The position numbers and the translations under genes were made by a program. Below are positions 1-64,000 of a stretch of 64,000 nt of DNA, one piece after another. The stretch covers positions 5,208,001 to 5,272,000 of the forward strand of contig NZ_CP011273.1 of NCBI RefSeq assembly GCF_001610895.1, read 5' to 3'. Within the stretch, counting starts at the first letter, position 1; each line of letters opens with the position of its first letter. Origin of the DNA: Planctomyces sp. SH-PL62. Its GTDB lineage: Bacteria; Planctomycetota; Planctomycetia; Isosphaerales; Isosphaeraceae. The notes below the pieces were generated by a model. The model ran no database searches and was not told the DNA's origin. It worked only from the letters and a program-made list of their open reading frames with translations.

Positions 1-1017
1 GCCCGCGACAACCTGACGGCCTGGTGCATCGTCCCCTTCGATTCCAAGAATCGCACCCCCGAGGAGCGGGCGGCGATGCTGGAACGTCTGGGCTTCACGC
101 ACTTCGCCTACGACTGGCGGGCCGAGCACGTCCCGACGTTCGACCAGGAGGTCGAGGCCCTCAAGCGGCACGGCGTCGCGCTCGACGCGTTCTGGTGCCC
201 CGGCGAGCTGAACGACGACTCCAGGCGCATCCTGGACCTGCTCAAGCGGCACGGCCTCAAGTCTCAGCTCTGGATTCTGACGGATCTCGGGGCCGACCCG
301 GCTGAGGGAGCCGAGCAGGAGCGTCGCGTGGCCGAAGGGGTCGCGCGGATCAAGCCGCTGGCCCAGGCCGCCGCCGAGATCGGCTGCACCGTGGCCCTCT
401 ACAACCACGGCGGCTGGTTCGGCGAGCCTGAGAACCAGATCGCGATCATCGAGCGGCTGAAGCAGGACGGGGTCGCGAACGTCGGCCTCGTCTACAACCT
501 GCACCACGGGCACCCGCACGTCGACCGCCTGAAGCCGCTGTTGCAGACGATGATGCCGTATCTCCTGGCCCTGAACATCAACGGCATGGACCCCGGCGGC
601 GACGGAGGGGCCCGCAAGATCCTGCCGCTGGGCCAGGGCGGGCTCGACCTGGAGATCCTCCGCACGATCCGGGAGAGCGGCTACACGGGCCTGATCGGCA
701 TCCTCGGCCACACGCAGGACGACGCCGAGGAGCGGCTCCGCGACAACCTCGACGGCCTGGATTGGCTCGTCCCCCAGCTCGACGGCGCGGCGCCCGGCCC
801 CAGACCCACCCCGCGCACGCCGGTCCCCCCCTGCCCGCCCCGGCCGCCGCGGCCGGGCTCTCGCCGGCGGAGGCGCAGGAAGTCGCGACCGTGCTGGAAG
901 CCGCAAGACGCGAGGGCGACCCCACTCGGGGCGCGTCGGCGTTTACCGACGTCCGCTTCACCTGCTTCTCCTGCCACAAGGTGGGCGAGGTGGGTGGAGG
1001 GATCGGTCCCGAGCTGA
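1..1017 (+). CDS. Sugar phosphate isomerase/epimerase-type TIM barrel (5'-partial, N-terminal part of a frameshifted multidomain gene)
   Basis: The frame is open from base 1, so the start lies before the window. The protein resembles xylose isomerase-like TIM-barrel proteins: LGFTHFAYDW near the start, ALYNHGGWFGEPENQ, GLVYNLHHGH, and ALNINGMDPGG followed by a GYTGLIGILGH strand, which are barrel strands carrying His, Asn and Glu metal or substrate ligands. The barrel ends near base 780 (LDGLDWLVPQLDG). Beyond that the frame degenerates into Pro/Arg-rich nonsense until the stop at 1015-1017. Adding one C to the seven-C run at 825-831 joins this frame to the cytochrome c protein that follows, through a Pro/Ala-rich linker. 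I therefore read it as the N-terminal domain of one gene. The substrate is unknown. Confidence 0.75.
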   Translation, partial: ARDNLTAWCIVPFDSKNRTPEERAAMLERLGFTHFAYDWRAEHVPTFDQEVEALKRHGVALDAFWCPGELNDDSRRILDLLKRHGLKSQLWILTDLGADPAEGAEQERRVAEGVARIKPLAQAAAEIGCTVALYNHGGWFGEPENQIAIIERLKQDGVANVGLVYNLHHGHPHVDRLKPLLQTMMPYLLALNINGMDPGGDGGARKILPLGQGGLDLEILRTIRESGYTGLIGILGHTQDDAEERLRDNLDGLDWLVPQLDGAAPGPRPTPRTPVPPCPPRPPRPGSRRRRRRKSRPCWKPQDARATPLGARRRLPTSASPASPATRWARWVEGSVPS

Positions 1018-3854
1018 CCACGTTGACCCGGACGACGACGCCCGAGGAGATCATCGCCTCGGTGCTCTGGCCCCGGCGCACGGTCAAGGAGGGCTACGAG
1101 GCGTTCGCCTTCGCCCTCGACGACGGCCGGTTCGTCCAGGGTTACAAGGCGGCGGAGACCCCGGCCGAGGTCCAGGTCCGCGACGCGGCCTCCGGCGAAG
1201 TCGTCCCGATCGCGAAAGACTCGATCGAGGAGGTCAAGCCCCTGGGCACCCTGATGCCCGAGGGCCTGGCCTCCTCGATGTCCCCTCGCGAGCGGAGCGA
1301 CCTTGTCAGCTTCCTGTTGACCCTGGGGGCCGAGGGGGTGATGACCCCCTCGCTGACCCCGCCGGCGCACGCCCACGCCCCGGCCGAGTTCGCGTACGAC
1401 CAGAAGCCCCTCCGCCCCGAGTTCTACACCAGCGCCGACGACCATGTGAACCGGAACCGGGTCTTCGACTTCTACGCCAAGGAGGCGGACCACTTCCGCA
1501 AGCAGGCGAATCCGCCGTCGCTGCTGCCGATGTACCCCGGCCTCGACGGCGGCAAGTCGGGCCACTGGGGCAACCAGAACGAGTCCACCTGGGCCGACGG
1601 CCGCTGGAATGAGAGCGACCTGGGCTCGGTCCTGGCGGGCGTCTTCCGGGCCGAGGGCCTCACCATCCCCAAGGCCGTCTGCCTGCGGCTGGGCGAGAAC
1701 GGCGAGCTCTCCGCCTGCTTCAACCCCCAGACGCTGACCTATGAGGCGCTCTGGACCGGCGGCTTCGTCCGCTTCTCCAGCGTCCGCCACGGCTTCATGG
1801 AGGGCCTGATCCAGGACGGCCAGCCCCTGCCACGGCCCGAAGCCGCCGCGCCCGGCGGGCCGTTCGTCTACAAGGGATACTACCGACACGGCAAGCGCGT
1901 GATCTTCTCGTACACGATCGACGGCGAGGACTGGCTCGACGCCCCCTGGGTGGACGAGTCCGGCCGGTTCGTGCGGGAGGCCGGCCCGGCCGCCTCGCAC
2001 CGGCTCCGCGACCTCACGCGCGGCGGGGCCGCGCAATGGCCCCAGGTGCTCGTCACCCACGGCAAGCTCGGCCAGTCTCGACCGTTCGCGATCGACACGA
2101 TCGAGCCGCCGTTCGAGAACCCGTGGAAGGCCCTGATGTTCTTCGGCGGGCTCGACTTCCTGCCCGACGGCACGGCGATGATCGCCACGATGGAAGGGGA
2201 CGTCTGGCGGGTCGAGGGCCTGAACGACGACCTGGCGAACGTGGCCTGGCGGCGGTACGCCTCGGGCCTGCACCAGCCGCAGGGGGTGGTCGTCGCCGAC
2301 GGCAAGGTCTACGTCGTGGGCCGAGACCAGATCACCGAACTGCAAGACCTCGACGGCGACGGCGAGGCCGATTTCCACCGCTGCGTCAACAACGCCTACC
2401 TGACCTCCCCGTCCGGCCACGACTTCGTCTGCGGGCTCGAACGCGACGCGGCCGGGAACTTCTACACGGCCTCCGGCCCCCAGGGCCTGCTTCGCGTCCC
2501 CGCCGACGGCGGCCCCCCCGAGGTGCTCGCCACCGGCTTCCGCAACCCGGACGGGCTCGGGCTCACCAGGGCCGGCGTCCTCACCACGCCCCAGTCCGAA
2601 GGCGAATGGGTCCCCACCTCGCAGATCTGCGAGATCCGGCCCGGCGCCCATTACGGCTACCCCGGCCCCAAAGATGACAGGCCCCCCGCCCTCCCCCTCG
2701 TCTACCTCCCGCGCGGGATCGACAACTCCAGCTCGGCCCAGGTCGAGGTGACGGGCGACCGCTGGACGCCGTTCCAGGGGAACCTCGTCCACCTGTCGTT
2801 CGGCGGGGCGGCGGCCTTCCTGGTCCTTCGCGACGAGGTCGACGGCCAGCCCCAGGGAGCCGTCGTCCCGCTCCCCGGCGACTATCTCTCCGGCATCCAT
2901 CGCGGCCGGTTCAGCCCGCGAGACGGCCAGCTTTACGTCTGCGGCCAGGCCGGCTGGGGGACCTATTCGTCGCTCGACGGCTGCTTCCAGCGGCTCCGCT
3001 ACACCGGCGACCCGGTCCAGACGCCGAAGTCGATCCGGGCGGTCGAGAACGGCGTGGTCCTGACGTTCCACCTCCCCGTCGACCCGGCCGTCGTCGCCCA
3101 GCCCGGCGCGTGCTTCGCGCAGGCCTGGAACTACCGATACAGCAGCGGCTACGGCTCGCTGGAATACTCGACCCGGCACCCAGGGACGCCGGGGCACGAC
3201 GTCCTGCCGATCCGCTCGGCCCACGTCCTGGGCGACGGCCGGACGCTGTTCCTGGAGATCCCCGACCTCCAGCCGGTGAACACGCTCCACCTGCGCCTGG
3301 ACGTCGGCGGGGATGCGCCCCAGGAACTCTTCGCGACCGTCCACAAGCTCGCGCCGCCGTTCACCGAGTTCGAGGGCTACCGGCCCGAGCCGAAGACGAT
3401 CGCGGCCCAGCCGATCCTCGCCGACATGGCCGCCCTGAAATTCAAGAAGGCCCCCAACCCCTGGGCCGCCAAGCTCCCCAAGGCCCGCGCGGTCGAGATC
3501 GCCGCCGGGAAGAACCTGACGTACACGGTCCCGGCGTTCAAGGTGAAGGCCGGCGAGACCATCCGGCTGACCTTCACCAACCCCGACGTCGTCCCCCACA
3601 ACTGGGTGCTGCTCCGCCCCGGCTCGCTGGCGACGGTCGGCGACCTCGTCAACAAGATCATCGCCGAGCCCGACGCCGCGATGCGGAACTACATCCCCCA
3701 GACCGATGACGTCCTCGCCTACGTCGACATCGTCGACCCCGACAAGAAAGCCGTCATCCACTTCAAGGCCCCGGACACCCCCGGCCGCTACCCCTACCTT
3801 TGCAGCTTCCCCGGCCACTGGATGGTCATGAACGGCGTAATGACCGTCGAATGA
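762..3854 (+). CDS. PVC-type cytochrome c / DUF6797-like / azurin-like multidomain protein (C-terminal part of the frameshifted gene)
   Basis: The frame opens at a TTG at 762, but believable protein begins near 830 (LPAPAAAAGLSPAEAQE), so independent initiation is doubtful. In order it has a cytochrome c heme site C68-F-S-C71-H72 followed by the planctomycete heme-binding signature ending LMPEGLASSM...LVSFLLTLG. Next comes a region with YPGLDGGKSGHWGNQNE that I recall as DUF6797, then a propeller-like dehydrogenase region (FFGGLDFLPDGTAMIATMEGDVWRV), and finally a cupredoxin. The cupredoxin has VVPHNWVLL and C1014-SFPG-H1019-WMV-M1023, the azurin ligand spacing C-x4-H-x3-M. It is probably exported and may pass electrons from sugar oxidation through heme to copper in one chain; that role is inference. 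The domain assignments are firmer than the start. Confidence 0.8.
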   Translation: MARPPARRRGARPQTHPAHAGPPLPAPAAAAGLSPAEAQEVATVLEAARREGDPTRGASAFTDVRFTCFSCHKVGEVGGGIGPELTTLTRTTTPEEIIASVLWPRRTVKEGYEAFAFALDDGRFVQGYKAAETPAEVQVRDAASGEVVPIAKDSIEEVKPLGTLMPEGLASSMSPRERSDLVSFLLTLGAEGVMTPSLTPPAHAHAPAEFAYDQKPLRPEFYTSADDHVNRNRVFDFYAKEADHFRKQANPPSLLPMYPGLDGGKSGHWGNQNESTWADGRWNESDLGSVLAGVFRAEGLTIPKAVCLRLGENGELSACFNPQTLTYEALWTGGFVRFSSVRHGFMEGLIQDGQPLPRPEAAAPGGPFVYKGYYRHGKRVIFSYTIDGEDWLDAPWVDESGRFVREAGPAASHRLRDLTRGGAAQWPQVLVTHGKLGQSRPFAIDTIEPPFENPWKALMFFGGLDFLPDGTAMIATMEGDVWRVEGLNDDLANVAWRRYASGLHQPQGVVVADGKVYVVGRDQITELQDLDGDGEADFHRCVNNAYLTSPSGHDFVCGLERDAAGNFYTASGPQGLLRVPADGGPPEVLATGFRNPDGLGLTRAGVLTTPQSEGEWVPTSQICEIRPGAHYGYPGPKDDRPPALPLVYLPRGIDNSSSAQVEVTGDRWTPFQGNLVHLSFGGAAAFLVLRDEVDGQPQGAVVPLPGDYLSGIHRGRFSPRDGQLYVCGQAGWGTYSSLDGCFQRLRYTGDPVQTPKSIRAVENGVVLTFHLPVDPAVVAQPGACFAQAWNYRYSSGYGSLEYSTRHPGTPGHDVLPIRSAHVLGDGRTLFLEIPDLQPVNTLHLRLDVGGDAPQELFATVHKLAPPFTEFEGYRPEPKTIAAQPILADMAALKFKKAPNPWAAKLPKARAVEIAAGKNLTYTVPAFKVKAGETIRLTFTNPDVVPHNWVLLRPGSLATVGDLVNKIIAEPDAAMRNYIPQTDDVLAYVDIVDPDKKAVIHFKAPDTPGRYPYLCSFPGHWMVMNGVMTVE

Positions 3855-3880
3855 CGCCACGCCTCGCGCCCCCCAACGTC

Positions 3881-3930
3881 CTTTCCCCCTCGCGGGGGAA
3901 GGTGGCCCGCAGGGCCGGATGAGGGGGTGA
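3881..3930. repeat. Intergenic hairpin repeat element between convergent genes
   Basis: A C-run then G-run inverted repeat (CTTTCCCC...GGGGGAAG, about 8 bp with one wobble) is followed by a second short palindrome (GGCCCGCAGGGCC) and GGATGAGGGG. It lies between the convergent stops at 3854 and 4043 and could end transcription from both sides. A related arrangement, with C-rich and G-rich arms followed by CATGAGGG, occurs at 13725-13760. I recall similar elements scattered in Isosphaeraceae genomes but cannot check that here. Confidence 0.45.
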
Positions 3931-4042
3931 CGAGCACCAAGACCGTCGGCGCTTCAGGCGGCCGGATTGCGAATCCCGACGGCTGACTCGCGCGTCTTCT
4001 GCTTCATCCGGCGCCTGCGCGGTCTGGCTCCCCGCCGGGCTC

Positions 4043-4948
4043 TCAGTAGGCGTCGCCGTCGACGAGGGCGCCGTCGGAGCGATGGGCGAGGGAGCGGAGG
4101 ACGGCGCGGTTGATGCGCGACTTGAGATAGCGCACGGAGCCGTCGCCCATGAGGAAATTGGCCCCGCCGGGGTGCTTGCTGGAGAAGCCGCCGACCAGTT
4201 CGGGGGTGAGCGTGCCGTCCTCGATCATCGCCTGGAGGACGACCGGATCGAACAGGCGACCGGCCACGGCCCCCCGCTTCTGCATCACGAGTTCCTGCGC
4301 GTCTTCCTGGTTGACGCCCCATCCGGCGTTGCGAATCGTGGCCGAGGTCCCCATCGCCCAGGTGCCGAGGACGCCGGCCATCGACGTCTCGCCCACCAGG
4401 ATCGTGTACGCGGGGCCGTCGACCAGATCCGCACGCGTGATGTGGCTGTTGAGGAAGAAGACGCCGTGGTCGTCCACGTCGATCGCCTTCTCCACGTCAT
4501 GATGACATGCGGCGTAGTTCATCGCCTGGGAGAACGGATTCGAGGGACAGGAGAAGGTGCCGATTCGCAGCTCGATCGCGGAGGCGTTCCCGCCGGCATA
4601 CGCGCCGAGCATGAAATTCAGGTGATTGTAGACGTTCCGCCGCTCCAGGAACGGCAGGATCCGCGCCGCCCATCCGAAGCGGTAGCCGGTCGGGTCGTTC
4701 GTGATCGGCCCCTGAAAGTCGACCACGCCGGGGGGATAGACCCGGTTGGACGCGGCGTAGTTCTCCAGGGCGACGCCCAGTTGCAGCAGGTTGTTCGTGC
4801 ACTGGATCCGCCGGGCGGCTTCGCGGGCCGATTGCACGGCCGGCAGCAGCAGCGAGATGAGCACGCTGATGACGCCGACGACGATCATCAGTTCGATCAG
4901 CGTGAACCCGGCGAGTCGTCGCGGGGCGGCCTCAGTACGCATCGTCAT
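4043..4948 (-). CDS. DUF1559 prepilin-type protein (third of three)
   Basis: 301 residues. The N-terminus carries a class III prepilin leader (Arg-rich, then GFTLIELMIVVGVISVLISLLLPAV), cleaved after Gly by a prepilin peptidase and N-methylated. DUF1559 follows, ending in the family signature H-PGGANFLMGDGSVRYL. The family is hugely expanded in Planctomycetota and is thought to form or decorate pseudopili; the function is not established. It starts inside the end of the preceding DUF1559 gene (17 bp overlap), so the two are translationally coupled. ATG codons at 4948 and 4942 are both possible. This is the last gene of the pseudopilus operon. It shares a 55-bp identical block with the neighbouring copy. 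Confidence 0.92.
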   Translation of the reverse strand: MTMRTEAAPRRLAGFTLIELMIVVGVISVLISLLLPAVQSAREAARRIQCTNNLLQLGVALENYAASNRVYPPGVVDFQGPITNDPTGYRFGWAARILPFLERRNVYNHLNFMLGAYAGGNASAIELRIGTFSCPSNPFSQAMNYAACHHDVEKAIDVDDHGVFFLNSHITRADLVDGPAYTILVGETSMAGVLGTWAMGTSATIRNAGWGVNQEDAQELVMQKRGAVAGRLFDPVVLQAMIEDGTLTPELVGGFSSKHPGGANFLMGDGSVRYLKSRINRAVLRSLAHRSDGALVDGDAY

Positions 4949-5891
4949 CGATCTCCTCCCCGTCCGACCGATGCCCGAGCGCGCGATAGACGGCCGGGGC
5001 GATCGAGGCCCTCAGGAACCGGACCGAGCCGTCGCCGAACGCGAAGACCGCGCCGTCGCCCCGGTGATTGCTGCTGAATCCGCCGACGTAGCCGGGGGGC
5101 GCGACGAGCGTCCCGTCGGCGATCCCCTCCTCCAGCGCGGCGGGCGTCCGGGGCGAGGCGAGCCACGCTTCCGACCGTCCCGCGTCCCCCAGCGCCGCGA
5201 CGTCGACCCCGTTGATCGGCGAGCCCGTGTTGCGGAGCGAGCTGCGGCCCCCCAGGAACCAGCCGGCGGCCGTCGGGTAGGCGACCTCCCCGAAGAACAA
5301 CGTCTGCGAGAGCCCGTCCGAGACGTCGGCCGCGCGAAGCCGGCTGTTGAGGAAGAAGACGCCGTGGTCGTCCACGTCGATCGCCTTCTCCACGTCGTGG
5401 TGCACCGCCGCGTAGCTCGTCCGGCCCATCTCCCACGCGGCGGGCTGCGCCGGGGCCGTCCCCAGGAGTCCCCAGGACGCCGCGGCCCAGTTGCCCCTCG
5501 GGTCGGCGTCCGGGCATCGCAACGTCGACATCGTGATCCGACGCGCCGTCGAGTTGCCCGAGTCCGTCGCGCCGAGGCTGAAGTTGATCGCGCCGTAGAC
5601 GCCTTGCTGCTCGGCGAAGGGGAGGAGCGACGCCGCCCAGCCCATGCGGTACGTCGCGGCCGACTCCGAGAACGGTCGCGCGTCGTCCACCACGCCCGGG
5701 GGATAGACCTCGAACGTCCCCTGATAGCTCTGGAGGGCCAGGTGGATCTGCTTCAGATTGTTGATGCACTGGATCCGTCGCGCGGCCTCGTTCCCCCACA
5801 GGAGGGCGGGGAGCAGGAGCGAGAGGATCACCGCGATGATCCCCAGCACGGCGATCATCTCGATCAGGGTGAAGCCGGTCCGGCGTCTCAT
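4932..5891 (-). CDS. DUF1559 prepilin-type protein (second of three)
   Basis: 319 residues. The leader MRRRTGFTLIEMIAVLGI has the usual Gly-Phe cleavage site with Glu at +5, then a hydrophobic helix (VILSLLLPALLWG). DUF1559 follows with NNLKQIHLALQSY, the conserved CPDADP Cys, and the terminal [21 protein letters not shown] motif. The C-terminus EEIDDDAY resembles those of its neighbours (VDGDAY, LSDDSY). The gap to the upstream DUF1559 gene is 28 bp. It is probably an exported or filament-associated surface protein. The segment VEKAIDVDDHGVFFLNS is shared, almost base for base, with the next gene. Confidence 0.92.
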   Translation of the reverse strand: MRRRTGFTLIEMIAVLGIIAVILSLLLPALLWGNEAARRIQCINNLKQIHLALQSYQGTFEVYPPGVVDDARPFSESAATYRMGWAASLLPFAEQQGVYGAINFSLGATDSGNSTARRITMSTLRCPDADPRGNWAAASWGLLGTAPAQPAAWEMGRTSYAAVHHDVEKAIDVDDHGVFFLNSRLRAADVSDGLSQTLFFGEVAYPTAAGWFLGGRSSLRNTGSPINGVDVAALGDAGRSEAWLASPRTPAALEEGIADGTLVAPPGYVGGFSSNHRGDGAVFAFGDGSVRFLRASIAPAVYRALGHRSDGEEIDDDAY

Positions 5892-5919
5892 GGTTCGTCT
5901 CCCTCACCGACGCGCGGGG

Positions 5920-6846
5920 TCAGTACGAATCGTCGCTCAGCATCTCGCCGTCGGCCCGGTTGCCGAGCCGGCGGAAGACCTCGGCCGAGATCGAGCTTTT
6001 CATGAACCGGACCGAGCCGTCGCCGAAGACGAAGTTGGCCCCGCCCGGGTGCGGGCTGCCGAACCCGCCGACGAACTTGAGGGCGTCCTCGGTCGCCTGC
6101 TTTTCGTCGCCGGGGCGCAGGAGGCTCCCCGGATCGACCGGGCCGTCCTCGGTCCAGACCGGCTGGCTCGCCGACGCGTTGACGAGCGTCCCGGTGTTGC
6201 GGAGGGTCGCCCGCGTCCCCGACGCCCAGCCCAGGTCGAGGCCGTCGTTGCGCTTCTCGCCGACGAACAGCGTCTGGCTGGTCCCGTCGGTGATCTCCTC
6301 ATACCGGATGGCGCTGTTGAGGAAGAGGACGCCTCGGTTGTCGGCGGCGATCGGGGCCTCGACGTCGTGGTGCACGCCGGCGTAGTTCGACAGCGGGATC
6401 CCCTGCGGGTTGCGCATCAGATTCGCGCCGTCGGACGGGCAGAGGAACGAGCGGACCAGGTTATGCCGCGTCGTGAAGTTGGACTGGTCGTAAAGACTGA
6501 TGTTGAAGTTGAAGTGATTGTAGACGTTCTTCAGCTCCATGTAGGGCGTCAGCCGGGCGAGCCAGTTGAAGCCGTAGCCCTTGGGCTGGTCGAGGACCGG
6601 CCCCTTCCCCTCGTCGACGACGCCGGGGGGGAGGACCTCGAAGGCCCCCTCGTAGTTGTGCAGCGCCACGCCGATCTGCATCAGGTTGTTGACGCAGGTC
6701 ACGCGGCGGGCGGCCTCGCGGGCCGCCTGCACGGCGGGCAGCAGGAGGGCGACCAGGACGGCGATGATGGCGATGACCACCAGCAGCTCGATCAGCGTGA
6801 AGCCCCGCCGTCGGCGTGCGGGCGAATCCAGAATACGCGGGATCAT
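5920..6846 (-). CDS. DUF1559 prepilin-type protein (first of three)
   Basis: 308 residues. After a short basic leader with the processing site [13 protein letters not shown] there is a long hydrophobic helix ([24 protein letters not shown]). DUF1559 follows, with a CPSDGANL Cys region and the terminal [17 protein letters not shown] signature. It lies 26 bp downstream of the GspK/PilX-like gene in the same direction, so it is probably expressed with the secretion machinery. This is the copy closest to the DUF1559 consensus as I remember it. Its role as pseudopilin or as cargo cannot be decided from sequence. Confidence 0.92.
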
Positions 6847-6872
6847 GTCGGGACTCCTCGATCGCTAGGATG

Positions 6873-7274
6873 TCAGGGCGTTTCGGGCACGTCGACCTCG
6901 CGGCTCGATCGGGCGCGGCGCGGGGGGTCGGGGGGGTAGTCGGCCTGGACGCGGACCACCCGCGCCCCGCCGCCGGTCGGGTTCGTCTCCACGCGGATCG
7001 TCACCACGGCCGCCGCGTCCAGGGCATCGGCCGGGATCTCCCAGCGCTCGCCCTGGTAGCCGGGCTCGGCCGAGAGCCGGGCGAGCGCCCGGTCGACGCC
7101 CGCGTCGGCCAGCAGATCGGCCTGCATCGCCCGCTCGTTCGAGCTCGTCCGGTCGCGATAGGCGACGCCCAGCCGGACCAGCTCGGCGCTGATCAGGGCG
7201 ATCACGAACAGGAGGATGAGGACGGCCACGGAAGTCAGCCCGCGCCGGCGAGTCCGCCTTGGGGGGGTCTTCAC
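6873..7274 (-). CDS. GspK/PilX-like pseudopilus accessory protein
   Basis: 133 residues starting at GTG; this start overlaps the preceding stop as GTGA. A basic N-terminus (MKTPPRRTRRRGLTSVAVL) leads into one membrane helix (VLILLFVIALISAELVRLGVAYRD). The remainder is short and soluble, with LLADAGVDRALARL, the pattern seen at the start of GspK and PilX proteins (AEAGlerAlarL). It lacks the usual large C-terminal domain of GspK. The likely role is a minor pseudopilin or filament-tip component. The assignment rests on N-terminal pattern and operon position. Confidence 0.7.
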   Translation of the reverse strand: MKTPPRRTRRRGLTSVAVLILLFVIALISAELVRLGVAYRDRTSSNERAMQADLLADAGVDRALARLSAEPGYQGERWEIPADALDAAAVVTIRVETNPTGGGARVVRVQADYPPDPPRRARSSREVDVPETP

Positions 7275-7813
7275 GGCTTGGCTCCTTCGGGTTGGGTGGC
7301 GCTCGCGGCGGCCGGCGCGGCCAGGGCCAGGATCTCGACGGTCCGCACCGGGTCGAGGCGATCCGGACGAGGCTGGACGTCGACGGCCAACGCCGCGAAC
7401 CGCCGGCCGTCGATCTCGCGAAGCTCCAGCCTGGCGCCGATCGCCTGGGGGATGCGGTACGGCTCGCGGGCCGCGTCCTTCCCCTCCTCGACGACGACTC
7501 GCGCGAGGTCTCCGCGCTCGTCGACGCGGTACTCCACGCCCCGGCCGGTGTGCGGCTCCAGGCGGAGGACCCGGCCGTCGAGCGCCAGGCCCCGCGCGTC
7601 GTGGACGTCGGACCGGAAGCGGCGGGCCAGGCGGCCGAGCGTCTCCGACCGCTCGAACGCGGCGCGGCCGTCGGCCTCCAGGCGCATCGTCAGGCCCAGG
7701 ACCATCACGCCCAGTCCCAGCATCACCGCCACGGCCGCCAGCAGGACCGCCAGCTCCACCAGGGTCACGCCGCGACGCGAGGCCGATGCTCGATGACTTG
7801 CGGAAGCCCTCAT
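7271..7813 (-). CDS. GspJ-like minor pseudopilin
   Basis: 180 residues. The leader SASRRGVTLVELAVLLAAVAVMLGLGVMVLGL is a type IV pilin processing site (G-VTLVE) plus helix, followed by LARRFRSDVHDARGLALDG and a small beta-rich domain (LRLEPHTGRGVEYRVDERG), as in GspJ-type minor pseudopilins. The start at 7813 overlaps the preceding gene as ATGA, so translation is coupled. It sits between the GspI-like and GspK-like genes, which is the classical I-J-K order and supports the call. There is no Cys pair and nothing unusual in length. Confidence 0.75.
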   Translation of the reverse strand: MRASASHRASASRRGVTLVELAVLLAAVAVMLGLGVMVLGLTMRLEADGRAAFERSETLGRLARRFRSDVHDARGLALDGRVLRLEPHTGRGVEYRVDERGDLARVVVEEGKDAAREPYRIPQAIGARLELREIDGRRFAALAVDVQPRPDRLDPVRTVEILALAAPAAASATQPEGAKP

Positions 7814-8238
7814 GACCCCTCCTTCCGGCGATGGACCCAGGTCGTGAGTTTGACGGGGGCGTCGAAGTCGCCGGCCCGGTTGCGCCAGCGGACCTGGACG
7901 GCGACGCGCTTCGACCCCGGGCCGCCGGCCGCGTCGTCGCCCGTCACCTCCGCCGTCACCTCGGCGCCCGGCAGGCGCGAGGCGGCCTGGGACCTCGCGG
8001 CGACCTCCCTGGCGGAGTCGGGCGTCAGGCCGTCGAAGGGACGGGCCTTCAGAAATTCCACGACGTTGGCGGCCTCGACGGCGGCCGACTGGCGTCGGTC
8101 CCACGTCCGGCGCTCGGAGGCGACGGCGCCGATCACTTTCGTGATCAGCGTCATGGCGATCATCAGCATCACGGCCGACATCGCCGCCTCGATCAACAAC
8201 GACCCGCGGCGAGCCCGCCGCCCTCGTACCGCGATCAT
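7810..8238 (-). CDS. GspI/PilV-like minor pseudopilin
   Basis: 142 residues. The start at 8238 overlaps the GspF stop as ATGA; the frame could be extended further upstream but that part is a shadow of gspF. The N-terminus RARRGSLLIEAAMSAVMLMIAMTLITKV carries a variant prepilin site (G-SLLIEA in place of GFTLIE), with Glu at +5 kept. The rest contains AAVEAANVVEFLKA and a beta-rich tail. Order and size match GspI. Processing probably needs a prepilin peptidase encoded elsewhere, since none is present in the window. Confidence 0.72.
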   Translation of the reverse strand: MIAVRGRRARRGSLLIEAAMSAVMLMIAMTLITKVIGAVASERRTWDRRQSAAVEAANVVEFLKARPFDGLTPDSAREVAARSQAASRLPGAEVTAEVTGDDAAGGPGSKRVAVQVRWRNRAGDFDAPVKLTTWVHRRKEGS

Positions 8239-9482
8239 CCCGAAAGCCTCCCGATCAGCTCGACCAAGGGGGTGAAGAACCCGATCGCCAGGAACAAGAC
8301 GAGCGCCCCGATCGACAGGATCACGAGCGGCCAGAGCGCCTGCGTCAGCAGGGCGAGCCTCAACCCGGCGCGGCGGTCGATCGCGTCGGCCAGGTCGGTC
8401 ATCGCCCAGGGGAGGTTGCCGACGGCCGCGGCCGACGTCAGGACCTCGCGGTCGGCCGGGCGGATGAGCCCGTGTCGCAGCAGCGTGTCGCGCCAGTCGC
8501 CGCCGCGGGCCACTTCCTGTTCGACCGAGGCGAGCCGCCGCCGGACCCATCCGGTCGGATACCGGCTCGCCAGGATTTTCAGCCCCTTCTCAATGGGGCG
8601 ATCGGCCTCGGCGGTCATCGCCAGGGAGCGCAGGATGAGGGCCGCGTGCCGACGCCGGAACAGGCGGCCGATCAGCGGGATGTCGACGCTCGCCCCGCCG
8701 GCCAGGGCGCGAGGGATGATGAGCATCAGGGCCACCGTCAGCAGCGGCAGCCAGATCGGGACGAGCAGCCGCTCGACCATGAAATGCGAACCGCTGATGA
8801 GGAGGATCGTCGACGCGGGCAGGGGGACGCCGAAGTCGTTGAAGATCGCCTCGAACTTCGGCACGATGAAATAGAGGAGGAAGGACGTGATCACCTGCAT
8901 GATCAGGAGCACGCCCAGCAGGTATGCCGCCTGCGAGCCGAGCGTCGTGCCGGTCGCCGACCGGGTCGACTGGACCTCGGCCGCCTTGCGAAGTGCCGGC
9001 CCCACCCGCCCGGAATCCTCGCCGATTTGGACGAGCAAGGCCGCCTCCGCCGGGATCAGGCCGGGCTCTCCGCGCAGGGCCTCGGAGAGCGAGGCCCCCT
9101 GTTCGAGGGACGCGGCCAGGCGCGACAGGCGGCGGCGGAACCGGCCGCGATACTGGTTCGCGAAGGCTTCCACCGTCGTCGCCAGCGGCATGCGATGGTC
9201 GGCGGCGATCGCCAGCATCCAGAGCAGCGAGTATCTCTGCCCGGCGCGGCCGCGGACCCCCACCACCACCAGGCCGACGATCAGCGCCAGCGTCAGGAGG
9301 ATGAGCAGCACGACGGCCCAGCCGCCGATCGCGGCGAAGGCGCCGAAGAAGAGCGCCACTCCGAACACGAGGATCAGCAGGTGCCACAGTCGCAACGGCT
9401 CGCCGCCGGCGACCGTCGGCCCCGGTAGGTCGACCGGTGGACCCGCTGAACCCGAACCGCCCGTCTCCCGCGCCTGGCTCAT
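8235..9482 (-). CDS. GspF-family inner-membrane platform protein (third in operon)
   Basis: 415 residues. Unlike its two paralogues it starts with two extra hydrophobic helices (LWHLLILVFGVALFFGAFAAI and AVVLLILLTLALIVGLVVVGV). Two T2SSF domains follow: the first with SRLAASLEQGASLSEAL...LVQIGEDSGRVGPAL, the second with ILRSLAMTAEADRPIEKGLKIL and LTSAAAVGNLPWAM. They are separated by membrane helices, and one helix closes the C-terminus (PLVILSIGALVLFLAIGFFTPLVELIGRL). GspF/PilC proteins anchor the assembly ATPase at the inner membrane. One base separates it from the small membrane gene upstream, and it overlaps the next gene by 4 bp. Confidence 0.87.
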   Translation of the reverse strand: MSQARETGGSGSAGPPVDLPGPTVAGGEPLRLWHLLILVFGVALFFGAFAAIGGWAVVLLILLTLALIVGLVVVGVRGRAGQRYSLLWMLAIAADHRMPLATTVEAFANQYRGRFRRRLSRLAASLEQGASLSEALRGEPGLIPAEAALLVQIGEDSGRVGPALRKAAEVQSTRSATGTTLGSQAAYLLGVLLIMQVITSFLLYFIVPKFEAIFNDFGVPLPASTILLISGSHFMVERLLVPIWLPLLTVALMLIIPRALAGGASVDIPLIGRLFRRRHAALILRSLAMTAEADRPIEKGLKILASRYPTGWVRRRLASVEQEVARGGDWRDTLLRHGLIRPADREVLTSAAAVGNLPWAMTDLADAIDRRAGLRLALLTQALWPLVILSIGALVLFLAIGFFTPLVELIGRLSG

Positions 9483-9483
9483 G

Positions 9484-9729
9484 TCAACGACTCCGAAGTA
9501 CGACCAGGACCTCGAGGATCAGCCCCAACGTCACGAATCCGACGCTCACGGCGGACGCCGCCAGGCAGCCCAGCAACATCTCGACCCGCGAGGGCTCGAA
9601 CCGCGCGAGGCCCAGCAGGGCGACCGGCAGGATCGCCGCGCCCGCCGCGAAGCACGCCGCCTGCGCGAATCGCAGGGCCGTCGACTCGTCGCAGACCCTG
9701 AGGCTCGCCAATCTCGCAAGGCTTCTCAT
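9484..9729 (-). CDS. Small two-helix membrane protein in the pseudopilus operon
   Basis: 81 residues with two predicted membrane helices (ALRFAQAACFAAGAAILPVALLGLA and MLLGCLAASAVSVGFVTLGLILEVLVVL). An AGGAGAT ribosome site lies about 8 bases before the ATG. It sits between two gspF genes, 31 bp after one and 1 bp before the other, so it is surely co-expressed. I recognise no family. Given its position it may help assemble or select between the platform proteins, but that is only a guess from context. Confidence 0.65.
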   Translation of the reverse strand: MRSLARLASLRVCDESTALRFAQAACFAAGAAILPVALLGLARFEPSRVEMLLGCLAASAVSVGFVTLGLILEVLVVLRSR

Positions 9730-9760
9730 ATGATCTCATCTCCTCAAGAGCGATCCGGCC

Positions 9761-10990
9761 TCAGCCCGAGAGCTTGGACACGAGCGTGATCAGGGGGAGG
9801 AACATGCCGATCACGATGACGGCGACGCCGAGGAAGACGCCGACCATCGCCAGGAACGCCAGCACGGCGCCGCCGAACGAGGACTCGGCGCGGGAGCGGG
9901 CCTGGAACGTCTCGGCGGCCATCTTCAGCACCTCGACGGTCGCCGCCCGGTCCTCGGCCCAGCGCAGGAGCCTGGGGAGCCCCCGGGGCATCGCGCGGCG
10001 GATCGCCCGGGCGCCAGCCCTGGCGTCGACCAGGTCGTCCAGCGCCGGCGCGGGCGAGCCCTCGAAATCGGCGTCCCCGGCGCCCCCCTCGGACGTCGCC
10101 GGCTTGGGCTCGCCCGGGTCTAGCGGCCCGAACGGACCCCTCGGCGTCGCGATCGATTCCCCTTCCATGGCGGTCGAGAGTGCCGCCCCCTTCTCCACCT
10201 GGAGCGCCATCGCGCGGCAGGCCAGGTGCACGTCCGCGTCCTCGACCCCCGCCCCGGTGAGCCGGAGCGCCTCGGGGAGCGGCAGCTTGGATTCCAGGAG
10301 CATCGCCAGCAGGTGGCAGAATTCGGCCCACGAGGTGTATCGCCAGAGCGCCCCGATGATCGGCATCCGGGCGAACAGGCTGTTGCGCGTCGCCCGCGAG
10401 AGGACCAGCCCGGTGAACAGCCAGGCGCCTAACAGGACCGCCAGGAGCGCCGCCAGGATCGGCCATCCCGTCCGCGCGGCGTGCGAGACGAACAGGAGGA
10501 CGCGGGTCATCACCGGGAGGGAGATGCCGAAGTCCATGAAGATGTTTTCGAACCTGGACACGATCAGCACGTCGACGAGGACCCAGAGCACGACGGCCAG
10601 GGCGATCGCGAACAGCGGGTAGGCCAGGCCGAGCCAGAACGATCGCTTCAGCTCGGCACCGACGGTCGCGACGGCGGAGAACCGGCCGAGGACCTCGCCG
10701 AGGTCGCCCGTGCGGAGCCCCGCCCGGATGAGGCCGCGGAGGTGGGGCGGGATCGCCCCCGCCTCGCTGGCGATCGCCTGCTCCAGCGGAACGCCCCGTT
10801 CGATGGCGTCGGCCAGGCCCCGGAGGGCGTCGCGGAAGGCCCCGCGCGGGGTCTCCTCGGCCAGGGCCCGCAGGCCGGGCCCCAGCGGGAGCCCGGACCT
10901 GGCGACGCCGGCGAGGTGCTGCGACAACCGGGTCGCTTCGTCCGGGGTCAGCTCCCCGCCCGTCTGCTTCTCGTCTCGCGGTTCCGTCAT
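9761..10990 (-). CDS. GspF-family inner-membrane platform protein (second in operon)
   Basis: 409 residues from the ATG at 10990, which has GAGG 10 bases upstream; a GTG 9 bases earlier is less well placed. There are two T2SSF domains (LAGVARSGLPLGPGLRAL...LIRAGLRTGDLGEVLGRF, and FCHLLAMLLESKLPLPEALRL) with the standard helices. Unusually, the second domain is interrupted by about 60 residues of low-complexity acidic/Pro sequence (from GPFGPLDPGEPKPATSEGG to ALDDLVDARAG) before the final LLRWAEDRAATVEVLKMAAE and the closing helix. A 65-bp gap separates it from the gspF gene upstream. Confidence 0.87.
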   Translation of the reverse strand: MTEPRDEKQTGGELTPDEATRLSQHLAGVARSGLPLGPGLRALAEETPRGAFRDALRGLADAIERGVPLEQAIASEAGAIPPHLRGLIRAGLRTGDLGEVLGRFSAVATVGAELKRSFWLGLAYPLFAIALAVVLWVLVDVLIVSRFENIFMDFGISLPVMTRVLLFVSHAARTGWPILAALLAVLLGAWLFTGLVLSRATRNSLFARMPIIGALWRYTSWAEFCHLLAMLLESKLPLPEALRLTGAGVEDADVHLACRAMALQVEKGAALSTAMEGESIATPRGPFGPLDPGEPKPATSEGGAGDADFEGSPAPALDDLVDARAGARAIRRAMPRGLPRLLRWAEDRAATVEVLKMAAETFQARSRAESSFGGAVLAFLAMVGVFLGVAVIVIGMFLPLITLVSKLSG

Positions 10991-11055
10991 GGCTGACACG
11001 CCTCGGCTTCGGGTAGGTCGGTTCGGGCCTTACGAGGGGAGCGCGACCGCCCGGG

Positions 11056-12144
11056 TCAGGGGCCCGCAAGCTCGCGCAGCATCCCGGTCAGCGGCAGAAA
11101 CAGGGAGAGGGCGTAGAGCAAGGTCGCCGACGTCCCCACGACGATCATGATGAGCGACGGCAGGAAGATGCGGATTTTCTCGGCCTTGAACGCGGCGCGG
11201 GCGCGGTACATCGGTGCCAGGTTGCGGAGGGCCCCCACCACCGAGCCCTCGGAATGGCCGTGCGTCAGGACCCAGCGGAGCATCGGGGCGAACGATCGGA
11301 AGCCCCCGTCCGCGACCGCCTGCCGCGCCGAGGCTCCCCGCTCCAGTTCGAGGGAGAGGCCGCGTGCGTCGGCGATCAGCGAGGCGTCGCCCGTCGCCTC
11401 GGCGGCCAGGGAGACGGCCCTGGGATACGCGACCTGATTCTCCAGCAGCAGGGCGAGCAGGTCGGCGAACCCGGCCGACTGATAGTCCCGCACCAGCGAA
11501 CGCATCCAGGGGAAGAGGCCCAGGAACGTCCAGGAGGAGGCGTCCAGCCGCGAGGCCCTCCCCGACCGCACCCAGGCGACGGCGATCGCCACCAGCACGA
11601 TCGGCCAGATCGGCCACCAGAGCCAGGCGGTCCGGCCGATCCCCTCGACGAACTCGAGCGCCCGCGTCGCCGGCAGGCCGAGCGACGCGAAGGCCTCGGC
11701 GAACCGCGGGGCGACGACGACCACGAGTCCCACGAACAACGCGTAGGCCAGGGTCGCGACGACCAGCGGATACCACAGGGCCAGGCCGACCGTATTGCGG
11801 GCCTCGACGAACCCCCGAAGGTAGCTCGACATCCCCGCCAGGGCCTTCCCCACGTCGCCCGTCCGCACCCCCGCCTCGACCACGGCGCGATACAAGGGCG
11901 GGATCGATCCGGCCTCGGCGTCGAGCGCCTCCACCAGGCTCTCGCCGCGCTTCATCCGACCCGCCAGCGTCGCGGCGATCCCCCGGAGCCGGCCCGGAAG
12001 CTCGCCGCTCGTGCGGCCCAGCCCCGCCTCCAGCGGCGACCCGGCCTTCACCAGGGCCGCGATCTCCTCGTTGAGCGCGACCAGCTCCTCGACCGTCACC
12101 GGCCGACCGACCCCGCCGCCGCCTTCAGACCCGGTGCTCGCCAT
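11056..12144 (-). CDS. GspF-family inner-membrane platform protein (first in operon)
   Basis: 362 residues from the ATG at 12144, preceded by a G-rich GGGGGTGG. The frame stays open upstream to a TTG at 12231, but those codons run through the palindromic spacer and their candidate starts lack ribosome sites. Two T2SSF domains are visible: LNEEIAALVKAGSPLEAGLG...VVEAGVRTGDVGKALAGM, then FADLLALLLENQVAYPRAVSLA...LTHGHSEGSVVGAL. Three helices are in the usual places. It directly follows gspE, the typical E-F order. The three paralogues are clearly diverged from one another, not recent copies. Confidence 0.85.
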   Translation of the reverse strand: MASTGSEGGGGVGRPVTVEELVALNEEIAALVKAGSPLEAGLGRTSGELPGRLRGIAATLAGRMKRGESLVEALDAEAGSIPPLYRAVVEAGVRTGDVGKALAGMSSYLRGFVEARNTVGLALWYPLVVATLAYALFVGLVVVVAPRFAEAFASLGLPATRALEFVEGIGRTAWLWWPIWPIVLVAIAVAWVRSGRASRLDASSWTFLGLFPWMRSLVRDYQSAGFADLLALLLENQVAYPRAVSLAAEATGDASLIADARGLSLELERGASARQAVADGGFRSFAPMLRWVLTHGHSEGSVVGALRNLAPMYRARAAFKAEKIRIFLPSLIMIVVGTSATLLYALSLFLPLTGMLRELAGP

Positions 12145-12190
12145 CCGGCCACCCCCGCGGTTCGTCCTCGCCCACAGCCGCCTCGCAGCC

Positions 12191-12290
12191 TCGGACATTT
12201 GTGACAGAATCATGTCTATCACATCTGTCAAAGGGCGTCAAGCACCGCGACGACGGAATTCCGACATTTGTCGGACAGGGTCGGGCGGGA
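12191..12290 (-). promoter_or_regulatory. Palindrome-rich spacer between gspE and the first gspF
   Basis: Two copies of GACATTTGT (12194-12202 and 12263-12271) flank this spacer. The second is part of a near-perfect palindrome TCCGACA-TT-TGTCGGA (12260-12275). The first begins an interrupted inverted repeat, TTTGTGACAGA...TCTGTCAAA. On the minus strand there is a consensus -35-like TTGACA (12226-12231) but no convincing -10. It is markedly less GC-rich than its surroundings. It may hold an operator or an internal promoter for the gspF part of the operon. Confidence 0.4.
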
Positions 12291-13508
12291 TCAGGAAGAG
12301 ATGGGGAAACGGCCGTCCATGCCGAGAACGCGGCGGATCTCGGCGGGGGAGGTCCGGCCTTCCGCGACGGCGGCGGAGGCGCGCGCCCAGCGGGTTTTCA
12401 TGCCGGCCTCGACGGCGATCGCTTCGAGGCGGCGGACGTCGGCGCGGGCGAGGACGGCCCGGCCGAGATCGTCGTCGAGCGGGGGGAGCATCTCGGCCAG
12501 GACGAGGCGGCCGGAGTAGCCCGACCCGCCGCACTCGGCGCACCCGCGGGCGATCCGGGCGGAGGCGACGGGGATCCCCAGAAAGGCGGTCGGGTCGTCG
12601 GTCTCGATCGAGCAGGAGGGGCAGAGCTTGCGGGCCAGGCGGAGGGCGACCATGGCGCGGAGGCCGCTGCGGATCGCGTAGGGCTCGATCCCCATGTCGA
12701 GCAGGCGGCCGACGACCTCGCACGCGCTGCCGGCGTGGAAGGTCGTCAGGGTGAGGTGGCCGGTGAGCGCGGCCTGGAGCGTGGTCTCGGCGGTCGCCCG
12801 GTCGCGGATCTCGCCGACCGCGAGGACCTCGGGGTCTTGCCGAAGCAGGGCGCGGAGGCCCGCTTCGAGCGTCAGCCCGGCGGCCACGTCGACCTGCGAC
12901 TGCGAGACGCCGTCGAGCGCGGACTCGATCGGGTCTTCCAGCGTCGCCAGGCTGCGACGGCCGTCGGTGCGGCGTGCCAGCTCGCGGAGGCAGGCGTAGA
13001 TCGTGGTGGTCTTGCCGCTGCCGGCCGGGCCGGCGAGCACGATCGCGCCGGAGGTCTCGTCGAGCAGGCGGGAGAGGGTCTCGCGGACCTCCTCGGGGAG
13101 GCCCAGGTCATCCAGCACCAGGAATCGGCCGGGTCCGCCGAACAGCCGGACGACGGCCTTCTCGCCGTGGAGCGTGGGAAACGTGGAGAGCCGCATCTCG
13201 ACCCGGTCCGGGGCGCGGCGAATGCGGCCTTCCTGGGGGGCGTCGGTCTTGTACGTGAGCAGCTCGGCCAAGACCTTCAGGCGGGCCACGACGTTGGGCG
13301 ATCCCGCCTTGGGCAGGACGGCGACCGGGTGGAGAACGCCGTCGATCCGCCACCGGACGTCGAGGCCGTCGGCCAGGGGCCGGATGTGGACGTCGCTGGC
13401 CCCCGCGCGCTCGGCACCGGCGAGCACGGCGTCGACGACCTCGGTGGCGTACCGGGGCGATCCCGGATCGAGGGCCTTCAGGGTTCCCGAGAGGAGCGGT
13501 CCGGTCAT
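12291..13508 (-). CDS. GspE/PilB-type secretion ATPase, short form
   Basis: 405 residues. It has the N2-type domain (ASDVHIRPLADGLDVRWRIDG) and a RecA-like ATPase with Walker A GPAGSGKTT (160-168), Asp box LEDPIE (190-195), Walker B VLAVGEIRD (228-236) and His box GHLTLTTFHAG (250-260). A zinc motif follows (C296-PSC299 and C323-AEC326). It powers pseudopilus assembly from the cytoplasmic face. The usual N1/MshEN domain is missing: GspE/PilB proteins are normally about 500-570 residues. The gene starts 6 bp after the zinc-ribbon gene stop, so the two are probably coupled. The presence of the zinc motif and IRPLADG favours an extension ATPase over PilT. Confidence 0.92.
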   Translation of the reverse strand: MTGPLLSGTLKALDPGSPRYATEVVDAVLAGAERAGASDVHIRPLADGLDVRWRIDGVLHPVAVLPKAGSPNVVARLKVLAELLTYKTDAPQEGRIRRAPDRVEMRLSTFPTLHGEKAVVRLFGGPGRFLVLDDLGLPEEVRETLSRLLDETSGAIVLAGPAGSGKTTTIYACLRELARRTDGRRSLATLEDPIESALDGVSQSQVDVAAGLTLEAGLRALLRQDPEVLAVGEIRDRATAETTLQAALTGHLTLTTFHAGSACEVVGRLLDMGIEPYAIRSGLRAMVALRLARKLCPSCSIETDDPTAFLGIPVASARIARGCAECGGSGYSGRLVLAEMLPPLDDDLGRAVLARADVRRLEAIAVEAGMKTRWARASAAVAEGRTSPAEIRRVLGMDGRFPISS

Positions 13509-13514
13509 GTCAAA

Positions 13515-13688
13515 TCACCCCCGACCCCCCTCGCAGCAGGTCTCGCAGATCGTATGGCAGCGCGAGCAGAGGAGCTTCCCCCGCCGTTCGACCAGCCGCC
13601 CGCCGCACACCGGACATGCGGGCCGACAGGCATTCGGGTCCGTCGGAGGGGGCGTCGGCGCGGGCGGGCCTGGCGGCTGATCGGGCAT
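13515..13688 (-). CDS. 57-residue zinc-ribbon protein preceding gspE
   Basis: A short ORF with a Pro-rich start (MPDQPPGPPAPTPPPTD) and a Cys-rich body: C25-PVC28 and C41-SRC44 make a classical zinc ribbon, followed by C48-ETC51-C52-EGG. It ends 6 bp before the gspE start on the same strand, so it is probably translated with it. An RBS-like GAAAGGGT (minus strand) stands a few bases before the ATG. I do not recognise the family. It may be an accessory or regulator of the operon. Being Cys-dense and Pro-rich in a tight operon argues for a real gene. Confidence 0.6.
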   Translation of the reverse strand: MPDQPPGPPAPTPPPTDPNACRPACPVCGGRLVERRGKLLCSRCHTICETCCEGGRG

Positions 13689-13724
13689 GGTCGACCCTTT
13701 CCGAGAGGTGCCGGATCGCTCCCC

Positions 13725-13751
13725 CGCCCTTCCCCGCGACGAGGAAGGGCG
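13725..13751 (-). terminator. Hairpin between the cytochrome c gene and the zinc-ribbon gene
   Basis: Perfect 9-bp stem CGCCCTTCC / GGAAGGGCG with a 9-base loop, 14 bases past the stop at 13766. There is no T-run on the minus strand, so it may act as a processing or attenuation hairpin. It resembles the repeat element at 3881-3930. Confidence 0.4.
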
Positions 13752-13765
13752 AAGGAGCATGAGGG

Positions 13766-16700
13766 TTACTTGCCCAGCACGGGGCGGGCCTTCGCGGGGG
13801 AGCCTTCGACGTCTTCGAGGACGCCGCGGACGCCGGCCTCGCGGCGGCCGGGCTCGAAGGCGACGTAGACCGCATGGACGCCGCGATCGAGATCGAGCGT
13901 CAGCGCGTCGGGCGAGCCCGGGTCGGGCTCGACGCGGCGGCCGTCGACCCAGAACGCGAGATCGCGAGCCGAGTCGAACTTGAGGCGGATCGGGCCGGGC
14001 GTCGTGACCTCCACGTCGGTCCGCACCAGCGCGATCGGCGGGGCGGCGTTCACGCGGGGGTTCACCGGCAGCTCCTGCGAGATCAGCCGGCCGCCGACGC
14101 TGGCGTAGAGCGGCTTCCAGCCGAGCGACTCGTTCTGGATCACGGATTCCAGGCTGGTCCGGATCATCGCCGTGGCGGCCTCCGGCGTGGCGGCGAGGAC
14201 GCGCCAGCGGCGGAGGATGCGATCCTGGCTCACCGCGTAGTCGCCGATCTTGCCGAGTCGCGAGAGGAAGGAAACGAGGTCGACCAGCTCGGCCTGGGTC
14301 AGCGGGTCGACAAGCCCGGCGGGCATGATCGATCCGGCGATCTTCTGCTCCTCGATCGAGTCGAGGGGGACGGCGATCTCCTGATCGTCGGCGTCGCGGA
14401 GGACCAGTTCCGAGTCGGTCTGCCGGACGCGGATGCCGGTGACGATCCGGCCCTCGTCGGTGGCGACGACGGTGGCGTGGTAGTTCTCCTTGACGGCCTT
14501 GTTCGGCTCCAGGAGCGAGTCGAGCAGGTAGTCGAGGGGGGCGCTGGCGCCGATGCTCTCCAGGCTGGGGCCGACCTGGCCGCCGGCGCCGGCGACGGCG
14601 TGGCACTTGAGGCAGGTCATCGCCTCGCGGCGGAAGACGGCCTCGCCCCGGGCGGGGTCGCCCTGGGAAATGGCTGCGAGGATCGCGGACTTCTCCTCGG
14701 TCGAATAGGTCCGGTTGGCGTCGTTCAGCGAGCCGGAACGGGCGAGGGCGTCGATCAGGTCCTGCGCCGAGCGTCCGCTGGCGCGAATGTCGCGGACGGC
14801 GAGCTTGGCCAGGTCGGAGTCGAGCTTGACGGCGTCGAGGGCCTTCGCCAGCGCGGCGGGCCCGTCGCGACGGTCGAGGAAGCTGTTGAGGACGGCCTGC
14901 GCCTCGCCGAGGCGGTCGGCCTTCAGCTCGGACATCCAGGACGCTGCGCGGTCGGCGACGGCCGTCGGATCGTGGCCGGCGAGGCTGGCGATCGCCAGCG
15001 TCCGGCCGACCGGATCGGCGCCGGGCTCGGCGAGCCCGGCCACCAGTCGCGTGGATTCGGCGTCGCCGAAGGCGATCAGGCCGCGAATCGCCTCCATGCG
15101 GAGGGACGCGGGGGAGTCGGCGGCGAGGGCCAGTTCGGCGAGCCGGGGCCGAAGGCCGCCGACCTTCCAGGCACCGACCGCCGCGACGGCCGCCGACCGC
15201 AGGGCCTCGTCGGGCTGGGACAGGAGCGGCGCGATCCGCTCCAGGTCGCCGGCGGGGACGATCTTGCGCTCCCGGCCGGCGCGGACCAGGGCGTTGAGCA
15301 AGGCGGCCTGCCGCGCGGTCGGCATGGCGTCCTTCTTCTCGATCAGGTCCAGCAGCAGGCCCAGCTCGGGCGGCCCGCCGACGGCGGCGATCAGGTTGAG
15401 CGCCGCGGCGTCCTGCTCGTGAGGGACGCGGCCTTGCTTGTACAGCGTCAGGAGCGGCTGGAGGACATCGGGCGAGCCCAGCGCCTGGAGCGCGAAGACG
15501 AGGCGGGCGGCGTGGCCGTCGAAGTCGAAGCGGCCGGCCTGCACGGCGGGGAGCCAGGCGGGGGCCAGGTCGCGGGCGGTCAGCCAGAGGGCGTAGTCGA
15601 GGAAGCCGTCGACCGGCTTGTCGAGCGCCTGGAAGGCCAGCGACGCCGCCTTCTCGCTCGGCATCCGGGCCAGCGAGCGGACGGATTCGAGGCGGACCCT
15701 CGGGTTCTCGTCGGTCGCGAGCGGGGCGAGGAGGGCGTCGGGATCGGAGACCCGGCCCTTCCAGAAGGGGACGATCCGGGCGGCCGCGGCGCGGACGCGG
15801 GCGTCGTTCGAGGCGAGGGCCTGGTCCAGCAGCGCGGGCTCGGCGACGTCGAGCGCCTGATAGGTCCAGAGCCCTTCCAGCCGGTTCCGCTCGAAGTCGG
15901 CGTCGGCCGAGTCGAGCGCGGCGACCCAGGCGGCGAGGGCCGGGACGACGGCGGCGGCCCCGCGCTCCTTGAGGACGCGCTTGGACTGGCGGCGGGTGTA
16001 CTCCTCGGGCGCCTTGAGGGCTTCGAGCAGGTGGGGGACGTCGGCGTCGACCAGCCGGGGCCGCTCGACGAGCGGGCGGTCCTTGGCGGTGACCCGCCAG
16101 ATGCGGCCCCGGGTGTGGTCGCGGCGGGGGTCGCGGAAGTCGACCTCGCCGTGCTGGATGATCGGGTTGTACCAGTCGGCGATGTAGATCGCGCCGTCGG
16201 GGCCCATGAGGACGTCGATGGGCCGGAACGAGACGTGCGTGGTCTTGATCAGCTCGGACTGCTCGCGCGAGGCGAAGCCGGCGCCGTCGTCGGAGATCAC
16301 GAACCGGCAGACGCGGTTGCCCCGGAAGTCGTTCGTGAGCAGGCTCCCCTGCCACGAGTCGGGCAGGTGCCGCCCGCTGGCGACCTCAAGCCCGCAGTAT
16401 TTGGGGCTGCCGGGGTTGAGCCCCTTGAGGATGCGGACGGCGTCGACCGCCGTGACGTAGGATGCGCCCGGGAGGCAGTAGTTGATCCCTTCGCCGCCGG
16501 CGCCGTCGGTCGCGAACGACTGGCCCCAGGCGTCGATCTGGTGGCCCCAGGTGTTGACCAGCCCCCGGATGAAGACGTCCAGCTCCATCGTCTCGGGGCG
16601 GAACCGCCAGATCCCGCCGCCGTTGAGCCGACGGACCCCGTGGGGCGTCTCCAGGTGGCTGTGAATGTAGATCGACTGGTTAAAGTAGAGCATCCCATCG

Positions 16701-17266
16701 TGTCCCCACCGCAGCGTATGCAGCAGGTGGTGGGTGTCCTCGGTGCCGAAGCCCGAGAGGACCACGCGGGTGGAGTCGGCCTTACCGTCGCCGTCGGTGT
16801 CCTTGAGGTGGAGCAGTTCGGTGCTGTTGGCGACGTAGACGCCGCCGTCGCCCGGCTCCAGGCCGGTGGGGATCAGCAGGCCGTCGGCGAAGACGGTGGT
16901 CGACTCGGCCTGGCCGTCGCCGTCCTTATCCTCCAGGACGAGGATCTTGTCGTTCGCCTCCTGGCCGGGCTTGATCTGGGGGTAGACCTCGGAGCTGGCG
17001 ATCCAGAGCCGCCCGGCGGCGTCGAAGTTCATCTGGACCGGCTTGGCGATCAGGGGATCGGCCGCGTACAGGTTGACCTCGAACCCGTCGGCCACGATGA
17101 ACGACTGGCGTTCCACCTCCGGGTCCGGGTCCGGCGGCGGGCCGACGGCGTTCTGCGCGCGTGACGCGGACGACGTGGACAGGAAAAGGACGGCGAACGC
17201 CAGGGCCGACGTCGCGGCGGCGTTGTTCCACGAGAAGGCGCTCCCGCGCCGGGATCGGATGCTCAT
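13766..17266 (-). CDS. PVC-type membrane-bound dehydrogenase / HEAT-repeat / cytochrome c protein
   Basis: 1166 residues with a signal helix (AATSALAFAVLFLSTSSASRA). The N-terminal half is a propeller of the planctomycete membrane-bound dehydrogenase type: GFEVNLYAADPLIAKPVQMNFDAAGRLWI, DKDGDGQAES, LKDTDGDGKADS, MGPDGAIYIADWYNP. The middle is Ala/Leu-rich HEAT-like helices (DARVRAAAARIVPFW, NPRVRLESVRSLARM). A C-type heme site C885-LKC888-H889 follows, with SLESIGASAPLDYLLDSLLEPNKAVKENY and a LIxPL-like end (SIMPAGLVDPLTQAELVDLVSFLSRLG). The C-terminus is beta-rich (VDGRRVEPDPGSPDALTLDLDRG). The family is thought to oxidise sugars or alcohols in the periplasm; the substrate is unknown. Its start overlaps the SGNH gene by 4 bp. 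Confidence 0.9.
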   Translation of the reverse strand: MSIRSRRGSAFSWNNAAATSALAFAVLFLSTSSASRAQNAVGPPPDPDPEVERQSFIVADGFEVNLYAADPLIAKPVQMNFDAAGRLWIASSEVYPQIKPGQEANDKILVLEDKDGDGQAESTTVFADGLLIPTGLEPGDGGVYVANSTELLHLKDTDGDGKADSTRVVLSGFGTEDTHHLLHTLRWGHDGMLYFNQSIYIHSHLETPHGVRRLNGGGIWRFRPETMELDVFIRGLVNTWGHQIDAWGQSFATDGAGGEGINYCLPGASYVTAVDAVRILKGLNPGSPKYCGLEVASGRHLPDSWQGSLLTNDFRGNRVCRFVISDDGAGFASREQSELIKTTHVSFRPIDVLMGPDGAIYIADWYNPIIQHGEVDFRDPRRDHTRGRIWRVTAKDRPLVERPRLVDADVPHLLEALKAPEEYTRRQSKRVLKERGAAAVVPALAAWVAALDSADADFERNRLEGLWTYQALDVAEPALLDQALASNDARVRAAAARIVPFWKGRVSDPDALLAPLATDENPRVRLESVRSLARMPSEKAASLAFQALDKPVDGFLDYALWLTARDLAPAWLPAVQAGRFDFDGHAARLVFALQALGSPDVLQPLLTLYKQGRVPHEQDAAALNLIAAVGGPPELGLLLDLIEKKDAMPTARQAALLNALVRAGRERKIVPAGDLERIAPLLSQPDEALRSAAVAAVGAWKVGGLRPRLAELALAADSPASLRMEAIRGLIAFGDAESTRLVAGLAEPGADPVGRTLAIASLAGHDPTAVADRAASWMSELKADRLGEAQAVLNSFLDRRDGPAALAKALDAVKLDSDLAKLAVRDIRASGRSAQDLIDALARSGSLNDANRTYSTEEKSAILAAISQGDPARGEAVFRREAMTCLKCHAVAGAGGQVGPSLESIGASAPLDYLLDSLLEPNKAVKENYHATVVATDEGRIVTGIRVRQTDSELVLRDADDQEIAVPLDSIEEQKIAGSIMPAGLVDPLTQAELVDLVSFLSRLGKIGDYAVSQDRILRRWRVLAATPEAATAMIRTSLESVIQNESLGWKPLYASVGGRLISQELPVNPRVNAAPPIALVRTDVEVTTPGPIRLKFDSARDLAFWVDGRRVEPDPGSPDALTLDLDRGVHAVYVAFEPGRREAGVRGVLEDVEGSPAKARPVLGK

Positions 17267-18582
17267 CGGGACGCCTCGTTCTCTCGGACCAGCTCGTAAG
17301 TGTGCGGGACGGGCTTGCGAAGCTCGGCGATCTCCGTCTCCTTCGCCTCGACGAGCGGGTCGAACTGCGGGATCTCGACGGCGTTCCGCCCCTGCTCATG
17401 CTTGCGAAAGCCGAACAGGTAGGTGATGTTCTGGGGCCGCCAGCGATAGAAGAACAGAAGGTTCTTGGCCACGATCGTTTGACGGAGCTTCTCGACCTGC
17501 TCCGCTTCGGGGCCGGGGGGGAGGAGCTGGCCTTCGGCCCATTCCTGGGCGTCCCGGGTGAGCACCGCGCGGCCATCGATCTTGAGCGTGTACCGGCCGG
17601 GCTTCAGGTTCTTCGGCTGGAGAGTGCGAGCCTCGTCCGGCGACAGTCCCGACTCGGGCGAGGCCGGCAGGGGGAGGCGGGCGTCGTCGGCGACGTGCCG
17701 GGCTCCGTCCTGCTCGGCGAGCTTGTCGCGAAGATCCGCGAAGCCGACCGACCCGGCGAGGGGGTTCAGGAGGGGCAGGTTCGCCAGCCGCCAGAAGCCG
17801 ATCGCCGTGGGATGGATGCCGTTGTCGGTGTCGGGAGTGGAGGCGCCGTCGTCCGTCCTCACGCGCCGCTCGCGATCCTCCTGGACCGCATGGAACAGGT
17901 CGAGGAACGCCGCGTCTCGCTCCTTGGCGATATTGCGGACGGCGTCGGCGTAGCGTTCCAGGTCGCGGTTGTGCGCGGAGGGGTCCGGCAACGGGGCCGG
18001 CAGGGCCTCGTGGGGGAGCGGCGCGAGGAGGACGAGCCGGGCCTTGGTGGGCGCGACGGCGTCCAGAAAGGCGTTGTAGCCCTCGACGAACCGCGAAAGT
18101 CCGGCCTCGCCGTCGAACGAATCGGCCATGCCGTAGCCGACGACGAGCACGGTCGGTTTGGCCGTCGTCACCTGCTCGACGAGCTGCTTGAAGCCGGCCT
18201 CCGGCGGGTCGAAGCCGGCGCGGGAGAGGCCGCGGACCGTGTCGCCGCTCCAGCCCAGGTTGCGGAAGGTCAGATTCTTGTCCGGGTTGGCGAGCACGAG
18301 GACGGTTTCGAGATATCCGTCCCGCTGTTCGCGCTCGATGAACGTGTCGCCGACGAGGACGACGCGGTCGCCGTCGTGGAACTCCCAGGGGGGCGGGGGC
18401 TCGGCGACGGCCGTCGAGGGCGACGCCAGGGCTGTGAGAAGGAGGAGCCCGGCGACCAGGGTCCGGGCTGGCGAGGGGCGGGCTGCTGGCACGGTCGCGC
18501 TCCGACGATCACGGGGAGGGCGAGCGTCGGGCCGTAGAGGATCGGCGGGACGCTCGGCGGTCGGGGTTCCATCACGGGGCAT
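17263..18582 (-). CDS. SGNH/GDSL-type hydrolase, exported
   Basis: 439 residues. An N-terminal extension precedes a signal segment (LVAGLLLLTALASPSTAVA). The SGNH blocks follow: VVLVGDTFIER (block I, with Thr where Ser is usual in GDS), FRNLGWSGDTVRG (block II Gly), VLVVGYGMADSFDG (block III, normally GxND) and DNGIHPTAIGFWRLA (block V, His). Replacement of the nucleophile Ser by Thr and of Asn by Met-Ala-Asp makes catalysis uncertain, although planctomycete members of this group commonly read this way as I recall. It is coupled (ATGA) to the cytochrome c dehydrogenase gene, suggesting joint deacetylation and oxidation of an extracellular glycan. Confidence 0.8.
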   Translation of the reverse strand: MPRDGTPTAERPADPLRPDARPPRDRRSATVPAARPSPARTLVAGLLLLTALASPSTAVAEPPPPWEFHDGDRVVLVGDTFIEREQRDGYLETVLVLANPDKNLTFRNLGWSGDTVRGLSRAGFDPPEAGFKQLVEQVTTAKPTVLVVGYGMADSFDGEAGLSRFVEGYNAFLDAVAPTKARLVLLAPLPHEALPAPLPDPSAHNRDLERYADAVRNIAKERDAAFLDLFHAVQEDRERRVRTDDGASTPDTDNGIHPTAIGFWRLANLPLLNPLAGSVGFADLRDKLAEQDGARHVADDARLPLPASPESGLSPDEARTLQPKNLKPGRYTLKIDGRAVLTRDAQEWAEGQLLPPGPEAEQVEKLRQTIVAKNLLFFYRWRPQNITYLFGFRKHEQGRNAVEIPQFDPLVEAKETEIAELRKPVPHTYELVRENEASR

Positions 18583-18639
18583 GGAAGCAATCTAACGCCC
18601 CGCCGCCGCCGGGTCGAGCCCCCCCGCTAGAGCGGCGGC

Positions 18640-19410
18640 TCAACGGACGACGGACTCCGCCGGGAACTCGCCGAAATCATGGTAGCCGAACAGGGCGATC
18701 CGGTCGGGATGATCGGCCGCGAGCCGACGGAGCGATTGGTGGCTCGCTCGACGCATCGCGTCGTCGTCGGCCCGCATCGCGGCCAGGGCCGAGATGGGGT
18801 GATGGTCGTCGGCCAGCTCGGCCCGCAGGTAGTAGGCGTCGCCGACGTGGAGCAGCCAGCGGTCGCCGACCGCGACGGCCACGCCGCAGTGGCCGAGCGT
18901 GTGGCCGAAAAGGGGCACGAGCAGGACTTCCGAATCGAAACCCAGGTCCAGCCGCCGCGCCGGCAGGTCGAACCAGGACCGGGCTTCGCTCGCGTGCACC
19001 TTCCAGCGCGGGGCGTGCTCGAACTGGGCGGGGGCGTAGCGGGGGTTCCCCCGGAGGAGGTTGGCGTACTCCTCCTCGGAGATGTGGATGTCGGCGTCGG
19101 GGAAGTCGGCCAGCCCGCCGGCGTGGTCCGGGTCGGCGTGGGTCAGGATGATGTGCCTGACGTCGTCCGCCCGGTAGCCCAGGGCTTCCACGCGGCGGAT
19201 GGCCGTCTCGGACTCGTCGAACTGGAACCCCGACGCGTCGATCAGCGCGCGGCCGAGGCGTTCCTCGGGTCGCCGGCAATCTTGGAGCCCGATCCCGGCG
19301 TCCACGAGGGCCAGGCCCGTCTCATGCTCCAGCAGCAGGCCGTGGCAGCTCGCCCTGGGGTTCGGCGGGACGTGGAGCGTGCCGAAGTTGAGGTGGTGGA
19401 CGTTGAGCAT
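18640..19410 (-). CDS. MBL-fold metallo-hydrolase (AHL lactonase-like)
   Basis: 256 residues. The metal motif is H-A-D-P-D-H-AGGL, that is HxDxDH in place of the common HxHxDH. Further ligands are in LVPLFGHTLGHCGV and LLHVGDAYYL, and the protein ends with ALFGYHDFGEF. This is the layout of N-acyl homoserine lactonase-like and related hydrolases. The start LNVHHLNFGTLHVPP is typical of that subgroup. It has no signal peptide, so it is cytoplasmic. It lies 31 bp downstream of the cupin gene and is probably co-transcribed with it. The actual substrate is not determinable; the Asp variant of the second ligand is worth noting. Confidence 0.82.
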   Translation of the reverse strand: MLNVHHLNFGTLHVPPNPRASCHGLLLEHETGLALVDAGIGLQDCRRPEERLGRALIDASGFQFDESETAIRRVEALGYRADDVRHIILTHADPDHAGGLADFPDADIHISEEEYANLLRGNPRYAPAQFEHAPRWKVHASEARSWFDLPARRLDLGFDSEVLLVPLFGHTLGHCGVAVAVGDRWLLHVGDAYYLRAELADDHHPISALAAMRADDDAMRRASHQSLRRLAADHPDRIALFGYHDFGEFPAESVVR

Positions 19411-19441
19411 GGCGGCCTCGCGGAGCCGAGCGGAGCGGGGT

Positions 19442-19924
19442 TCACTTCGCCTTCTTGGGGAGCCACTTCATGAAGTAGAACGTGAGGGGCTCGGCGCCGG
19501 TGTTGGTGATGTTGTGCGGCACGTCGGGCGCGGAGAACATCACGGAGCCGGGGCCGACCTTCGTGGTCTTGCCGTCGCAGAAGATCTCGCCGTGGCCGGA
19601 TTCGACGATCAGGATCTCCTCGTCGGGGTGGACGTGGGGCGGGTGGGGCGACTTGCCCGGGTCGATCACGAAACGGCCCGTGACGAGGCCGGCGCTGGCC
19701 TGGGTCTCGCCCTCCAGATAGAGCCCAACCTGGCCGACGGGCTTCCCTTCATCGAGGTAGACCGACATCGCCACGTCCTCGACGTTCACGGTCTGCGACC
19801 GGGTGACGGGCTTCCCTTCCCGCGCATGGACCGTCTCGCGCCAGGCCCAGCCGACGGCCAGGGTCAGGGCGAGCAGGCTCGGGACGAGGTTCGAGGCGCG
19901 GAAGAACGGCGAGCGTCGCGGCAT
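19442..19924 (-). CDS. Cupin-domain protein with N-terminal signal anchor
   Basis: 160 residues from the ATG at 19924; the frame is open further upstream but that part is a shadow of the neighbouring gene. A hydrophobic segment (LVPSLLALTLAVGWAWRE) exports or anchors it. The cupin is a single small barrel: motif 1 HPPHVHPDEEILIVESGHG gives His, His and Glu metal ligands, and motif 2 VMFSAPDVPHNITNTG gives the last His. The C-terminus is FYFMKWLPKKAK. It could be a periplasmic dioxygenase, isomerase or sensor. Its role next to the metallo-hydrolase is unknown. Confidence 0.82.
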   Translation of the reverse strand: MPRRSPFFRASNLVPSLLALTLAVGWAWRETVHAREGKPVTRSQTVNVEDVAMSVYLDEGKPVGQVGLYLEGETQASAGLVTGRFVIDPGKSPHPPHVHPDEEILIVESGHGEIFCDGKTTKVGPGSVMFSAPDVPHNITNTGAEPLTFYFMKWLPKKAK

Positions 19925-20025
19925 GGGGTGGACTCCGGTTCGTGGGTGGTCCCGGGCGATCGGCCGGGGCTCCCCATGGTAATCGGCGAGCGCTCGCGGC
20001 GGAACCGAGGCGAGCCGGCCGTCCG

Positions 20026-20805
20026 TCATCGCCGCGAGGAGAGCACCTCCAGCAGCTTCGGCTTGCCGCGAAGCTCGGCGAGGATCCTCGGCGTCCCCCC
20101 GGTGGAGCCCACGCGGTCCGGGTCGGCCCCGGCGGCGAGCAGCGCCTCCGCCACCCGCGCGGAGTCCTCGTCGTCGAGCGAGCTGGACAGGGCGCAGGAG
20201 TCCAGGGGGGCGTCTCCCGAGGGGTCCAGCTTGCCGGGGTCGGCCCCCTGGTCGATCAGCAGCAAGGCGGTCTCGGGCTGGCCGTAGATGATCGCGAGAT
20301 GCAGCCCGGTGTATCCCTGATGGGTGGCGTCGAGGTCCGCCCCGCCGTCGGAGAGGGCCAGCCGCAGGCCGTCCAGGTCGCCGTCTCGCGCCGCGATCGC
20401 CACGGCGGAAGGGGGCGGGACGTAGCGGCCGTCGTCGACCTGCTCGACCTCGATCGGGCCGCCGGCGGGGACGAGCAGCCAGCCGCGGCCGTCCAGGACG
20501 ACGTCGAAGCCGTGCTCGCCGATTCCGTCCGACATCTGGTCCGAGGCGAACTCCCGGAGGGCTTCGATCGCCTCGTCGTCGAGGGCCTCCGGCGCGTGGA
20601 ATTCGATCTGGATCGCCGCCGACCCGTCCCGGACGACGGCGCGGATCTCGCCGCCGACGACGCCCAGGTCGGCGATCTCCTCGTCCAGATAAGGCTCCAG
20701 CGCGAAATCCTCGAAGTGGGAGCCGTCGAGGCCGTCCGGGATCGGGGCTTCGCGGTCGGTCTCCGGATCCCACACAGCCCCCCGGACTCGGCAGGTGATC
20801 TTCAT
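20026..20805 (-). CDS. Ankyrin-repeat protein
   Basis: 259 residues. The first ~125 are an acidic domain I do not recognise (MKITCRVRGAVWDPETD, LEPYLDEEIADLGVVGGEI, ALREFASDQMSDG). From about 133 there are ankyrin repeats: AIAARDGDLDGLRLALSDGG, GYTGLHLAIIYGQPETALLL, LLAAGADPDRVGSTGGTP. It has no signal peptide and no helix. Such proteins often bind other proteins, and the N-terminal domain may be an immunity-like or DUF-type module. It is transcribed away from the coiled-coil gene at 21004. The divergent spacer (20806-21003) is relatively AT-rich near 20840-20900 and could hold both promoters. Confidence 0.8.
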   Translation of the reverse strand: MKITCRVRGAVWDPETDREAPIPDGLDGSHFEDFALEPYLDEEIADLGVVGGEIRAVVRDGSAAIQIEFHAPEALDDEAIEALREFASDQMSDGIGEHGFDVVLDGRGWLLVPAGGPIEVEQVDDGRYVPPPSAVAIAARDGDLDGLRLALSDGGADLDATHQGYTGLHLAIIYGQPETALLLIDQGADPGKLDPSGDAPLDSCALSSSLDDEDSARVAEALLAAGADPDRVGSTGGTPRILAELRGKPKLLEVLSSRR

Positions 20806-21003
20806 CCATCGTCTCCAGATCTGGGGTCGAGGCGGTGAGAGATTTATCCTAGCCTAGCGTTTTGGAACGGTTTTCGCACGACAATGAGATTTTCGCCGTC
20901 GCCGGCGATTTCGTCCAACGCCCGACCAACCACGACGAAGTGATCCCGTCGGCCCGCGCGGGGGCGTCGCGAAGGTCCATTCGAGTCGAGGGGGAGACCG
21001 TCG

Positions 21004-22041
21004 ATGGGGTCCATGTCCGTCCTGCCGGAGATCCGGCTGCCGCTGATCCTGATCCTCCTGTTCGGGGGCCTCGGCGTGGCGGCGCTCGTGGCGATGTATC
21101 GGCGGAACCGCCAGATTCGGGCGACCGCGGATGAGCAGTTCCGGAGCTTCCGCGAGCAGGCCGTCGGCCTGATGGACCAGATCGACGCGCTGCGGACCCG
21201 GCACAAGACCCTGCCGAGCACCGATCCCGACTTCGTCGAGCCGATGGCCGGAGCCACGAAGGCGCTTTACGAGCAGGTGGCCGGCGACCTGGACCGGCTC
21301 TGGGAGCGCTGGCTGGCTGTGATGGAGGTCTGGAACCGGGCCGAGGCGAGGCTGAAATCGGCCTCGACTTTCAGCGTGCGGCCCAGCGAGGAAGCCCGCG
21401 AGCTGTTGTCGACGGGGAGACTGGAAGACCTGCTGCGCGATTCGAGCGTCTGCAAGACGAACCTCGACCGCCTCAACCTGGCCCATGAGGTCGCGGCCAA
21501 GGCGCTCAAGGACGCCCGTCGTGAGGCGTCGGCGGTTTCGATCCGCGTCGGCGGGGGCGGGCCTTCCGGCGGCGCGGGGGACCTTTACAGCCGCGAGCTG
21601 CGGGTCGTGAATCATGAGTTGGAGGAGGCGGAGCGGATCCTCACGACCGATCCGATCGGCGCGGCCGAATTGATCGAGGGCTCGCGCGACTCCCTGGCCG
21701 ACCTTCGGGAGCCGTCGGCTCCTCGCAGGCCCCGCTCGGGCTTCGACTCCGCGTCCCCGTCGCGGACGATCCTCGACGACCTGGTCGTCGCGGCCGGGAA
21801 GCTCCAGGAACTGGGATCGAAAATTCGGGTGATGGACGTCGTCGGTCTCATCATCAAGGGCTGGGTGGCGCTCTGGGTCCTGGGACTGCTCCTGGCGATC
21901 CTGCCGGCCTTGATGCCGCTGATCTTCCTGTTCATGATCTTCGTGGTGTTCGGATCCGGATTCCGGGTCTTCCAACGCGTCAGCGCGCCCTGGTACTGGG
22001 ACCAGTCGGCCCTGAGAGGACGGCGCGGGAGGCGGTGGTGA
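21004..22041 (+). CDS. Coiled-coil membrane protein of unknown function
   Basis: 345 residues. It has one membrane helix at the N-terminus (LPLILILLFGGLGVAALVAMYRR), then about 200 residues of charged, heptad-like helix (DEQFRSFREQAVGLMDQIDALRTRHK, NRAEARLKSASTF, VNHELEEAERILT), a Gly-rich break (VGGGGPSGGAGD), and one or two helices near the C-terminus (WVALWVLGLLLAILPALMPLIFLFMIFVVF). GGGGGAGA 7 bases before the ATG supports this start. The topology suggests a cytoplasmic or periplasmic coiled coil held at both ends. I recognise no family; similar coiled-coil membrane proteins exist in planctomycetes as I recall. Confidence 0.75.
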   Translation: MGSMSVLPEIRLPLILILLFGGLGVAALVAMYRRNRQIRATADEQFRSFREQAVGLMDQIDALRTRHKTLPSTDPDFVEPMAGATKALYEQVAGDLDRLWERWLAVMEVWNRAEARLKSASTFSVRPSEEARELLSTGRLEDLLRDSSVCKTNLDRLNLAHEVAAKALKDARREASAVSIRVGGGGPSGGAGDLYSRELRVVNHELEEAERILTTDPIGAAELIEGSRDSLADLREPSAPRRPRSGFDSASPSRTILDDLVVAAGKLQELGSKIRVMDVVGLIIKGWVALWVLGLLLAILPALMPLIFLFMIFVVFGSGFRVFQRVSAPWYWDQSALRGRRGRRW

Positions 22042-22406
22042 CCGACCTCCCCGGCGGTCGCTCGGGTTGCAGCGGTTAAGATCAAGCGTCGGTCTTGTTG
22101 AACCGATGGAATAAGGGTATGAAACGCTCCCGACGGCGCCTGGAGTCCGACTCCGTGCGTCGATCGGGAGTCGCAGAGGCCCGGCCACGTCGCCGGGAGA
22201 CCGGGCCGAGCGGCCCGACGGGTCGGTCATGGGCCGTCCCTCCGGGTCGAGATCAACCGAAGCTGGCAAGGATGCGAGCGACAGGTCGCTTCCGAGGGGA
22301 GGGCCGGACGGCCCGGGGTGCGAGGCCCACATCGGCGAAGCCCGCCGAGACGGCCTACGTCCCCTCGCGACGCCCCGCAAACGATCTCCGAGAAGGGATT
22401 TTCGAG
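22042..22406 (+). other. 365-bp intergenic region upstream of the sugar-nucleotide operon
   Basis: No convincing protein is visible, although the downstream frame stays open back to 22095 with Arg/Pro-rich translation typical of non-coding high-GC DNA. It contains the promoter candidate at 22095-22123 and a GAAGGG ribosome site just before the ATG at 22407, leaving a leader of about 280 bases. I see no riboswitch motif. Confidence 0.5.
22095..22123 (+). promoter_or_regulatory. Sigma-70-like promoter candidate
   Basis: TTGTTG (22095-22100), 17 bases, then TATGAA (22118-22123), in a locally AT-richer stretch. It would drive the dehydrogenase-epimerase-glycosyltransferase operon. The match is by eye only. 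Confidence 0.4.
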
Positions 22407-23621
22407 ATGAAACACTCCGTCTGCATCGTCGGGGGCTGCGGCCACATCGGCCTCCCGCTGGGCATCGCCCTCTCGACGGCCGGCGCGCGGGTCACCCTGC
22501 TCGACAACACCGAGTCCCGCGTGCGAAGCGTCGCCGAGGGACGGATGCCGTTCCTGGAGCGGGGCGCCGACGAATCCCTGACCGAAGTTCTGGCCGACGG
22601 CCGCCTGACCGTGACCATGGACCCCGACGCGGTCGGCCGGAGCGACACCGTCGTCGTCACGATCGGCACCCCCGTCGACGAGTTCCTCAGCCCCGAGGTC
22701 CGAACCTTCGACCGCGCGATGGAGTCGATCCTGGGCCGGATGCACGACGGCCAGCTCCTGATCCTCCGGAGCACCGTCTTCCCCGGCGTCACCAGCCGGC
22801 TGGACAAGCGGACCCGCGAGCGCGGCCTGCGGATCGACGTGGCCCACTGCCCCGAGCGGATCGCCCAGGGCTACGCGCTCGAGGAGACCGGGAGCCTCCC
22901 CCAGATCATCGGCGGGGTCACGCCTTCGGCGGCGCGGCGGGCCTCGGCCCTGTTCGCCCTCCTCGGCGCGAAGCAGATCGAGATCCCGCCGGTCGAGGCG
23001 GAGCTCTGCAAGCTGTTCTGCAACAGCTACCGCTACATCAACTTCGCGATCGCCAACCAGTTCTACGTCATCGCCGAGAAGTTCGGCGCCGACTTCGACC
23101 GGGTCCGCAAGGCGATGACGACCGACTATCCGCGCATGGCCGGGTTCCCGGGGGCCGGGTTCGCGGGGGGCCCGTGCCTGCTCAAGGACACGATGCAGCT
23201 CGCCGCGTTCAACCACAACGACTTCGTGCTGGGCCAGGCGGCGATGATGATCAACGAGGGGCTGCCCACGTTCCTCGTCGAGTCGGCGAAGGCCAGCTAC
23301 GACCTGTCGACCGCGACCGTCGCGATCCTGGGCATGGCGTTCAAGGGGAACAGCGACGACCCCCGCGACTCGCTCGCCTACAAGCTCCGGAAGGTCTTGA
23401 CGTTCGAGAGCCGGAAGGTACTCTGCACCGACCCTTACATCGAAGACCCCTCGTTCGTCTCGCTCGAAACCGCGCTCGAGGAGGCCGACGTGCTGTTCCT
23501 CGGGGCCTGCCACGACGAGTACCGCGGGCTCACCCCCCGCCAGCCGACGATCGACGTCTTCAACTTTTTGAAGCGGACGTCGACCGAGGGCGCCGAGCCC
23601 CGGACCGCCAACGCCGCCTGA
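22407..23621 (+). CDS. UDP-glucose/GDP-mannose-type nucleotide-sugar dehydrogenase
   Basis: 404 residues from the ATG at 22407, chosen because the NAD-binding Rossmann loop (CIVGGCGHIGLPLG) begins right there and a GAAGGG precedes it. The central helix domain has the catalytic Cys257 in GAGFAGGPCLLKDT, and the third domain begins VAILGMAFKGNSDDPRDS, the standard closing motif. The reaction is two-step oxidation of the C6 hydroxyl of a nucleotide sugar to a uronic acid. The Phe-Ala-Gly-Gly-Pro-Cys context resembles WecC/UDP-ManNAc dehydrogenase types, but the substrate is open. It heads an operon for polysaccharide precursors. Confidence 0.9.
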   Translation: MKHSVCIVGGCGHIGLPLGIALSTAGARVTLLDNTESRVRSVAEGRMPFLERGADESLTEVLADGRLTVTMDPDAVGRSDTVVVTIGTPVDEFLSPEVRTFDRAMESILGRMHDGQLLILRSTVFPGVTSRLDKRTRERGLRIDVAHCPERIAQGYALEETGSLPQIIGGVTPSAARRASALFALLGAKQIEIPPVEAELCKLFCNSYRYINFAIANQFYVIAEKFGADFDRVRKAMTTDYPRMAGFPGAGFAGGPCLLKDTMQLAAFNHNDFVLGQAAMMINEGLPTFLVESAKASYDLSTATVAILGMAFKGNSDDPRDSLAYKLRKVLTFESRKVLCTDPYIEDPSFVSLETALEEADVLFLGACHDEYRGLTPRQPTIDVFNFLKRTSTEGAEPRTANAA

Positions 23622-23758
23622 CGCCGAGGACCCAGGGACGGGCCGCGTCGGGCGTCCCGATCCGAGTGATCGACCGGCCGGCCGCTCGGCCGGACTCCGG
23701 AATTCTCCGTATCGAGTTCGGCCTCGCGCCCGACGCCAGGCCCGAGAGGGACCGTTGC

Positions 23759-24781
23759 ATGAAGATCATGGTGACAGGATCGGCCGGGTTCATCGGCGGC
23801 TATCTCGTGGAGGAGCTGCTCGCCAACGGCCATCAGGTCGTCGGCGTGGACAACTTCTCCAAGTACGGCGACCTGGAGCAGGCCAGCCAGGACAACCCGA
23901 ACTACCAGCTCGTCCGCGGCGACGCCAAGGACGTCGGGCTGATGAAGGAACTGCTGGCCGATTGCGATCACATCATCGCCGGCGCGGCCATGATCGGCGG
24001 CATCAGCTACTTCCACACGTTCGCTTACGACCTCCTGGCCGAGAACGAGCGGATCACCGCCTCGACGTTCGACGCGGCCATCTGGGCGTACCAGCACGCC
24101 AGGCTCAAGAAGATCACCGTCATCTCGTCGTCGATGGTCTTCGAGAACGCCGTCCGGTTCCCCAGCCGCGAAGGGGAACATCGGGCCTGCCCGCCGCCGG
24201 CCTCGACCTACGGCTTCCAGAAGCTGGCCGTGGAGTACTTCGCCCAGGGGGCGTACGAGCAGTACGGCCTGCCCTTCACGATCGCCCGCCCGTTCAACTG
24301 CGTCGGCATCGGCGAGCGCCGGGCGAAGTGCGACGTCGAGATCCTCTCGGGCAACGTCAAGCTGGCGATGAGCCACGTCGTCCCGGACCTGGTCCAGAAG
24401 GTCCTCAAGGGCCAGGACCCGCTCCACATCCTCGGCGACGGCTCCCAGGTCCGCCACTACACCTACGGCGGCGACCTCGCCCGGGGCATCCGCCTCTGCG
24501 TCGAGCACCCGGCGGCGATGAACGAGGACTTCAACCTCTCCACGGCGGCCTCGACGAACGTCCTGGAACTCGCCGAGCTGATCTGGAAGAAGATCCACGG
24601 CGAATGGAAGCCCTTCCGCACGGTCTCCGACAAGCCGTTCCAGTACGACGTGCAGTGCCGGATCCCGACCGTCGACAAGGCCCGCGACCTGATCGGCTTC
24701 TCGGCCGACACGCCGCTCGACGAGATCCTCGACGAGGTCATCCCCTGGGTCGGCAAGCAGCTCGAAGCCGGAGTCATCTGA
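23759..24781 (+). CDS. NAD-dependent epimerase/dehydratase (extended SDR)
   Basis: 340 residues. The ATG at 23759 is directly followed by the Rossmann motif TGSAGFIGGYLVEEL. The catalytic pair is Y151-xxx-K155 (STYGFQKLA), with upstream Ser-Ser-Ser (ISSSMVFE). RPFNCVGIGERR and DGSQVRHYTYGGDLARGI are typical of UDP-sugar epimerases and GDP-mannose epimerases. It probably acts on the product or precursor of the preceding dehydrogenase. The stop overlaps the next start (TGATG), so translation is coupled to the glycosyltransferase. The exact sugar cannot be named. Confidence 0.88.
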   Translation: MKIMVTGSAGFIGGYLVEELLANGHQVVGVDNFSKYGDLEQASQDNPNYQLVRGDAKDVGLMKELLADCDHIIAGAAMIGGISYFHTFAYDLLAENERITASTFDAAIWAYQHARLKKITVISSSMVFENAVRFPSREGEHRACPPPASTYGFQKLAVEYFAQGAYEQYGLPFTIARPFNCVGIGERRAKCDVEILSGNVKLAMSHVVPDLVQKVLKGQDPLHILGDGSQVRHYTYGGDLARGIRLCVEHPAAMNEDFNLSTAASTNVLELAELIWKKIHGEWKPFRTVSDKPFQYDVQCRIPTVDKARDLIGFSADTPLDEILDEVIPWVGKQLEAGVI

Positions 24782-25572
24782 TGACGTCGCAGACGACGGA
24801 AGCCCGACGGGACGACCGCCTCGCCGCGAGCGGGGCGGGCCCCCGCGTCGACAAGCCCCTGGCCCTGGTCGTGCCGGTCTACAACGAGGGGGAGAACTTC
24901 CCCGCGCTGCTGGCCGAGATCGAGCGCGACGTCCCCCGGCCGTACACGCTTCACGTCGTCTACGACTTCGACGAGGACACGACCGTCCCCGTGGCGACCG
25001 CCTTCGCGAAGGACCGTCCCTGGTTGCGGCTGGTGAAGAACCGCCACGGTCGGGGCGTCGTCGGCGCGATCAAGACCGGATTCGACGAGGTCGGCGAGGG
25101 GCCCGCCCTGATCGTCATGGCCGACCTCTCGGACGACCTCCGGGTCGTCCCCCGGATGCTCGAGCTGTACGAGCAGGGCCACCGCGTCGTCTGCCCGAGC
25201 CGCTACATGAAGGGTGGGAAGCAGGAGGGGGGGCCGCTGCTCAAGCGGACCCTCAGCCGCCTGGCGGGCCAGTCGCTCTGGACGATCGCCCGCTTCCCGA
25301 CCCACGACGCGACCAACAACTTCCGCCTCTACGACGCGGCCCTCGTCCGCGAGATGGGGATCGAGAGCACAGGCGGCTTCGAGCTGGCCCTGGAGCTGAC
25401 CGCAAAGGCCTTCCGCCTCGGCGTGCCCATCGCCGAAACCCCCAGCACCTGGCGTGACCGCACGGCCGGGGAGTCGCGCTTCCAGCTCATGAAGTGGCTG
25501 CCTCGCTATCTCTACTGGTACGGGTACGCCCTCGTCTCGCCGCTGCGGCGGGCGACCAACCGCGCCAGGTGA
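24781..25572 (+). CDS. Family 2 glycosyltransferase (dolichyl-phosphate mannosyltransferase-like)
   Basis: 263 residues. It is a GT-A fold: ALVVPVYNEGENFPALL at the nucleotide-binding strand, an acidic DLSDD motif (VMADLSDDLRVVP) at the DxD position, then GTLSRLAG-like and FRLYDAALVREMGIESTGGFE. The last ~60 residues hold no clear pair of membrane helices, so it is closer to the short DPM1 type than to ArnC. It likely transfers a sugar to a polyprenyl phosphate for use by the membrane protein encoded next. The start shares one base with the epimerase stop. Confidence 0.87.
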   Translation: MTSQTTEARRDDRLAASGAGPRVDKPLALVVPVYNEGENFPALLAEIERDVPRPYTLHVVYDFDEDTTVPVATAFAKDRPWLRLVKNRHGRGVVGAIKTGFDEVGEGPALIVMADLSDDLRVVPRMLELYEQGHRVVCPSRYMKGGKQEGGPLLKRTLSRLAGQSLWTIARFPTHDATNNFRLYDAALVREMGIESTGGFELALELTAKAFRLGVPIAETPSTWRDRTAGESRFQLMKWLPRYLYWYGYALVSPLRRATNRAR

Positions 25573-25650
25573 AAGCCCGCCCCAGGACGGGGCGGATCCG
25601 CGAGGCCCCGACTCGGCGCGGGACCTCCAGTCGACTCAAAGGATGGGTCC

Positions 25651-27597
25651 ATGATCGAAACCGAGCGGAACGAGGCCGAGGCGCAAACCGCCATCGGCGT
25701 GGCCTGGCGCGTGCTCCTGCTCGTCGCCTTCGTCCTGGTGACGATCCCCATGTGGATCTCGCACATGGGCGTGGGCCTGGACCCCTCCTGGGGCACCGCC
25801 CTGCACCTCTCGGCGGCCAAGGGGCTCGTCCACGGTCGCGACTTCGTCTTCACCTACGGCCCTCTCGGCTTCGCGCTGGTGCCCAAGGAATACGGCAGCC
25901 TCAACGTGCACGCCGTGATTCTGCGCCTCGGTCTCCACCTGTTCTGGTGGACCTCGGTAGGCCTCCTCCTCTTCCGGGTGAAGGGCTACCTGACGCCGCT
26001 GGTCTTCGCCGCGACGATGGCCATGAGCGGGATCGCGCTCGACAACGAGTTCAACTTCGCCCTCACGGGCGTGACCATCCTGCCCGTCGCCGGGTTCCTC
26101 CTGCTCGCCGAGCTCGACCGCCGGCCCTCCTGGGCGATCCCCGCGGCGTTCCTCGCCGGGGCCGCGATCCTGACCAAGTTCAACGTCGGCGTCGCCTGCA
26201 CCGGCTCGCTCGGGATGTGGGTGCTGTTCCGGATCGCCCGCGACCACAGCCCCCGCGTGCTGCTCCGGGTGGCGCTGCTGGGCCTGGTGTATTTCGGCTC
26301 GATGGCGTTCTTCTTCCGGATCTACGGCGGCCCGCTCAGCGCCCTCTGGCCGTTCCTCCAGGCGTCCAAGGACCTGGCCTCGGCCTACTCGTCGCAGATG
26401 ACCGTCGACGACCCGGCGACGAGCGTGAGGGCGGTCGTCGCGATGCTGTCGCTCACGGTGATCGGCCTCCTCGTCAGCCTGGCGCGACGCTCGGCGCTCG
26501 CGCCGGCGTTCGCGATCATGCTCGTGCCGATGTTCGTCCTCTACAAGGGGGCTGTCGTCCGCCAGTCGACCGGCCACTTCCTGGCCTCCTGGCCGGTGAT
26601 GGTCAGCCTGACCGCCCTGGTGCTCCCCGCCGCGAGCCGGACGCTCCGGACGCGGGCCGTCGCCACCCTCGCCGTGGCGCTCGCGCTGGCCTCGGGGTTC
26701 TGGTACGCTCCCACGTCGGCCCTCAAGGTCGTGACCCGGGGGGCGTCCAACTGGATCGCCCTCTGCAACCTGGGGCAGACCCGGTCGAACATGTTCAACT
26801 ATGACGCCAAGCTCAAGCAGGAGCGGGCCCTGCCGGCCGCGATGCGCGACCGGATCGGGTCGCAGAGCGTCGACGTCTATCCGTGGGAGACCTCGTTCGT
26901 CTGGGCCAACGACCTCAACTGGCGGCCCCGGCCGGTCTTCCAATCGTACACCGCCTACACGCCCCGGCTCGACCAGATGTGCGCCGAGCACTATCGCGGC
27001 CCCCGCGCCCCGAAGTTCATCCTCTATTCGCACTACGCGATCGACTTCGAGCACCCCTGCGTCGTCGACTCGCGGACCTGGATCGAGATGTATCGCTGGT
27101 ACGACTGCGTCGAGGGGGACGGCGACCTCCTGCTCCTCGAGCGCCGCGCCGAGCCCCGATGGCGGGGCGCGGAACGGCTGGAGGAGACCCCGATGACCTT
27201 CGCGAAGTCGTACTCGCCGCCAGCCGCCGGCGAGGGCCTCGTGTTCCTCAAGGCCAAGTTCGAGCTGTCGCTCCTGGGCAAGCTGACGGCCCTCTTCTAC
27301 AAGGTCGACCCGCCCGTCATGCGGGTCCAGTACAAGGAAGGGGAGGCGGCCAATCATCGGCTGGTCTGGCAGAACGCGGCGGGCGGATTCCTCGTCAGCA
27401 GCCTGCCGCGCGACGTGAACGGCGTCGTCCGGCTGTTCCATGAGGGAGCCGCCGACGAGGTCGTGGGGGTTTCGTTCCACGACCCGAGCGGCTTTCTCAA
27501 GCCCGACATCCGGGTGACGGCCTGGAAATCCGGCCCGGCCGCCGCGCCGTCGCCGGCCGCCGTGGCGACCACCGGCGAGCGACCCGCCGCCCGCTGA
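25651..27597 (+). CDS. Large multi-pass membrane protein, possibly a GT39/GT-C-type glycosyltransferase
   Basis: 648 residues. A hydrophobic helix (VLLLVAFVLVTIPMWISHM) is followed by a loop with GLDPSWGTALHLSAAKGLVHGRDFVF, where an Asp in the first extracytoplasmic loop is typical of GT-C enzymes. About ten further helices follow up to residue ~370 (ATLAVALALASGFWYAP). The last ~270 residues are soluble and probably periplasmic (PWETSFVWANDLNWRPRPVFQ). It lies 78 bp after the GT2 gene. The likely role is sugar transfer from a polyprenyl carrier outside the membrane; the GT-C assignment is inference from topology and context. The planctomycete family is otherwise uncharacterised. Confidence 0.72.
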   Translation: MIETERNEAEAQTAIGVAWRVLLLVAFVLVTIPMWISHMGVGLDPSWGTALHLSAAKGLVHGRDFVFTYGPLGFALVPKEYGSLNVHAVILRLGLHLFWWTSVGLLLFRVKGYLTPLVFAATMAMSGIALDNEFNFALTGVTILPVAGFLLLAELDRRPSWAIPAAFLAGAAILTKFNVGVACTGSLGMWVLFRIARDHSPRVLLRVALLGLVYFGSMAFFFRIYGGPLSALWPFLQASKDLASAYSSQMTVDDPATSVRAVVAMLSLTVIGLLVSLARRSALAPAFAIMLVPMFVLYKGAVVRQSTGHFLASWPVMVSLTALVLPAASRTLRTRAVATLAVALALASGFWYAPTSALKVVTRGASNWIALCNLGQTRSNMFNYDAKLKQERALPAAMRDRIGSQSVDVYPWETSFVWANDLNWRPRPVFQSYTAYTPRLDQMCAEHYRGPRAPKFILYSHYAIDFEHPCVVDSRTWIEMYRWYDCVEGDGDLLLLERRAEPRWRGAERLEETPMTFAKSYSPPAAGEGLVFLKAKFELSLLGKLTALFYKVDPPVMRVQYKEGEAANHRLVWQNAAGGFLVSSLPRDVNGVVRLFHEGAADEVVGVSFHDPSGFLKPDIRVTAWKSGPAAAPSPAAVATTGERPAAR

Positions 27598-27600
27598 GGC

Positions 27601-28254
27601 TTACTCGCCGGCCAGCAAGCCGAGGATCGCGGACAGGCCGACGACGAGGACGACTCCCAGGATCACAAGGCCGAGGACGAGGAGCGGAGAGAACAGGAAC
27701 GCCACGGGGGGGGCATCGCCGCCGCTGCCGCCGCTGCCGCCGGCGCCCAATCCGTCCTCGTCCAGGTCGTCCCAGTCGTCGTCCTCGATCCCCAGATCGG
27801 CGGCGTCTTGCGACCACGTCTGTGAGAGGATCACGCGGGCCTCGGACTCCAGGCTCGCCGGGACGCTCAGCTTCACGCCGCCGGTGGCGACGTGGTACAT
27901 CGACTTGCTCCCCATGCGTTCGCCGTCGACGACGGTCGGGATCCCCTCCGCTTCCAGGCGGATGCGGGGGGCCTGGCACGCCAGGGCGTCGGTGAACCGG
28001 GCCACCATCACCCAGGGACCCGTCGCCCGGCTCCAGGCGGGGGCCGGGGCGTCCTCTTCCAGCGGCAGGTCGTGCTTCGGGCAGAGTGCCCCGGCCTCCC
28101 GAGGCTGGAAGTCCTCGCACACCGGGCAGTATCCCTGCGCGACCATGCGATCGCCGCAATGGGCGCAGAGGTCGTCCTTGGGCGCTTCCGCTCCCGTCTT
28201 GAGACAGGACGGGCAGAACCAGGGGATCGGTCTCGAAGTCGACGTGCGGCTCAT
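27601..28254 (-). CDS. Zinc-ribbon / DUF2007-like membrane protein
   Basis: 217 residues from the ATG at 28254, preceded by GGGAGCC; the frame is open to 28332 but without a good start. Several CxxC pairs come first (FCPSCLKTG, LCAHCGDRM, YCPVCEDF), forming tandem zinc ribbons. Then comes a DUF2007-type signal-transducing domain (MVARFTDALACQAPRIRLEAEGI...VVDG), an acidic linker (GIEDDDWDDLDEDG), and a C-terminal membrane helix (LLVLGLVILGVVLVVGLSAILGLL). It is tail-anchored with its ribbons in the cytoplasm. Its stop is 4 bp from the convergent membrane protein gene. Function unknown; the DUF2007 call is tentative. Confidence 0.78.
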   Translation of the reverse strand: MSRTSTSRPIPWFCPSCLKTGAEAPKDDLCAHCGDRMVAQGYCPVCEDFQPREAGALCPKHDLPLEEDAPAPAWSRATGPWVMVARFTDALACQAPRIRLEAEGIPTVVDGERMGSKSMYHVATGGVKLSVPASLESEARVILSQTWSQDAADLGIEDDDWDDLDEDGLGAGGSGGSGGDAPPVAFLFSPLLVLGLVILGVVLVVGLSAILGLLAGE

Positions 28255-28420
28255 CGTCGGCGGCTCCCTGCGGGCGTGCCGGTCCACCGCCGGGCGGGTG
28301 GCCCTCCAGGCGGAGACGGGCTCCCCTCTCATTCTATTCGCACCGCGCCGGGATTTCTTGGCGCCGGGCGAGGAACGGCGCGAGAGCCGGACGGGACGTA
28401 GGGCGTCGGCCGGGCCGAAT

Positions 28421-30249
28421 TCAGCGAGACGCGGCGATCCGCGAAGGCGGGGGTGCGGCGGCGGGGTCCATCCGCGATTCGAGCCGGATCACGTGGACGG
28501 CGCCCGGCTTGGTCGCCGCGGCGAGGATTCGGCGACGGTCGTTGAAGGCCAGGGCCGAGGTCTCGGCGCCCCCCAGGTTCAACGGTCCCAGGACCGGGAA
28601 TCGGCCCAGCAGAACCGTCGGGGCGACCTGCACGAGGTCGAGCGTCGAGTCCTCGGGCTGCGAGACGACGAGGTAGGCGGCGGTGTCCGTCCCGGCGTCG
28701 GAGGCCGCGTGATCGGGGTTCGGCCTCGCGGCCAACGCCACGGCATCGTGCTCGTCGACGGCGGGAATGAGGATCCAGTCGCCGTCCTGCGACCGCGAGA
28801 CGTGCGGCGCGTCGCCGTCCTTGAGATTCATCCGGCCGACGGCCTGGGGGCTACTCGGGTCGGCGAGGTCGATCGCGACCGCCTGCTTCGCGCGGGCCAT
28901 CGTCACGAGGGCCCGCCTCCCCTGTCGCGAGAGGGTCAGCCGATCGGGGTCGTCGTCGTCGCCGAACGCCAGGCGGCCAACGGGCGCCGAGGTGGACGAG
29001 TCGAGAATGGCGGAGGTGGCGTGGACGGTCAGCTCGGGAGCGGGCTTCGCGGCGTCCCCTTCGCCCCGACCGGAGGTCAGCACCATCAGGAAGGCGCCCT
29101 CGGGCGTGGCCGCGAGGTCGTCCGGGTAGTAGCCCGCCTCGATGCGAGCCCCGACACGATCGCCTTCGAGCGTGAAGACGTCGAACCAACCGGGGCCGAG
29201 ATGCTTGGCGTCGTTCACCGGGCGTTGGAGGACCGCGACGTTCCCGCCGACGACCGCGATGGCGACCGGGCGGCCGTCGACCGCGATCTCCGAAAGGGGC
29301 GAGAGTTTCGCCTCCTCGTCCACGCGGTAGACGATGACGTGGTTGTAGCGCGGGCAGAGCACGGCGAGCCGTTCGCCAGCCTCGTCGAAGGCGACGCGCG
29401 TGGCACGCTGCTGGCCGGTAGCCTCGCGGTGGGTCTCGCGCAACAGCCATGGCCCCGCGACCGCCTCGACGGGCGCCTGCGCCCGCTGGACGATCAGGGC
29501 GCCGGCCGCGAACAGCAGGGCCGCGGCGACGGCCAGCGTCGCGAGCACCGCCGGGCGGACCATCCCCGAGGGTTGCGAGGGGGACGGCCCCTCCGGCTTG
29601 CGGCGGCCGAGATTCACCCGATTCTCCGTCCCCGCCAGCAGGCGGCCGATGTTCTTGCGGTGCCTGGCGATCAGGAGGACGACGACCGCCACCACCAGGA
29701 CGCTCATCGCGCGATGCTCGCGGCTCCACGGCTCGTCGGCGCGGCCGAAATACGCGGCGGCGAACGCCAGCCCGCCGATCATCGACGAGAGCGAGACGTA
29801 CCGGCTGATCAGGAAGACCGTGAAGAACGCGGCCGTCGCCGCGCCGCACGCAACCGGCTCCAGCGCCAGCAGCGCGCCCAGGCTCGTCGCCACTCCCTTG
29901 CCCCCCTGGAAGCCAAGGTAGACCGGGAAGTTGTGCCCGAGGATCGCCCCGATCGCCGCCGCGACCGGGAGGTCGGGGGGACGGGCCAGCCCAGGGTCTC
30001 GAACAGCCGAGGCACGCCCAGGGTCGGCAGGAGCCCCTTGAGCACGTCGAGGAGGAAGACCAGCACGAAAAAACGGAAGCCCAGCAACCGGCCGAGGTTC
30101 GTCGCCCCGATGTTGCCCGAGCCGACCTTGCGCACGTCCTCCCTGGTGAGGGAGTAATAGATCAGGTACCCGAACGGGATCGCCCCGATCAGGTAGGCGG
30201 CGAGGGCGGCGGCGGGATAGGTCCAGGTCAACGCGGGGCCTCCGGTCAC
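28421..30249 (-). CDS. plsY: PlsY glycerol-3-phosphate acyltransferase fused to a propeller-like domain (frameshifted)
   Basis: PlsY moves an acyl group from acyl phosphate to glycerol 3-phosphate at the inner membrane. The first frame (30249 down to about 29980) has helices and motif 1 (GSGNIGATNLGR) and DVLKG. The second frame (about 29975 down to 28421) has motif 2 (GHNFPVYLGFQGGKGVAT), motif 3 (HRKNIGRLLAGTE) and then a fusion: a membrane helix plus about 380 residues of WD40/YVTN-like repeats (FDEAGERLAVLCPRYNHVIVYRV, ATPEGAFLMVLTSG). Joining them needs one extra C opposite the six-G run at 29975-29980. The full product would be 609 residues, against about 200 for normal PlsY. The start overlaps the nucleotidyltransferase gene by 4 bp. 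Confidence 0.85.
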
Positions 30250-31001
30250 TGGTCGCGGCCGATCTTCAGGACGGCCTCGTCGGGCTGTCCCAGGAACGCG
30301 GCGCGGCGGTTGTCGAAGATCTCATTAGCCGTCGCGTAGTCGTCGTGACGGCCGATGTCGAGCCAGTAGCAGTCCTGCTTGTAGCAGTTGACGGGACGCC
30401 CGGTCGTGCGCATCGCCTCCAGCAGCTCAGGCATGGTGACGGCCTGGCCGGGGACGAGATAGTCCCAGGCGTGCGGCTCCAGGATGTAGACGCCCATGCT
30501 GACCTGGAAGGAATACTCGGGCTTCTCGCGGTATCCCGTCAGGATGTGGGGGTCGTCTCCGAACTGGAGGACGCCGAAGTCGATCTTGACCTCGCGGGGG
30601 TACGACGCGATCGTCGCGGACGCCCCGCGCTCGCGATGGAAGTCGTACATCGCGCCGTAGTCGAGCGTCGTGAGGATGTCGCCGTTGATGACGAGCACCG
30701 GCTCCTCGGGGCGCCGGACCAGCGTGAGGCCGCCGGCCGTCCCGAGCGGGGCGACCTCGCGGCGATAGCCGATCTTCGCCCCGAACTTCCGGCCGTCGCC
30801 GCAGAAGGTCTCGATCAGCTCGGTCAGGTAGCCGGTGATGATCGTCACGTCGCGGAATCCGAACCGCGCGAGCTGGCGGAGGACCACCTCGATGATCGGC
30901 ATCGGGTCGTCCTCCCCCAGCGGCATCAACGGCTTGGGCAGGACGTGGGTGTAGGGTCGCAGTCGCGTCCCCTTGCCCCCCGCCAGGATCACGGCTTTCA
31001 T
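30246..31001 (-). CDS. Sugar nucleotidyltransferase (RmlA/GMP-like)
   Basis: 251 residues. The N-terminus is the NTP-transferase signature AVILAGGKGTRLRPYTHVLPKPLMPLG. Later motifs are EVAPLGTAGGLTL, VLVINGDILTTLDYG (the metal-binding Asp) and REKPEYSFQVSMGVYIL, with a C-terminal DIGRHDDYATANEIF loop. It activates a sugar phosphate to an NDP-sugar in the cytoplasm. No left-handed helix domain is present, so it is the short form, similar to mannose-1-phosphate guanylyltransferase or glucose-1-phosphate cytidylyl/thymidylyltransferase types. Sugar and nucleotide are undetermined. It overlaps plsY by 4 bp. Confidence 0.88.
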   Translation of the reverse strand: MKAVILAGGKGTRLRPYTHVLPKPLMPLGEDDPMPIIEVVLRQLARFGFRDVTIITGYLTELIETFCGDGRKFGAKIGYRREVAPLGTAGGLTLVRRPEEPVLVINGDILTTLDYGAMYDFHRERGASATIASYPREVKIDFGVLQFGDDPHILTGYREKPEYSFQVSMGVYILEPHAWDYLVPGQAVTMPELLEAMRTTGRPVNCYKQDCYWLDIGRHDDYATANEIFDNRRAAFLGQPDEAVLKIGRDQ

Positions 31002-31068
31002 CGTCGGTCCCCCTTCCCTGGGTCTCTTCGTCTCGATCGCGAGCCGGCCGGCGCGGATGCGGTTCGAC

Positions 31069-32319
31069 TCATCCCCGCCCGGCCTTCTTCCGATTCCCGA
31101 CCTTCGCGGCGTGCGGCCCGGAAGCGGGCCTCCTGCCGTGGGTCGCGGATTTCGCCCTGGCGGCGGCGACCTCGCGGAATACCTTCACCAGCGCCTCGAC
31201 GTGGCGGTCGAACGTCCACTCGCGGCCGAGCTTCGCCGCTTCGATCGACATCGCGCGGCGGCGGGACTCGTCGGCCATCCCGTCAAGCGCGGCGACCAGT
31301 TCGTCGCGGGCGTCCGGGGCCGACAGCACGAATCCCTGCCGGCCGTGGTCCATCAGCTCACTGGCCCCGTTGCACGCGGTCGTGACGGCCGGCAAGCCGC
31401 AGGCGAGCGCCTCCAGCACGACGAGCGAGCAAGGGTCGTAGTAGGTGGGCGAGATGAAGAAGTCGCTCGACCAGTAGCACTCGCGGACGTCGTCGTGGAA
31501 GCCCAGGAAGTGGACGAACTCCCCCACCCCCAGCCGTTGCGCAAGTCGGCGATACCAGCCCGGACGGCCGCCGCCGCAGATGAGCAGGTGGATCGGCCGG
31601 ACGCCGGGCTTGTTCCGGGCGGCCAGCCCTCGGATCAACGGTTCCAGCCCCTTGAGCGCGTAGTTGTGGCCCACGAACAGGCCGACGAGGTCGTCCGGCG
31701 CCAGGCCGATCCGGTCCCGAAAGACGCACCGCAAGGCCCCCGGCTGCGGCACCAGGACCCGGTCGGGGTCGATCGCGTTGGGGACGACGTGGATCCGCGA
31801 CTTCGGAACCCCCTCGAATTCCTGGACGTGCCGGGCCACCATCCGGCTGGCCGCGACGACCCGCGCCCCGCGGTCGGCGGCGTACTGCCGTTTCTCGATC
31901 GCGCGGTAGGTCCAGAACTTGGGATTCAGCACCTTCCCCATGACGTAGAGCCGCCGGGTCAGGGCGTTGCCGAACCGCAGCGAATTCGCCCGCAGGCTGC
32001 CGCGGTGCACGCCCCCCTGGGGGATGATGACGTCGTGCTCGTAGGTGTTGATGAACCCGATGGTGCAGTCGTAATCGGCGTTCTTGAGGAGCCTGGCCGA
32101 CGCCTCGGCGAAGCCGGCGACCTGCTCGCGGCGGGTGCGGCCCGGCGACTCGACCCGGATGCAGCGGACCTCGGCCGGCAACGCCCCCTCGGCCCAGCTC
32201 GACGTGAACAGGTCGACCTGGTGACCCGAGCGCGTGAGACTGCGGCAGAGGTCGACGATGTAGGTCTCGGCCCCGCCTTTCGTGGGATCGACTCTCGGAA
32301 AGTTCAGGGCCAGCCTCAT
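31069..32319 (-). CDS. Family 4 glycosyltransferase
   Basis: 416 residues from the ATG at 32319, which begins directly with the GT-B strand MRLALNFPRVDPTKGGAE; the longer frame upstream is not believable. The acceptor-side loop TKGGAETYIVDLCRSL, the middle IHVVPNAIDPDRVLVP, LVGLFVGHNYALKGLEPLI, and the donor motif DPCSLVVLEALACGLPAV (E-x7-E type) are all present. It is a retaining cytoplasmic transferase for LPS core or exopolysaccharide. Basic residues at the C-terminus (RKKAGRG) may aid membrane contact. It lies 67 bp upstream of the nucleotidyltransferase gene, in the same operon direction. Confidence 0.88.
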   Translation of the reverse strand: MRLALNFPRVDPTKGGAETYIVDLCRSLTRSGHQVDLFTSSWAEGALPAEVRCIRVESPGRTRREQVAGFAEASARLLKNADYDCTIGFINTYEHDVIIPQGGVHRGSLRANSLRFGNALTRRLYVMGKVLNPKFWTYRAIEKRQYAADRGARVVAASRMVARHVQEFEGVPKSRIHVVPNAIDPDRVLVPQPGALRCVFRDRIGLAPDDLVGLFVGHNYALKGLEPLIRGLAARNKPGVRPIHLLICGGGRPGWYRRLAQRLGVGEFVHFLGFHDDVRECYWSSDFFISPTYYDPCSLVVLEALACGLPAVTTACNGASELMDHGRQGFVLSAPDARDELVAALDGMADESRRRAMSIEAAKLGREWTFDRHVEALVKVFREVAAARAKSATHGRRPASGPHAAKVGNRKKAGRG

Positions 32320-32438
32320 GGGAACCGTCTCCGCGTCCTGCCGCCGCCGGCCCGCGTCCGGCGAGCCCTCATCGTCTGATAATCGCGTCCGGGACGCCCG
32401 CGACTGGAGCTTTTCCCGGGATTCTCCGGCTTTCCCGG

Positions 32439-33287
32439 TCAGTGCGCGTTGTGCGAGGAATACCGCGCCGCCTTGAGCCGGATCATCCGGGCCTGCCACG
32501 CCGGCCGTCGCATCCCCGCCGCTTTCTTGTAGTGCATCCAGAACCGGAGGACGTCGCGCGAGGAGACGCCGGCGACCCCCTCGATCGAGTAGAGGAGCTG
32601 TCCCAGGTCCTTCCAGCGCCAACGGTCGGCCATCAGCCGGTGCTCGCGGAGCCGGTGAAGGTCGATCAGCGTCAGCTCGACGTCCCGAGGATCGCGCGCC
32701 GCTTTCTCCAGGTTCAGGAAGAAGTGGCAGAGATAGAGATCCTTGTGGAACGTCCGGGCCCGGTGCAAGGTCGCGGCGATCCGGGCCATCTCCCCGACGA
32801 TCCGCCGCTTCATGGCCGCGAACGATTCCGGGTCGAGCGATCGCTCCAGGTCGGGGAGGACCTCGTTCAACTCACGTCCGGGGAGTTCGGCGACCGCCAG
32901 GTAGCTCTGGAGACCCCCCCAGGGACCGATCCGTTCGCCGACCGCGACGACCTCCGGGACCGGGACGCCCAGCGCCCGCGCCCGCTCCAGGTGGGACCAC
33001 TCGGCCGCGCCCGGCGAATGCCTCCCGGACGGGTCGACGGTCGCCGCAAGCCGGGCCGCCAGCGGGAGCCGGAAATGCCGCTTGAGGTAGACCGAGACGC
33101 GCCGCTCGGCCCCGTGCAGGACGACGCGGGCCGTCGACCGCCCCTGCTTGGCGTGGAGCCGGTCGCGACTGACGATCGCCATGACGGAGGCGTCGAAGTC
33201 GGCCGGCAGCGCCTCGCGGTAACGATCGTTGATCCACGACCATCGCGAGCCCCGGATCAGGCGTTTCCAGAACGCTCGCAAGCTCAT
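32439..33287 (-). CDS. WaaP/RfaP-like lipopolysaccharide kinase
   Basis: 282 residues. The start at 33287 overlaps the GT39 stop as ATGA; the longer frame upstream is a shadow of that gene. The body is an eukaryotic-like kinase fold of the WaaP/Kdo kinase group: VSVYLKRHF (Lys), ERARALGVPVPEVVAVGER, LAVAELPGREL (hinge), the catalytic FHKDLYLCHFFLN (HxD) and LTLIDLHRLR (DFG-like Asp). The family phosphorylates heptose or Kdo of the LPS inner core. A 119-bp gap separates it from the GT4 gene. With lpxK and GT9 nearby, this supports a lipid A-core-type LPS. Confidence 0.88.
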   Translation of the reverse strand: MSLRAFWKRLIRGSRWSWINDRYREALPADFDASVMAIVSRDRLHAKQGRSTARVVLHGAERRVSVYLKRHFRLPLAARLAATVDPSGRHSPGAAEWSHLERARALGVPVPEVVAVGERIGPWGGLQSYLAVAELPGRELNEVLPDLERSLDPESFAAMKRRIVGEMARIAATLHRARTFHKDLYLCHFFLNLEKAARDPRDVELTLIDLHRLREHRLMADRWRWKDLGQLLYSIEGVAGVSSRDVLRFWMHYKKAAGMRRPAWQARMIRLKAARYSSHNAH

Positions 33288-34879
33288 GGCGTGAAGCCTT
33301 CCCAGGAGATCGGTTGATTCATGCGGTAGATCCGCGTCCCGACGTCGCGGCCGTCGACGATCACCGGGAAGTCGCGGACGGGCGTCGCCGCGAAGGCCAG
33401 CAGTGCATTGAGGCTCTCGGCGCGTCGACTCTTCGCCCGCAGCTCGTCGCGACCCACGACGACGTAGGCGAGGCTCCGATCCGAGAGCGCCTGGCGGACG
33501 TGCCAGTAGTCGTACCCGTCCGCCCGGTCGGCCACGAACCGGGCCCAGCCGCGGGTGTCGAGGATCTGCTCGCCGGCCCGGGCGTTCGCGACCAGCCAGC
33601 GACCGGCCTCCCAGTGGCCCCGACGACTCTCGTGCCCCGTGCGGAGTTGGTAGACGACCAGGATCAGGGCGACGAACGCCGTCACCACGGCCACCGCGCC
33701 CCGCCACGCTCGCGGCGGGACGGCGAGCTTCATCCCTAGCCCGCGGACGCAGACGAAGACCCCCGCCCCCGCCCAGATCGACGACGCCGCCACCAGCGGC
33801 AAGACGTGGCGGCTCGACAGGTAACCCAGGCTCGATCCGTGTCGCACGAGGACGAGGACGTAGGTCGCGGCGAAGACGCCCAGCACGAGCCCCTCGGCCC
33901 CGCCGGCGCCCGGCTCGCGGTCGCAGAGCCGCTGGACGGCGCGGCGGCGGGCCAGCCCCCAGACGGCCATGATCGCGAAGCCCCAGCACATCTCGTCCCA
34001 CCATTTCCGGCCGACCCAGACGAGGGCGGCGACCGGCCCGCCCAGGGTCTTGTCGTCCGACTCCTCCTTGGCGGAGAGGTCCAGGCCGGCCTCGGCGAGT
34101 CCCTGAGGCAGCGGCTGGGGCGTCGAACGACGGGCGGCGGCCTGCGGGCCCAGCGACGCGGCGTGGCGCAGGGCGAGCTTCTCGGAAACCTGCCCTTTCG
34201 CCAGCGCGTACGAGCCGACGCAGACCAGGACGGCCAGCCCGAGGGCCGGCAAGGCCGGGGCGGTCGCGACCGCACTCGCCCCGCGAGTCCGCGCCAGGTA
34301 GAGGGTCCAGGCCAGCCCGACGGCCATCGGCGCGAGGATCGCCTCGGGCCTCGCCAGGTAGCCGACGCCGCCGGCGAGCCCGGCGGCCAGGGCGAGCCGC
34401 CACGAATCGCGACGGATCGCCGCCGCCCCGAGCGCGAGCGTCGCCGTCATCCCCAGCAGGCCCAGGGCGTTGCCCAGGGTGTCGCGGCCGACCTCGCCGG
34501 GGACGGGAAGCAGCACGTAGAGGATCACGGCGATCAACGCCACGCGTTCGTCGAAGATCGCCCGAGCCAGCGCGAAGAGCGGGAACAGCAGCAGGAGCGA
34601 GGCCAGGGCCGACACTCCCTGCGCGGCGATTCGCCAGGCGTCCGGGCCGGGGCCCAGCAGCGCCGCCGAAACGGGCTCGACGGCCGCGATCAGCGCGGGA
34701 TAGAGCGGGTGCTGGTCCGTCCCCTTGATCACGTCGATCCAGGGATCGGACTGGAAGCGGCGGGCGGCGGCCAGGAACTTCAGGCCGTCCTGGGCCGGGA
34801 CGAGCGTGCGGTGGATCGCCGCGACGTGGAGGAGTGCGGCGAACGTCAGGATGCCGATGAACCAGCGACGATGCGCCAC
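33284..34879 (-). CDS. GT39/ArnT-like membrane glycosyltransferase
   Basis: 531 residues. TM1 (WFIGILTFAALLHVAAIHR) is followed by a loop with VPAQDGLKFLAAARRF carrying the GT-C catalytic Asp, then DQHPLYPALIAAVEP. About ten helices follow (SLLLLFPLFALARAIF, ALIAVILYVLLPVPGEV, AWRGAVAVVTAFVALILVVYQ). A periplasmic C-terminus (LVVGRDELRAKSRRA) ends the protein. It probably transfers a sugar or aminosugar from an undecaprenyl phosphate carrier to lipid A or core. The start is the ATG at 34879, about 70 bp after the epimerase stop at 34950. Confidence 0.85.
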   Translation of the reverse strand: MAHRRWFIGILTFAALLHVAAIHRTLVPAQDGLKFLAAARRFQSDPWIDVIKGTDQHPLYPALIAAVEPVSAALLGPGPDAWRIAAQGVSALASLLLLFPLFALARAIFDERVALIAVILYVLLPVPGEVGRDTLGNALGLLGMTATLALGAAAIRRDSWRLALAAGLAGGVGYLARPEAILAPMAVGLAWTLYLARTRGASAVATAPALPALGLAVLVCVGSYALAKGQVSEKLALRHAASLGPQAAARRSTPQPLPQGLAEAGLDLSAKEESDDKTLGGPVAALVWVGRKWWDEMCWGFAIMAVWGLARRRAVQRLCDREPGAGGAEGLVLGVFAATYVLVLVRHGSSLGYLSSRHVLPLVAASSIWAGAGVFVCVRGLGMKLAVPPRAWRGAVAVVTAFVALILVVYQLRTGHESRRGHWEAGRWLVANARAGEQILDTRGWARFVADRADGYDYWHVRQALSDRSLAYVVVGRDELRAKSRRAESLNALLAFAATPVRDFPVIVDGRDVGTRIYRMNQPISWEGFTP

Positions 34880-34949
34880 CCTGATCCTCCTTGACCCGAG
34901 CCTTCCGCGCGCCGATCCTCGGCCGCGACGGCGATTATAGGTGCACCCT

Positions 34950-35894
34950 TCAGGCCGTCAATGGCAGGACCGTGCAGCCTCGCGGCGCGACGGCGGCCCA
35001 GAGGTCCTCCATCGACCGTTCGAAGGTCGTCGAGGGCCGCCAGCCGATCTCGCCGGCGATCCGGTCGATGCACGCGCGGGAGTCGTCCGGTTCGCGACGC
35101 CGCGTCGCATCCGGATCGACCTCGACTCGGGCCGATCGACCGCTCAGGCGAACCAGCAGGTCGAGCCCTTCCCGGATCGTCCGCGAGCGGCCGGAGCCGA
35201 TGTTGTAGACGCGCCGGGGCGTTCCACGTCGCGCCAGTTCGATGAGGGCGCGGGCCGCGTCGCGGACGTCGACGAAGTCGCGGCGGGCGTCGAGCCGTCC
35301 CGCCAGGAGGGGGACCGGGTCGGCGGCCGGCGAGGCGAGCTGGGCGGCGAACCGGCCGAAGGCCAGCGATTCCGGCATCCCCGGCCCGATCGGGTTGAAC
35401 AGGCGGCCGACGACGACCTCCAGCGGCCCGCGATCGGCCAGGGCCGAGGCCGTCGCCATCATCTTGCTGCGGCCGTACGCGGTCATCGGCCGGCAGGGGT
35501 GGTCCTCGACCACGGGGAGGTCGGCGGCGGCGACCGGCCCCAGCTCGGCGGCCGAGCCGGCGACGACGACGCGGACGGGCCGGTCCAGCGTCCTCAGCGC
35601 GCTGAGGAGCCGGTCGGTTCCCCAGAAGTTCGTCTCGTACAGCTCCGCGTCGGGGGCCGGCGGCGTCTTCCCCGCCGCGTGGACCACGTAGTCCGGCTCG
35701 ATCTCGCGCACGGCGCGGGCGAGGCCTTCGGGCTCGCGGAGGTCGGCCGAAACGAACAGCACGCCGCGGAGGGATTCCGGACGGCTCCGACCCAGGACAA
35801 CGATCCGGTCGCCCGTTCCCGAGGCCCGCTCCAGCGCGTCCAGGACGTACCCGCCCAGCCAGCCGCGTGCTCCGGTGATCAGCCAGGTCGCCAT
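34950..35894 (-). CDS. NAD-dependent epimerase/dehydratase
   Basis: 314 residues from the ATG at 35894, chosen because the Rossmann motif LITGARGWLGGYVL follows at once. SDR features: FVSADLREPEGLA, VVHAAGKTPPAP, VVVAGSAAELG, catalytic Y-GRS-K in TAYGRSKMMA, RLFNPIGPGMPESLA, DFVDVRDAARALIEL and YNIGSGRSRTI. It probably makes a nucleotide sugar for the surrounding LPS genes; GDP-rhamnose or dTDP-sugar pathways are possible. It overlaps the end of the GT9 gene by 16 bp. The tail (VAPRGCTVLPLTA) is not conserved as far as I know. Confidence 0.88.
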   Translation of the reverse strand: MATWLITGARGWLGGYVLDALERASGTGDRIVVLGRSRPESLRGVLFVSADLREPEGLARAVREIEPDYVVHAAGKTPPAPDAELYETNFWGTDRLLSALRTLDRPVRVVVAGSAAELGPVAAADLPVVEDHPCRPMTAYGRSKMMATASALADRGPLEVVVGRLFNPIGPGMPESLAFGRFAAQLASPAADPVPLLAGRLDARRDFVDVRDAARALIELARRGTPRRVYNIGSGRSRTIREGLDLLVRLSGRSARVEVDPDATRRREPDDSRACIDRIAGEIGWRPSTTFERSMEDLWAAVAPRGCTVLPLTA

Positions 35895-36976
35895 GAAGTC
35901 TCCTTGGTCTCGAGGCGCAAGTGGGTTGATCGAGGACTTCGTCGGCCCGTCAACGTCCGCGTCGCCGCGTCGAACACGCGGTCGGGCGTGAGCAGCTTCA
36001 TGCAGCGGTGATGCCCCAGCGGGCATACGGGGCGCTGGCAAGGCCCGCACGGGACGGGGTGATACAGATGAATCGCGTGTGGATGATTGGTCCTGGTCCA
36101 TTCGATACGAGTGGGCCCGAACAGCGTGACGACCGGGGTGCCGAATGCGGCGGCGAAATGCCGGGGCCCGGAATCGGTCGTGACGAGCAGGTCCGCACGC
36201 CGCACCAGGGCCTTGGACAGCCCGAGGCTCAGGGGCCGGTCCGCCAGGCTGACGACCTTCGGATGCGCGGCCAGCTCGGCCATCCGCCGCGACTCCTCGC
36301 GCTCGGAGGGGCCGCAGAGCGCGACGACCGCGACTCCCGCCTCCTCGGCGAGGCGGCGGGCGAGGACGCCGAAATACTCGACGGGCCAGGCTTTCGACGG
36401 ACCGAACGCGCCGCCGTTGTTCAGGCAGACCAGTCCGGAGGAGACGTCCACCCCCAGCGTCGCGAGCGCCTCGTCGGCGGCGGCCTCGTCGGCCGGCGTC
36501 GTGGCCAGCTCCAGGCGGACGCCGTCGCCGGGGCATCCCAGCGCGTGGGCGAGGGCCAGGTAGTACTCGACGATCGGGCACGGCAGCAGCTTCCCCTTGG
36601 CGTCGCGAGGGGGAGCCAGGCGGTCGGTCAGCAACCAACCCCGGGCGTAACGCTCGTAGCCGACCCGGCGCTTAATCCCCGAGAGCCGGGAGATCCAGGC
36701 CGTGCGGATGGAGTTGGGGAGCAGCACCGCCGCGTCGGGGCGATCGGCCCGCAGACGCCGGACGAGCGCCGGGGTCCGCTGCTCGCGAAGTTTGGAGCGG
36801 GGGTGGAACAGGATCGTCTCGTCGAACCAGTCGAGCCCGTCGAGGACGGGGGCGACGTTCGGCTTGACGACGGCCGTCAGCCGACCCGCTGGGAAATGCT
36901 TCCGCAGGGCGCGGAAGGTGGGCGTCGCCATGACGGTGTCGCCGATGAGGCTGGGGCAGAAAACGACGATGTTCAT
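35879..36976 (-). CDS. Family 9 glycosyltransferase (ADP-heptose:LPS heptosyltransferase-like)
   Basis: 365 residues. The N-terminus VVFCPSLIGDTVMATPTFRALRKHFP is the GT9 signature. It continues with RVGYERYARGWLLTDRL, LVCLNNGGAFGPSKAWPVEYF (donor site), DLLVTTDSGPRHFAAAFGTPVVTLFGPT (phosphate loop) and a Cys-rich CGPCQRPVCPLGHHRCM near the end. Family members add heptose to the LPS inner core from the cytoplasmic side. The Cys cluster is frequent in WaaF-like proteins. It follows lpxK by 78 bp and overlaps the epimerase gene by 16 bp. Confidence 0.9.
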   Translation of the reverse strand: MNIVVFCPSLIGDTVMATPTFRALRKHFPAGRLTAVVKPNVAPVLDGLDWFDETILFHPRSKLREQRTPALVRRLRADRPDAAVLLPNSIRTAWISRLSGIKRRVGYERYARGWLLTDRLAPPRDAKGKLLPCPIVEYYLALAHALGCPGDGVRLELATTPADEAAADEALATLGVDVSSGLVCLNNGGAFGPSKAWPVEYFGVLARRLAEEAGVAVVALCGPSEREESRRMAELAAHPKVVSLADRPLSLGLSKALVRRADLLVTTDSGPRHFAAAFGTPVVTLFGPTRIEWTRTNHPHAIHLYHPVPCGPCQRPVCPLGHHRCMKLLTPDRVFDAATRTLTGRRSPRSTHLRLETKETSWRPG

Positions 36977-37054
36977 TCGGGGCCGGACCCTTCCATGGCG
37001 GATCCATCCGGCGATCCATGCCGGACGCCCGAGCCTCCGGGGTCGTCTCCCTCG

Positions 37055-38131
37055 TTATGCGTCCGCGACAGGCCGGGACTCGGGGAGCAAGGCCGCCAGC
37101 AGGTCTTCCAGCGGGCGGGCGTCGTCCAGGAGTTCAAGGCCGATCCGGAGCGCGCGAAGGGGGGCGTCCCCGAGATTCGAGAGGCGGAGCTTCACCAAAT
37201 CCTTCTGCGTGGTCAAGACGAGATTCGCCCCCGACGCCCCGGCCCATCGGACGAGATCGGCGACGTCCTCGGCGGAGTAGGGATGGTGGTCCGGGAAGAC
37301 TCGCAGGTCGGCGATCCGACAGCCGAGCGATTCGAGGCTCCGGCGGAATCCTTCGGGATTGCCAAGCCCGCAGAAGGCGGCGACCTCGCGGCCGTCGAGG
37401 CCGTCGAGCGACGAGGCGGACCCGTCGCCGTCGACGAGGTCGCGAGGCGCGTGGCGGGCTTCCAGGATCGGGATCGTGGCGTTGCGGCGGCGGACTTCCG
37501 ACCGGATCGCGGCGAGCCGGTCGGCCGGCGCGAGGTCGGCCCGGGTGACGATCACGGCGTCCGCTCGTTTCAGGGACGTCGCGGGCTCGCGCAGCAGCCC
37601 GCGCGGGAAGAGACGGCCGAGGCCGAACGGGTCGAGCGCGTCGAGCAGCACGAGGTCGAGGTCGCGGGCCAGCCGGCGGTGCTGGAAACCGTCGTCGAGG
37701 ACGATCAGCTCGGTCTCCAACTCGTCCACGGCGATCTCCGCGAGCCGGACGCGGTCGGGGTCCTGGAGGTGGGGGACGTCCGGGAGGTTCTCCTCCAGCA
37801 CGAGCGCCTCGTCGTTGACGGCGTCGGCCCGACCGTAGCCCCGGCTGATGAGGCAGACGCGCACGTCGCGGGCGCGATACCAGCGGGCCAGCCACTCGAC
37901 CATCGGCGTCTTGCCGGTCCCGCCGAGGGTCAGGTTGCCGACCGAAACGACCGGGACCCGCGCCCGGTGTACGGCCTTGAGGCCGCGGTCGAAGGCCGCG
38001 TTGCGGGCGGCGACGCCGAGCCCGTAGGCGGCGGCGGCGAGACCCAGGCCCATCCGGGCGGCGCTCGCCGTCGGCCCCTTGATCTCGCCTCGCACCAATC
38101 TCAGGAACCGTTCGGGATCGATGCCGCCCAC
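37055..38131 (-). CDS. lpxK: Tetraacyldisaccharide 4'-kinase
   Basis: 358 residues beginning at GTG. The N-terminal hydrophobic segment (ARMGLGLAAAAYGLGVAARNAAF) anchors it to the inner membrane. The P-loop is VSVGNLTLGGTGKTPMVEWLA, followed by SRGYGRADAVNDE, the conserved LDDGFQHRRLARDLDLVLLDALDPFG, LPRGLLREP, and FCGLGNPEGFRRSL near the end. It phosphorylates the 4' position of the lipid A disaccharide precursor. This implies that the organism makes lipid A and is a Gram-negative-type planctomycete. It is the first gene of the minus-strand LPS cluster. Length matches the family (about 330-360). Confidence 0.94.
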   Translation of the reverse strand: MGGIDPERFLRLVRGEIKGPTASAARMGLGLAAAAYGLGVAARNAAFDRGLKAVHRARVPVVSVGNLTLGGTGKTPMVEWLARWYRARDVRVCLISRGYGRADAVNDEALVLEENLPDVPHLQDPDRVRLAEIAVDELETELIVLDDGFQHRRLARDLDLVLLDALDPFGLGRLFPRGLLREPATSLKRADAVIVTRADLAPADRLAAIRSEVRRRNATIPILEARHAPRDLVDGDGSASSLDGLDGREVAAFCGLGNPEGFRRSLESLGCRIADLRVFPDHHPYSAEDVADLVRWAGASGANLVLTTQKDLVKLRLSNLGDAPLRALRIGLELLDDARPLEDLLAALLPESRPVADA

Positions 38132-38287
38132 GCGTTCGACGTCCTCTCTTTACGCGGCCAGGTCCGCGTCGGGGGGGCCGCCTCCCGGATCGTCGCGACG
38201 GCCGTTAAGATGGAGGAGGCTAACCGTAAGCCGCGGCGAGCGTCAAGCCGCACCACGACCGCCAGCCTCGAGAGCCCCAGGTCCCCC

Positions 38288-38674
38288 ATGATCCCTCCGC
38301 CAGAACCGCCGCACCCCCTTGTCGTCCACTGGCTCCAGCGGCACCTCAGCGTCGTGAGCTTCGTGCTGCACCTGATCGGCATCCCGCTGACGATCCTGGG
38401 CGTGCTCCTCTTCCCGGTCTATGCGTATCTGGTCTCGTTCCCGATCTTCGTCCTGGGGCTCGGGCTGTTCCTGGGGGGATTCGGGCTCCAGTTCGCCGGC
38501 CATTACCTGGAGAAGACCGACCCGGGCGAGGTGATCTACTTCAAGCGGCTGTTCGGCATGCCTTACGTCGAGTTCCCGCTGGGCGGGGGACCGTTCGCCG
38601 GGTACGACCGGGCGACGGAGGCGTCGGCGGGCGACGATGCTGCGCAATCTCAGGCCCCGGCGGGAACGGCCTGA
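38288..38674 (+). CDS. Mpo1/DUF962-like small membrane protein
   Basis: 128 residues from the ATG at 38288. It begins PHPLVVHWLQRHLSVVSFVLHLIGIPLTILGVLL, the His-containing first helix of the DUF962/Mpo1 family, then a second helix (FPIFVLGLGLFLGGFGLQFAGHYLEK) with the later conserved GH. Yeast Mpo1 is an iron-dependent 2-hydroxy fatty acid dioxygenase of the ER; bacterial members are uncharacterised. The protein ends in a low-complexity tail (ASAGDDAAQSQAPAGTA). It is transcribed away from lpxK. The family call rests on motif memory. Confidence 0.65.
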   Translation: MIPPPEPPHPLVVHWLQRHLSVVSFVLHLIGIPLTILGVLLFPVYAYLVSFPIFVLGLGLFLGGFGLQFAGHYLEKTDPGEVIYFKRLFGMPYVEFPLGGGPFAGYDRATEASAGDDAAQSQAPAGTA

Positions 38675-39114
38675 GCTTGCCTGTCCCTTTATGGCGTCGT
38701 GGACGATGCGCGAGGTCTCGGGTCGACCGGCCACACTTTCCGGCCCTTCGTTTTTTCGCCTGGAGCAGAATCGGCCCAACCCGTAATATCCGCCTCATCG
38801 CCTCAAGTCTCAAAACACGAACGTCCGATACCATTCGACAGGCCGACTCTCCGCACATTTCCGGGGGTCGAGGTCGCATCGTCTGATGTTCGTTCGCACA
38901 CAACTTGTTTTCGGCACGAAGGGTCGGCCATCGCACCTCGCCTCGGCCGCCCTCGTGGGTGTCAGAGCTGGGTCGCGACCGAGTCGGCCCGAATGCGACG
39001 GCGACGGTCGAGTCGTGGGCGGTAGACTCCGTGAGCCAAGCCAGGGATGGCGCGGCGTGTTCCCACGCCTCGAGTGACGCGTCACATGGCGATCTTAGTC
39101 AAGGACGGCTGGCC
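38675..39114 (+). other. 440-bp intergenic region upstream of the TolC-like gene
   Basis: There is no believable protein here. It is less GC-rich than its surroundings. It holds a T-run (near 38750) after a short GGCC-type hairpin, which could end the Mpo1-like transcript. It also has a TAATAT (about 38780) that would serve as a -10 but has no good -35. AAGGAC lies 9 bases before the ATG at 39115. The promoter of the TolC-BON genes is probably in this stretch. Confidence 0.4.
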
Positions 39115-41426
39115 ATGCGATTGACTTTACGAAGGAACCGATGGACTCATATGGCCGTGCTGGCGGCCTGGGTGGGCTCATCCGGTTGCCAGAGACTTCC
39201 CTACATCGACCAGTCCAAGTCCGTCCCCCACGACAACATGGGGAAGATGGCCCTGGAGGATAAGGAAGTCAAGCAGGCCGACTTCCTCTCCAGCGGCGCG
39301 CCGCTGCCCATCCCCAAGATCGCCAAGCCACGGACGACGAACGATCCCGAGGCCGACGAGATCTGGCCGATGACGTTGCAGGAGGCGATCCGGATCGGCC
39401 TCGACAACTCCGAGGTGGTCCGGGTCATCGCCTTCGGTGCGCAGGGCATCCCGGTCGGCGGGTTCGAGCCCCAGCCGTTGAACACGGGGGCCGGCGCGGG
39501 CATCGCCAGCGCCCTGGGCGCCGGGACGCTGCGGTCGGTCTACGACCCGGCCATCCAGGAGACCCAGATCGCCCAGGCCCTGAGCGCCTTCGACACGGCG
39601 TTCATCACCAACATGACCTACGGCAAGAGCTCCCAGCCGTTCAACAACGCGATCCAGGGCGGCACGTTCCAGCTCGCCGGGACGAGGACGCCGGTCATCT
39701 CGGTGCAGGACACGGCGAACTTCCAGATCGGCCTCCAGAAGCGGACGGCCACCGGCGCCCAGATCGGCATCGTCCACAACGTCAACTGGCTGTACCAGAA
39801 CAGCACGTTCCTGGTCACGCCGTCGGCGTACACGACGAACCTGCAGCTATCCTTGACCCAGCCCCTGATGGGCAGCGCGCCGATGCCCGGCCAGCAGGCC
39901 GGCCCGCCGGTCGGCCTGGAGGCCAACCGCGCCCCGATCGTCGTCGCCCGGCTCAACGCCGACGCGGCCGTCTGGGCGTTCAAGGCCGACGTCATGGCCC
40001 AGGTCCGGTCGATCGAGCAGCAGTACTGGGCCCTGGCCCAGCAGCACGTCCAGCTCTGGTCGGCCGAGAAGGCCGTCGAGCTGGCCCGCGAGATCGTCAA
40101 CCGCGAGCAGGCCGAGCTGGTCGTCGGCAAGGGGACCGTGGCCGACGTCGCCGAGGCCCAGCAGCGGCTGGAGCAGTTCAACCTCGACCTGGTCACCAAG
40201 ACGGCCGACGTCATCACCACCGAGCGGCAGTTGCGGAATATCCTGGGGCTCCCCCCGGCCGACAACCGCCGGATCATCCCGGTCACGCCGCCGACCGAGG
40301 CCCGCCTGGAGCCCGACTGGGATTCGAGCCTGGCCCAGATGGTCACCTTCCAGCCCGACATCGTCCAGCAGCAGCTCCTGGTGCGGATCGCCGAGCTCCA
40401 GCTCCTGATCACCCGCAACCAGCTCCTCCCCCAGCTCAGCCTGAACGTCCTCTACCAGTTCAACGGGTTCGGACAGAACCTGGACTCGGCCGAGGCGGTC
40501 ATGACGGGGGCCACGATCAAGGCCCTGGAACCGGTGATCGCCGCCCAGCAGCGGGCCGCCGGCGTCGCGGGGAACCCGGGCTTCTACAACAACTTCCGGA
40601 CCTGGCAGGTCGGCTGGTCGTTCCAGATGCCGCTCGGCATGCGGGCCCCGCTGGCCAGCACGCGGCAGGCCCAGTACACCTTGCTCCGCCAGCGGGCCTA
40701 CCTCCAGCAGGTCATCCACCAGACGGTCCACTCGCTGAGCCGGTTCTTCCTGGAAGTCGACGCCAACTTCAAGCAGTTCAAGACCGCCTCGCGGCTCCGG
40801 GCCGCCGCGGCCGAACGCCTCGCCGCCCAGCGGGCCTATTACGAGGAAGGCCGGATCACCATCGACCGCTTCCTCGACGCCGTCAGCCAGTACGCCCAGG
40901 CCGTCGCTCTCGAGGCCCAGTACAAGACGACCTACAACATCTCGATCGTCGCCCTGGAAGAAGCCAAGGGGACGCTCCTGGCCTACAACAACATCGCGGT
41001 CGCCGAAGGGCCCAACCCCCGCAAGGCGTACGTCCAGGCCCGCGACATTCAGGAAGGCCACAAGCAGATCCCGATCCCGCCGGACGGCCCGATGTACCCC
41101 GAGCGAGTCGTGGGCCCCGCCACGCCCGACCCGGTGGCGCCGCAGCCGCCGCCGAACCTCGAGCCCGGCGACCCGCTCCCCGCGATGCCCGCCCCGATCG
41201 GGCCGCTGGGACCCTCGCCGACCCCGATTCCTCCGTACCGACCGGCCGGCGAGGCCCCCATCCTCTCGCAGACGCCGGCCCCCCGGACCGACCCGGCCGC
41301 CATCCCGGCCGGCGGGCCCCCGCGACGTCTCCGACGCCGGCCCCGGCACCGGCCCCGAGCCCGGCGCCCACGACCGAAGAACTCCCCGAGCTTCCCGAGG
41401 CCGTCGACCTCCCGCCGCTCCCCTGA
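39115..41426 (+). CDS. TolC-family outer-membrane efflux protein (3' frameshift)
   Basis: An N-terminal basic stretch and helix end in GSSGC25, a possible lipobox. The OEP domains follow: PMTLQEAIRIGLDNSEVVRV, long coiled helices (IEQQYWALAQQHVQLWSAEKAVELAREIVN; VADVAEAQQRLEQFNLDLV), then ERQLRNILGLPP, QLLPQLSLNVLYQFNGFG and a second copy (ASRLRAAAAERLAAQRAYYEEGRITIDRFLDAVSQYAQA). A long Pro-rich tail follows. As written the frame runs to 41523 through a terminator hairpin. Adding one C to the run at 41317-41321 gives an Ala/Pro tail ending EELPELPEAVDLPPLP with stop at 41424-41426, just before the hairpin. TolC proteins form the outer-membrane channel of type I export and efflux. Confidence 0.87.
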
Positions 41427-41458
41427 CGGCGGGCCGACAAGCCGACGCGGACCCAACG

Positions 41459-41491
41459 AAAGGCCGACGCTCCCCCGGAGCGTCGGCCTTT
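41459..41491 (+). terminator. Intrinsic terminator hairpin after the TolC-like gene
   Basis: Perfect 15-bp stem AAAGGCCGACGCTCC / GGAGCGTCGGCCTTT with a three-base CCC loop, ending in TTT. Its position 33 bp after the corrected stop supports that stop. Confidence 0.8.
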
Positions 41492-41636
41492 CGGCGTTGA
41501 TCGCGACTACATGGAAGGCGTAGCCGGGGGATCGGCTTGCCACGGCCCGAGAGTCGCCTATAAACTTCATCGTGGGGGCCGTCCGCAGTTCGCGCATTGC
41601 TTCGCACCGCACGTCGACAAGGAAGGGGCGAGCATC

Positions 41637-42896
41637 ATGTCCCGGCGCCTTCGATTCATCGTCCTCGCGGCCCTGGCCGCTTGCTCGGCCCCTCGGCCGA
41701 CCCTGGCCTACGAACAGGGGCCGTCCCCTGCGCAGACCGTCGTCGACGCGCTCCGGGCGAACCCGCTCCTCCTCCCCTACCCGATCCGGGTCGACGTCGG
41801 GCGGCAGGGCGAGATCATCCTCTCGGGCAAGGTCGGGACCAAGGGCCTCCACGACCTGGCGATCCGAACGGTCATCGACCTGGGGCTCGTCCCCCACGAC
41901 GACCTGGTGATCGACACGCGCGAGGCCCACCGCGTCGCGCTCGAACAGACCTACGGGGGGGGCGCTGTCGTCGCGGCCTCCCCGCTCGGTCCCGCCCCGA
42001 CGTTCGTCTATCCCGAGCCGCTCTTCGGTCGCCTCGACGACCCATTCTACGGGTTCGAGCCCCCCATCCTCAGTCTCCCTCCACGCGTCGACGTACCCGG
42101 AGTCGCTCTCGCGGGTCGGCCCGCCCCGACGCCCGACGAGGCGATCCGCCGAGCCGCGGCCCCGGTGAAAGGGCGAATCCAGCTCGCCGTCGATGAGTTC
42201 GGCCAGGTGTCGCTTTCCGGCGACGTCGCGAGCGAAGAGGACAAGTGGATCATCGAACAGGAGGCGAGTCGCGTCCCCGGCGTGACCCGCGTGGCGAGCG
42301 ACCTCCGGGTCGTCAGCCGCACGACTCCCCCGCCCCCCCCGAAGCCCCTCGACGGCCGTCCGATCGAGCTGCAACGCCCCGTCCCTCCCCCACCGCCCCC
42401 CCAGGCGGTCCCCGCCCCAGCCCCCGCTCGCCCTGGCGTCGGCGATCCGCTCGGGACGCGGGTCGAGCAGGCGATCGAACGTCGTCCGGCGCTCCGAGGC
42501 CTCCCCATCGACACGCAAGCGGCCGACGACGTGGTGACGATCTCCGGGAAAGTCCCGTCCGCGTATGAGGCGATGCTCGCCTTCCGCGCCGTCCAGCAGA
42601 CGCCCGGCGTCCGCGAGGTCGTCGACAAGCTGGAATTCCCCCTTCCCGACGAGAACCACCCCAACCCCCTGAAGGCCAAGGCACGGCCGAGCGACCTGGA
42701 GCCGTACTTCCTCAACCAGATCCGACGCCACGCCGGCGACACCGCGCACGTCGATCGCGTCGAGGTCCGGGGGGACGTCGTCCAGGTCAGCGGCTCGCTC
42801 TCCCCGGGCGAGGATCAGGCCCGTATGGACGCCCTCCTGCGGTCCATCCCCTTGCTCCGCGACTTTCGGATCGAGTCGAATTTCCTCGCCGATTGA
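41637..42896 (+). CDS. BON-domain repeat protein, exported
   Basis: 419 residues from the ATG at 41637, preceded by GGAAGGGG. A signal peptide (RRLRFIVLAALAACSAPRPTLA) is followed by four BON-like repeats joined by Pro-rich linkers: residues ~35-100 (IRVDVGRQGEIILSGKV), ~165-228 (IQLAVDEFGQVSLSGDV...VTRVASDLRVV), ~270-335 (VVTISGKVPSAYEAMLAF...VREVVDKLEF) and ~355-419 (VEVRGDVVQVSGSL). BON domains bind phospholipid membranes in the periplasm (OsmY, DolP). It lies 210 bp after the TolC terminator, so it has its own transcript; the close placement still suggests an envelope role. Confidence 0.85.
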   Translation: MSRRLRFIVLAALAACSAPRPTLAYEQGPSPAQTVVDALRANPLLLPYPIRVDVGRQGEIILSGKVGTKGLHDLAIRTVIDLGLVPHDDLVIDTREAHRVALEQTYGGGAVVAASPLGPAPTFVYPEPLFGRLDDPFYGFEPPILSLPPRVDVPGVALAGRPAPTPDEAIRRAAAPVKGRIQLAVDEFGQVSLSGDVASEEDKWIIEQEASRVPGVTRVASDLRVVSRTTPPPPPKPLDGRPIELQRPVPPPPPPQAVPAPAPARPGVGDPLGTRVEQAIERRPALRGLPIDTQAADDVVTISGKVPSAYEAMLAFRAVQQTPGVREVVDKLEFPLPDENHPNPLKAKARPSDLEPYFLNQIRRHAGDTAHVDRVEVRGDVVQVSGSLSPGEDQARMDALLRSIPLLRDFRIESNFLAD

Positions 42897-43001
42897 GCCG
42901 ATTCGCCTGGCGCGGCGCGACACTGAAGAAGCTGGGCAAGCTCTCCGTGCCAACGACGCGATCGTCGGTCGTCAGGCCGCAAATCTTGAGCGGGTTTGAC
43001 C

Positions 43002-43031
43002 TTGATCGAATCTCCAGGGGCCGCTTAGGAT
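43002..43031 (+). promoter_or_regulatory. Sigma-70-like promoter candidate for the hopanoid operon
   Basis: TTGATC (43002-43007), 18 bases, TAGGAT (43026-43031), about 120 bp before the shc ATG. It lies in the 255-bp gap after the BON gene. By-eye match only. Confidence 0.35.
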
Positions 43032-43151
43032 GACCTCCCACTCAGGGGGGAGCGTCTCCGAAGCCTCCCCGCGCGCCGGCGATCACCGTCGATCTCCGGG
43101 AGCCCACGAGCGGGATCACGACGAGATTCAAATCAAGAGGATCGAGAACGC

Positions 43152-45287
43152 ATGATCGCCAACAAGGAGGGAGGCGGATCCCAGGGCGGCACGGCCCATT
43201 CCTTCGTCCGGTCGTCGATGCATCGCGAGGCGGCGCCCGCCAGCGGTCACGAAGCGGCTCTCGAACGAACGCGCAACTGGCTGCTGGAACGCCAGCAGGC
43301 CGACGGCCACTGGATCGCCGAGCTCGAAGGCGACACCCTCCTCGAATCCGAATACATCCTCTTGATGACCTATTTCGGTCGCGAGAGGGAAGCGGTCTGC
43401 CGGCGATGCGCCCGCTATCTCCTGGAGAATCAGCTCCCGGACGGCGGCTGGCCGAACTACCCCGGCGGCGCCGCCGAGATCAGCACCTCGGTCAAGGGAT
43501 ACTTCGCGCTCAAGATCACCGGCACCCCCGTCGACCACCCGGCGATGGTCAAGGCGCGCGAGGCGATCCTGGCGTTGGGCGGCGCGTCGGCGTGCAACAG
43601 CTTCACGCGGTTCTACCTCGCGCTGCTGGGGCAGATCTCTTACGACGACTGCCCGACGGTCCCGCCCGAGGTCGTCCTGATCCCGTCGCGGTTCAACTAC
43701 AGTCTGAGCGCGATGTCGGCCTGGACCCGGTCGATCGTGGTCCCGCTGTCGATCGTCTCGCACTACAAGCCGGTCCGGAAGCTCGCGCCCGAGCTCGGGA
43801 TCGGCGAGTTGTTCGTCGCCGGGACGAAGGCGTGGGTCCGCCCGCGCCACCCCCTGTTCTCCTGGGGCCGCTTCTTTATGTCGGTCGATCGCGGCCTGAA
43901 GTGGGCCGATCGGCTGCTCCCGACCTCGCTGCGTCGCCGGGGGGTCCAGGCGGCGCACCGGTGGATGCTGGAGCATTTCGAGGACTCCGACGGCCTGGGC
44001 GCGATCTACCCTCCCATGGTCTACACGATCCTGGCGCTCCGCTGCCTGGACTACGAGGATTCCTCGCCGACGGTGGCCTGGGCCTGGCGGCAGCTCGACG
44101 ACCTGCGGATCGACGAGGGGGAGACGACCCGTTTCCAGCCCTGCGTCTCGCCCGTCTGGGACACGGCGATCACCACCATCGCGCTCGCGGACGCCGACGA
44201 GCCGGCCGACGCCCCGGCGATCGAGAAAGCGGCCCACTGGCTGATCGGCAAGGAACTGCGTCGCGGGGGCGACTGGCAGGTGCGCCGGCCCGGCGTCGAG
44301 CCGAGCGGCTGGCCGTTCGAGTACGCCAACGCCTTCTATCCCGACATCGACGACACGGCGATGGTGCTGATGGCCCTTTTGCGCTCGCCAGGCGCGGACG
44401 AGGCCCCGATCGCCGAGTCGATCGCCCGCGGGACCAACTGGCTGCTCGCGATGCAGAACCGCGACGGCGGATGGGCGGCGTTCGACGTCGACATCGACAA
44501 CGAGGTCCTCACCAAGGTCCCGTTCGCCGACCACAACGCGATGCTCGACCCGAGCTGCCCGGACATCACCGCCCGCGTGATCGAGTCGCTGGGCGACCTC
44601 GGCTATCCGATCGACCACCCGGCCGTCGCCAGGGGGCTGGACTACCTCTGGCGGAACCAGGAGCCGGAGGGCTGCTGGTACGGCCGCTGGGGCGTGAACT
44701 ACATCTACGGGACCTGGCAGGTCCTCCAGGGGCTCAAGTCGATCGGCCACGCGATGGACGCCCCGGCGCTGGTCAAGGGGGCGGACTGGTTGGAATCGGT
44801 CCAGCAGCCGTGCGGCGGCTGGGGAGAGACCTGCCGGACCTACGACGAGCCCGACCTGAAGGGGACGGGGACGCCGACCGCCTCGCAGACCGCCTGGGCC
44901 GTGCTCGGCCTGATCGCCGCCGGCCGCGTCGCCAGCCCGGCCGTCGCCCGGGGGGTCCAGTTCCTCGTCGATACGCAGCTGCAAGACGGTTCGTGGAACG
45001 AGCCCGAGTTCACCGGGACCGGCTTCCCCCGCGTCTTCTACCTGAAGTATCACCTCTACAGCGTCTCCTTCCCGCTCATGGCGATCGCTCGCTACGGCCA
45101 GGCGCTCGCCCAGGACCACGGACTCTCGACCGGCGCGCTGGCGAGCCGCATCCCGGCCGCCCCCGACCGCTCGCCTGACGAGCCTCGTCGCTCGTCGGAT
45201 TCGCTCGATTCGATTCGATTCGGTTCAGTCGGCTCAGGTCAGCTCGGGCCACGTGGCAGGCAAGCCGTACAAGGGAGTGATCGCCGC
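43152..45287 (+). CDS. shc: Squalene-hopene cyclase (reading frame continues into hpnH)
   Basis: Cyclises squalene to hopene at the inner membrane. The prenyl-cyclase body runs from ~40 to ~665, with QW repeats (QQADGHWIAEL, NQLPDGGWPNYPGG, NRDGGWAAFDVDI, QQPCGGWGE, LQDGSWNEPEFTGTGFP) and the catalytic acid D398-I-D400-D401 in YPDIDDTAMV. The cyclase ends near FPLMAIARYGQALAQDHG (about 45120). No in-frame stop follows: the frame passes through a Ser/Arg-rich stretch straight into HpnH, giving one 1045-residue ORF ending at 46289. One additional C in the run 45160-45164 would create a stop at about 45178 and a 676-residue cyclase of normal size. Confidence 0.93.
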
Positions 45288-46289
45288 ATGCGTTTCCCAT
45301 TGCAGATGACGAGTCGGATCGCCGGCTACATCGCCAAAAAGAAGATTTCCAGGGCCAAGAAGTTCCCGATGGTCCTGATGCTGGAGCCGCTTCACGCCTG
45401 CAACCTGACCTGCACCGGCTGCGGGCGGATCCGCGAGTACTCCCAGACGATCAAGCAGAAACTCTCGATCGACGAGTGCCTCGCGGCGGTCGACGAGTGC
45501 GGCGCGCCGGTCGTCTCGATCTGCGGCGGCGAGCCGATGATCTATCCCGGGATCGGCGAATTGACCGCCAAGATCCTGGAGCGCAAGAAGGTCGTCTACC
45601 TCTGCACCAACGGGATGTTCATCCGCAAGAAGATCCAGGACTTCAAGCCGAACCCCCGCTTCTTCTTCAACGTCCATTTCGACGGCATGCGTGAGAGCCA
45701 CGACATCGCCGTCGAGCGCCAGGGCGTCTTCGACTCGGCGATCGACGGCGTGAAGGCGGCCAAGGAGGCCGGCTTCCTCGTCTGCACCAACACGACGGTC
45801 TTCCAGGAGACCGACATGAAGGAGCTGGACGACCTCTTCGGCTATCTCACGAGCCTCGACGTCGACGGCTTCCTGATCTCCCCCGGCTACGGCTACGCCG
45901 CGGTCGACTCGAAGGAGATGTTCATGACCCGCGCCGACATCCGGGCCAAGTTCCGGGCGGCCGAGGCCATGTTCCGCAAGTACCGCTTCTACTCCTCGCC
46001 GATCTACCTGGAATTCCTCCAGGGGAAGCGCGAGCTCTCCTGCACCGCCTGGGCCAACCCCACCCGCAATATCAAGGGATGGAAGGGCCCCTGCTACCTC
46101 ATCACCGACATCCACCACCCCACGTTCGGCGACCTGCTCAACAAGACCGAGTGGGAAGACTACGGCCCGGGCAAGGACCCGCGCTGCGAGAACTGCATGA
46201 TGCATTCGGGCTTCGAAACCTCGGCCGCCCTGGGCGTCAACAGCCGGCTGGGCGACACCCTCAAACTGGTCAAGTGGCAGTTCCTTTGA
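45288..46289 (+). CDS. hpnH: Adenosyl-hopene transferase, radical SAM
   Basis: 333 residues if started at the ATG 45288, which has AAGGGAG 10 bases upstream and matches the normal HpnH N-terminus (PLQMTSRIAGYIAKKKISR). The radical-SAM cluster motif is C38-NLT-C42-TG-C45. It continues SICGGEPMIYPGI, VVYLCTNGMF, FNVHFDGMRESHD, FLISPGYGYAAVDSKEMF and a C-terminal Cys pair (CENCMMHSGFE). HpnH adds 5'-deoxyadenosyl to hopene, the first step to extended (C35) hopanoids. The frame is continuous with shc upstream, so either a fusion protein or a lost stop exists. Its stop overlaps the hpnG start. Confidence 0.93.
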   Translation: MRFPLQMTSRIAGYIAKKKISRAKKFPMVLMLEPLHACNLTCTGCGRIREYSQTIKQKLSIDECLAAVDECGAPVVSICGGEPMIYPGIGELTAKILERKKVVYLCTNGMFIRKKIQDFKPNPRFFFNVHFDGMRESHDIAVERQGVFDSAIDGVKAAKEAGFLVCTNTTVFQETDMKELDDLFGYLTSLDVDGFLISPGYGYAAVDSKEMFMTRADIRAKFRAAEAMFRKYRFYSSPIYLEFLQGKRELSCTAWANPTRNIKGWKGPCYLITDIHHPTFGDLLNKTEWEDYGPGKDPRCENCMMHSGFETSAALGVNSRLGDTLKLVKWQFL

Positions 46290-47047
46290 TCGCCCCTGAA
46301 CCCGGGACTCTGGCTCCCGCCCCACCCCCGGCCGACGTCGGCGTCGTCATGGCGATGCCGATGGAGGCGGGCCACCTGATCGACAAGCTGGCGAAGGTCC
46401 GCCGCTACACCGCCCGCTCCTTGACGGTGGTGGAAGGGGAGTTGGAGGGCCGCATCCTGGCCGTCGTCGCCTCGGGCGTCGGCCGCGACGCGGCCCGCCG
46501 GGGCGTCGAGCACCTGCTCGCCGGCCACCGCCCGCGCGTGATCGTCTCGGCCGGGTTCGCCGGGGCGCTCGACCCCGCCCTGAACCGCAACGACCTGGTC
46601 CTCGCCCGCTCGACGACCGACGGCACGGGGGCGGTCGTCGAGGTCGGCCCGGGACTCGTCGGGCCGGTCGCCGGGGTCCGCACGGTCGACCGCCTGCTGA
46701 TGGTCGACCGCGTCATCTCCAGCGTCCGAGAGAAGGCCGAGCTGCGCGAGATGCATCGGGCCGACCTGATCGACATGGAGACCTTCGCCGCGGCCCTCGC
46801 CGCCCGCGAGCGCCACGTCCCTTTCCTGTCGCTCCGGGTCGTCAGCGACGACGCCCGGACCGAACTGCCGCGGGAGGTCGGCAGGCTCCTCAACACGTCG
46901 GGGAGCTACCGCGTCGGCGCGGCCCTCCGTGCGCTCTGGGGACGGCCGTCGGCCATCAAGGACTTCTGGGCGCTCCACGCCCACGCCCTGGAGAGCGCGG
47001 ACCGTCTGGCGGACGGCCTGCAGGTCGTGCTCCGGAGCCTGCCGTAA
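46286..47047 (+). CDS. hpnG: Hopanoid-associated nucleosidase/phosphorylase
   Basis: 253 residues starting at a TTG that overlaps the hpnH stop (TTGA). The later ATG at 46349 would cut off the first beta strand (ADVGVVMAMPMEAG), so the TTG is preferred. The nucleosidase fold shows VVASGVGRDAARRGVEHLL, VIVSAGFAGALDPAL, DLIDMETFAAALAARER (catalytic Met-Glu) and LRVVSDDARTELP. HpnG removes adenine from adenosyl-hopene to give phosphoribosyl- or ribosyl-hopane. shc, hpnH and hpnG in a row form a compact extended-hopanoid operon. Confidence 0.88.
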   Translation: MIAPEPGTLAPAPPPADVGVVMAMPMEAGHLIDKLAKVRRYTARSLTVVEGELEGRILAVVASGVGRDAARRGVEHLLAGHRPRVIVSAGFAGALDPALNRNDLVLARSTTDGTGAVVEVGPGLVGPVAGVRTVDRLLMVDRVISSVREKAELREMHRADLIDMETFAAALAARERHVPFLSLRVVSDDARTELPREVGRLLNTSGSYRVGAALRALWGRPSAIKDFWALHAHALESADRLADGLQVVLRSLP

Positions 47048-47065
47048 CGAGACGGCGACGACGGG

Positions 47066-47575
47066 TCAGGGCGTCTTCGCCGCCGGTTCCGTCGGTTCCG
47101 CCGCGGCTTCCGGTTCCGCAACGGCTGCCGAGCCGGGTGCCGAGCCGGTCGGCGAGAGCGAGCCGCGCACCGGCTTGGTCGCGGCCGACGTCCCCGCGCG
47201 GATGCGGCGGACCTGGTCGTCGGGGGCGAGCATGCTGTCGACGCCCATCGTCGCCAGGGGCGAGACCAGGCACATCAGCAGCAGCCCCAGCCCCAGCGCG
47301 TGCCACGGGTGGAACTGGAGGACCAGCGTGAAGACGCCGAACCAGACGATCCCCTGGAGCACCGTCGACAGCAGGTTCGCGGTGAACATCGTCTCGAACG
47401 ACGGGTGATAATAGGTCATCACCAGCGCCAGGATCACCGACGCCAGCGTCACCTTGAGGCCGGCCCTGGGCGTCACCTCGTCGTACAGGGCGTCCTGCGC
47501 GATCTCGACCGCGGTGAAGCAGCCCACGAAGGCCACGAGCCAGTAGACCAGGAACGTGAAAACGAGCGTCCACAT
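47066..47575 (-). CDS. Small multi-pass membrane protein of unknown function
   Basis: 169 residues from the ATG at 47575; a TTG 15 bases upstream is possible. Four hydrophobic helices are visible (TLVFTFLVYWLVAFVGCFTAV, LKVTLASVILALVMTYYH, VLQGIVWFGVFTLVLQFH, ALGLGLLLMCLVSPLATMG), followed by a charged turn (APDDQVRRIR) and a low-complexity Ala/Glu/Pro tail (AEPEAAAEPTEPAAKTP). It faces hpnG with only 18 bp between stops. I recognise no family. The tail is probably unstructured. Confidence 0.7.
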   Translation of the reverse strand: MWTLVFTFLVYWLVAFVGCFTAVEIAQDALYDEVTPRAGLKVTLASVILALVMTYYHPSFETMFTANLLSTVLQGIVWFGVFTLVLQFHPWHALGLGLLLMCLVSPLATMGVDSMLAPDDQVRRIRAGTSAATKPVRGSLSPTGSAPGSAAVAEPEAAAEPTEPAAKTP

Positions 47576-47751
47576 GAGCAGGCGTCCCAAGGGGCCGGGC
47601 GAGTGATCCGGTTCGTCGTCGATCGACCGGACGTATCGTACTCCGAAGCCCCGCCCCGCACCACCGGCCCCTGGAGGTTTCTCGCCGAAGTGCTATCATC
47701 GCGGATAAGGCAAGCGAACGACACGACCGACGCGACGCGAGAGACGCCCCG

Positions 47752-48576
47752 ATGATCCGCCTCAGCGCCTTCGCCGACGAGATCTCCCAGGATCCGAAGG
47801 AACAGATCGAGGTCCTGACGCGACACGGCGTCAAGAACATCGAGTTCCGCGCCATCCACGGCGCCAACGTCCTCGACCTCTCCGAGGAGCAACACCAGGA
47901 GTTCCGGTCCCGGCTGCGCGACGCCGGCTTCGGCCTCAGCGCCATCGGCTCGCCGATCGGCAAGATCCGGATCACCGACCCGTTCGACGAACACCTCGGC
48001 CGCTTCGCTCGGGCGCTCGACCTGGCCGACTTCCACGAGTGCCCCAGGATCCGCGTCTTCAGCTTCTACATGCCCCCCGGCGACGACCCGGCGGACCACC
48101 GCTCGGCCGTGGTCGACCGCATGGCCGAGCTGGCCGCCCTCGCCCACGACCGCGGAGTCGTCCTGTTCCTGGAGAACGAGAAGGGGATCTACGGCGACCA
48201 CGCCGACCGCGTCCAGGACCTGCTCGCGGCCGTCGACTCCCCGGCGCTCACGCACGCCTTCGACCCGGCGAACTACGTCGAGGTCGGCCAGTCGATCGAC
48301 GACGCCTGGACGCTCCTCCGCCCTCGGGTCGCCCACTTCCACGTCAAGGACTACAGCGAGGCGCAGCACCGCAACGTCCCCGCCGGCGAAGGGGACGGCC
48401 AGATCCCCCGCCTGCTCGAGGACGCGGTGCGCACCGGCTACGACGGCTTCGTCGTGCTGGAGCCCCACCTGATCGTGGCCGAGCTTTCCTACGGATTCAC
48501 CGGCCCCGAACGCTTCGCCGACGCGGCCAACGCCCTCAAACGGATCCTCGACGAGAAGTCGATCGCCTTCGCCTGA
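47752..48576 (+). CDS. Sugar phosphate isomerase/epimerase family TIM barrel
   Basis: 274 residues, no signal peptide. Barrel features: IRLSAFADEISQDPKEQIEVL, KNIEFRAIHG (Glu ligand), GLSAIGSPIGKIRI, VLFLENEKGIYGDHADR (Glu), LTHAFDPANYVEVG (Asp/Asn), VAHFHVKDYSEAQHRNVPAGEGDG (His and Lys) and GFVVLEPHL (Glu). The metal-ligand set is complete, so it should be an active AP_endonuc_2-type isomerase or epimerase such as xylose isomerase-like or 3-keto-sugar enzymes. Substrate unknown. It is followed 34 bp later by the exported TIM-barrel gene, probably in one transcript. Confidence 0.87.
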   Translation: MIRLSAFADEISQDPKEQIEVLTRHGVKNIEFRAIHGANVLDLSEEQHQEFRSRLRDAGFGLSAIGSPIGKIRITDPFDEHLGRFARALDLADFHECPRIRVFSFYMPPGDDPADHRSAVVDRMAELAALAHDRGVVLFLENEKGIYGDHADRVQDLLAAVDSPALTHAFDPANYVEVGQSIDDAWTLLRPRVAHFHVKDYSEAQHRNVPAGEGDGQIPRLLEDAVRTGYDGFVVLEPHLIVAELSYGFTGPERFADAANALKRILDEKSIAFA

Positions 48577-48610
48577 ACCTGAACCGCCCCACTTTCCCAG
48601 GGAGTCGCTC

Positions 48611-49579
48611 ATGAGTCGGCACGAATCGCTCAGCCGTCGTTCGTTCCTCCGAGGCGCCGCGGCCGGCGGGGCCCTTCTCGGCCTCGGATCGGGCTTCTCC
48701 CTGCGCGGGAGCCTGGCCCTCGGCGCCGAGGTCACTGGCAAGCCCAAGCCGGGCAAGATCGGCGACTTCAAGATCTCCCTGGCCGAGTGGTCGCTGCACA
48801 AGGCGCTCTTCGCCAAGAAGCTCGACAACCTCGACTTCCCCAAGGTCGCCCGCGAGGAATTCGGCATCGAAGGGGTCGAATACGTCAACCAGTTCTTCAA
48901 GGACAAGGCGCACGATTCCGCCTACCTGAAGGACCTCAAGAAGCGGGCCGACGACCACGGCGTCACCAACGTCCTGATCATGATCGACGGCGAGGGCGAC
49001 CTGAGCGCTCCGGAGAAGGCCGCGCGGGGGCAGGCCGTCGAGAACCACAAGAAGTGGGTCGACGCCGCCGCCGCGCTGGGCTGCCACGCCATCCGCGTCA
49101 ACACCGGAAGCCACTACAGCAAGTCGGACGTGGCGAACGCGGCCGAGGCCTGCTCGGCCCTGGCCGACTACGGCGTGAAGCACAAGATCCACGTCATCTG
49201 CGAGAACCACGGCGGGCCGTCCAGCGACCCCGACGCCCTCCTCGCCCTGATCAAGGCCGTGAACAACCCGAGCTTCGGCACCCTGCCCGACTTCGGCAAC
49301 TTCCCCAAGGCCGACGGCAAGTACGCGATCGACGTCTACGACGCCATCGCCCGGATGATGCCCCACGCCCACGGGGTCTCGGCCAAGAGCTACGACTTCA
49401 ACGACAAGGGCGAGGAATCCAACCTCGACTTCGCCCGCATCATGAAGATCGTCACCGACGCCGGATACCACGGCTTCGTCGGCATCGAATACGAGGGCGG
49501 CGGGCTCGGCGAGGCCGAGGGGATCAAGGCCACCAAGAAGCTCCTCGAATCGCTCCGAGGCTCCGAATACCGCGGCTGA
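48611..49579 (+). CDS. Tat-exported sugar phosphate isomerase/epimerase-like protein
   Basis: 322 residues. The N-terminus SRRSFLRGAAAGGALLGLGSGFSL is a twin-arginine signal, so the folded protein goes to the periplasm. The barrel shows ISLAEWSLHKALF, IEGVEYVNQFF (Glu), LIMIDGEGDLS, GCHAIRVNTGSHY, HVICENHGGPSSDPDALL (Glu/Asn/His), GTLPDFGNFP (Asp), HGVSAKSYDFNDKG and HGFVGIEYEGGG (Glu). Planctomycetes export many such proteins. GGGAG lies 10 bases before the ATG. With the cytosolic homologue upstream it probably handles a sugar or polyol on both sides of the membrane; that pairing is inference. Confidence 0.88.
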   Translation: MSRHESLSRRSFLRGAAAGGALLGLGSGFSLRGSLALGAEVTGKPKPGKIGDFKISLAEWSLHKALFAKKLDNLDFPKVAREEFGIEGVEYVNQFFKDKAHDSAYLKDLKKRADDHGVTNVLIMIDGEGDLSAPEKAARGQAVENHKKWVDAAAALGCHAIRVNTGSHYSKSDVANAAEACSALADYGVKHKIHVICENHGGPSSDPDALLALIKAVNNPSFGTLPDFGNFPKADGKYAIDVYDAIARMMPHAHGVSAKSYDFNDKGEESNLDFARIMKIVTDAGYHGFVGIEYEGGGLGEAEGIKATKKLLESLRGSEYRG

Positions 49580-49607
49580 CCGCCCCCCGGCCGACACGCT
49601 CGACGAC

Positions 49608-49637
49608 CCGCGGACCCGGCCTTGACCGGGTCCGCGG
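49608..49637 (+). terminator. Intrinsic terminator hairpin after the TIM-barrel pair
   Basis: Perfect 12-bp stem CCGCGGACCCGG / CCGGGTCCGCGG, six-base loop, followed by CCTTT, 29 bp after the stop at 49579. Confidence 0.75.
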
Positions 49638-49790
49638 CCTTTCGTATCGTACGCAACCAAACCGGCGCATTGCGGCCGGTCGATCGCCGGGGCGAGTGGG
49701 GACAAGACGTCCTCCGGGCTCCACGCGGCCCTCCGCGGGATCATCCGAAACCAAGACGCACGACACGACGACGAACCAGGGACGGAACCC

Positions 49791-50738
49791 TTGTCGCCTG
49801 ATCGCACCCAGATCCTGGTGCTGAACTACAACGGCCGGGCGCTCCTCCAGGAGTGTCTGCCTTCCGTCCTCGAGGCCGCGCGCCGATCGCCGACCCCCTG
49901 CGGCGTCGTCGTCGTCGACAACGACTCGGCCGACGATTCGCGGGACTGGCTGGCCCGCCGCCATCCCGACGTCCGCGTGATCCACCTCCCCAACCGGGGC
50001 CTCGCGTCGTTCAACGACGCCTTGAAGGAGATGGACGAGCCCGTCGTCCTGCTGCTGAACAACGACGTAAAGCTCGCCCATGACTCGGTGGCGCCGCTGC
50101 TGCGGGTCTTCGCCGAGCGCGACGACGCGTTCTTCTCCGCCCCCCAGTGCTGGACGTTCGACGGCCGGCTCTACGAGGGGATGCGGACGCGGGTGCGGAC
50201 CCGGTTCGGACTGGTGCAGGGGATGAGCCGCGTGCCGGGCCACGAGGCCCACGTCGACCGCGCCGACCTCACCGCCGCCGCCGGCCCCGTGCTGGCCGTC
50301 GACCGCGTCCGGTTCCTGGAGCTGGGCGGCTACGACCCGATCTACCACCCCGGACGGATCGAGGACCTGGACCTGGGCTTCCGCGCCTGGATGGCCGGGC
50401 TCCGGGGCTACTACGTCCCGGAATCGATGGCCTATCACAAGGGCTTCGCGACCTTCGCGCCCGAACTGGGCGAGTCTCGCTGCGACGGCCTGGCGATCCG
50501 AAATACGCTGATCTTCGCCTGGAAGAACCTCCGGGGGGCCCGGCTGGCGAGGCATCTGGGCTGGCTGCCGATCCGGCTCGCCGGCTCGATGATCCGCGGC
50601 CGTCGGACCTTCGCCCGGTCGTTCCTCGAAGCCGCGTCGCGCTGGCGCGAGGTCGTGAAGGCGCGACGGGACCTCCACGCGGGGCGGGACGGCTGGGTCG
50701 AACGCCAGGAAGCCTTCTTCCATCGATTCGAATGGTGA
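49791..50738 (+). CDS. Family 2 glycosyltransferase
   Basis: 315 residues starting at TTG (GGGACGGAA upstream). It is a GT-A fold: QILVLNYNGRALLQECLPSVL, VVVVDNDSADDSRDWL, VVLLLNNDVKLAHDSV (the NND at the DxD position), AAAGPVLAVDRVRFLELGGYDPIYHPGRIEDLDLGFRAW (acceptor-side ED motif). This is the rhamnosyl/rhamnan-type GT2 pattern. It opens the second glycan operon; GspA-like membrane anchors are absent. The product is presumably made on a lipid carrier in the cytoplasm. Confidence 0.87.
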   Translation: MSPDRTQILVLNYNGRALLQECLPSVLEAARRSPTPCGVVVVDNDSADDSRDWLARRHPDVRVIHLPNRGLASFNDALKEMDEPVVLLLNNDVKLAHDSVAPLLRVFAERDDAFFSAPQCWTFDGRLYEGMRTRVRTRFGLVQGMSRVPGHEAHVDRADLTAAAGPVLAVDRVRFLELGGYDPIYHPGRIEDLDLGFRAWMAGLRGYYVPESMAYHKGFATFAPELGESRCDGLAIRNTLIFAWKNLRGARLARHLGWLPIRLAGSMIRGRRTFARSFLEAASRWREVVKARRDLHAGRDGWVERQEAFFHRFEW

Positions 50739-50826
50739 TCGGATGATGATCCGCCGGATCGTCGCGAAGGATTCGCGACCGCCGACGGGTCGAGCAGGGG
50801 CGAAGAACCGCAAGGAGGCGAATCCG

Positions 50827-51894
50827 ATGGCTGCTCCGGCCCTCAATCTGGTGATCGACGCCCGCCCGAGCGGACCTCGCGGCCTGCTCGCCGCCGAGGT
50901 CTTCATGGGTCGGTCGGTGCTCTCCCACCTGGTCGAGCAGGCGCTCGACCTCGTCGGCCCGGGACGCGCGATCGCCGTCCTCGCCGGTCGAGGCCAGATC
51001 GCCGACCTCGCCCCCCTGCTCCGCGACGCCGAGGCCGACCGCGTCACACTCGTCGACGCCGCGCCGACCGTCGGCGCGGCCGTCCTCCGAACCGACCGCC
51101 TCTACGACGGCCGACGCCTCAAGCGGGCCGTGAGCCGGGGGCGCGACCCCGAGTCCGCCGCCTTCTGGAGGCTCGACCGCCCCGAAGCCCTCGCCGGGGC
51201 CGAACAGGAGCTGAACCGCCGGCTGAACTACCAGCCTCTCGGCCGCTACTGGGCCTTCCCGATCGCCGATCGACTCGCCGCGGCGCTCCGGCCCACGCGA
51301 GTCGGCCCGAACGCGCTGACCCTGGCCGCGGGGGGGCTCATGCTCGCCGGCGCCGCGCTCGTCGCGTGCGGCGGATCGGGGTGGACGGTCCGCGCGATCA
51401 CGGCGCTGGCGTTCGCCGCGGCCCTCGTGCTCGACACCGCCGACGGCCGCCTCGCGCGGCTCCAGGGCTCCTGCTCGGCGTTCGGCCGATGGCTCGATCA
51501 GGTGCTCGACGAACTGGCCGACGTGGCGCTCCACGCCGCGATCGCCTGGGCGGCCTTCGCGGCCACGATGGAGCCGATCTGGCTGGTCCTCGGCATGCTG
51601 TTCGCCTCGGGCAAATACATGTTCCTGATTCAGTCGTTGACCGGCGAGGCGATGGAGAAATCGTCTCCTCGGGGCGCTGAAGCTCCCCGCCCCGCCCGAT
51701 GCGGCCGGCTCGCGTGGATCGTCGGGCCCGTCCGAAGTCTCGTCGGCGGCATGGGGCACGCCGACCTGCGGTGGCACGTCTGGATCGTCCTGGCGGCCGT
51801 CGGGCGGCTGGACGCGGCGCTCGTCGCCTACGCGGCCTACTTCCCGCTGAGGGCCCTCGCGGGGATCGCGCGGAAGGGGGCGGCACATGCCTGA
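50827..51894 (+). CDS. CDP-alcohol phosphatidyltransferase with N-terminal extension
   Basis: 355 residues from the ATG at 50827, with a strong AAGGAGG 8 bases upstream (an ATG at 50743 lacks one). The first ~160 residues look like a degenerate nucleotidyltransferase or similar Rossmann-type domain (ALNLVIDARPSGPRGLL, RVTLVDAAP). The membrane part has the full CDP-OH-P motif D206-G-x2-A-R-x8-G220-x3-D224-x3-D228. Its layout resembles IPCT-DIPPS-type bifunctional phospho-inositol enzymes. It may make a phosphodiester-linked lipid or polar head for the glycan. It overlaps the next gene by 8 bp. Confidence 0.85.
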   Translation: MAAPALNLVIDARPSGPRGLLAAEVFMGRSVLSHLVEQALDLVGPGRAIAVLAGRGQIADLAPLLRDAEADRVTLVDAAPTVGAAVLRTDRLYDGRRLKRAVSRGRDPESAAFWRLDRPEALAGAEQELNRRLNYQPLGRYWAFPIADRLAAALRPTRVGPNALTLAAGGLMLAGAALVACGGSGWTVRAITALAFAAALVLDTADGRLARLQGSCSAFGRWLDQVLDELADVALHAAIAWAAFAATMEPIWLVLGMLFASGKYMFLIQSLTGEAMEKSSPRGAEAPRPARCGRLAWIVGPVRSLVGGMGHADLRWHVWIVLAAVGRLDAALVAYAAYFPLRALAGIARKGAAHA

Positions 51895-52651
51895 GCCCCG
51901 GATCACCGCCCTGATCGTCGCCCGCAACGAGGAGGCGAACCTCCCCGGCTGCCTGGCCTCGGTCAGCTTCGCCCATGAGCGCATCGTCGTGGTCGACCCG
52001 TCGAGCGAGGACGACACCCTGGGCGTCGCGCGTCGGCTCGCCGACGTCGTCCTGGTCCGTCGCTTCGACGATTTCGCCTCCCAGCGCAACGCCGGCCGCG
52101 TGGCGGGCTCGGGCGACTGGATCCTCTCGATCGACGCCGACGAACGGGCCACGCCCGAACTGGCGGACGAGATCCGCCGGACCATCGCCGATCCGACGAA
52201 CGACCGCGACGGCTTCCGCATCCCGATCCGGAGCGAGATCCTGGGACGGCCCTTCGGCTATTCGGGGACCCAGCAAGACCTGCCGTTGCGTCTCTTCCGC
52301 CGCGAGCGGGGCGCGTGGATGGGGCGGGTGCACGAGACCGTCCGGCTCGACGGCGAGGTCGGTCGGATGTCGGCACCGCTCGATCATCGCACGCTCCCCG
52401 ACGTCCAGGTCTTCCTCCGCAAGATCGACCAGTACACCTCGCTCGAAGCCCGCGACCTGCACCGCGCCGGCGCCCGGTTCCGCGCGAGGGACTTGACGCT
52501 CCGCCCGGCCTGGCTGTTCCTCAAGTTGTACCTGTACAAGCAGGGGTTCCGCGACGGGCTCGAAGGCCTGATGTTCTGCGCGTTGTCCGGCGTTTCGGCG
52601 GCCGTCCGCACATGGAAGTTGCGGGAACTGGACCACATGGAGGTCGCATGA
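51887..52651 (+). CDS. Family 2 glycosyltransferase (WaaE/KdtX-like)
   Basis: 254 residues. It begins ITALIVARNEEANLPGCLASVSFA and has IVVVDPSSEDDTLGVARR, RRFDDFASQRNAGR and the donor-site WILSIDADERATPELADEI, the signature of the WaaE/KdtX-like beta-glucosyltransferases that act on LPS inner core. QQDLPLRLFRRERGAWMGRVHE matches the subfamily too. The C-terminus has an amphipathic stretch (RPAWLFLKLYLYKQGFRDGLEGLMF) for membrane contact. Its stop overlaps the methyltransferase start as ATGA. Confidence 0.87.
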   Translation: MPEPRITALIVARNEEANLPGCLASVSFAHERIVVVDPSSEDDTLGVARRLADVVLVRRFDDFASQRNAGRVAGSGDWILSIDADERATPELADEIRRTIADPTNDRDGFRIPIRSEILGRPFGYSGTQQDLPLRLFRRERGAWMGRVHETVRLDGEVGRMSAPLDHRTLPDVQVFLRKIDQYTSLEARDLHRAGARFRARDLTLRPAWLFLKLYLYKQGFRDGLEGLMFCALSGVSAAVRTWKLRELDHMEVA

Positions 52652-53349
52652 TCTCGGCACACGAGGCGGAAGTCACGTTCCGGTTCGACGCCCTGCACTG
52701 GCGGTTCAAGGACTCGGTCGACCCCGAGGACTACCGCCTCCGCGGGGTGCTCGACGCGATCGGCCCGGTCGAGGGCCTCCGCGTGCTCGACCTGGGCTGC
52801 GGCAAGGGCCGGTTCTCGCGGGCGCTCCAGCAGCGCGGCGCGATCGTCGCCGGGGTCGACGTCTCGACGGCCATGCTCGCCGAGGCCGAGGGGATCGACC
52901 GGGTGCGCGGCAGCGCCCGGAGTCTTCCGTTTCGATCGGCGAGCTTCGACGCGATCATCGCCGTCGAGGTCTTCGAGCATCTGGATCCGGCGTCCTGGAG
53001 CGGGACGATCGCGGAGGCCCGGCGGGTGCTGGCCCCGCGAGGGACGCTGGCGATCGTCGACAAGAGCCTCGCCTCGTTCAACGCCCAGCGGCCGTGGATG
53101 CCGAGCGCCCTGGTCAAGATGATCGACGAGCGCCGGGGGATGTGGATGTACCCCTCGGACGGCCCCGCCCGGGAGCGATGGTTCTGGCCCAGCCGGTTGC
53201 GCAAGGAGTTGCGGAAATCCTTCTCCGACGTCCGGGTGGTCCATCTGCTCTCGCCCTCTGAGCAGCGACGGATGTTGTTCCGAAAGCTGCCGGCCGCCCG
53301 GCTGATGGCTCTCTGGGTCGCCCGGGGCGACGGAGGGTCGGATGTCTGA
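52648..53349 (+). CDS. Class I SAM-dependent methyltransferase
   Basis: 233 residues. The SAM-binding motif I is VLDLGCGKGRFSRAL, followed by VAGVDVSTAMLAEAEG (acidic loop) and DAIIAVEVFEHLDPASW (motif IV), typical of UbiE/COQ5-like methyltransferases. The start overlaps the GT2 stop (ATGA). Within a glycan operon it probably O-methylates a sugar or a lipid head group. No metal motif is visible. Confidence 0.85.
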   Translation: MISAHEAEVTFRFDALHWRFKDSVDPEDYRLRGVLDAIGPVEGLRVLDLGCGKGRFSRALQQRGAIVAGVDVSTAMLAEAEGIDRVRGSARSLPFRSASFDAIIAVEVFEHLDPASWSGTIAEARRVLAPRGTLAIVDKSLASFNAQRPWMPSALVKMIDERRGMWMYPSDGPARERWFWPSRLRKELRKSFSDVRVVHLLSPSEQRRMLFRKLPAARLMALWVARGDGGSDV

Positions 53350-54838
53350 AGTCCTCGGCCCCAACGCCGCCGCGCTCCCCTTCTTGCTCTGGAAGACCCC
53401 GCCGGGGCTCGAACTGATCCTGGCGCAAGAGGGGATCGCCTTCGAGACGGTCCACGACGCCCACCCGTTCGCCTTCCGGGGAGGCCGGTTCGTCCTGTTC
53501 GACGGCCGTCGCGAGTCGTCCTCGGCGATGCGTGCGCTGCTCACCTCAGCCCACGTCGCGATCGACGTGGACGCCCTCCGCGACGGCGAGGCCGTCGACC
53601 CGTTCCAGGCCCTCATCGACGATCGGCCGATGCGAGCCGCATGGGACGTCCAGGGGTGGACGCTGCGCGAGCAGGTCGCGAGACATCCGAAGGGCCTGAT
53701 TCGCGAGCGCCTGATCGCGCGCCTCCGCGAGGCGGTCTCGGCCCGCGACGGCCTCTGGATGCGGCTCGCGCCTTACCCGCACCCGTATCGCTCGGCGTTC
53801 AACCTGCGCGTCGACCTCGACGAGCCGGTCGCCGAGGATTACTTCCGCTTCGCCCTGGGCCGGAACCTGCTGGACGACTGCACCACGCACTTCGTCAGCA
53901 CGAACGCCTACCAGGACGAGCCCGAGGTCCTCGCCGACCTGGCGGGCCGCGACGCCCAATCGCACGGCCATTACCATTACATCTATCGCGACGCCGAGGC
54001 CAACCTCCGGAACCTGGAACGGGCCGATCGAATCCTCCGCGAGAAGGGGTTCGCCGTCGAGGGCTTCGCCGCCCCCCACGGCCGCTGGAACGCCTCGCTC
54101 GACGACGCGATGGAGTCGCTGGGCTACTCGTACTCGACCGACTTCCAGCTCGGCTACGACGACTTCCCCTTCTTCCCCTGGAAGGACGGGCGGTTCTCGA
54201 AGGTGCTGCAGGTCCCCGTGCATCCGATCTGCGAGGGCCTTTTCCTCGACGCCGGCGCGTCGGGCGGGAAGGTCGTCGCCGAGCATCTCGCCAGGGTGGT
54301 GGAGGAGAAGGTCGCGGCCGGCGAGCCCGCGTTCGTCTACGGCCATCCCGAGCGTCGGCTGGGCCGCATGCCCGAGGTCCCGATGGCCCTCGCCGCCGTC
54401 CTCCGGCGGCAACCGCTCGTCTGGCGGACGACCCTGACCGAGATGGCCCGCTGGTGGCGCTGGCGAAACTCGCGGCGGTGGCTGGCGATCCCCAGGGGGC
54501 CGGGTCGTTACGAGGTCCAGTTCGAGGACTGGGACTCCCGCTATCCGCTGGCGCTCGAGATCCAGCGGGGCGACTTCCGCTGCCTGCTGCCGCTGAACGG
54601 GCCGAAGACGGTCCTCGACCTGCGTACGCTCGCGTACGAGCGACGGTCGGAGCCCGCCCGGCGCGTCGTGCGACCGCCGTCGCCCGATCTCCGGCCCGCC
54701 TCCCTCAAGCAGATCATCCGCCGGGCGATCGACTGGGAGACCGTGACGCCGATCGACGAACTCCCGGACGCGACGATCGCCGGCCGCGTGAAGAAGGGGC
54801 TCCGACGCTGGAAACATCAAAGGACGGGGACGAGTTGA
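53342..54838 (+). CDS. Polysaccharide deacetylase-like protein
   Basis: 498 residues. The NodB-like core lies at about 150-310: SAFNLRVDLDEPVAED (catalytic and metal Asp), DAQSHGHYHYIYRD (two His) and VEGFAAPHGRWNASLD (the GxxxPxGxWN motif). The first ~140 residues and the last ~180 are extensions; the latter contains beta-rich sequence (GRYEVQFEDWDSRYPLALEIQRGDF). No signal peptide is visible, so it may act in the cytoplasm on a lipid-linked intermediate. The gene overlaps the methyltransferase by 8 bp and shares one base with the GT4 start. Confidence 0.82.
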   Translation: MSEVLGPNAAALPFLLWKTPPGLELILAQEGIAFETVHDAHPFAFRGGRFVLFDGRRESSSAMRALLTSAHVAIDVDALRDGEAVDPFQALIDDRPMRAAWDVQGWTLREQVARHPKGLIRERLIARLREAVSARDGLWMRLAPYPHPYRSAFNLRVDLDEPVAEDYFRFALGRNLLDDCTTHFVSTNAYQDEPEVLADLAGRDAQSHGHYHYIYRDAEANLRNLERADRILREKGFAVEGFAAPHGRWNASLDDAMESLGYSYSTDFQLGYDDFPFFPWKDGRFSKVLQVPVHPICEGLFLDAGASGGKVVAEHLARVVEEKVAAGEPAFVYGHPERRLGRMPEVPMALAAVLRRQPLVWRTTLTEMARWWRWRNSRRWLAIPRGPGRYEVQFEDWDSRYPLALEIQRGDFRCLLPLNGPKTVLDLRTLAYERRSEPARRVVRPPSPDLRPASLKQIIRRAIDWETVTPIDELPDATIAGRVKKGLRRWKHQRTGTS

Positions 54839-55962
54839 TGGACGATCGCCCCCTCGAAGCCTTCGACACCGAGCCGACCGCCGCCCAATGGCTGGCGTCG
54901 CGGTCGCAGGGGCCGTTCCCGGCGGGCTCGGCGTACCTGCACGCGCCGTCGTTCGCGTTCCAGGCGCCCGGCGGCGGCGAGAATCAACTGGTCCAGACGG
55001 GTCGGCATCTCGAGGCGCTCGACGTCCCCGTCCGGCTCTTCTCCCCCTGGACCGACCGCCTCGACCACGCGCGGCTGCTCCACCTGTTCGGGATGTCGCG
55101 CGAGGGCCTGGAGCTGGCGAGGGCCGCGAAGGCCCGAGGCGTCCCGGTCGTCCTCTCGCCCATCTGCTGGTACGAACCGAGCGCCCTGTGGGCCCTGGAA
55201 CCGACCCTGGCCCGCAAGCTCGGCGCGCTCGGGGCCTGGACGCTCCGCCGGGGCGTACCGAGCCTGCCGGGGTGGCGTCGCGACCTGCTGAGGCTGGCGG
55301 ACCGGGTCTTGCCGAACTCGGGCGAGGAGGCCGACCAACTGGCGCGACTTTTCGGCGTCGCTCGGGCTCGGATGAGCGTCGTGCCCAACGGCGTGTTGCC
55401 CGACTTCGGTTGGGGATCGCCCCAACTCTTCCGCGAGCAAATCGGCGACTTCGAGTTCGTCCTGTTCGTGGGACGGATCGAGCCCCGCAAGAACCCGCTG
55501 GGGGTGATCCGGGCGGCGAGACGGCTGGGGTTCCCGCTGGTCGTCGTCGGCGAGGCGCCCCCGCAGCACGAGAACTACGAGCAGCAGTGCCGCCGCGAAG
55601 GGGGCGATCGCGTCGTCTGGCTGGAGGGCCTGGACCATCACGACCCGCTGCTGGTCTCCACCTACGCCGCCGCGCGGGTCTTCGCGCTGTGCAGCTGGTT
55701 CGAGACCCCTGGGCTGGCGGCGCTGGAGGCGGCGTTGGCCGGGGCCGCCGTCGTGATCACCCCCCACGGCTCGACCCGGTCCTACTTCGGCGACCGTGCG
55801 ACCTACGCGCGACCCGGGCGGGCCGACGAGATCGGCGCGGCCCTCGCGCGGGCCTGGCGGGAAGGTCCGCGACCTGGACTTGCGGCCTACGTCGCTTCGA
55901 ACTACCTTTGGGAGCGTGTCGCCAAGCTAACGGCGGAGGTTTATGAGCAGGTCGCCGTCTGA
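54838..55962 (+). CDS. Family 4 glycosyltransferase
   Basis: 374 residues. GT-B features: FQAPGGGENQLVQTGRHLE (acceptor side), VLPNSGEEADQLARLFGV, MSVVPNGVLPDFGWG, FVLFVGRIEPRKNPLGVIRAA and the donor motif FETPGLAALEAALAGAAVVIT (E-x7-E). It is a retaining transferase on the cytoplasmic face. The start shares a base with the deacetylase stop (TGATG), so it is coupled. It overlaps the GT9 gene by 20 bp. Confidence 0.88.
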   Translation: MDDRPLEAFDTEPTAAQWLASRSQGPFPAGSAYLHAPSFAFQAPGGGENQLVQTGRHLEALDVPVRLFSPWTDRLDHARLLHLFGMSREGLELARAAKARGVPVVLSPICWYEPSALWALEPTLARKLGALGAWTLRRGVPSLPGWRRDLLRLADRVLPNSGEEADQLARLFGVARARMSVVPNGVLPDFGWGSPQLFREQIGDFEFVLFVGRIEPRKNPLGVIRAARRLGFPLVVVGEAPPQHENYEQQCRREGGDRVVWLEGLDHHDPLLVSTYAAARVFALCSWFETPGLAALEAALAGAAVVITPHGSTRSYFGDRATYARPGRADEIGAALARAWREGPRPGLAAYVASNYLWERVAKLTAEVYEQVAV

Positions 55963-57298
55963 CCTCAAGCCTGTTCGGACCGGGCGCTATCGCTACAGCA
56001 AGTTGCGATGGCGGATCCTGGTGCGCGCGTTCGACGCGGCCGGCGGCCTCGTCGCGCCCCTCTGGCGGCGGCTTCGGCCCACCCGGGTGGTCGAGACGCC
56101 GCGCCGGATTCTCGTCGTCCAGCTCGACCACCTGGGCGACGCCGTCCTGACCGCGCCGCTCATCGCCCAGCTTCGGAACGCCTACCCCGAGGCCGAGATC
56201 GACGTGCTGGCCTCGCCGAGCAACCACGAGGTGTTCAAGGCCGACGCCAACGTCGCGCGGGTGCGGATCGCCGAGCGGACCTGGTTCGAGCGCAGCCCGA
56301 CCCGCCGGGGCCTGCTCGGCGAGGTCTGGCGTCTGGGGGCGTCGCTCCGGGAGGCCCGATACGACCTGGGGATCGACGTCCGAGGCGACGTGCTCTCGAT
56401 CCTCGTTCTGGCGATCGGCGGCGTGGCGCGTCGCGTCGGCTTCGCCATGGGTGGGGGCTCGTTCCTGCTGACCGACGTCGCCGAGTGGACGCCCGGCCGG
56501 CACGAGGTCCGCTCGCGGCTGGCGCTGCTCGCCCCGCTGGGGATCGAGCCCGACTTCGGCGGCCGCGCTCTTGTGCACGTCCGCGACGAGGACCGGGCCG
56601 AGGTCGCCGCGCGGCTGCTCGACGCCTGGCCCAGTCGCTCGGGCCGCCGCCGCGAACGCCCGAGCCGATCGGCCAAGGCCACGGATCGCGAGCCCGACGG
56701 CCGGCTCCAGGCCGAGCAGTTCCGCGACCAGCCGCCGATGCTCGCCGTCCATCTGGGCGCCGGGACGGCCGCCAAGCGATGGCCCAAACGGCACTGGAAG
56801 GCCCTGACCGAGCGCTTCCTGGAAGACGGCTGGCGGGTCGTCATCGTGGGGGGACCGGAAGATCCCCCGCTGTCGCGGCTCCTCGCGCCCCACGACCGCC
56901 TCCTCGACTGGTCGGGCCGGCTGAGCGTCCCCCAGACCACGGCGCTGCTGGAGCGCACCGACCTCTTCATCGGGGCCGACTCCGGCCCGGCGCACCTGGC
57001 GGCCTCGGCCGGGGCGCTCTCGGTGATCCTCTTCAGCGGCACCAACAACCCGATGCAGTGGCGGCCCTGGTCGACGCGATCGCTGGTCCTCCGCAAGCGC
57101 GTCCCCTGCCGCCCCTGCCACCAGAAGACCTGCCCTCTCCCCGACCATCCCTGCATGACCGGTCTCGACCCCGACCGCGTCTATCAGGCCGCCCGGCGCT
57201 GGCTCGCCCGCGCGGACCGCCGCGAGCCGGGCCGCCGCTCCGCCCCGCCGCGAGAACTCGAGATCGCTTATGAACACGACTACAATCCCGCATCCTGA
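55943..57298 (+). CDS. Family 9 glycosyltransferase (heptosyltransferase-like)
   Basis: 451 residues, longer than the ~350 usual for WaaC/WaaF because of a basic N-terminal extension (~55 residues) and a ~50-residue insertion rich in Arg (SRSGRRRERPSRSAKATDR). Core motifs: ILVVQLDHLGDAVLTAPLIAQL, DLGIDVRGDVLSILVLAIGG, MLAVHLGAGTAAKRWPKRHW (donor site), DLFIGADSGPAHLAASAGALSVILFSG, and the Cys cluster VPCRPCHQKTCPLPDHPCM like that of the other GT9. It presumably adds heptose or a related sugar to the glycan. Confidence 0.87.
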   Translation: MSRSPSDLKPVRTGRYRYSKLRWRILVRAFDAAGGLVAPLWRRLRPTRVVETPRRILVVQLDHLGDAVLTAPLIAQLRNAYPEAEIDVLASPSNHEVFKADANVARVRIAERTWFERSPTRRGLLGEVWRLGASLREARYDLGIDVRGDVLSILVLAIGGVARRVGFAMGGGSFLLTDVAEWTPGRHEVRSRLALLAPLGIEPDFGGRALVHVRDEDRAEVAARLLDAWPSRSGRRRERPSRSAKATDREPDGRLQAEQFRDQPPMLAVHLGAGTAAKRWPKRHWKALTERFLEDGWRVVIVGGPEDPPLSRLLAPHDRLLDWSGRLSVPQTTALLERTDLFIGADSGPAHLAASAGALSVILFSGTNNPMQWRPWSTRSLVLRKRVPCRPCHQKTCPLPDHPCMTGLDPDRVYQAARRWLARADRREPGRRSAPPRELEIAYEHDYNPAS

Positions 57299-57437
57299 CC
57301 GGAAAGACGCCGCCCGACTCGACGTCCGGGGCTGGCTCGTCCTGGCCTGGGTCGCCGTCTGGTCGATCGCCTACGTCCAGTCGGCGATCGGCACGCGCTT
57401 CCCCTGGCTCCGATCCTGGGTCCTCGGCCTCTTCTGA
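57270..57437 (+). CDS. 55-residue single-helix membrane protein
   Basis: A short ORF starting inside the end of the GT9 gene (29 bp overlap) in another frame. It has a polar start (MNTTTIPHPDRKDAARLDVR) and one hydrophobic helix (GWLVLAWVAVWSIAYVQSAIG), ending FPWLRSWVLGLF. The single clear helix and the tight overlap at the operon end support a real gene. Such small proteins often tune membrane glycosyltransferases. Function unknown. Confidence 0.55.
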   Translation: MNTTTIPHPDRKDAARLDVRGWLVLAWVAVWSIAYVQSAIGTRFPWLRSWVLGLF

Positions 57438-57538
57438 GCCGCCGGGATCGGAATGCGTCCGCGTCTCACCGCCTGGTTCCAGGCGCGGCGTCCGGCTCGC
57501 GCCACGAGGCGAATGGGACCGATCCCGCGAGAAGCGGA

Positions 57539-57916
57539 TCATCGGGCCTGAGGGCCGGCCGCGGTCTTCTTCCACTCCGTGATGAGCCTGACCAGCTTCG
57601 TCGAGACGTCGGCGAAGGCGCCGCCGGGGGCGATCGCGGCGGCCGCCTCCGACTGCCGCCCGGCGAGGGCGGAGGCCAGCACATCAGCCGCGGCGGCGTG
57701 AAATCCTGCGTGAAGGACCTTCACTTCCCGCCACTCCTTCCTCATCCGATCGGGCAGCGGCAGCGAGTTCAGCCACTTCCCGAATTCGCACTGGTCGTCG
57801 GGACGCACCTTCTCGACCGTCCACTCGCTCTGGCCGGTGTTGATGGCCTCGCGGAGCCGGAACTTCCACTTGGCGTGGGCGGCGATCGCATGGTCAAGGC
57901 TCGCTGGATCGATCAT
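57539..57916 (-). CDS. Stand-alone CZB (chemoreceptor zinc-binding) domain protein
   Basis: 125 residues from the ATG at 57916. The CZB signature is complete: H14 in HAKWKFRL, C43 in DQCEFGKWL, then H69 and H73 in VLHAGFH, giving the 3His/1Cys zinc site known from E. coli DgcZ and from chemoreceptors such as TlpD. Here the domain is free, with no receptor or GGDEF part. It may be a zinc or redox/HOCl sensor acting through partners. It stands alone between two plus-strand genes and is read on the minus strand. Confidence 0.85.
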   Translation of the reverse strand: MIDPASLDHAIAAHAKWKFRLREAINTGQSEWTVEKVRPDDQCEFGKWLNSLPLPDRMRKEWREVKVLHAGFHAAAADVLASALAGRQSEAAAAIAPGGAFADVSTKLVRLITEWKKTAAGPQAR

Positions 57917-58311
57917 GGCGGGCGGCTCCTCGATTGGGGACCGGCCCGCCGACTTCGGCCGGCGGGCCGACGCGGTTCGGAAACCGCAGCGACCGTCTCC
58001 ACCGCTCGCCACGTTCGAATCGACCCGGCGTCGCACTCAAGGTACCACATCCCGTCGATCCGGCCGTGATCTTCATCCCTGGATTCGTCGGGCTGTTCGG
58101 AGTGTGGCTTTGTGGCGCGTGAAGCTCCCTGATGAAGCGGAACGCGCCCGGGTGGCACGTCGCTTTCCTCTGGAGCGCGCTCGCCGCGCGTCACTCGTCC
58201 CGGTGTGCGAAGGGAAACGCAGGAACGGATCGGCAGGGGATTCTATCGAGATTCAGGCGCTGATAACGTATCCCTCGTATCGAAGCCCGCTATTCGGAGG
58301 ACGGAAATCCC
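57917..58311. other. 395-bp divergent intergenic region
   Basis: No believable gene. A 9-bp hairpin (GGCCCGCCG / CGGCGGGCC, 57943-57951 with 57960-57968) lies 27 bp before the CZB start, in its presumed leader. Toward the plus-strand gene the sequence turns AT-richer (GATAACGTATCC near 58262), where a promoter is likely, but I cannot place hexamers with confidence. Confidence 0.4.
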
Positions 58312-59265
58312 ATGCCCCCTCGAACCCCGTCTCATGCCGCATGCCATCTGTCCGTCCTGATCCTCGCCTGCCTCTTGCCGGGCCTTCCCGGTGGCGACGG
58401 CACGGCCCGGGCGCAAACCCAGGCTACCGCTCCGCCGACGGAAGCCGTCGACCGTCCTGAAGATCGGAAGGAGATCCGGTCGACCATGCAGTCGTTCGTC
58501 AAGGCCTTCGAATCGAGAGATGCCAAGGCCTTTGCCGCGCACTGGACCACCGAAGGCGAATATGAGAGCGAGGCCGTGGGGACGCTCCGCGGTCGCGAGG
58601 CGTTGGAGAAAGGCTTCTCGGAACTCTTCAAGAAGACTCCCGAGGTGAAGGCGGAGATCCGGCCCGGAACTCTCCGGTTCCTCGCGAGCGGCATGGCGAT
58701 CGGCGAGGGTGTGGCGACCGTTCGACGAGGGCCCGTGGAGCCGACGACCGTGACCCGCTACAAGGTCCTCCTCGTTCGCGAGGACGGCCGCTGGCTGATC
58801 GCGCAGATGAGCGAATCGGCCGACGTCGCGGATTCGATCGCCGACCTGGCCTGGCTGGTCGGCGAGTGGAAGTCGACGAGCGGCCAGGGAGCCGAGATCC
58901 GGACCACCTACGCCTGGTCCCCAAACAAGAAGTTCCTCCACGCCCAGTTCAGCATCCAGGAGAAGGCGATGCCCCTCTCCGGATTCCAGGTCATCGGAGT
59001 CGACCCCGAAAGCGGATCGCTCCACAACTGGACGTTCGAAGCCGACGGCGGCGTCGGCGAGGCCGACTGGATCCGCGACGGCGACAACTGGCTCATTCAG
59101 GGGTCCGGAACCCTGGTCGACGGCGGTTCGCTCACCGAGACCAACATTCTTCGTCGGGTGGACGACGACACCTTCACCTGGCAGTCGATCGACCGGATGC
59201 TCGACGAAGTGGAACTTCCCGACCTGGCGCCCGTCAAGATCACGCGGACCAAACCCGCCAAGTGA
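58312..59265 (+). CDS. Exported SgcJ/EcaC-type NTF2-like protein
   Basis: 317 residues. A signal peptide (CHLSVLILACLLPGLPGGDGTARA) precedes an NTF2/SnoaL-like fold (IRSTMQSFVKAFESRDAKAFAAHWTTEGEYESEAVGTLRGREALEKGF, then TVTRYKVLLVREDGRWLIAQMSE). A second beta-rich domain follows (LAWLVGEWKSTSGQG, LHAQFSIQEKAMPLSGFQVIGVDPESG, IQGSGTLVDGGSLTETNIL) and resembles a lipocalin-like or DUF1579-type module. Planctomycetes often encode this pair. A ligand-binding or oxidoreductase-like periplasmic role is possible; catalysis is not supported. It has its own transcript start upstream and lies 58 bp before the Gly-rich protein. Confidence 0.8.
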   Translation: MPPRTPSHAACHLSVLILACLLPGLPGGDGTARAQTQATAPPTEAVDRPEDRKEIRSTMQSFVKAFESRDAKAFAAHWTTEGEYESEAVGTLRGREALEKGFSELFKKTPEVKAEIRPGTLRFLASGMAIGEGVATVRRGPVEPTTVTRYKVLLVREDGRWLIAQMSESADVADSIADLAWLVGEWKSTSGQGAEIRTTYAWSPNKKFLHAQFSIQEKAMPLSGFQVIGVDPESGSLHNWTFEADGGVGEADWIRDGDNWLIQGSGTLVDGGSLTETNILRRVDDDTFTWQSIDRMLDEVELPDLAPVKITRTKPAK

Positions 59266-59323
59266 GCGACCAGACGCACGCTCCCCCCGCGACCTGTTCG
59301 ATCAAGATGCCCGGAGCCAGACC

Positions 59324-60817
59324 ATGCGCCTCAAACCTGCGACTCTCACCGCCCTGACGCTCACCCTGGTCCTGTCGCTTGATTCTCGTACCTTCGCCCA
59401 GCGTGGCGGCCGAGGCGGCGGCGGCCGGGGCGGCGGCGGCCGGGGCGGCGGCATGCAGCGCGGCGGCGGCGGCATGCAAGGCGGCTTCGGCGGCGGCGGT
59501 GGCGGGATGCAGCGCGGCGGCGGCGGCATGCAAGGCGGCTTCGGCGGCAGTGGCGGCGGGATGCAGGGCGGCTTCGGCGGCGGGATGCAGCACGGCGGCC
59601 GTGGCATGCAGGGCGGCTTCGGCGGCGCTGGCGGCGGGATGCAAGGAGGTGCGCCGGCCATGGGTCCCCACGGGCGGGGAGGCGCAAGTGGGCATGGCCA
59701 GAACGCGGGACGGCCGGGCGTCGGTGCCAGCGGCGTGGGCGGACCCGCCAGTGGAGCCGGCGCCTTGCCCGGCGCGGGGGCGGGACGACCGGGCGTCGGT
59801 GCCAGCGGCGCTGGCGGCCCCGCCAGCGGGGTCGGCGCCTTGCCCGGCGCGGGGGCGGGACGACCGGGCGTCGGTGCCAGCGGCGCTGGCGGCCCCGCCA
59901 GCGGGGTCGGCGCCTTGCCCGGCGCGGGGGCGGGACGGCCGGGCGTCGGTGCCAGCGGCGTGGGCGGCCCCGCCAGCGGGATCGGCGCCTTGCCCGGCGC
60001 GGGGGCGGGACGGCCTGGTCTCGGCGGGCCGGCGAGCGGGGCCGGCCTGCTGCCCGGCGCGGGATTCGGGGCGGCCGGCGTCCCGGCCGCTCGGGGCTAT
60101 GGTAGTGGCTATGGTACGTACTACGCCTCCAACGCCGCCCTCGCGGCCCAGCGAAACACCGTCCTCGCCGCGAGCTATGCGTATCCGGTCTACACCCCCA
60201 ATATGTACGCCGCGTATCCCCAGGCCTGGCAGCCGACGAACCTCGGCAACTCTTCGCTGTACGCGAATCCCGGCTATAACGCCGTCGCCGGTCAGATGGA
60301 CCTGGCCGCCCAGCCCGCCTCGTACGATTACGGCGGCAACGTGGTCGCCCAACCCCAGGCCGTGTACGTCAACGGTGAATCGGCCGGGACGCCTCAGGAA
60401 TACGCTGATCAGGCCAGCCAGATCGCCTCGGCCGGCGGAGCCGAACCCGACGCGAACGCTTCGTGGCAGCCGATCGGCGTCTTCGCCATGGTCGAGGGCG
60501 ATCAAACTCAACCCAACGACTTCTTCCAGTTGGCGATCAACAACCAGGGCGTGATCCGCGGCAATTACCACAACCTCAAGACGAACGAGGCCACGCCGCT
60601 GGCGGGATCGGTCGACCGCGAGTCGCAGCGAGTCGCCTGGACGATCGGCGGCGACAAGACCCCCGTCTACGAGGTCGGCCTCGCCAACCTGACCAAAGAG
60701 CAGACGACGATGCTTGTCCACGCTCCGGACGGCCAGCAGCGGCAGTTCACCCTCGTCCGGATCCCGGATCCCGGCCCGGAGGGCGGAAACGTCGCGCCCC
60801 CCGCATCGCAGCCCTGA
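59324..60817 (+). CDS. Gly-rich repeat protein, exported
   Basis: 497 residues. A signal peptide (LTALTLTLVLSLDSRTFA) is followed by a Gly/Met/Gln-rich tract of GGMQ-type repeats (~25-110), then four exact-phase 25-residue repeats starting GRPGVGASG (59708-60007) plus a partial fifth. A Tyr/Ala-rich stretch follows (NAALAAQRNTVLAASYAYP, YAAYPQAWQPTNLG), and a compact ~90-residue C-terminal domain (FAMVEGDQTQPNDFFQLAINNQG...VDRESQRVAWTIGGDK) ends near QFTLVRIPDP. Planctomycetes often call such proteins mu-protocadherin-like. The likely role is a surface or matrix protein. The C-terminal domain may be the functional part. Confidence 0.8.
   Translation: MRLKPATLTALTLTLVLSLDSRTFAQRGGRGGGGRGGGGRGGGMQRGGGGMQGGFGGGGGGMQRGGGGMQGGFGGSGGGMQGGFGGGMQHGGRGMQGGFGGAGGGMQGGAPAMGPHGRGGASGHGQNAGRPGVGASGVGGPASGAGALPGAGAGRPGVGASGAGGPASGVGALPGAGAGRPGVGASGAGGPASGVGALPGAGAGRPGVGASGVGGPASGIGALPGAGAGRPGLGGPASGAGLLPGAGFGAAGVPAARGYGSGYGTYYASNAALAAQRNTVLAASYAYPVYTPNMYAAYPQAWQPTNLGNSSLYANPGYNAVAGQMDLAAQPASYDYGGNVVAQPQAVYVNGESAGTPQEYADQASQIASAGGAEPDANASWQPIGVFAMVEGDQTQPNDFFQLAINNQGVIRGNYHNLKTNEATPLAGSVDRESQRVAWTIGGDKTPVYEVGLANLTKEQTTMLVHAPDGQQRQFTLVRIPDPGPEGGNVAPPASQP
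59708..60067 (+). repeat. 75-bp in-frame tandem repeats
   Basis: Four units at 59708-59782, 59783-59857, 59858-59932 and 59933-60007, then a degenerate partial unit to about 60067. Copies 2 and 3 are identical or nearly so; copies differ mainly at one Val/Ala and one Ala/Val/Ile codon. All units keep the frame, so copy-number change would only lengthen the protein. Confidence 0.9.
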
Positions 60818-60840
60818 CCGACCCGATCGATCCCAGGCCT

Positions 60841-60876
60841 TGATCGTGACGGGCTCGTTCCAGCCCGTCACGATCA
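60841..60876. terminator. Strong hairpin between the Gly-rich gene and folD
   Basis: Perfect 15-bp stem TGATCGTGACGGGCT / AGCCCGTCACGATCA with a six-base loop, 24 bp after the stop at 60817. No T-run follows, so it may be a Rho-type or processing hairpin rather than a classical terminator. Confidence 0.55.
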
Positions 60877-60977
60877 CGGACCGTTCCCCTCGTCACCGTC
60901 CGGTCCTTCCTGCATAATGGTGGACTGCGGAGATGCGGCGACGGCCCGGGGAATTTGGCGATCGGAGTACTCGAAAC

Positions 60978-61853
60978 GTGCCCCCTGTGATCCTGGATGG
61001 GAAAGCCCTGGCAGAGCGGATTCGCGGCGAGTTGGCCGGCGAAGTGGCGGAGTTCCGGGACCGGACGGGGATCATCCCCGGACTTTCGGTCGTGCTCGTC
61101 GGCGAAGATCCGGCGAGTCGGGTCTACGTCCGCAACAAGGAGAACGCCGTCAAGGCCGCCGGCATGAACGGCGACGTCGTCCGGCTCCCGGCCGAGACGA
61201 CCCAGGAGGAACTGCTCGCCACGGTCGACCGCCTCAACGCCGACCCCGCCGTCCACGGCATCCTGGTGCAGCTCCCGTTGCCCAGGCATCTGGATTCCCG
61301 ATCGGTGATCGAGCGGGTCGACCCGCTGAAGGACGTCGACGGCTTCCACACGATGAACGTCGGCCTGCTGGCCCAGGGGCATCCCCGGTTCGTCCCGTGC
61401 ACGCCGCTGGGGATCGTCGAACTGCTGAAGGATTCCGACGTCGACACCCGAGGGGCCCACGTCGTCGTGCTCGGTCGCTCGCAAGTCGTCGGCAAGCCGG
61501 TCGCGCTCCTGCTCTTGCAGAAAGGGGTCGGGGCCGACGCCACCGTGACCGTCTGCCACACCGGCACCAAGGACCCGGCCCGGTTCGCCCGCGAGGCCGA
61601 CATCCTCATCGTCGCGATGGGTCAGCCGGAGCTGGTGAAGGCCGACTGGATCAAGCCGCACGCGGTCGTGATCGACGTCGGGATCCACCGGAAGGCCGAC
61701 GGCAAACTCTGCGGCGACGTCGATTTCGCCGAGGCCGCCCAGGTCGCCGCCAAGATCACCCCGGTTCCGGGGGGCGTCGGGCCGATGACCGTCGCCATGC
61801 TGCTTCGGAACACGCTCCACGCCGCCGAACTCGCCGCCGAACGTCGAGGTTGA
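60978..61853 (+). CDS. folD: Bifunctional methylenetetrahydrofolate dehydrogenase/cyclohydrolase
   Basis: 291 residues from the GTG at 60978, which has GGAG 10 bases upstream and gives the usual FolD length; an ATG at 60933 would add 15 unlikely residues. Motifs: YVRNKENAVKAAGM (catalytic Lys), GILVQLPLPRHLDSRSVIERVDP, KDVDGFHTMNVG, PCTPLGIVELL, VVLGRSQVVGKPVALLL (NADP site), ADILIVAMGQPELVKADWIK, VIDVGIHR and PVPGGVGPMTVAMLLRNT. It interconverts methylene-, methenyl- and formyl-THF in the cytoplasm. The next gene starts 4 bp later. Confidence 0.95.
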   Translation: MPPVILDGKALAERIRGELAGEVAEFRDRTGIIPGLSVVLVGEDPASRVYVRNKENAVKAAGMNGDVVRLPAETTQEELLATVDRLNADPAVHGILVQLPLPRHLDSRSVIERVDPLKDVDGFHTMNVGLLAQGHPRFVPCTPLGIVELLKDSDVDTRGAHVVVLGRSQVVGKPVALLLLQKGVGADATVTVCHTGTKDPARFAREADILIVAMGQPELVKADWIKPHAVVIDVGIHRKADGKLCGDVDFAEAAQVAAKITPVPGGVGPMTVAMLLRNTLHAAELAAERRG

Positions 61854-61857
61854 AACG

Positions 61858-62697
61858 ATGATCCGATTCGGAATCTGCAACGAGCTGTTCGAAGGTTGGG
61901 AACTTCAGGACGTCTGCAAGCTCGTCCGCGAGATCGGCTACGACGGCCTGGAACTCGCCCCGTTCACCCTCGCCCCGCTCATCACCGACCTCTCGTCGGA
62001 GCGTCGACGCGAGATCCGTCGCACGATCGAGGACGCCGGCCTGGCGACGATCGGCCTGCACTGGCTGCTCGCGAAGACCGACGGATTCTACCTGACCTCG
62101 CCCGACCCCGAAGTCCGACGCCGGACGGGAGAGTACTTCGTGGCCCTGGCCGAAGCCGCCCGCGACCTCGGCGGCTCGCTCCTGGTCCTCGGCTCTCCCA
62201 AGCAGCGCGACCTGCTGCCGGGCGTCTCGTTCGACGAGGCCCAGGGCTACGCCGTGGAAGTCTTCCGACGGATCATGCCGGCGGTGGGCGACCTCGGGAT
62301 CGACCTCTGCCTGGAACCCCTGGCCCCCACCGAGACCAACTTTCTGAACACCTGCGCCCAGGCCGAAGCCCTGATCGCCCAGGTCGACCACCCGCATTTC
62401 AAGCTGCACATGGACGTGAAGGCCCAGAGCGGCGAGACCGACGCCACCGTCCCCGACCTGATCCGCCGCCACGCTCGAAACGCCGGCCACTTCCACGCCC
62501 AGGACGTCAACCTGCAAGGCCCCGGAATGGGCGACGTCGACTTCGGCCCGATCTTCAAGGCCCTCGTCGAATCCGGTTACGACCGCTGGGTTTCCGTCGA
62601 AGTGTTCGACTTCTCCCCCGGAGCCGAGGAGACCGCCCGGCGGAGCCTCGAATGCCTGAAGGCGAACCTCCGGGCCGCCCAGTCCAGTCCCGCCTGA
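61858..62697 (+). CDS. Sugar phosphate isomerase/epimerase family TIM barrel
   Basis: 279 residues without signal peptide. Barrel motifs: IRFGICNELFEGWELQDVCKLVREIGYDGLELAPF (Glu ligand), TIGLHWLLAKTDGFYL, DLCLEPLAPTETNFLN (Glu/Asn), HFKLHMDVKAQSGE (Asp/His), GHFHAQDVNLQGPGMG (His and Gln/Asp) and RWVSVEVFDFSPGAEE (Glu). It looks like a functional metal-dependent isomerase or epimerase of the AP_endonuc_2 family. It starts 4 bp after folD, so both are probably co-transcribed though unrelated in pathway. Substrate unknown. Confidence 0.88.
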   Translation: MIRFGICNELFEGWELQDVCKLVREIGYDGLELAPFTLAPLITDLSSERRREIRRTIEDAGLATIGLHWLLAKTDGFYLTSPDPEVRRRTGEYFVALAEAARDLGGSLLVLGSPKQRDLLPGVSFDEAQGYAVEVFRRIMPAVGDLGIDLCLEPLAPTETNFLNTCAQAEALIAQVDHPHFKLHMDVKAQSGETDATVPDLIRRHARNAGHFHAQDVNLQGPGMGDVDFGPIFKALVESGYDRWVSVEVFDFSPGAEETARRSLECLKANLRAAQSSPA

Positions 62698-62881
62698 GAC
62701 CATCCCGATCCACGCCTCTGGCGCCGACGCCTTGATCCGCCTCACGCGGACTTGTAAATTCGTACACTATCAATTGCGGCCGAGGGCCGAACATTGGTAT
62801 TGTGGCGATCTCAGGAGTTGCTTTGATCTGTGGGGCATGAAGCCGCGTTCGTGAAGCACAGGATGGGAGTCGGGTCCAGCG

Positions 62882-64000
<1,119 letters not shown>

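Follow-up and report, generated by a model that had tools for sequence, protein, structure and literature searches.

The plsY gene of Planctomyces sp. SH-PL62 raises the question why an acyltransferase of phospholipid synthesis should continue, past its own last motif, into a long propeller-like tail, directly behind genes of LPS type. How phospholipid supply is balanced against LPS in Gram-negative bacteria is, to our knowledge, an open question, and a committed lipid enzyme that is usually wired to a conserved, predicted periplasmic module would offer a direct handle on this balance. In the window (the whole 64,000-nucleotide stretch of DNA that was analysed) the gene runs on the minus strand from 30249 to 28421 and encodes, in this order, PlsY, a basic linker, one additional membrane helix and a predicted seven-bladed propeller (Table 1), an architecture that is well supported. 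The first part of plsY, whose GTG start at 30249 overlaps the stop of the upstream nucleotidyltransferase gene, comprises 92 residues. The stop-free frame from 28421 to 29980 carries the second half of PlsY (GHNFP, GGKGVAT, RHRKN, GTE) and about 400 more residues, which are, after the GTE, the basic linker, the hydrophobic helix and then about 350 residues. An earlier note on this DNA had described a PlsY fused to a propeller at 28421-29640. The fusion itself is borne out by the unbroken frame, by its conservation in the family and by the predicted seven-bladed fold; the interval holds the tail, but of PlsY it takes in just the last part, and the frame break inside the gene was missed.

Table 1. 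Coordinates of the plsY-tail gene, its parts and its neighbours in the window.
Feature	Position	Strand	Evidence and remarks
plsY, first part	29974..30249	-	GTG start; GSGN, GATN and the next Arg; single frame; Pfam G3P_acyltransf 1-66, E=2e-20
plsY, second part	29624..29980	-	Other frame; GHNFP, GGKGVAT, SLSS, RHRKN to GTE; G3P_acyltransf 68-164, E=1e-25
Frame break in C run inside plsY	29974..29980	-	Probably an assembly error; PF02660 in two pieces; 35 fused relatives unbroken
Basic linker, predicted cytoplasmic	29552..29623	-	Sequence; same place is of low confidence in the P. soli model
Eighth transmembrane helix	29489..29551	-	Sequence; helix 227-251 in the P. soli model; hydropathy of 40 tails
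Seven-bladed propeller, predicted periplasmic	28424..29482	-	AlphaFold; WD40 fold matches; conserved face is blades 7-1-2-3
Sugar nucleotidyltransferase	30246..31001	-	NTP_transferase E=3e-38; stop overlaps plsY start; precedes plsY in 30/31 loci
GT4 glycosyltransferase	31069..32319	-	Pfam search and locus comparison
Kdo/WaaP (RfaP-like) LPS kinase	32439..33284	-	PF06293 E=1e-22; RfaP model E=2e-30, below its cut-off
PMT_2-type membrane glycosyltransferase	33284..34879	-	Pfam search and locus comparison
Cys-rich (zinc-ribbon-like) protein	27601..28332	-	Downstream of the fusion; no Pfam match; found in 14/31 loci

The frame break in the C run means that a single open reading frame for PlsY and the tail is absent from the SH-PL62 assembly, in which PF02660 matches as two pieces and a profile search finds no second plsY copy. 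Such a single frame is present in 35 relatives, and the PlsY frame is intact in all 40 family loci read over the length of the enzyme, of which 35 are fused and 5 split. The break is probably an error of the assembly, as judged from these sequences, and a programmed frameshift has been set aside because the 35 fused relatives do without a break. When compared with the relative G029, three of the 38 window genes look frame-broken, plsY among them and one perhaps a shadow ORF; that the SH-PL62 assembly is error-prone in general has thin support. The other two are a long plus-strand gene at 1-3851, which aligns with the relative in two frames (1-792 and 870-3851) and possibly contains a frame break, and the minus-strand stretch 48441-49825, a frame-broken match to an ORF of G029 that may itself be an opposite-strand shadow.

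The enzyme part has the features of a regular PlsY, the acyl-phosphate:glycerol-3-phosphate acyltransferase. The fusions of Paludisphaera soli, S. acidiphila and T. sociabilis score 165-168 bits with TIGR00023, against a cut-off of 137.2, and the two PlsY pieces of the window are each above the Pfam cut-off, scoring singly 99.8 and 61.7 bits, below the TIGR00023 cut-off. In Aquifex PlsY the substrate is contacted by Ser35, Thr41, Arg45, His92, Lys104, Ser142, His177 and Asn180, as listed in the accessible part of PMC5700162. The motifs that hold these residues are found in the two window pieces, with the family aligned to the Aquifex structure 5xj5 and the numbers matched to the motifs by eye. 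The similarity to the Aquifex structure extends over the enzyme (E=1e-51), and the substrate-contact residues named in that part of the paper are shared. PlsX, the maker of acyl-phosphate, is encoded in the same genome. Since the contact residues and PlsX are present, the enzyme half should act like any PlsY.

The tail is predicted to be a seven-bladed propeller. The AlphaFold model of the tail, calculated with 17 sequences, has a pLDDT of 88.2 and a pTM of 0.87, so that the structure prediction proposed in the earlier note agrees with its suggestion of a propeller. In this model the seven blades, to which the strands have been assigned by eye, are closed by the N-terminal strand, and in the window copy two of them, blades 5 and 6, have an eroded appearance. 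The model of the intact P. soli homologue (pLDDT 82.5, pTM 0.62) shows a linker of low confidence, then a helix of 25 residues ahead of the propeller, and the VIA-align list for this full model is taken up entirely by its propeller part. The best structural matches of the tail model are WD40 proteins, with Z values of about 26. The predicted fold is thus the one common to WD40/YVTN seven-bladed propellers (3ow8, WDR5 entries), from which the tail differs in having only 8-14% identity in the structure alignment and in falling, for the window copy, below every Pfam cut-off. A generic WD40 tie at this level of identity is silent on the function of the propeller. A search of PDB sequences with the tail profile returns short repeat matches and nothing longer, such as a short match to the propeller of 1l0q (E=1e-6). 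Assignment to the Lactonase (PF10282) or the choice-of-anchor I (PF22494) propellers has been rejected; the profile likeness is weak, and the scores of the window tail, 12.5 and 17 bits, lie below the respective cut-offs of 21.7 and 32.

The membrane helix that the earlier note saw in the tail is found as a hydrophobic stretch in the window and recurs in the family, where in each of 40 homologous tails the 19 best residues average 1.68 or higher in hydropathy. The structure of PlsY, as described in the accessible part of PMC5700162, comprises seven helices, with the active site lying in that half of the membrane which faces the cytoplasm; the Aquifex protein has 192 residues, to which the SH-PL62 form adds the eighth helix and the propeller. 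With one more helix after it, the C-terminus of PlsY, which is cytoplasmic, would be followed by a periplasmic propeller. This is also in agreement with the net positive charge, which is higher before the extra helix in 34 of the 40 tails, and the suggestion that the propeller lies outside the membrane can be retained on these grounds. Four of the six tails that have no charge bias belong to stand-alone propeller genes (G010, G033, G034, G035); the periplasmic placement is therefore more firmly suggested for the fused form, and the orientation is less sure for the stand-alone proteins.

The fusion is a property of the family. In a sample of 45 Isosphaeraceae genomes from 21 genera, in which family and order coincide, the tail profile, built with the window's own tail included, matches 43 genomes (E=6e-150 in the SH-PL62 genome itself), and the PlsY profile also matches 43. 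At an E-value of 1e-6 the tail is found in none of the 352 other genomes of the class. Partial tail matches occur in 11 non-family genomes of a sample of 392, with E-values from 1.5e-6 to 8.9e-4, and are read as generic propellers. In a search that reached beyond the phylum, contigs were picked by one short peptide pattern and then examined with the tail profile, which confirmed 17 loci; these named loci include fused members in Paludisphaera, Singulisphaera and Tautonia, and one (L075) is split. The long PlsY frames outside the family encode proteins of 215-249 residues in the five that were read (G128, G384, G244, G199, G363), and further non-family PlsY frames of 300-450 are among the matches listed. 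The family forms a single clade (support 99/98) in a PlsY tree built from 57 rows. A divergent fused copy in G012 (L093), which has HPRF instead of the CPRY motif, sits on a long branch of this tree.

A search of the Isosphaeraceae for extended PlsY proteins, as the earlier note had suggested, finds the fused form in 37 of the 45 genomes and in 19 of the 21 genera (all except g4 and g18). The 37 comprise 35 fully read genes, SH-PL62 itself, in which one frame holds both the second half of PlsY and the tail, and G006, where PlsY extends over two contigs and its last part is in-frame with the tail. In five genomes (G005, G010, G033, G034, G035) the two parts are separate genes. This makes 42 assigned genomes, the remaining three having neither part (G003), only the tail (G021) or only PlsY (G036), and each of these lone parts sits at the start of a contig. 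A propeller gene that stands apart and has a start of its own, which the earlier note had named as evidence against a fusion, thus exists in 5 of the 42, four times overlapping plsY and once about 14 kb away; tethering of the propeller to PlsY is therefore common but not obligatory. In G033 and G035 the propeller start and the plsY stop share an ATGA overlap, and in G005 and G010, with the start codons that were chosen, the overlap is 8 nt; the overlap in all four is in keeping with a functional link. For G010, a draft genome, an indel error may account for the split. The stand-alone propeller gene of G034 (L091:1506-2765, minus strand) is on the opposite strand, directly before holA. A conserved internal start, by which fused genes would also yield a separate propeller, has been rejected; only 4 of the 35 fused linkers contain an in-frame ATG and 11 contain no ATG, GTG or TTG. 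In 10 of the 35 linkers there is a GTG preceded by a purine-rich segment, and internal initiation may occur in some fused genes.

The propeller is under purifying selection in all 12 pairs compared, with dN/dS values of 0.10-0.39, next to 0.11-0.43 for the PlsY part in the same pairwise analysis. Conservation is concentrated on one face of the predicted model, where the D-A and B-C loops have a mean of 2.47 bits versus 1.50 bits for the loops of the other face (p=2e-7, from 41 unweighted tails, the window and the five split forms included, with sites treated as independent). Nine of the 15 near-invariant polar residues are located in these loops, and in the predicted model it is blades 7, 1, 2 and 3 whose loops are conserved. 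In the tail numbering of the AlphaFold model the conserved loop residues are Q25, R26, R45, Y46, D91, H94 and E141, and C43, D121 and D122 are conserved at strand ends. As the split forms are within the 41 tails, the face has been retained whether or not the propeller is fused, and this suggests that the propeller has its own binding or active site.

The neighbourhood is also conserved. The plsY-tail gene comes after a cluster of sugar-nucleotide and LPS type, and the earlier remark that LPS genes adjoin the fusion holds for the NTP transferase, the GT4 enzyme, the Kdo/WaaP kinase and the PMT_2 protein. In a comparison of 31 loci, in which some genomes are counted twice, the one locus without a preceding NTP transferase is on a contig that begins just before plsY, and all four upstream genes are present in 14 loci, the other 17 ending early at contig or flank edges. 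In 17 non-family loci, with mostly short flanks, no like upstream neighbour was matched. Downstream, the gene of the Cys-rich protein was not matched in L079, L086 and L087, although the downstream flank is about 6 kb long in these loci. A membrane-type protein of 648 residues without a Pfam match, encoded at 25651-27597 on the plus strand, adjoins the cluster in 2 of the 31 loci (L071, L072).

The presence of the enzyme and the propeller in one chain or in an overlapping operon, alongside this cluster, suggests that phospholipid supply is coordinated with envelope assembly. We infer that a periplasmic binding module tied to PlsY couples the two, a reading that stands about an even chance of being correct. 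In such a membrane protein of two modules, the PlsY module would acylate glycerol-3-phosphate on the cytoplasmic side, and the eighth helix would take the chain across the inner membrane to the periplasmic propeller, whose conserved face would bind some ligand, or a partner, from envelope assembly. Phospholipid synthesis would thereby have its first step located where LPS and the outer envelope are built, or controlled by their construction. Counting against this reading are the five genomes in which the covalent link is absent, among them G034 with its widely spaced genes, and the G012 copy with its missing CPRY motif. The sensing or scaffolding role that the earlier note proposed for the added domain stays a hypothesis. 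A more specific version, which we regard as unlikely, makes the protein a transmembrane receptor-enzyme, whose propeller would monitor the outer envelope, by way of an LPS intermediate, a lipid or a partner protein, and would set the rate of the committed step of phospholipid synthesis from across the membrane.

The strongest rival to such coupling, itself somewhat unlikely, is a link of convenience, in which the propeller would have an unrelated periplasmic task and would have become attached to PlsY when overlapping genes of one operon were read through or joined again, the only gain being balanced expression. It is kept alive by the five split genomes with their four short overlaps, above all by G034 with its distant propeller gene, and by the PlsY tree, on which the split state needs three changes, two of them forced by well-supported branches, although the resolution within the family is weak. 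An accidental joining sits poorly, however, with a fused member in nearly every genus, with the adjacency of the genes in four of the five split cases, and with the fact that one part without the other is seen only at contig ends. It is also conceivable, but improbable, that the propeller itself has catalytic activity, of a lactonase or esterase kind, towards a lipid or sugar in the periplasm. The near-invariant Cys, His, Asp, Glu and Arg residues, mostly on one face, would suit a catalyst, and there are weak matches to the seven-bladed Lactonase family in 4 of 22 members (best E=5.5e-4) as well as a periplasmic gluconolactonase (6igb) at rank 18 of the Foldseek matches; yet the window tail is well short of the Lactonase cut-off, the WD40-type families PF12894 and PF23414 match as many members or more, and WD40 binding proteins head the structural matches. 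Almost no credence can be given to the tail as a chance open frame or a misassembly, in spite of the long chance frames that arise in high-GC DNA and the broken frame of this very copy, an artefact being ruled out by the retention of the tail across the family, by the purifying selection and by the confident predicted fold.

The preferred reading, of a periplasmic binding module coupled to PlsY, can be compared with the fusions already published. The Pfam-based look for PlsY fusions in the accessible part of PMC5700162 names only two, of DegV type (printed there as 'DagV'), in Bellilinea and Thermanaerothrix, in which the added domain is FakB-like (fatty-acid binding) and substrate channelling is suggested. 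The extra domain is C-terminal to PlsY in these proteins as described there, as in SH-PL62, but it is FakB-like, whereas SH-PL62 adds a helix and a predicted periplasmic propeller, and a Pfam search of the window protein gives no match to a DegV family. A description of the PlsY-propeller architecture was not found in the literature searched, most of it open-access. In the SH-PL62 protein an otherwise ordinary enzyme carries a domain that is specific to the family and predicted to be periplasmic, and this adds a second kind of PlsY fusion beside the published DegV type.
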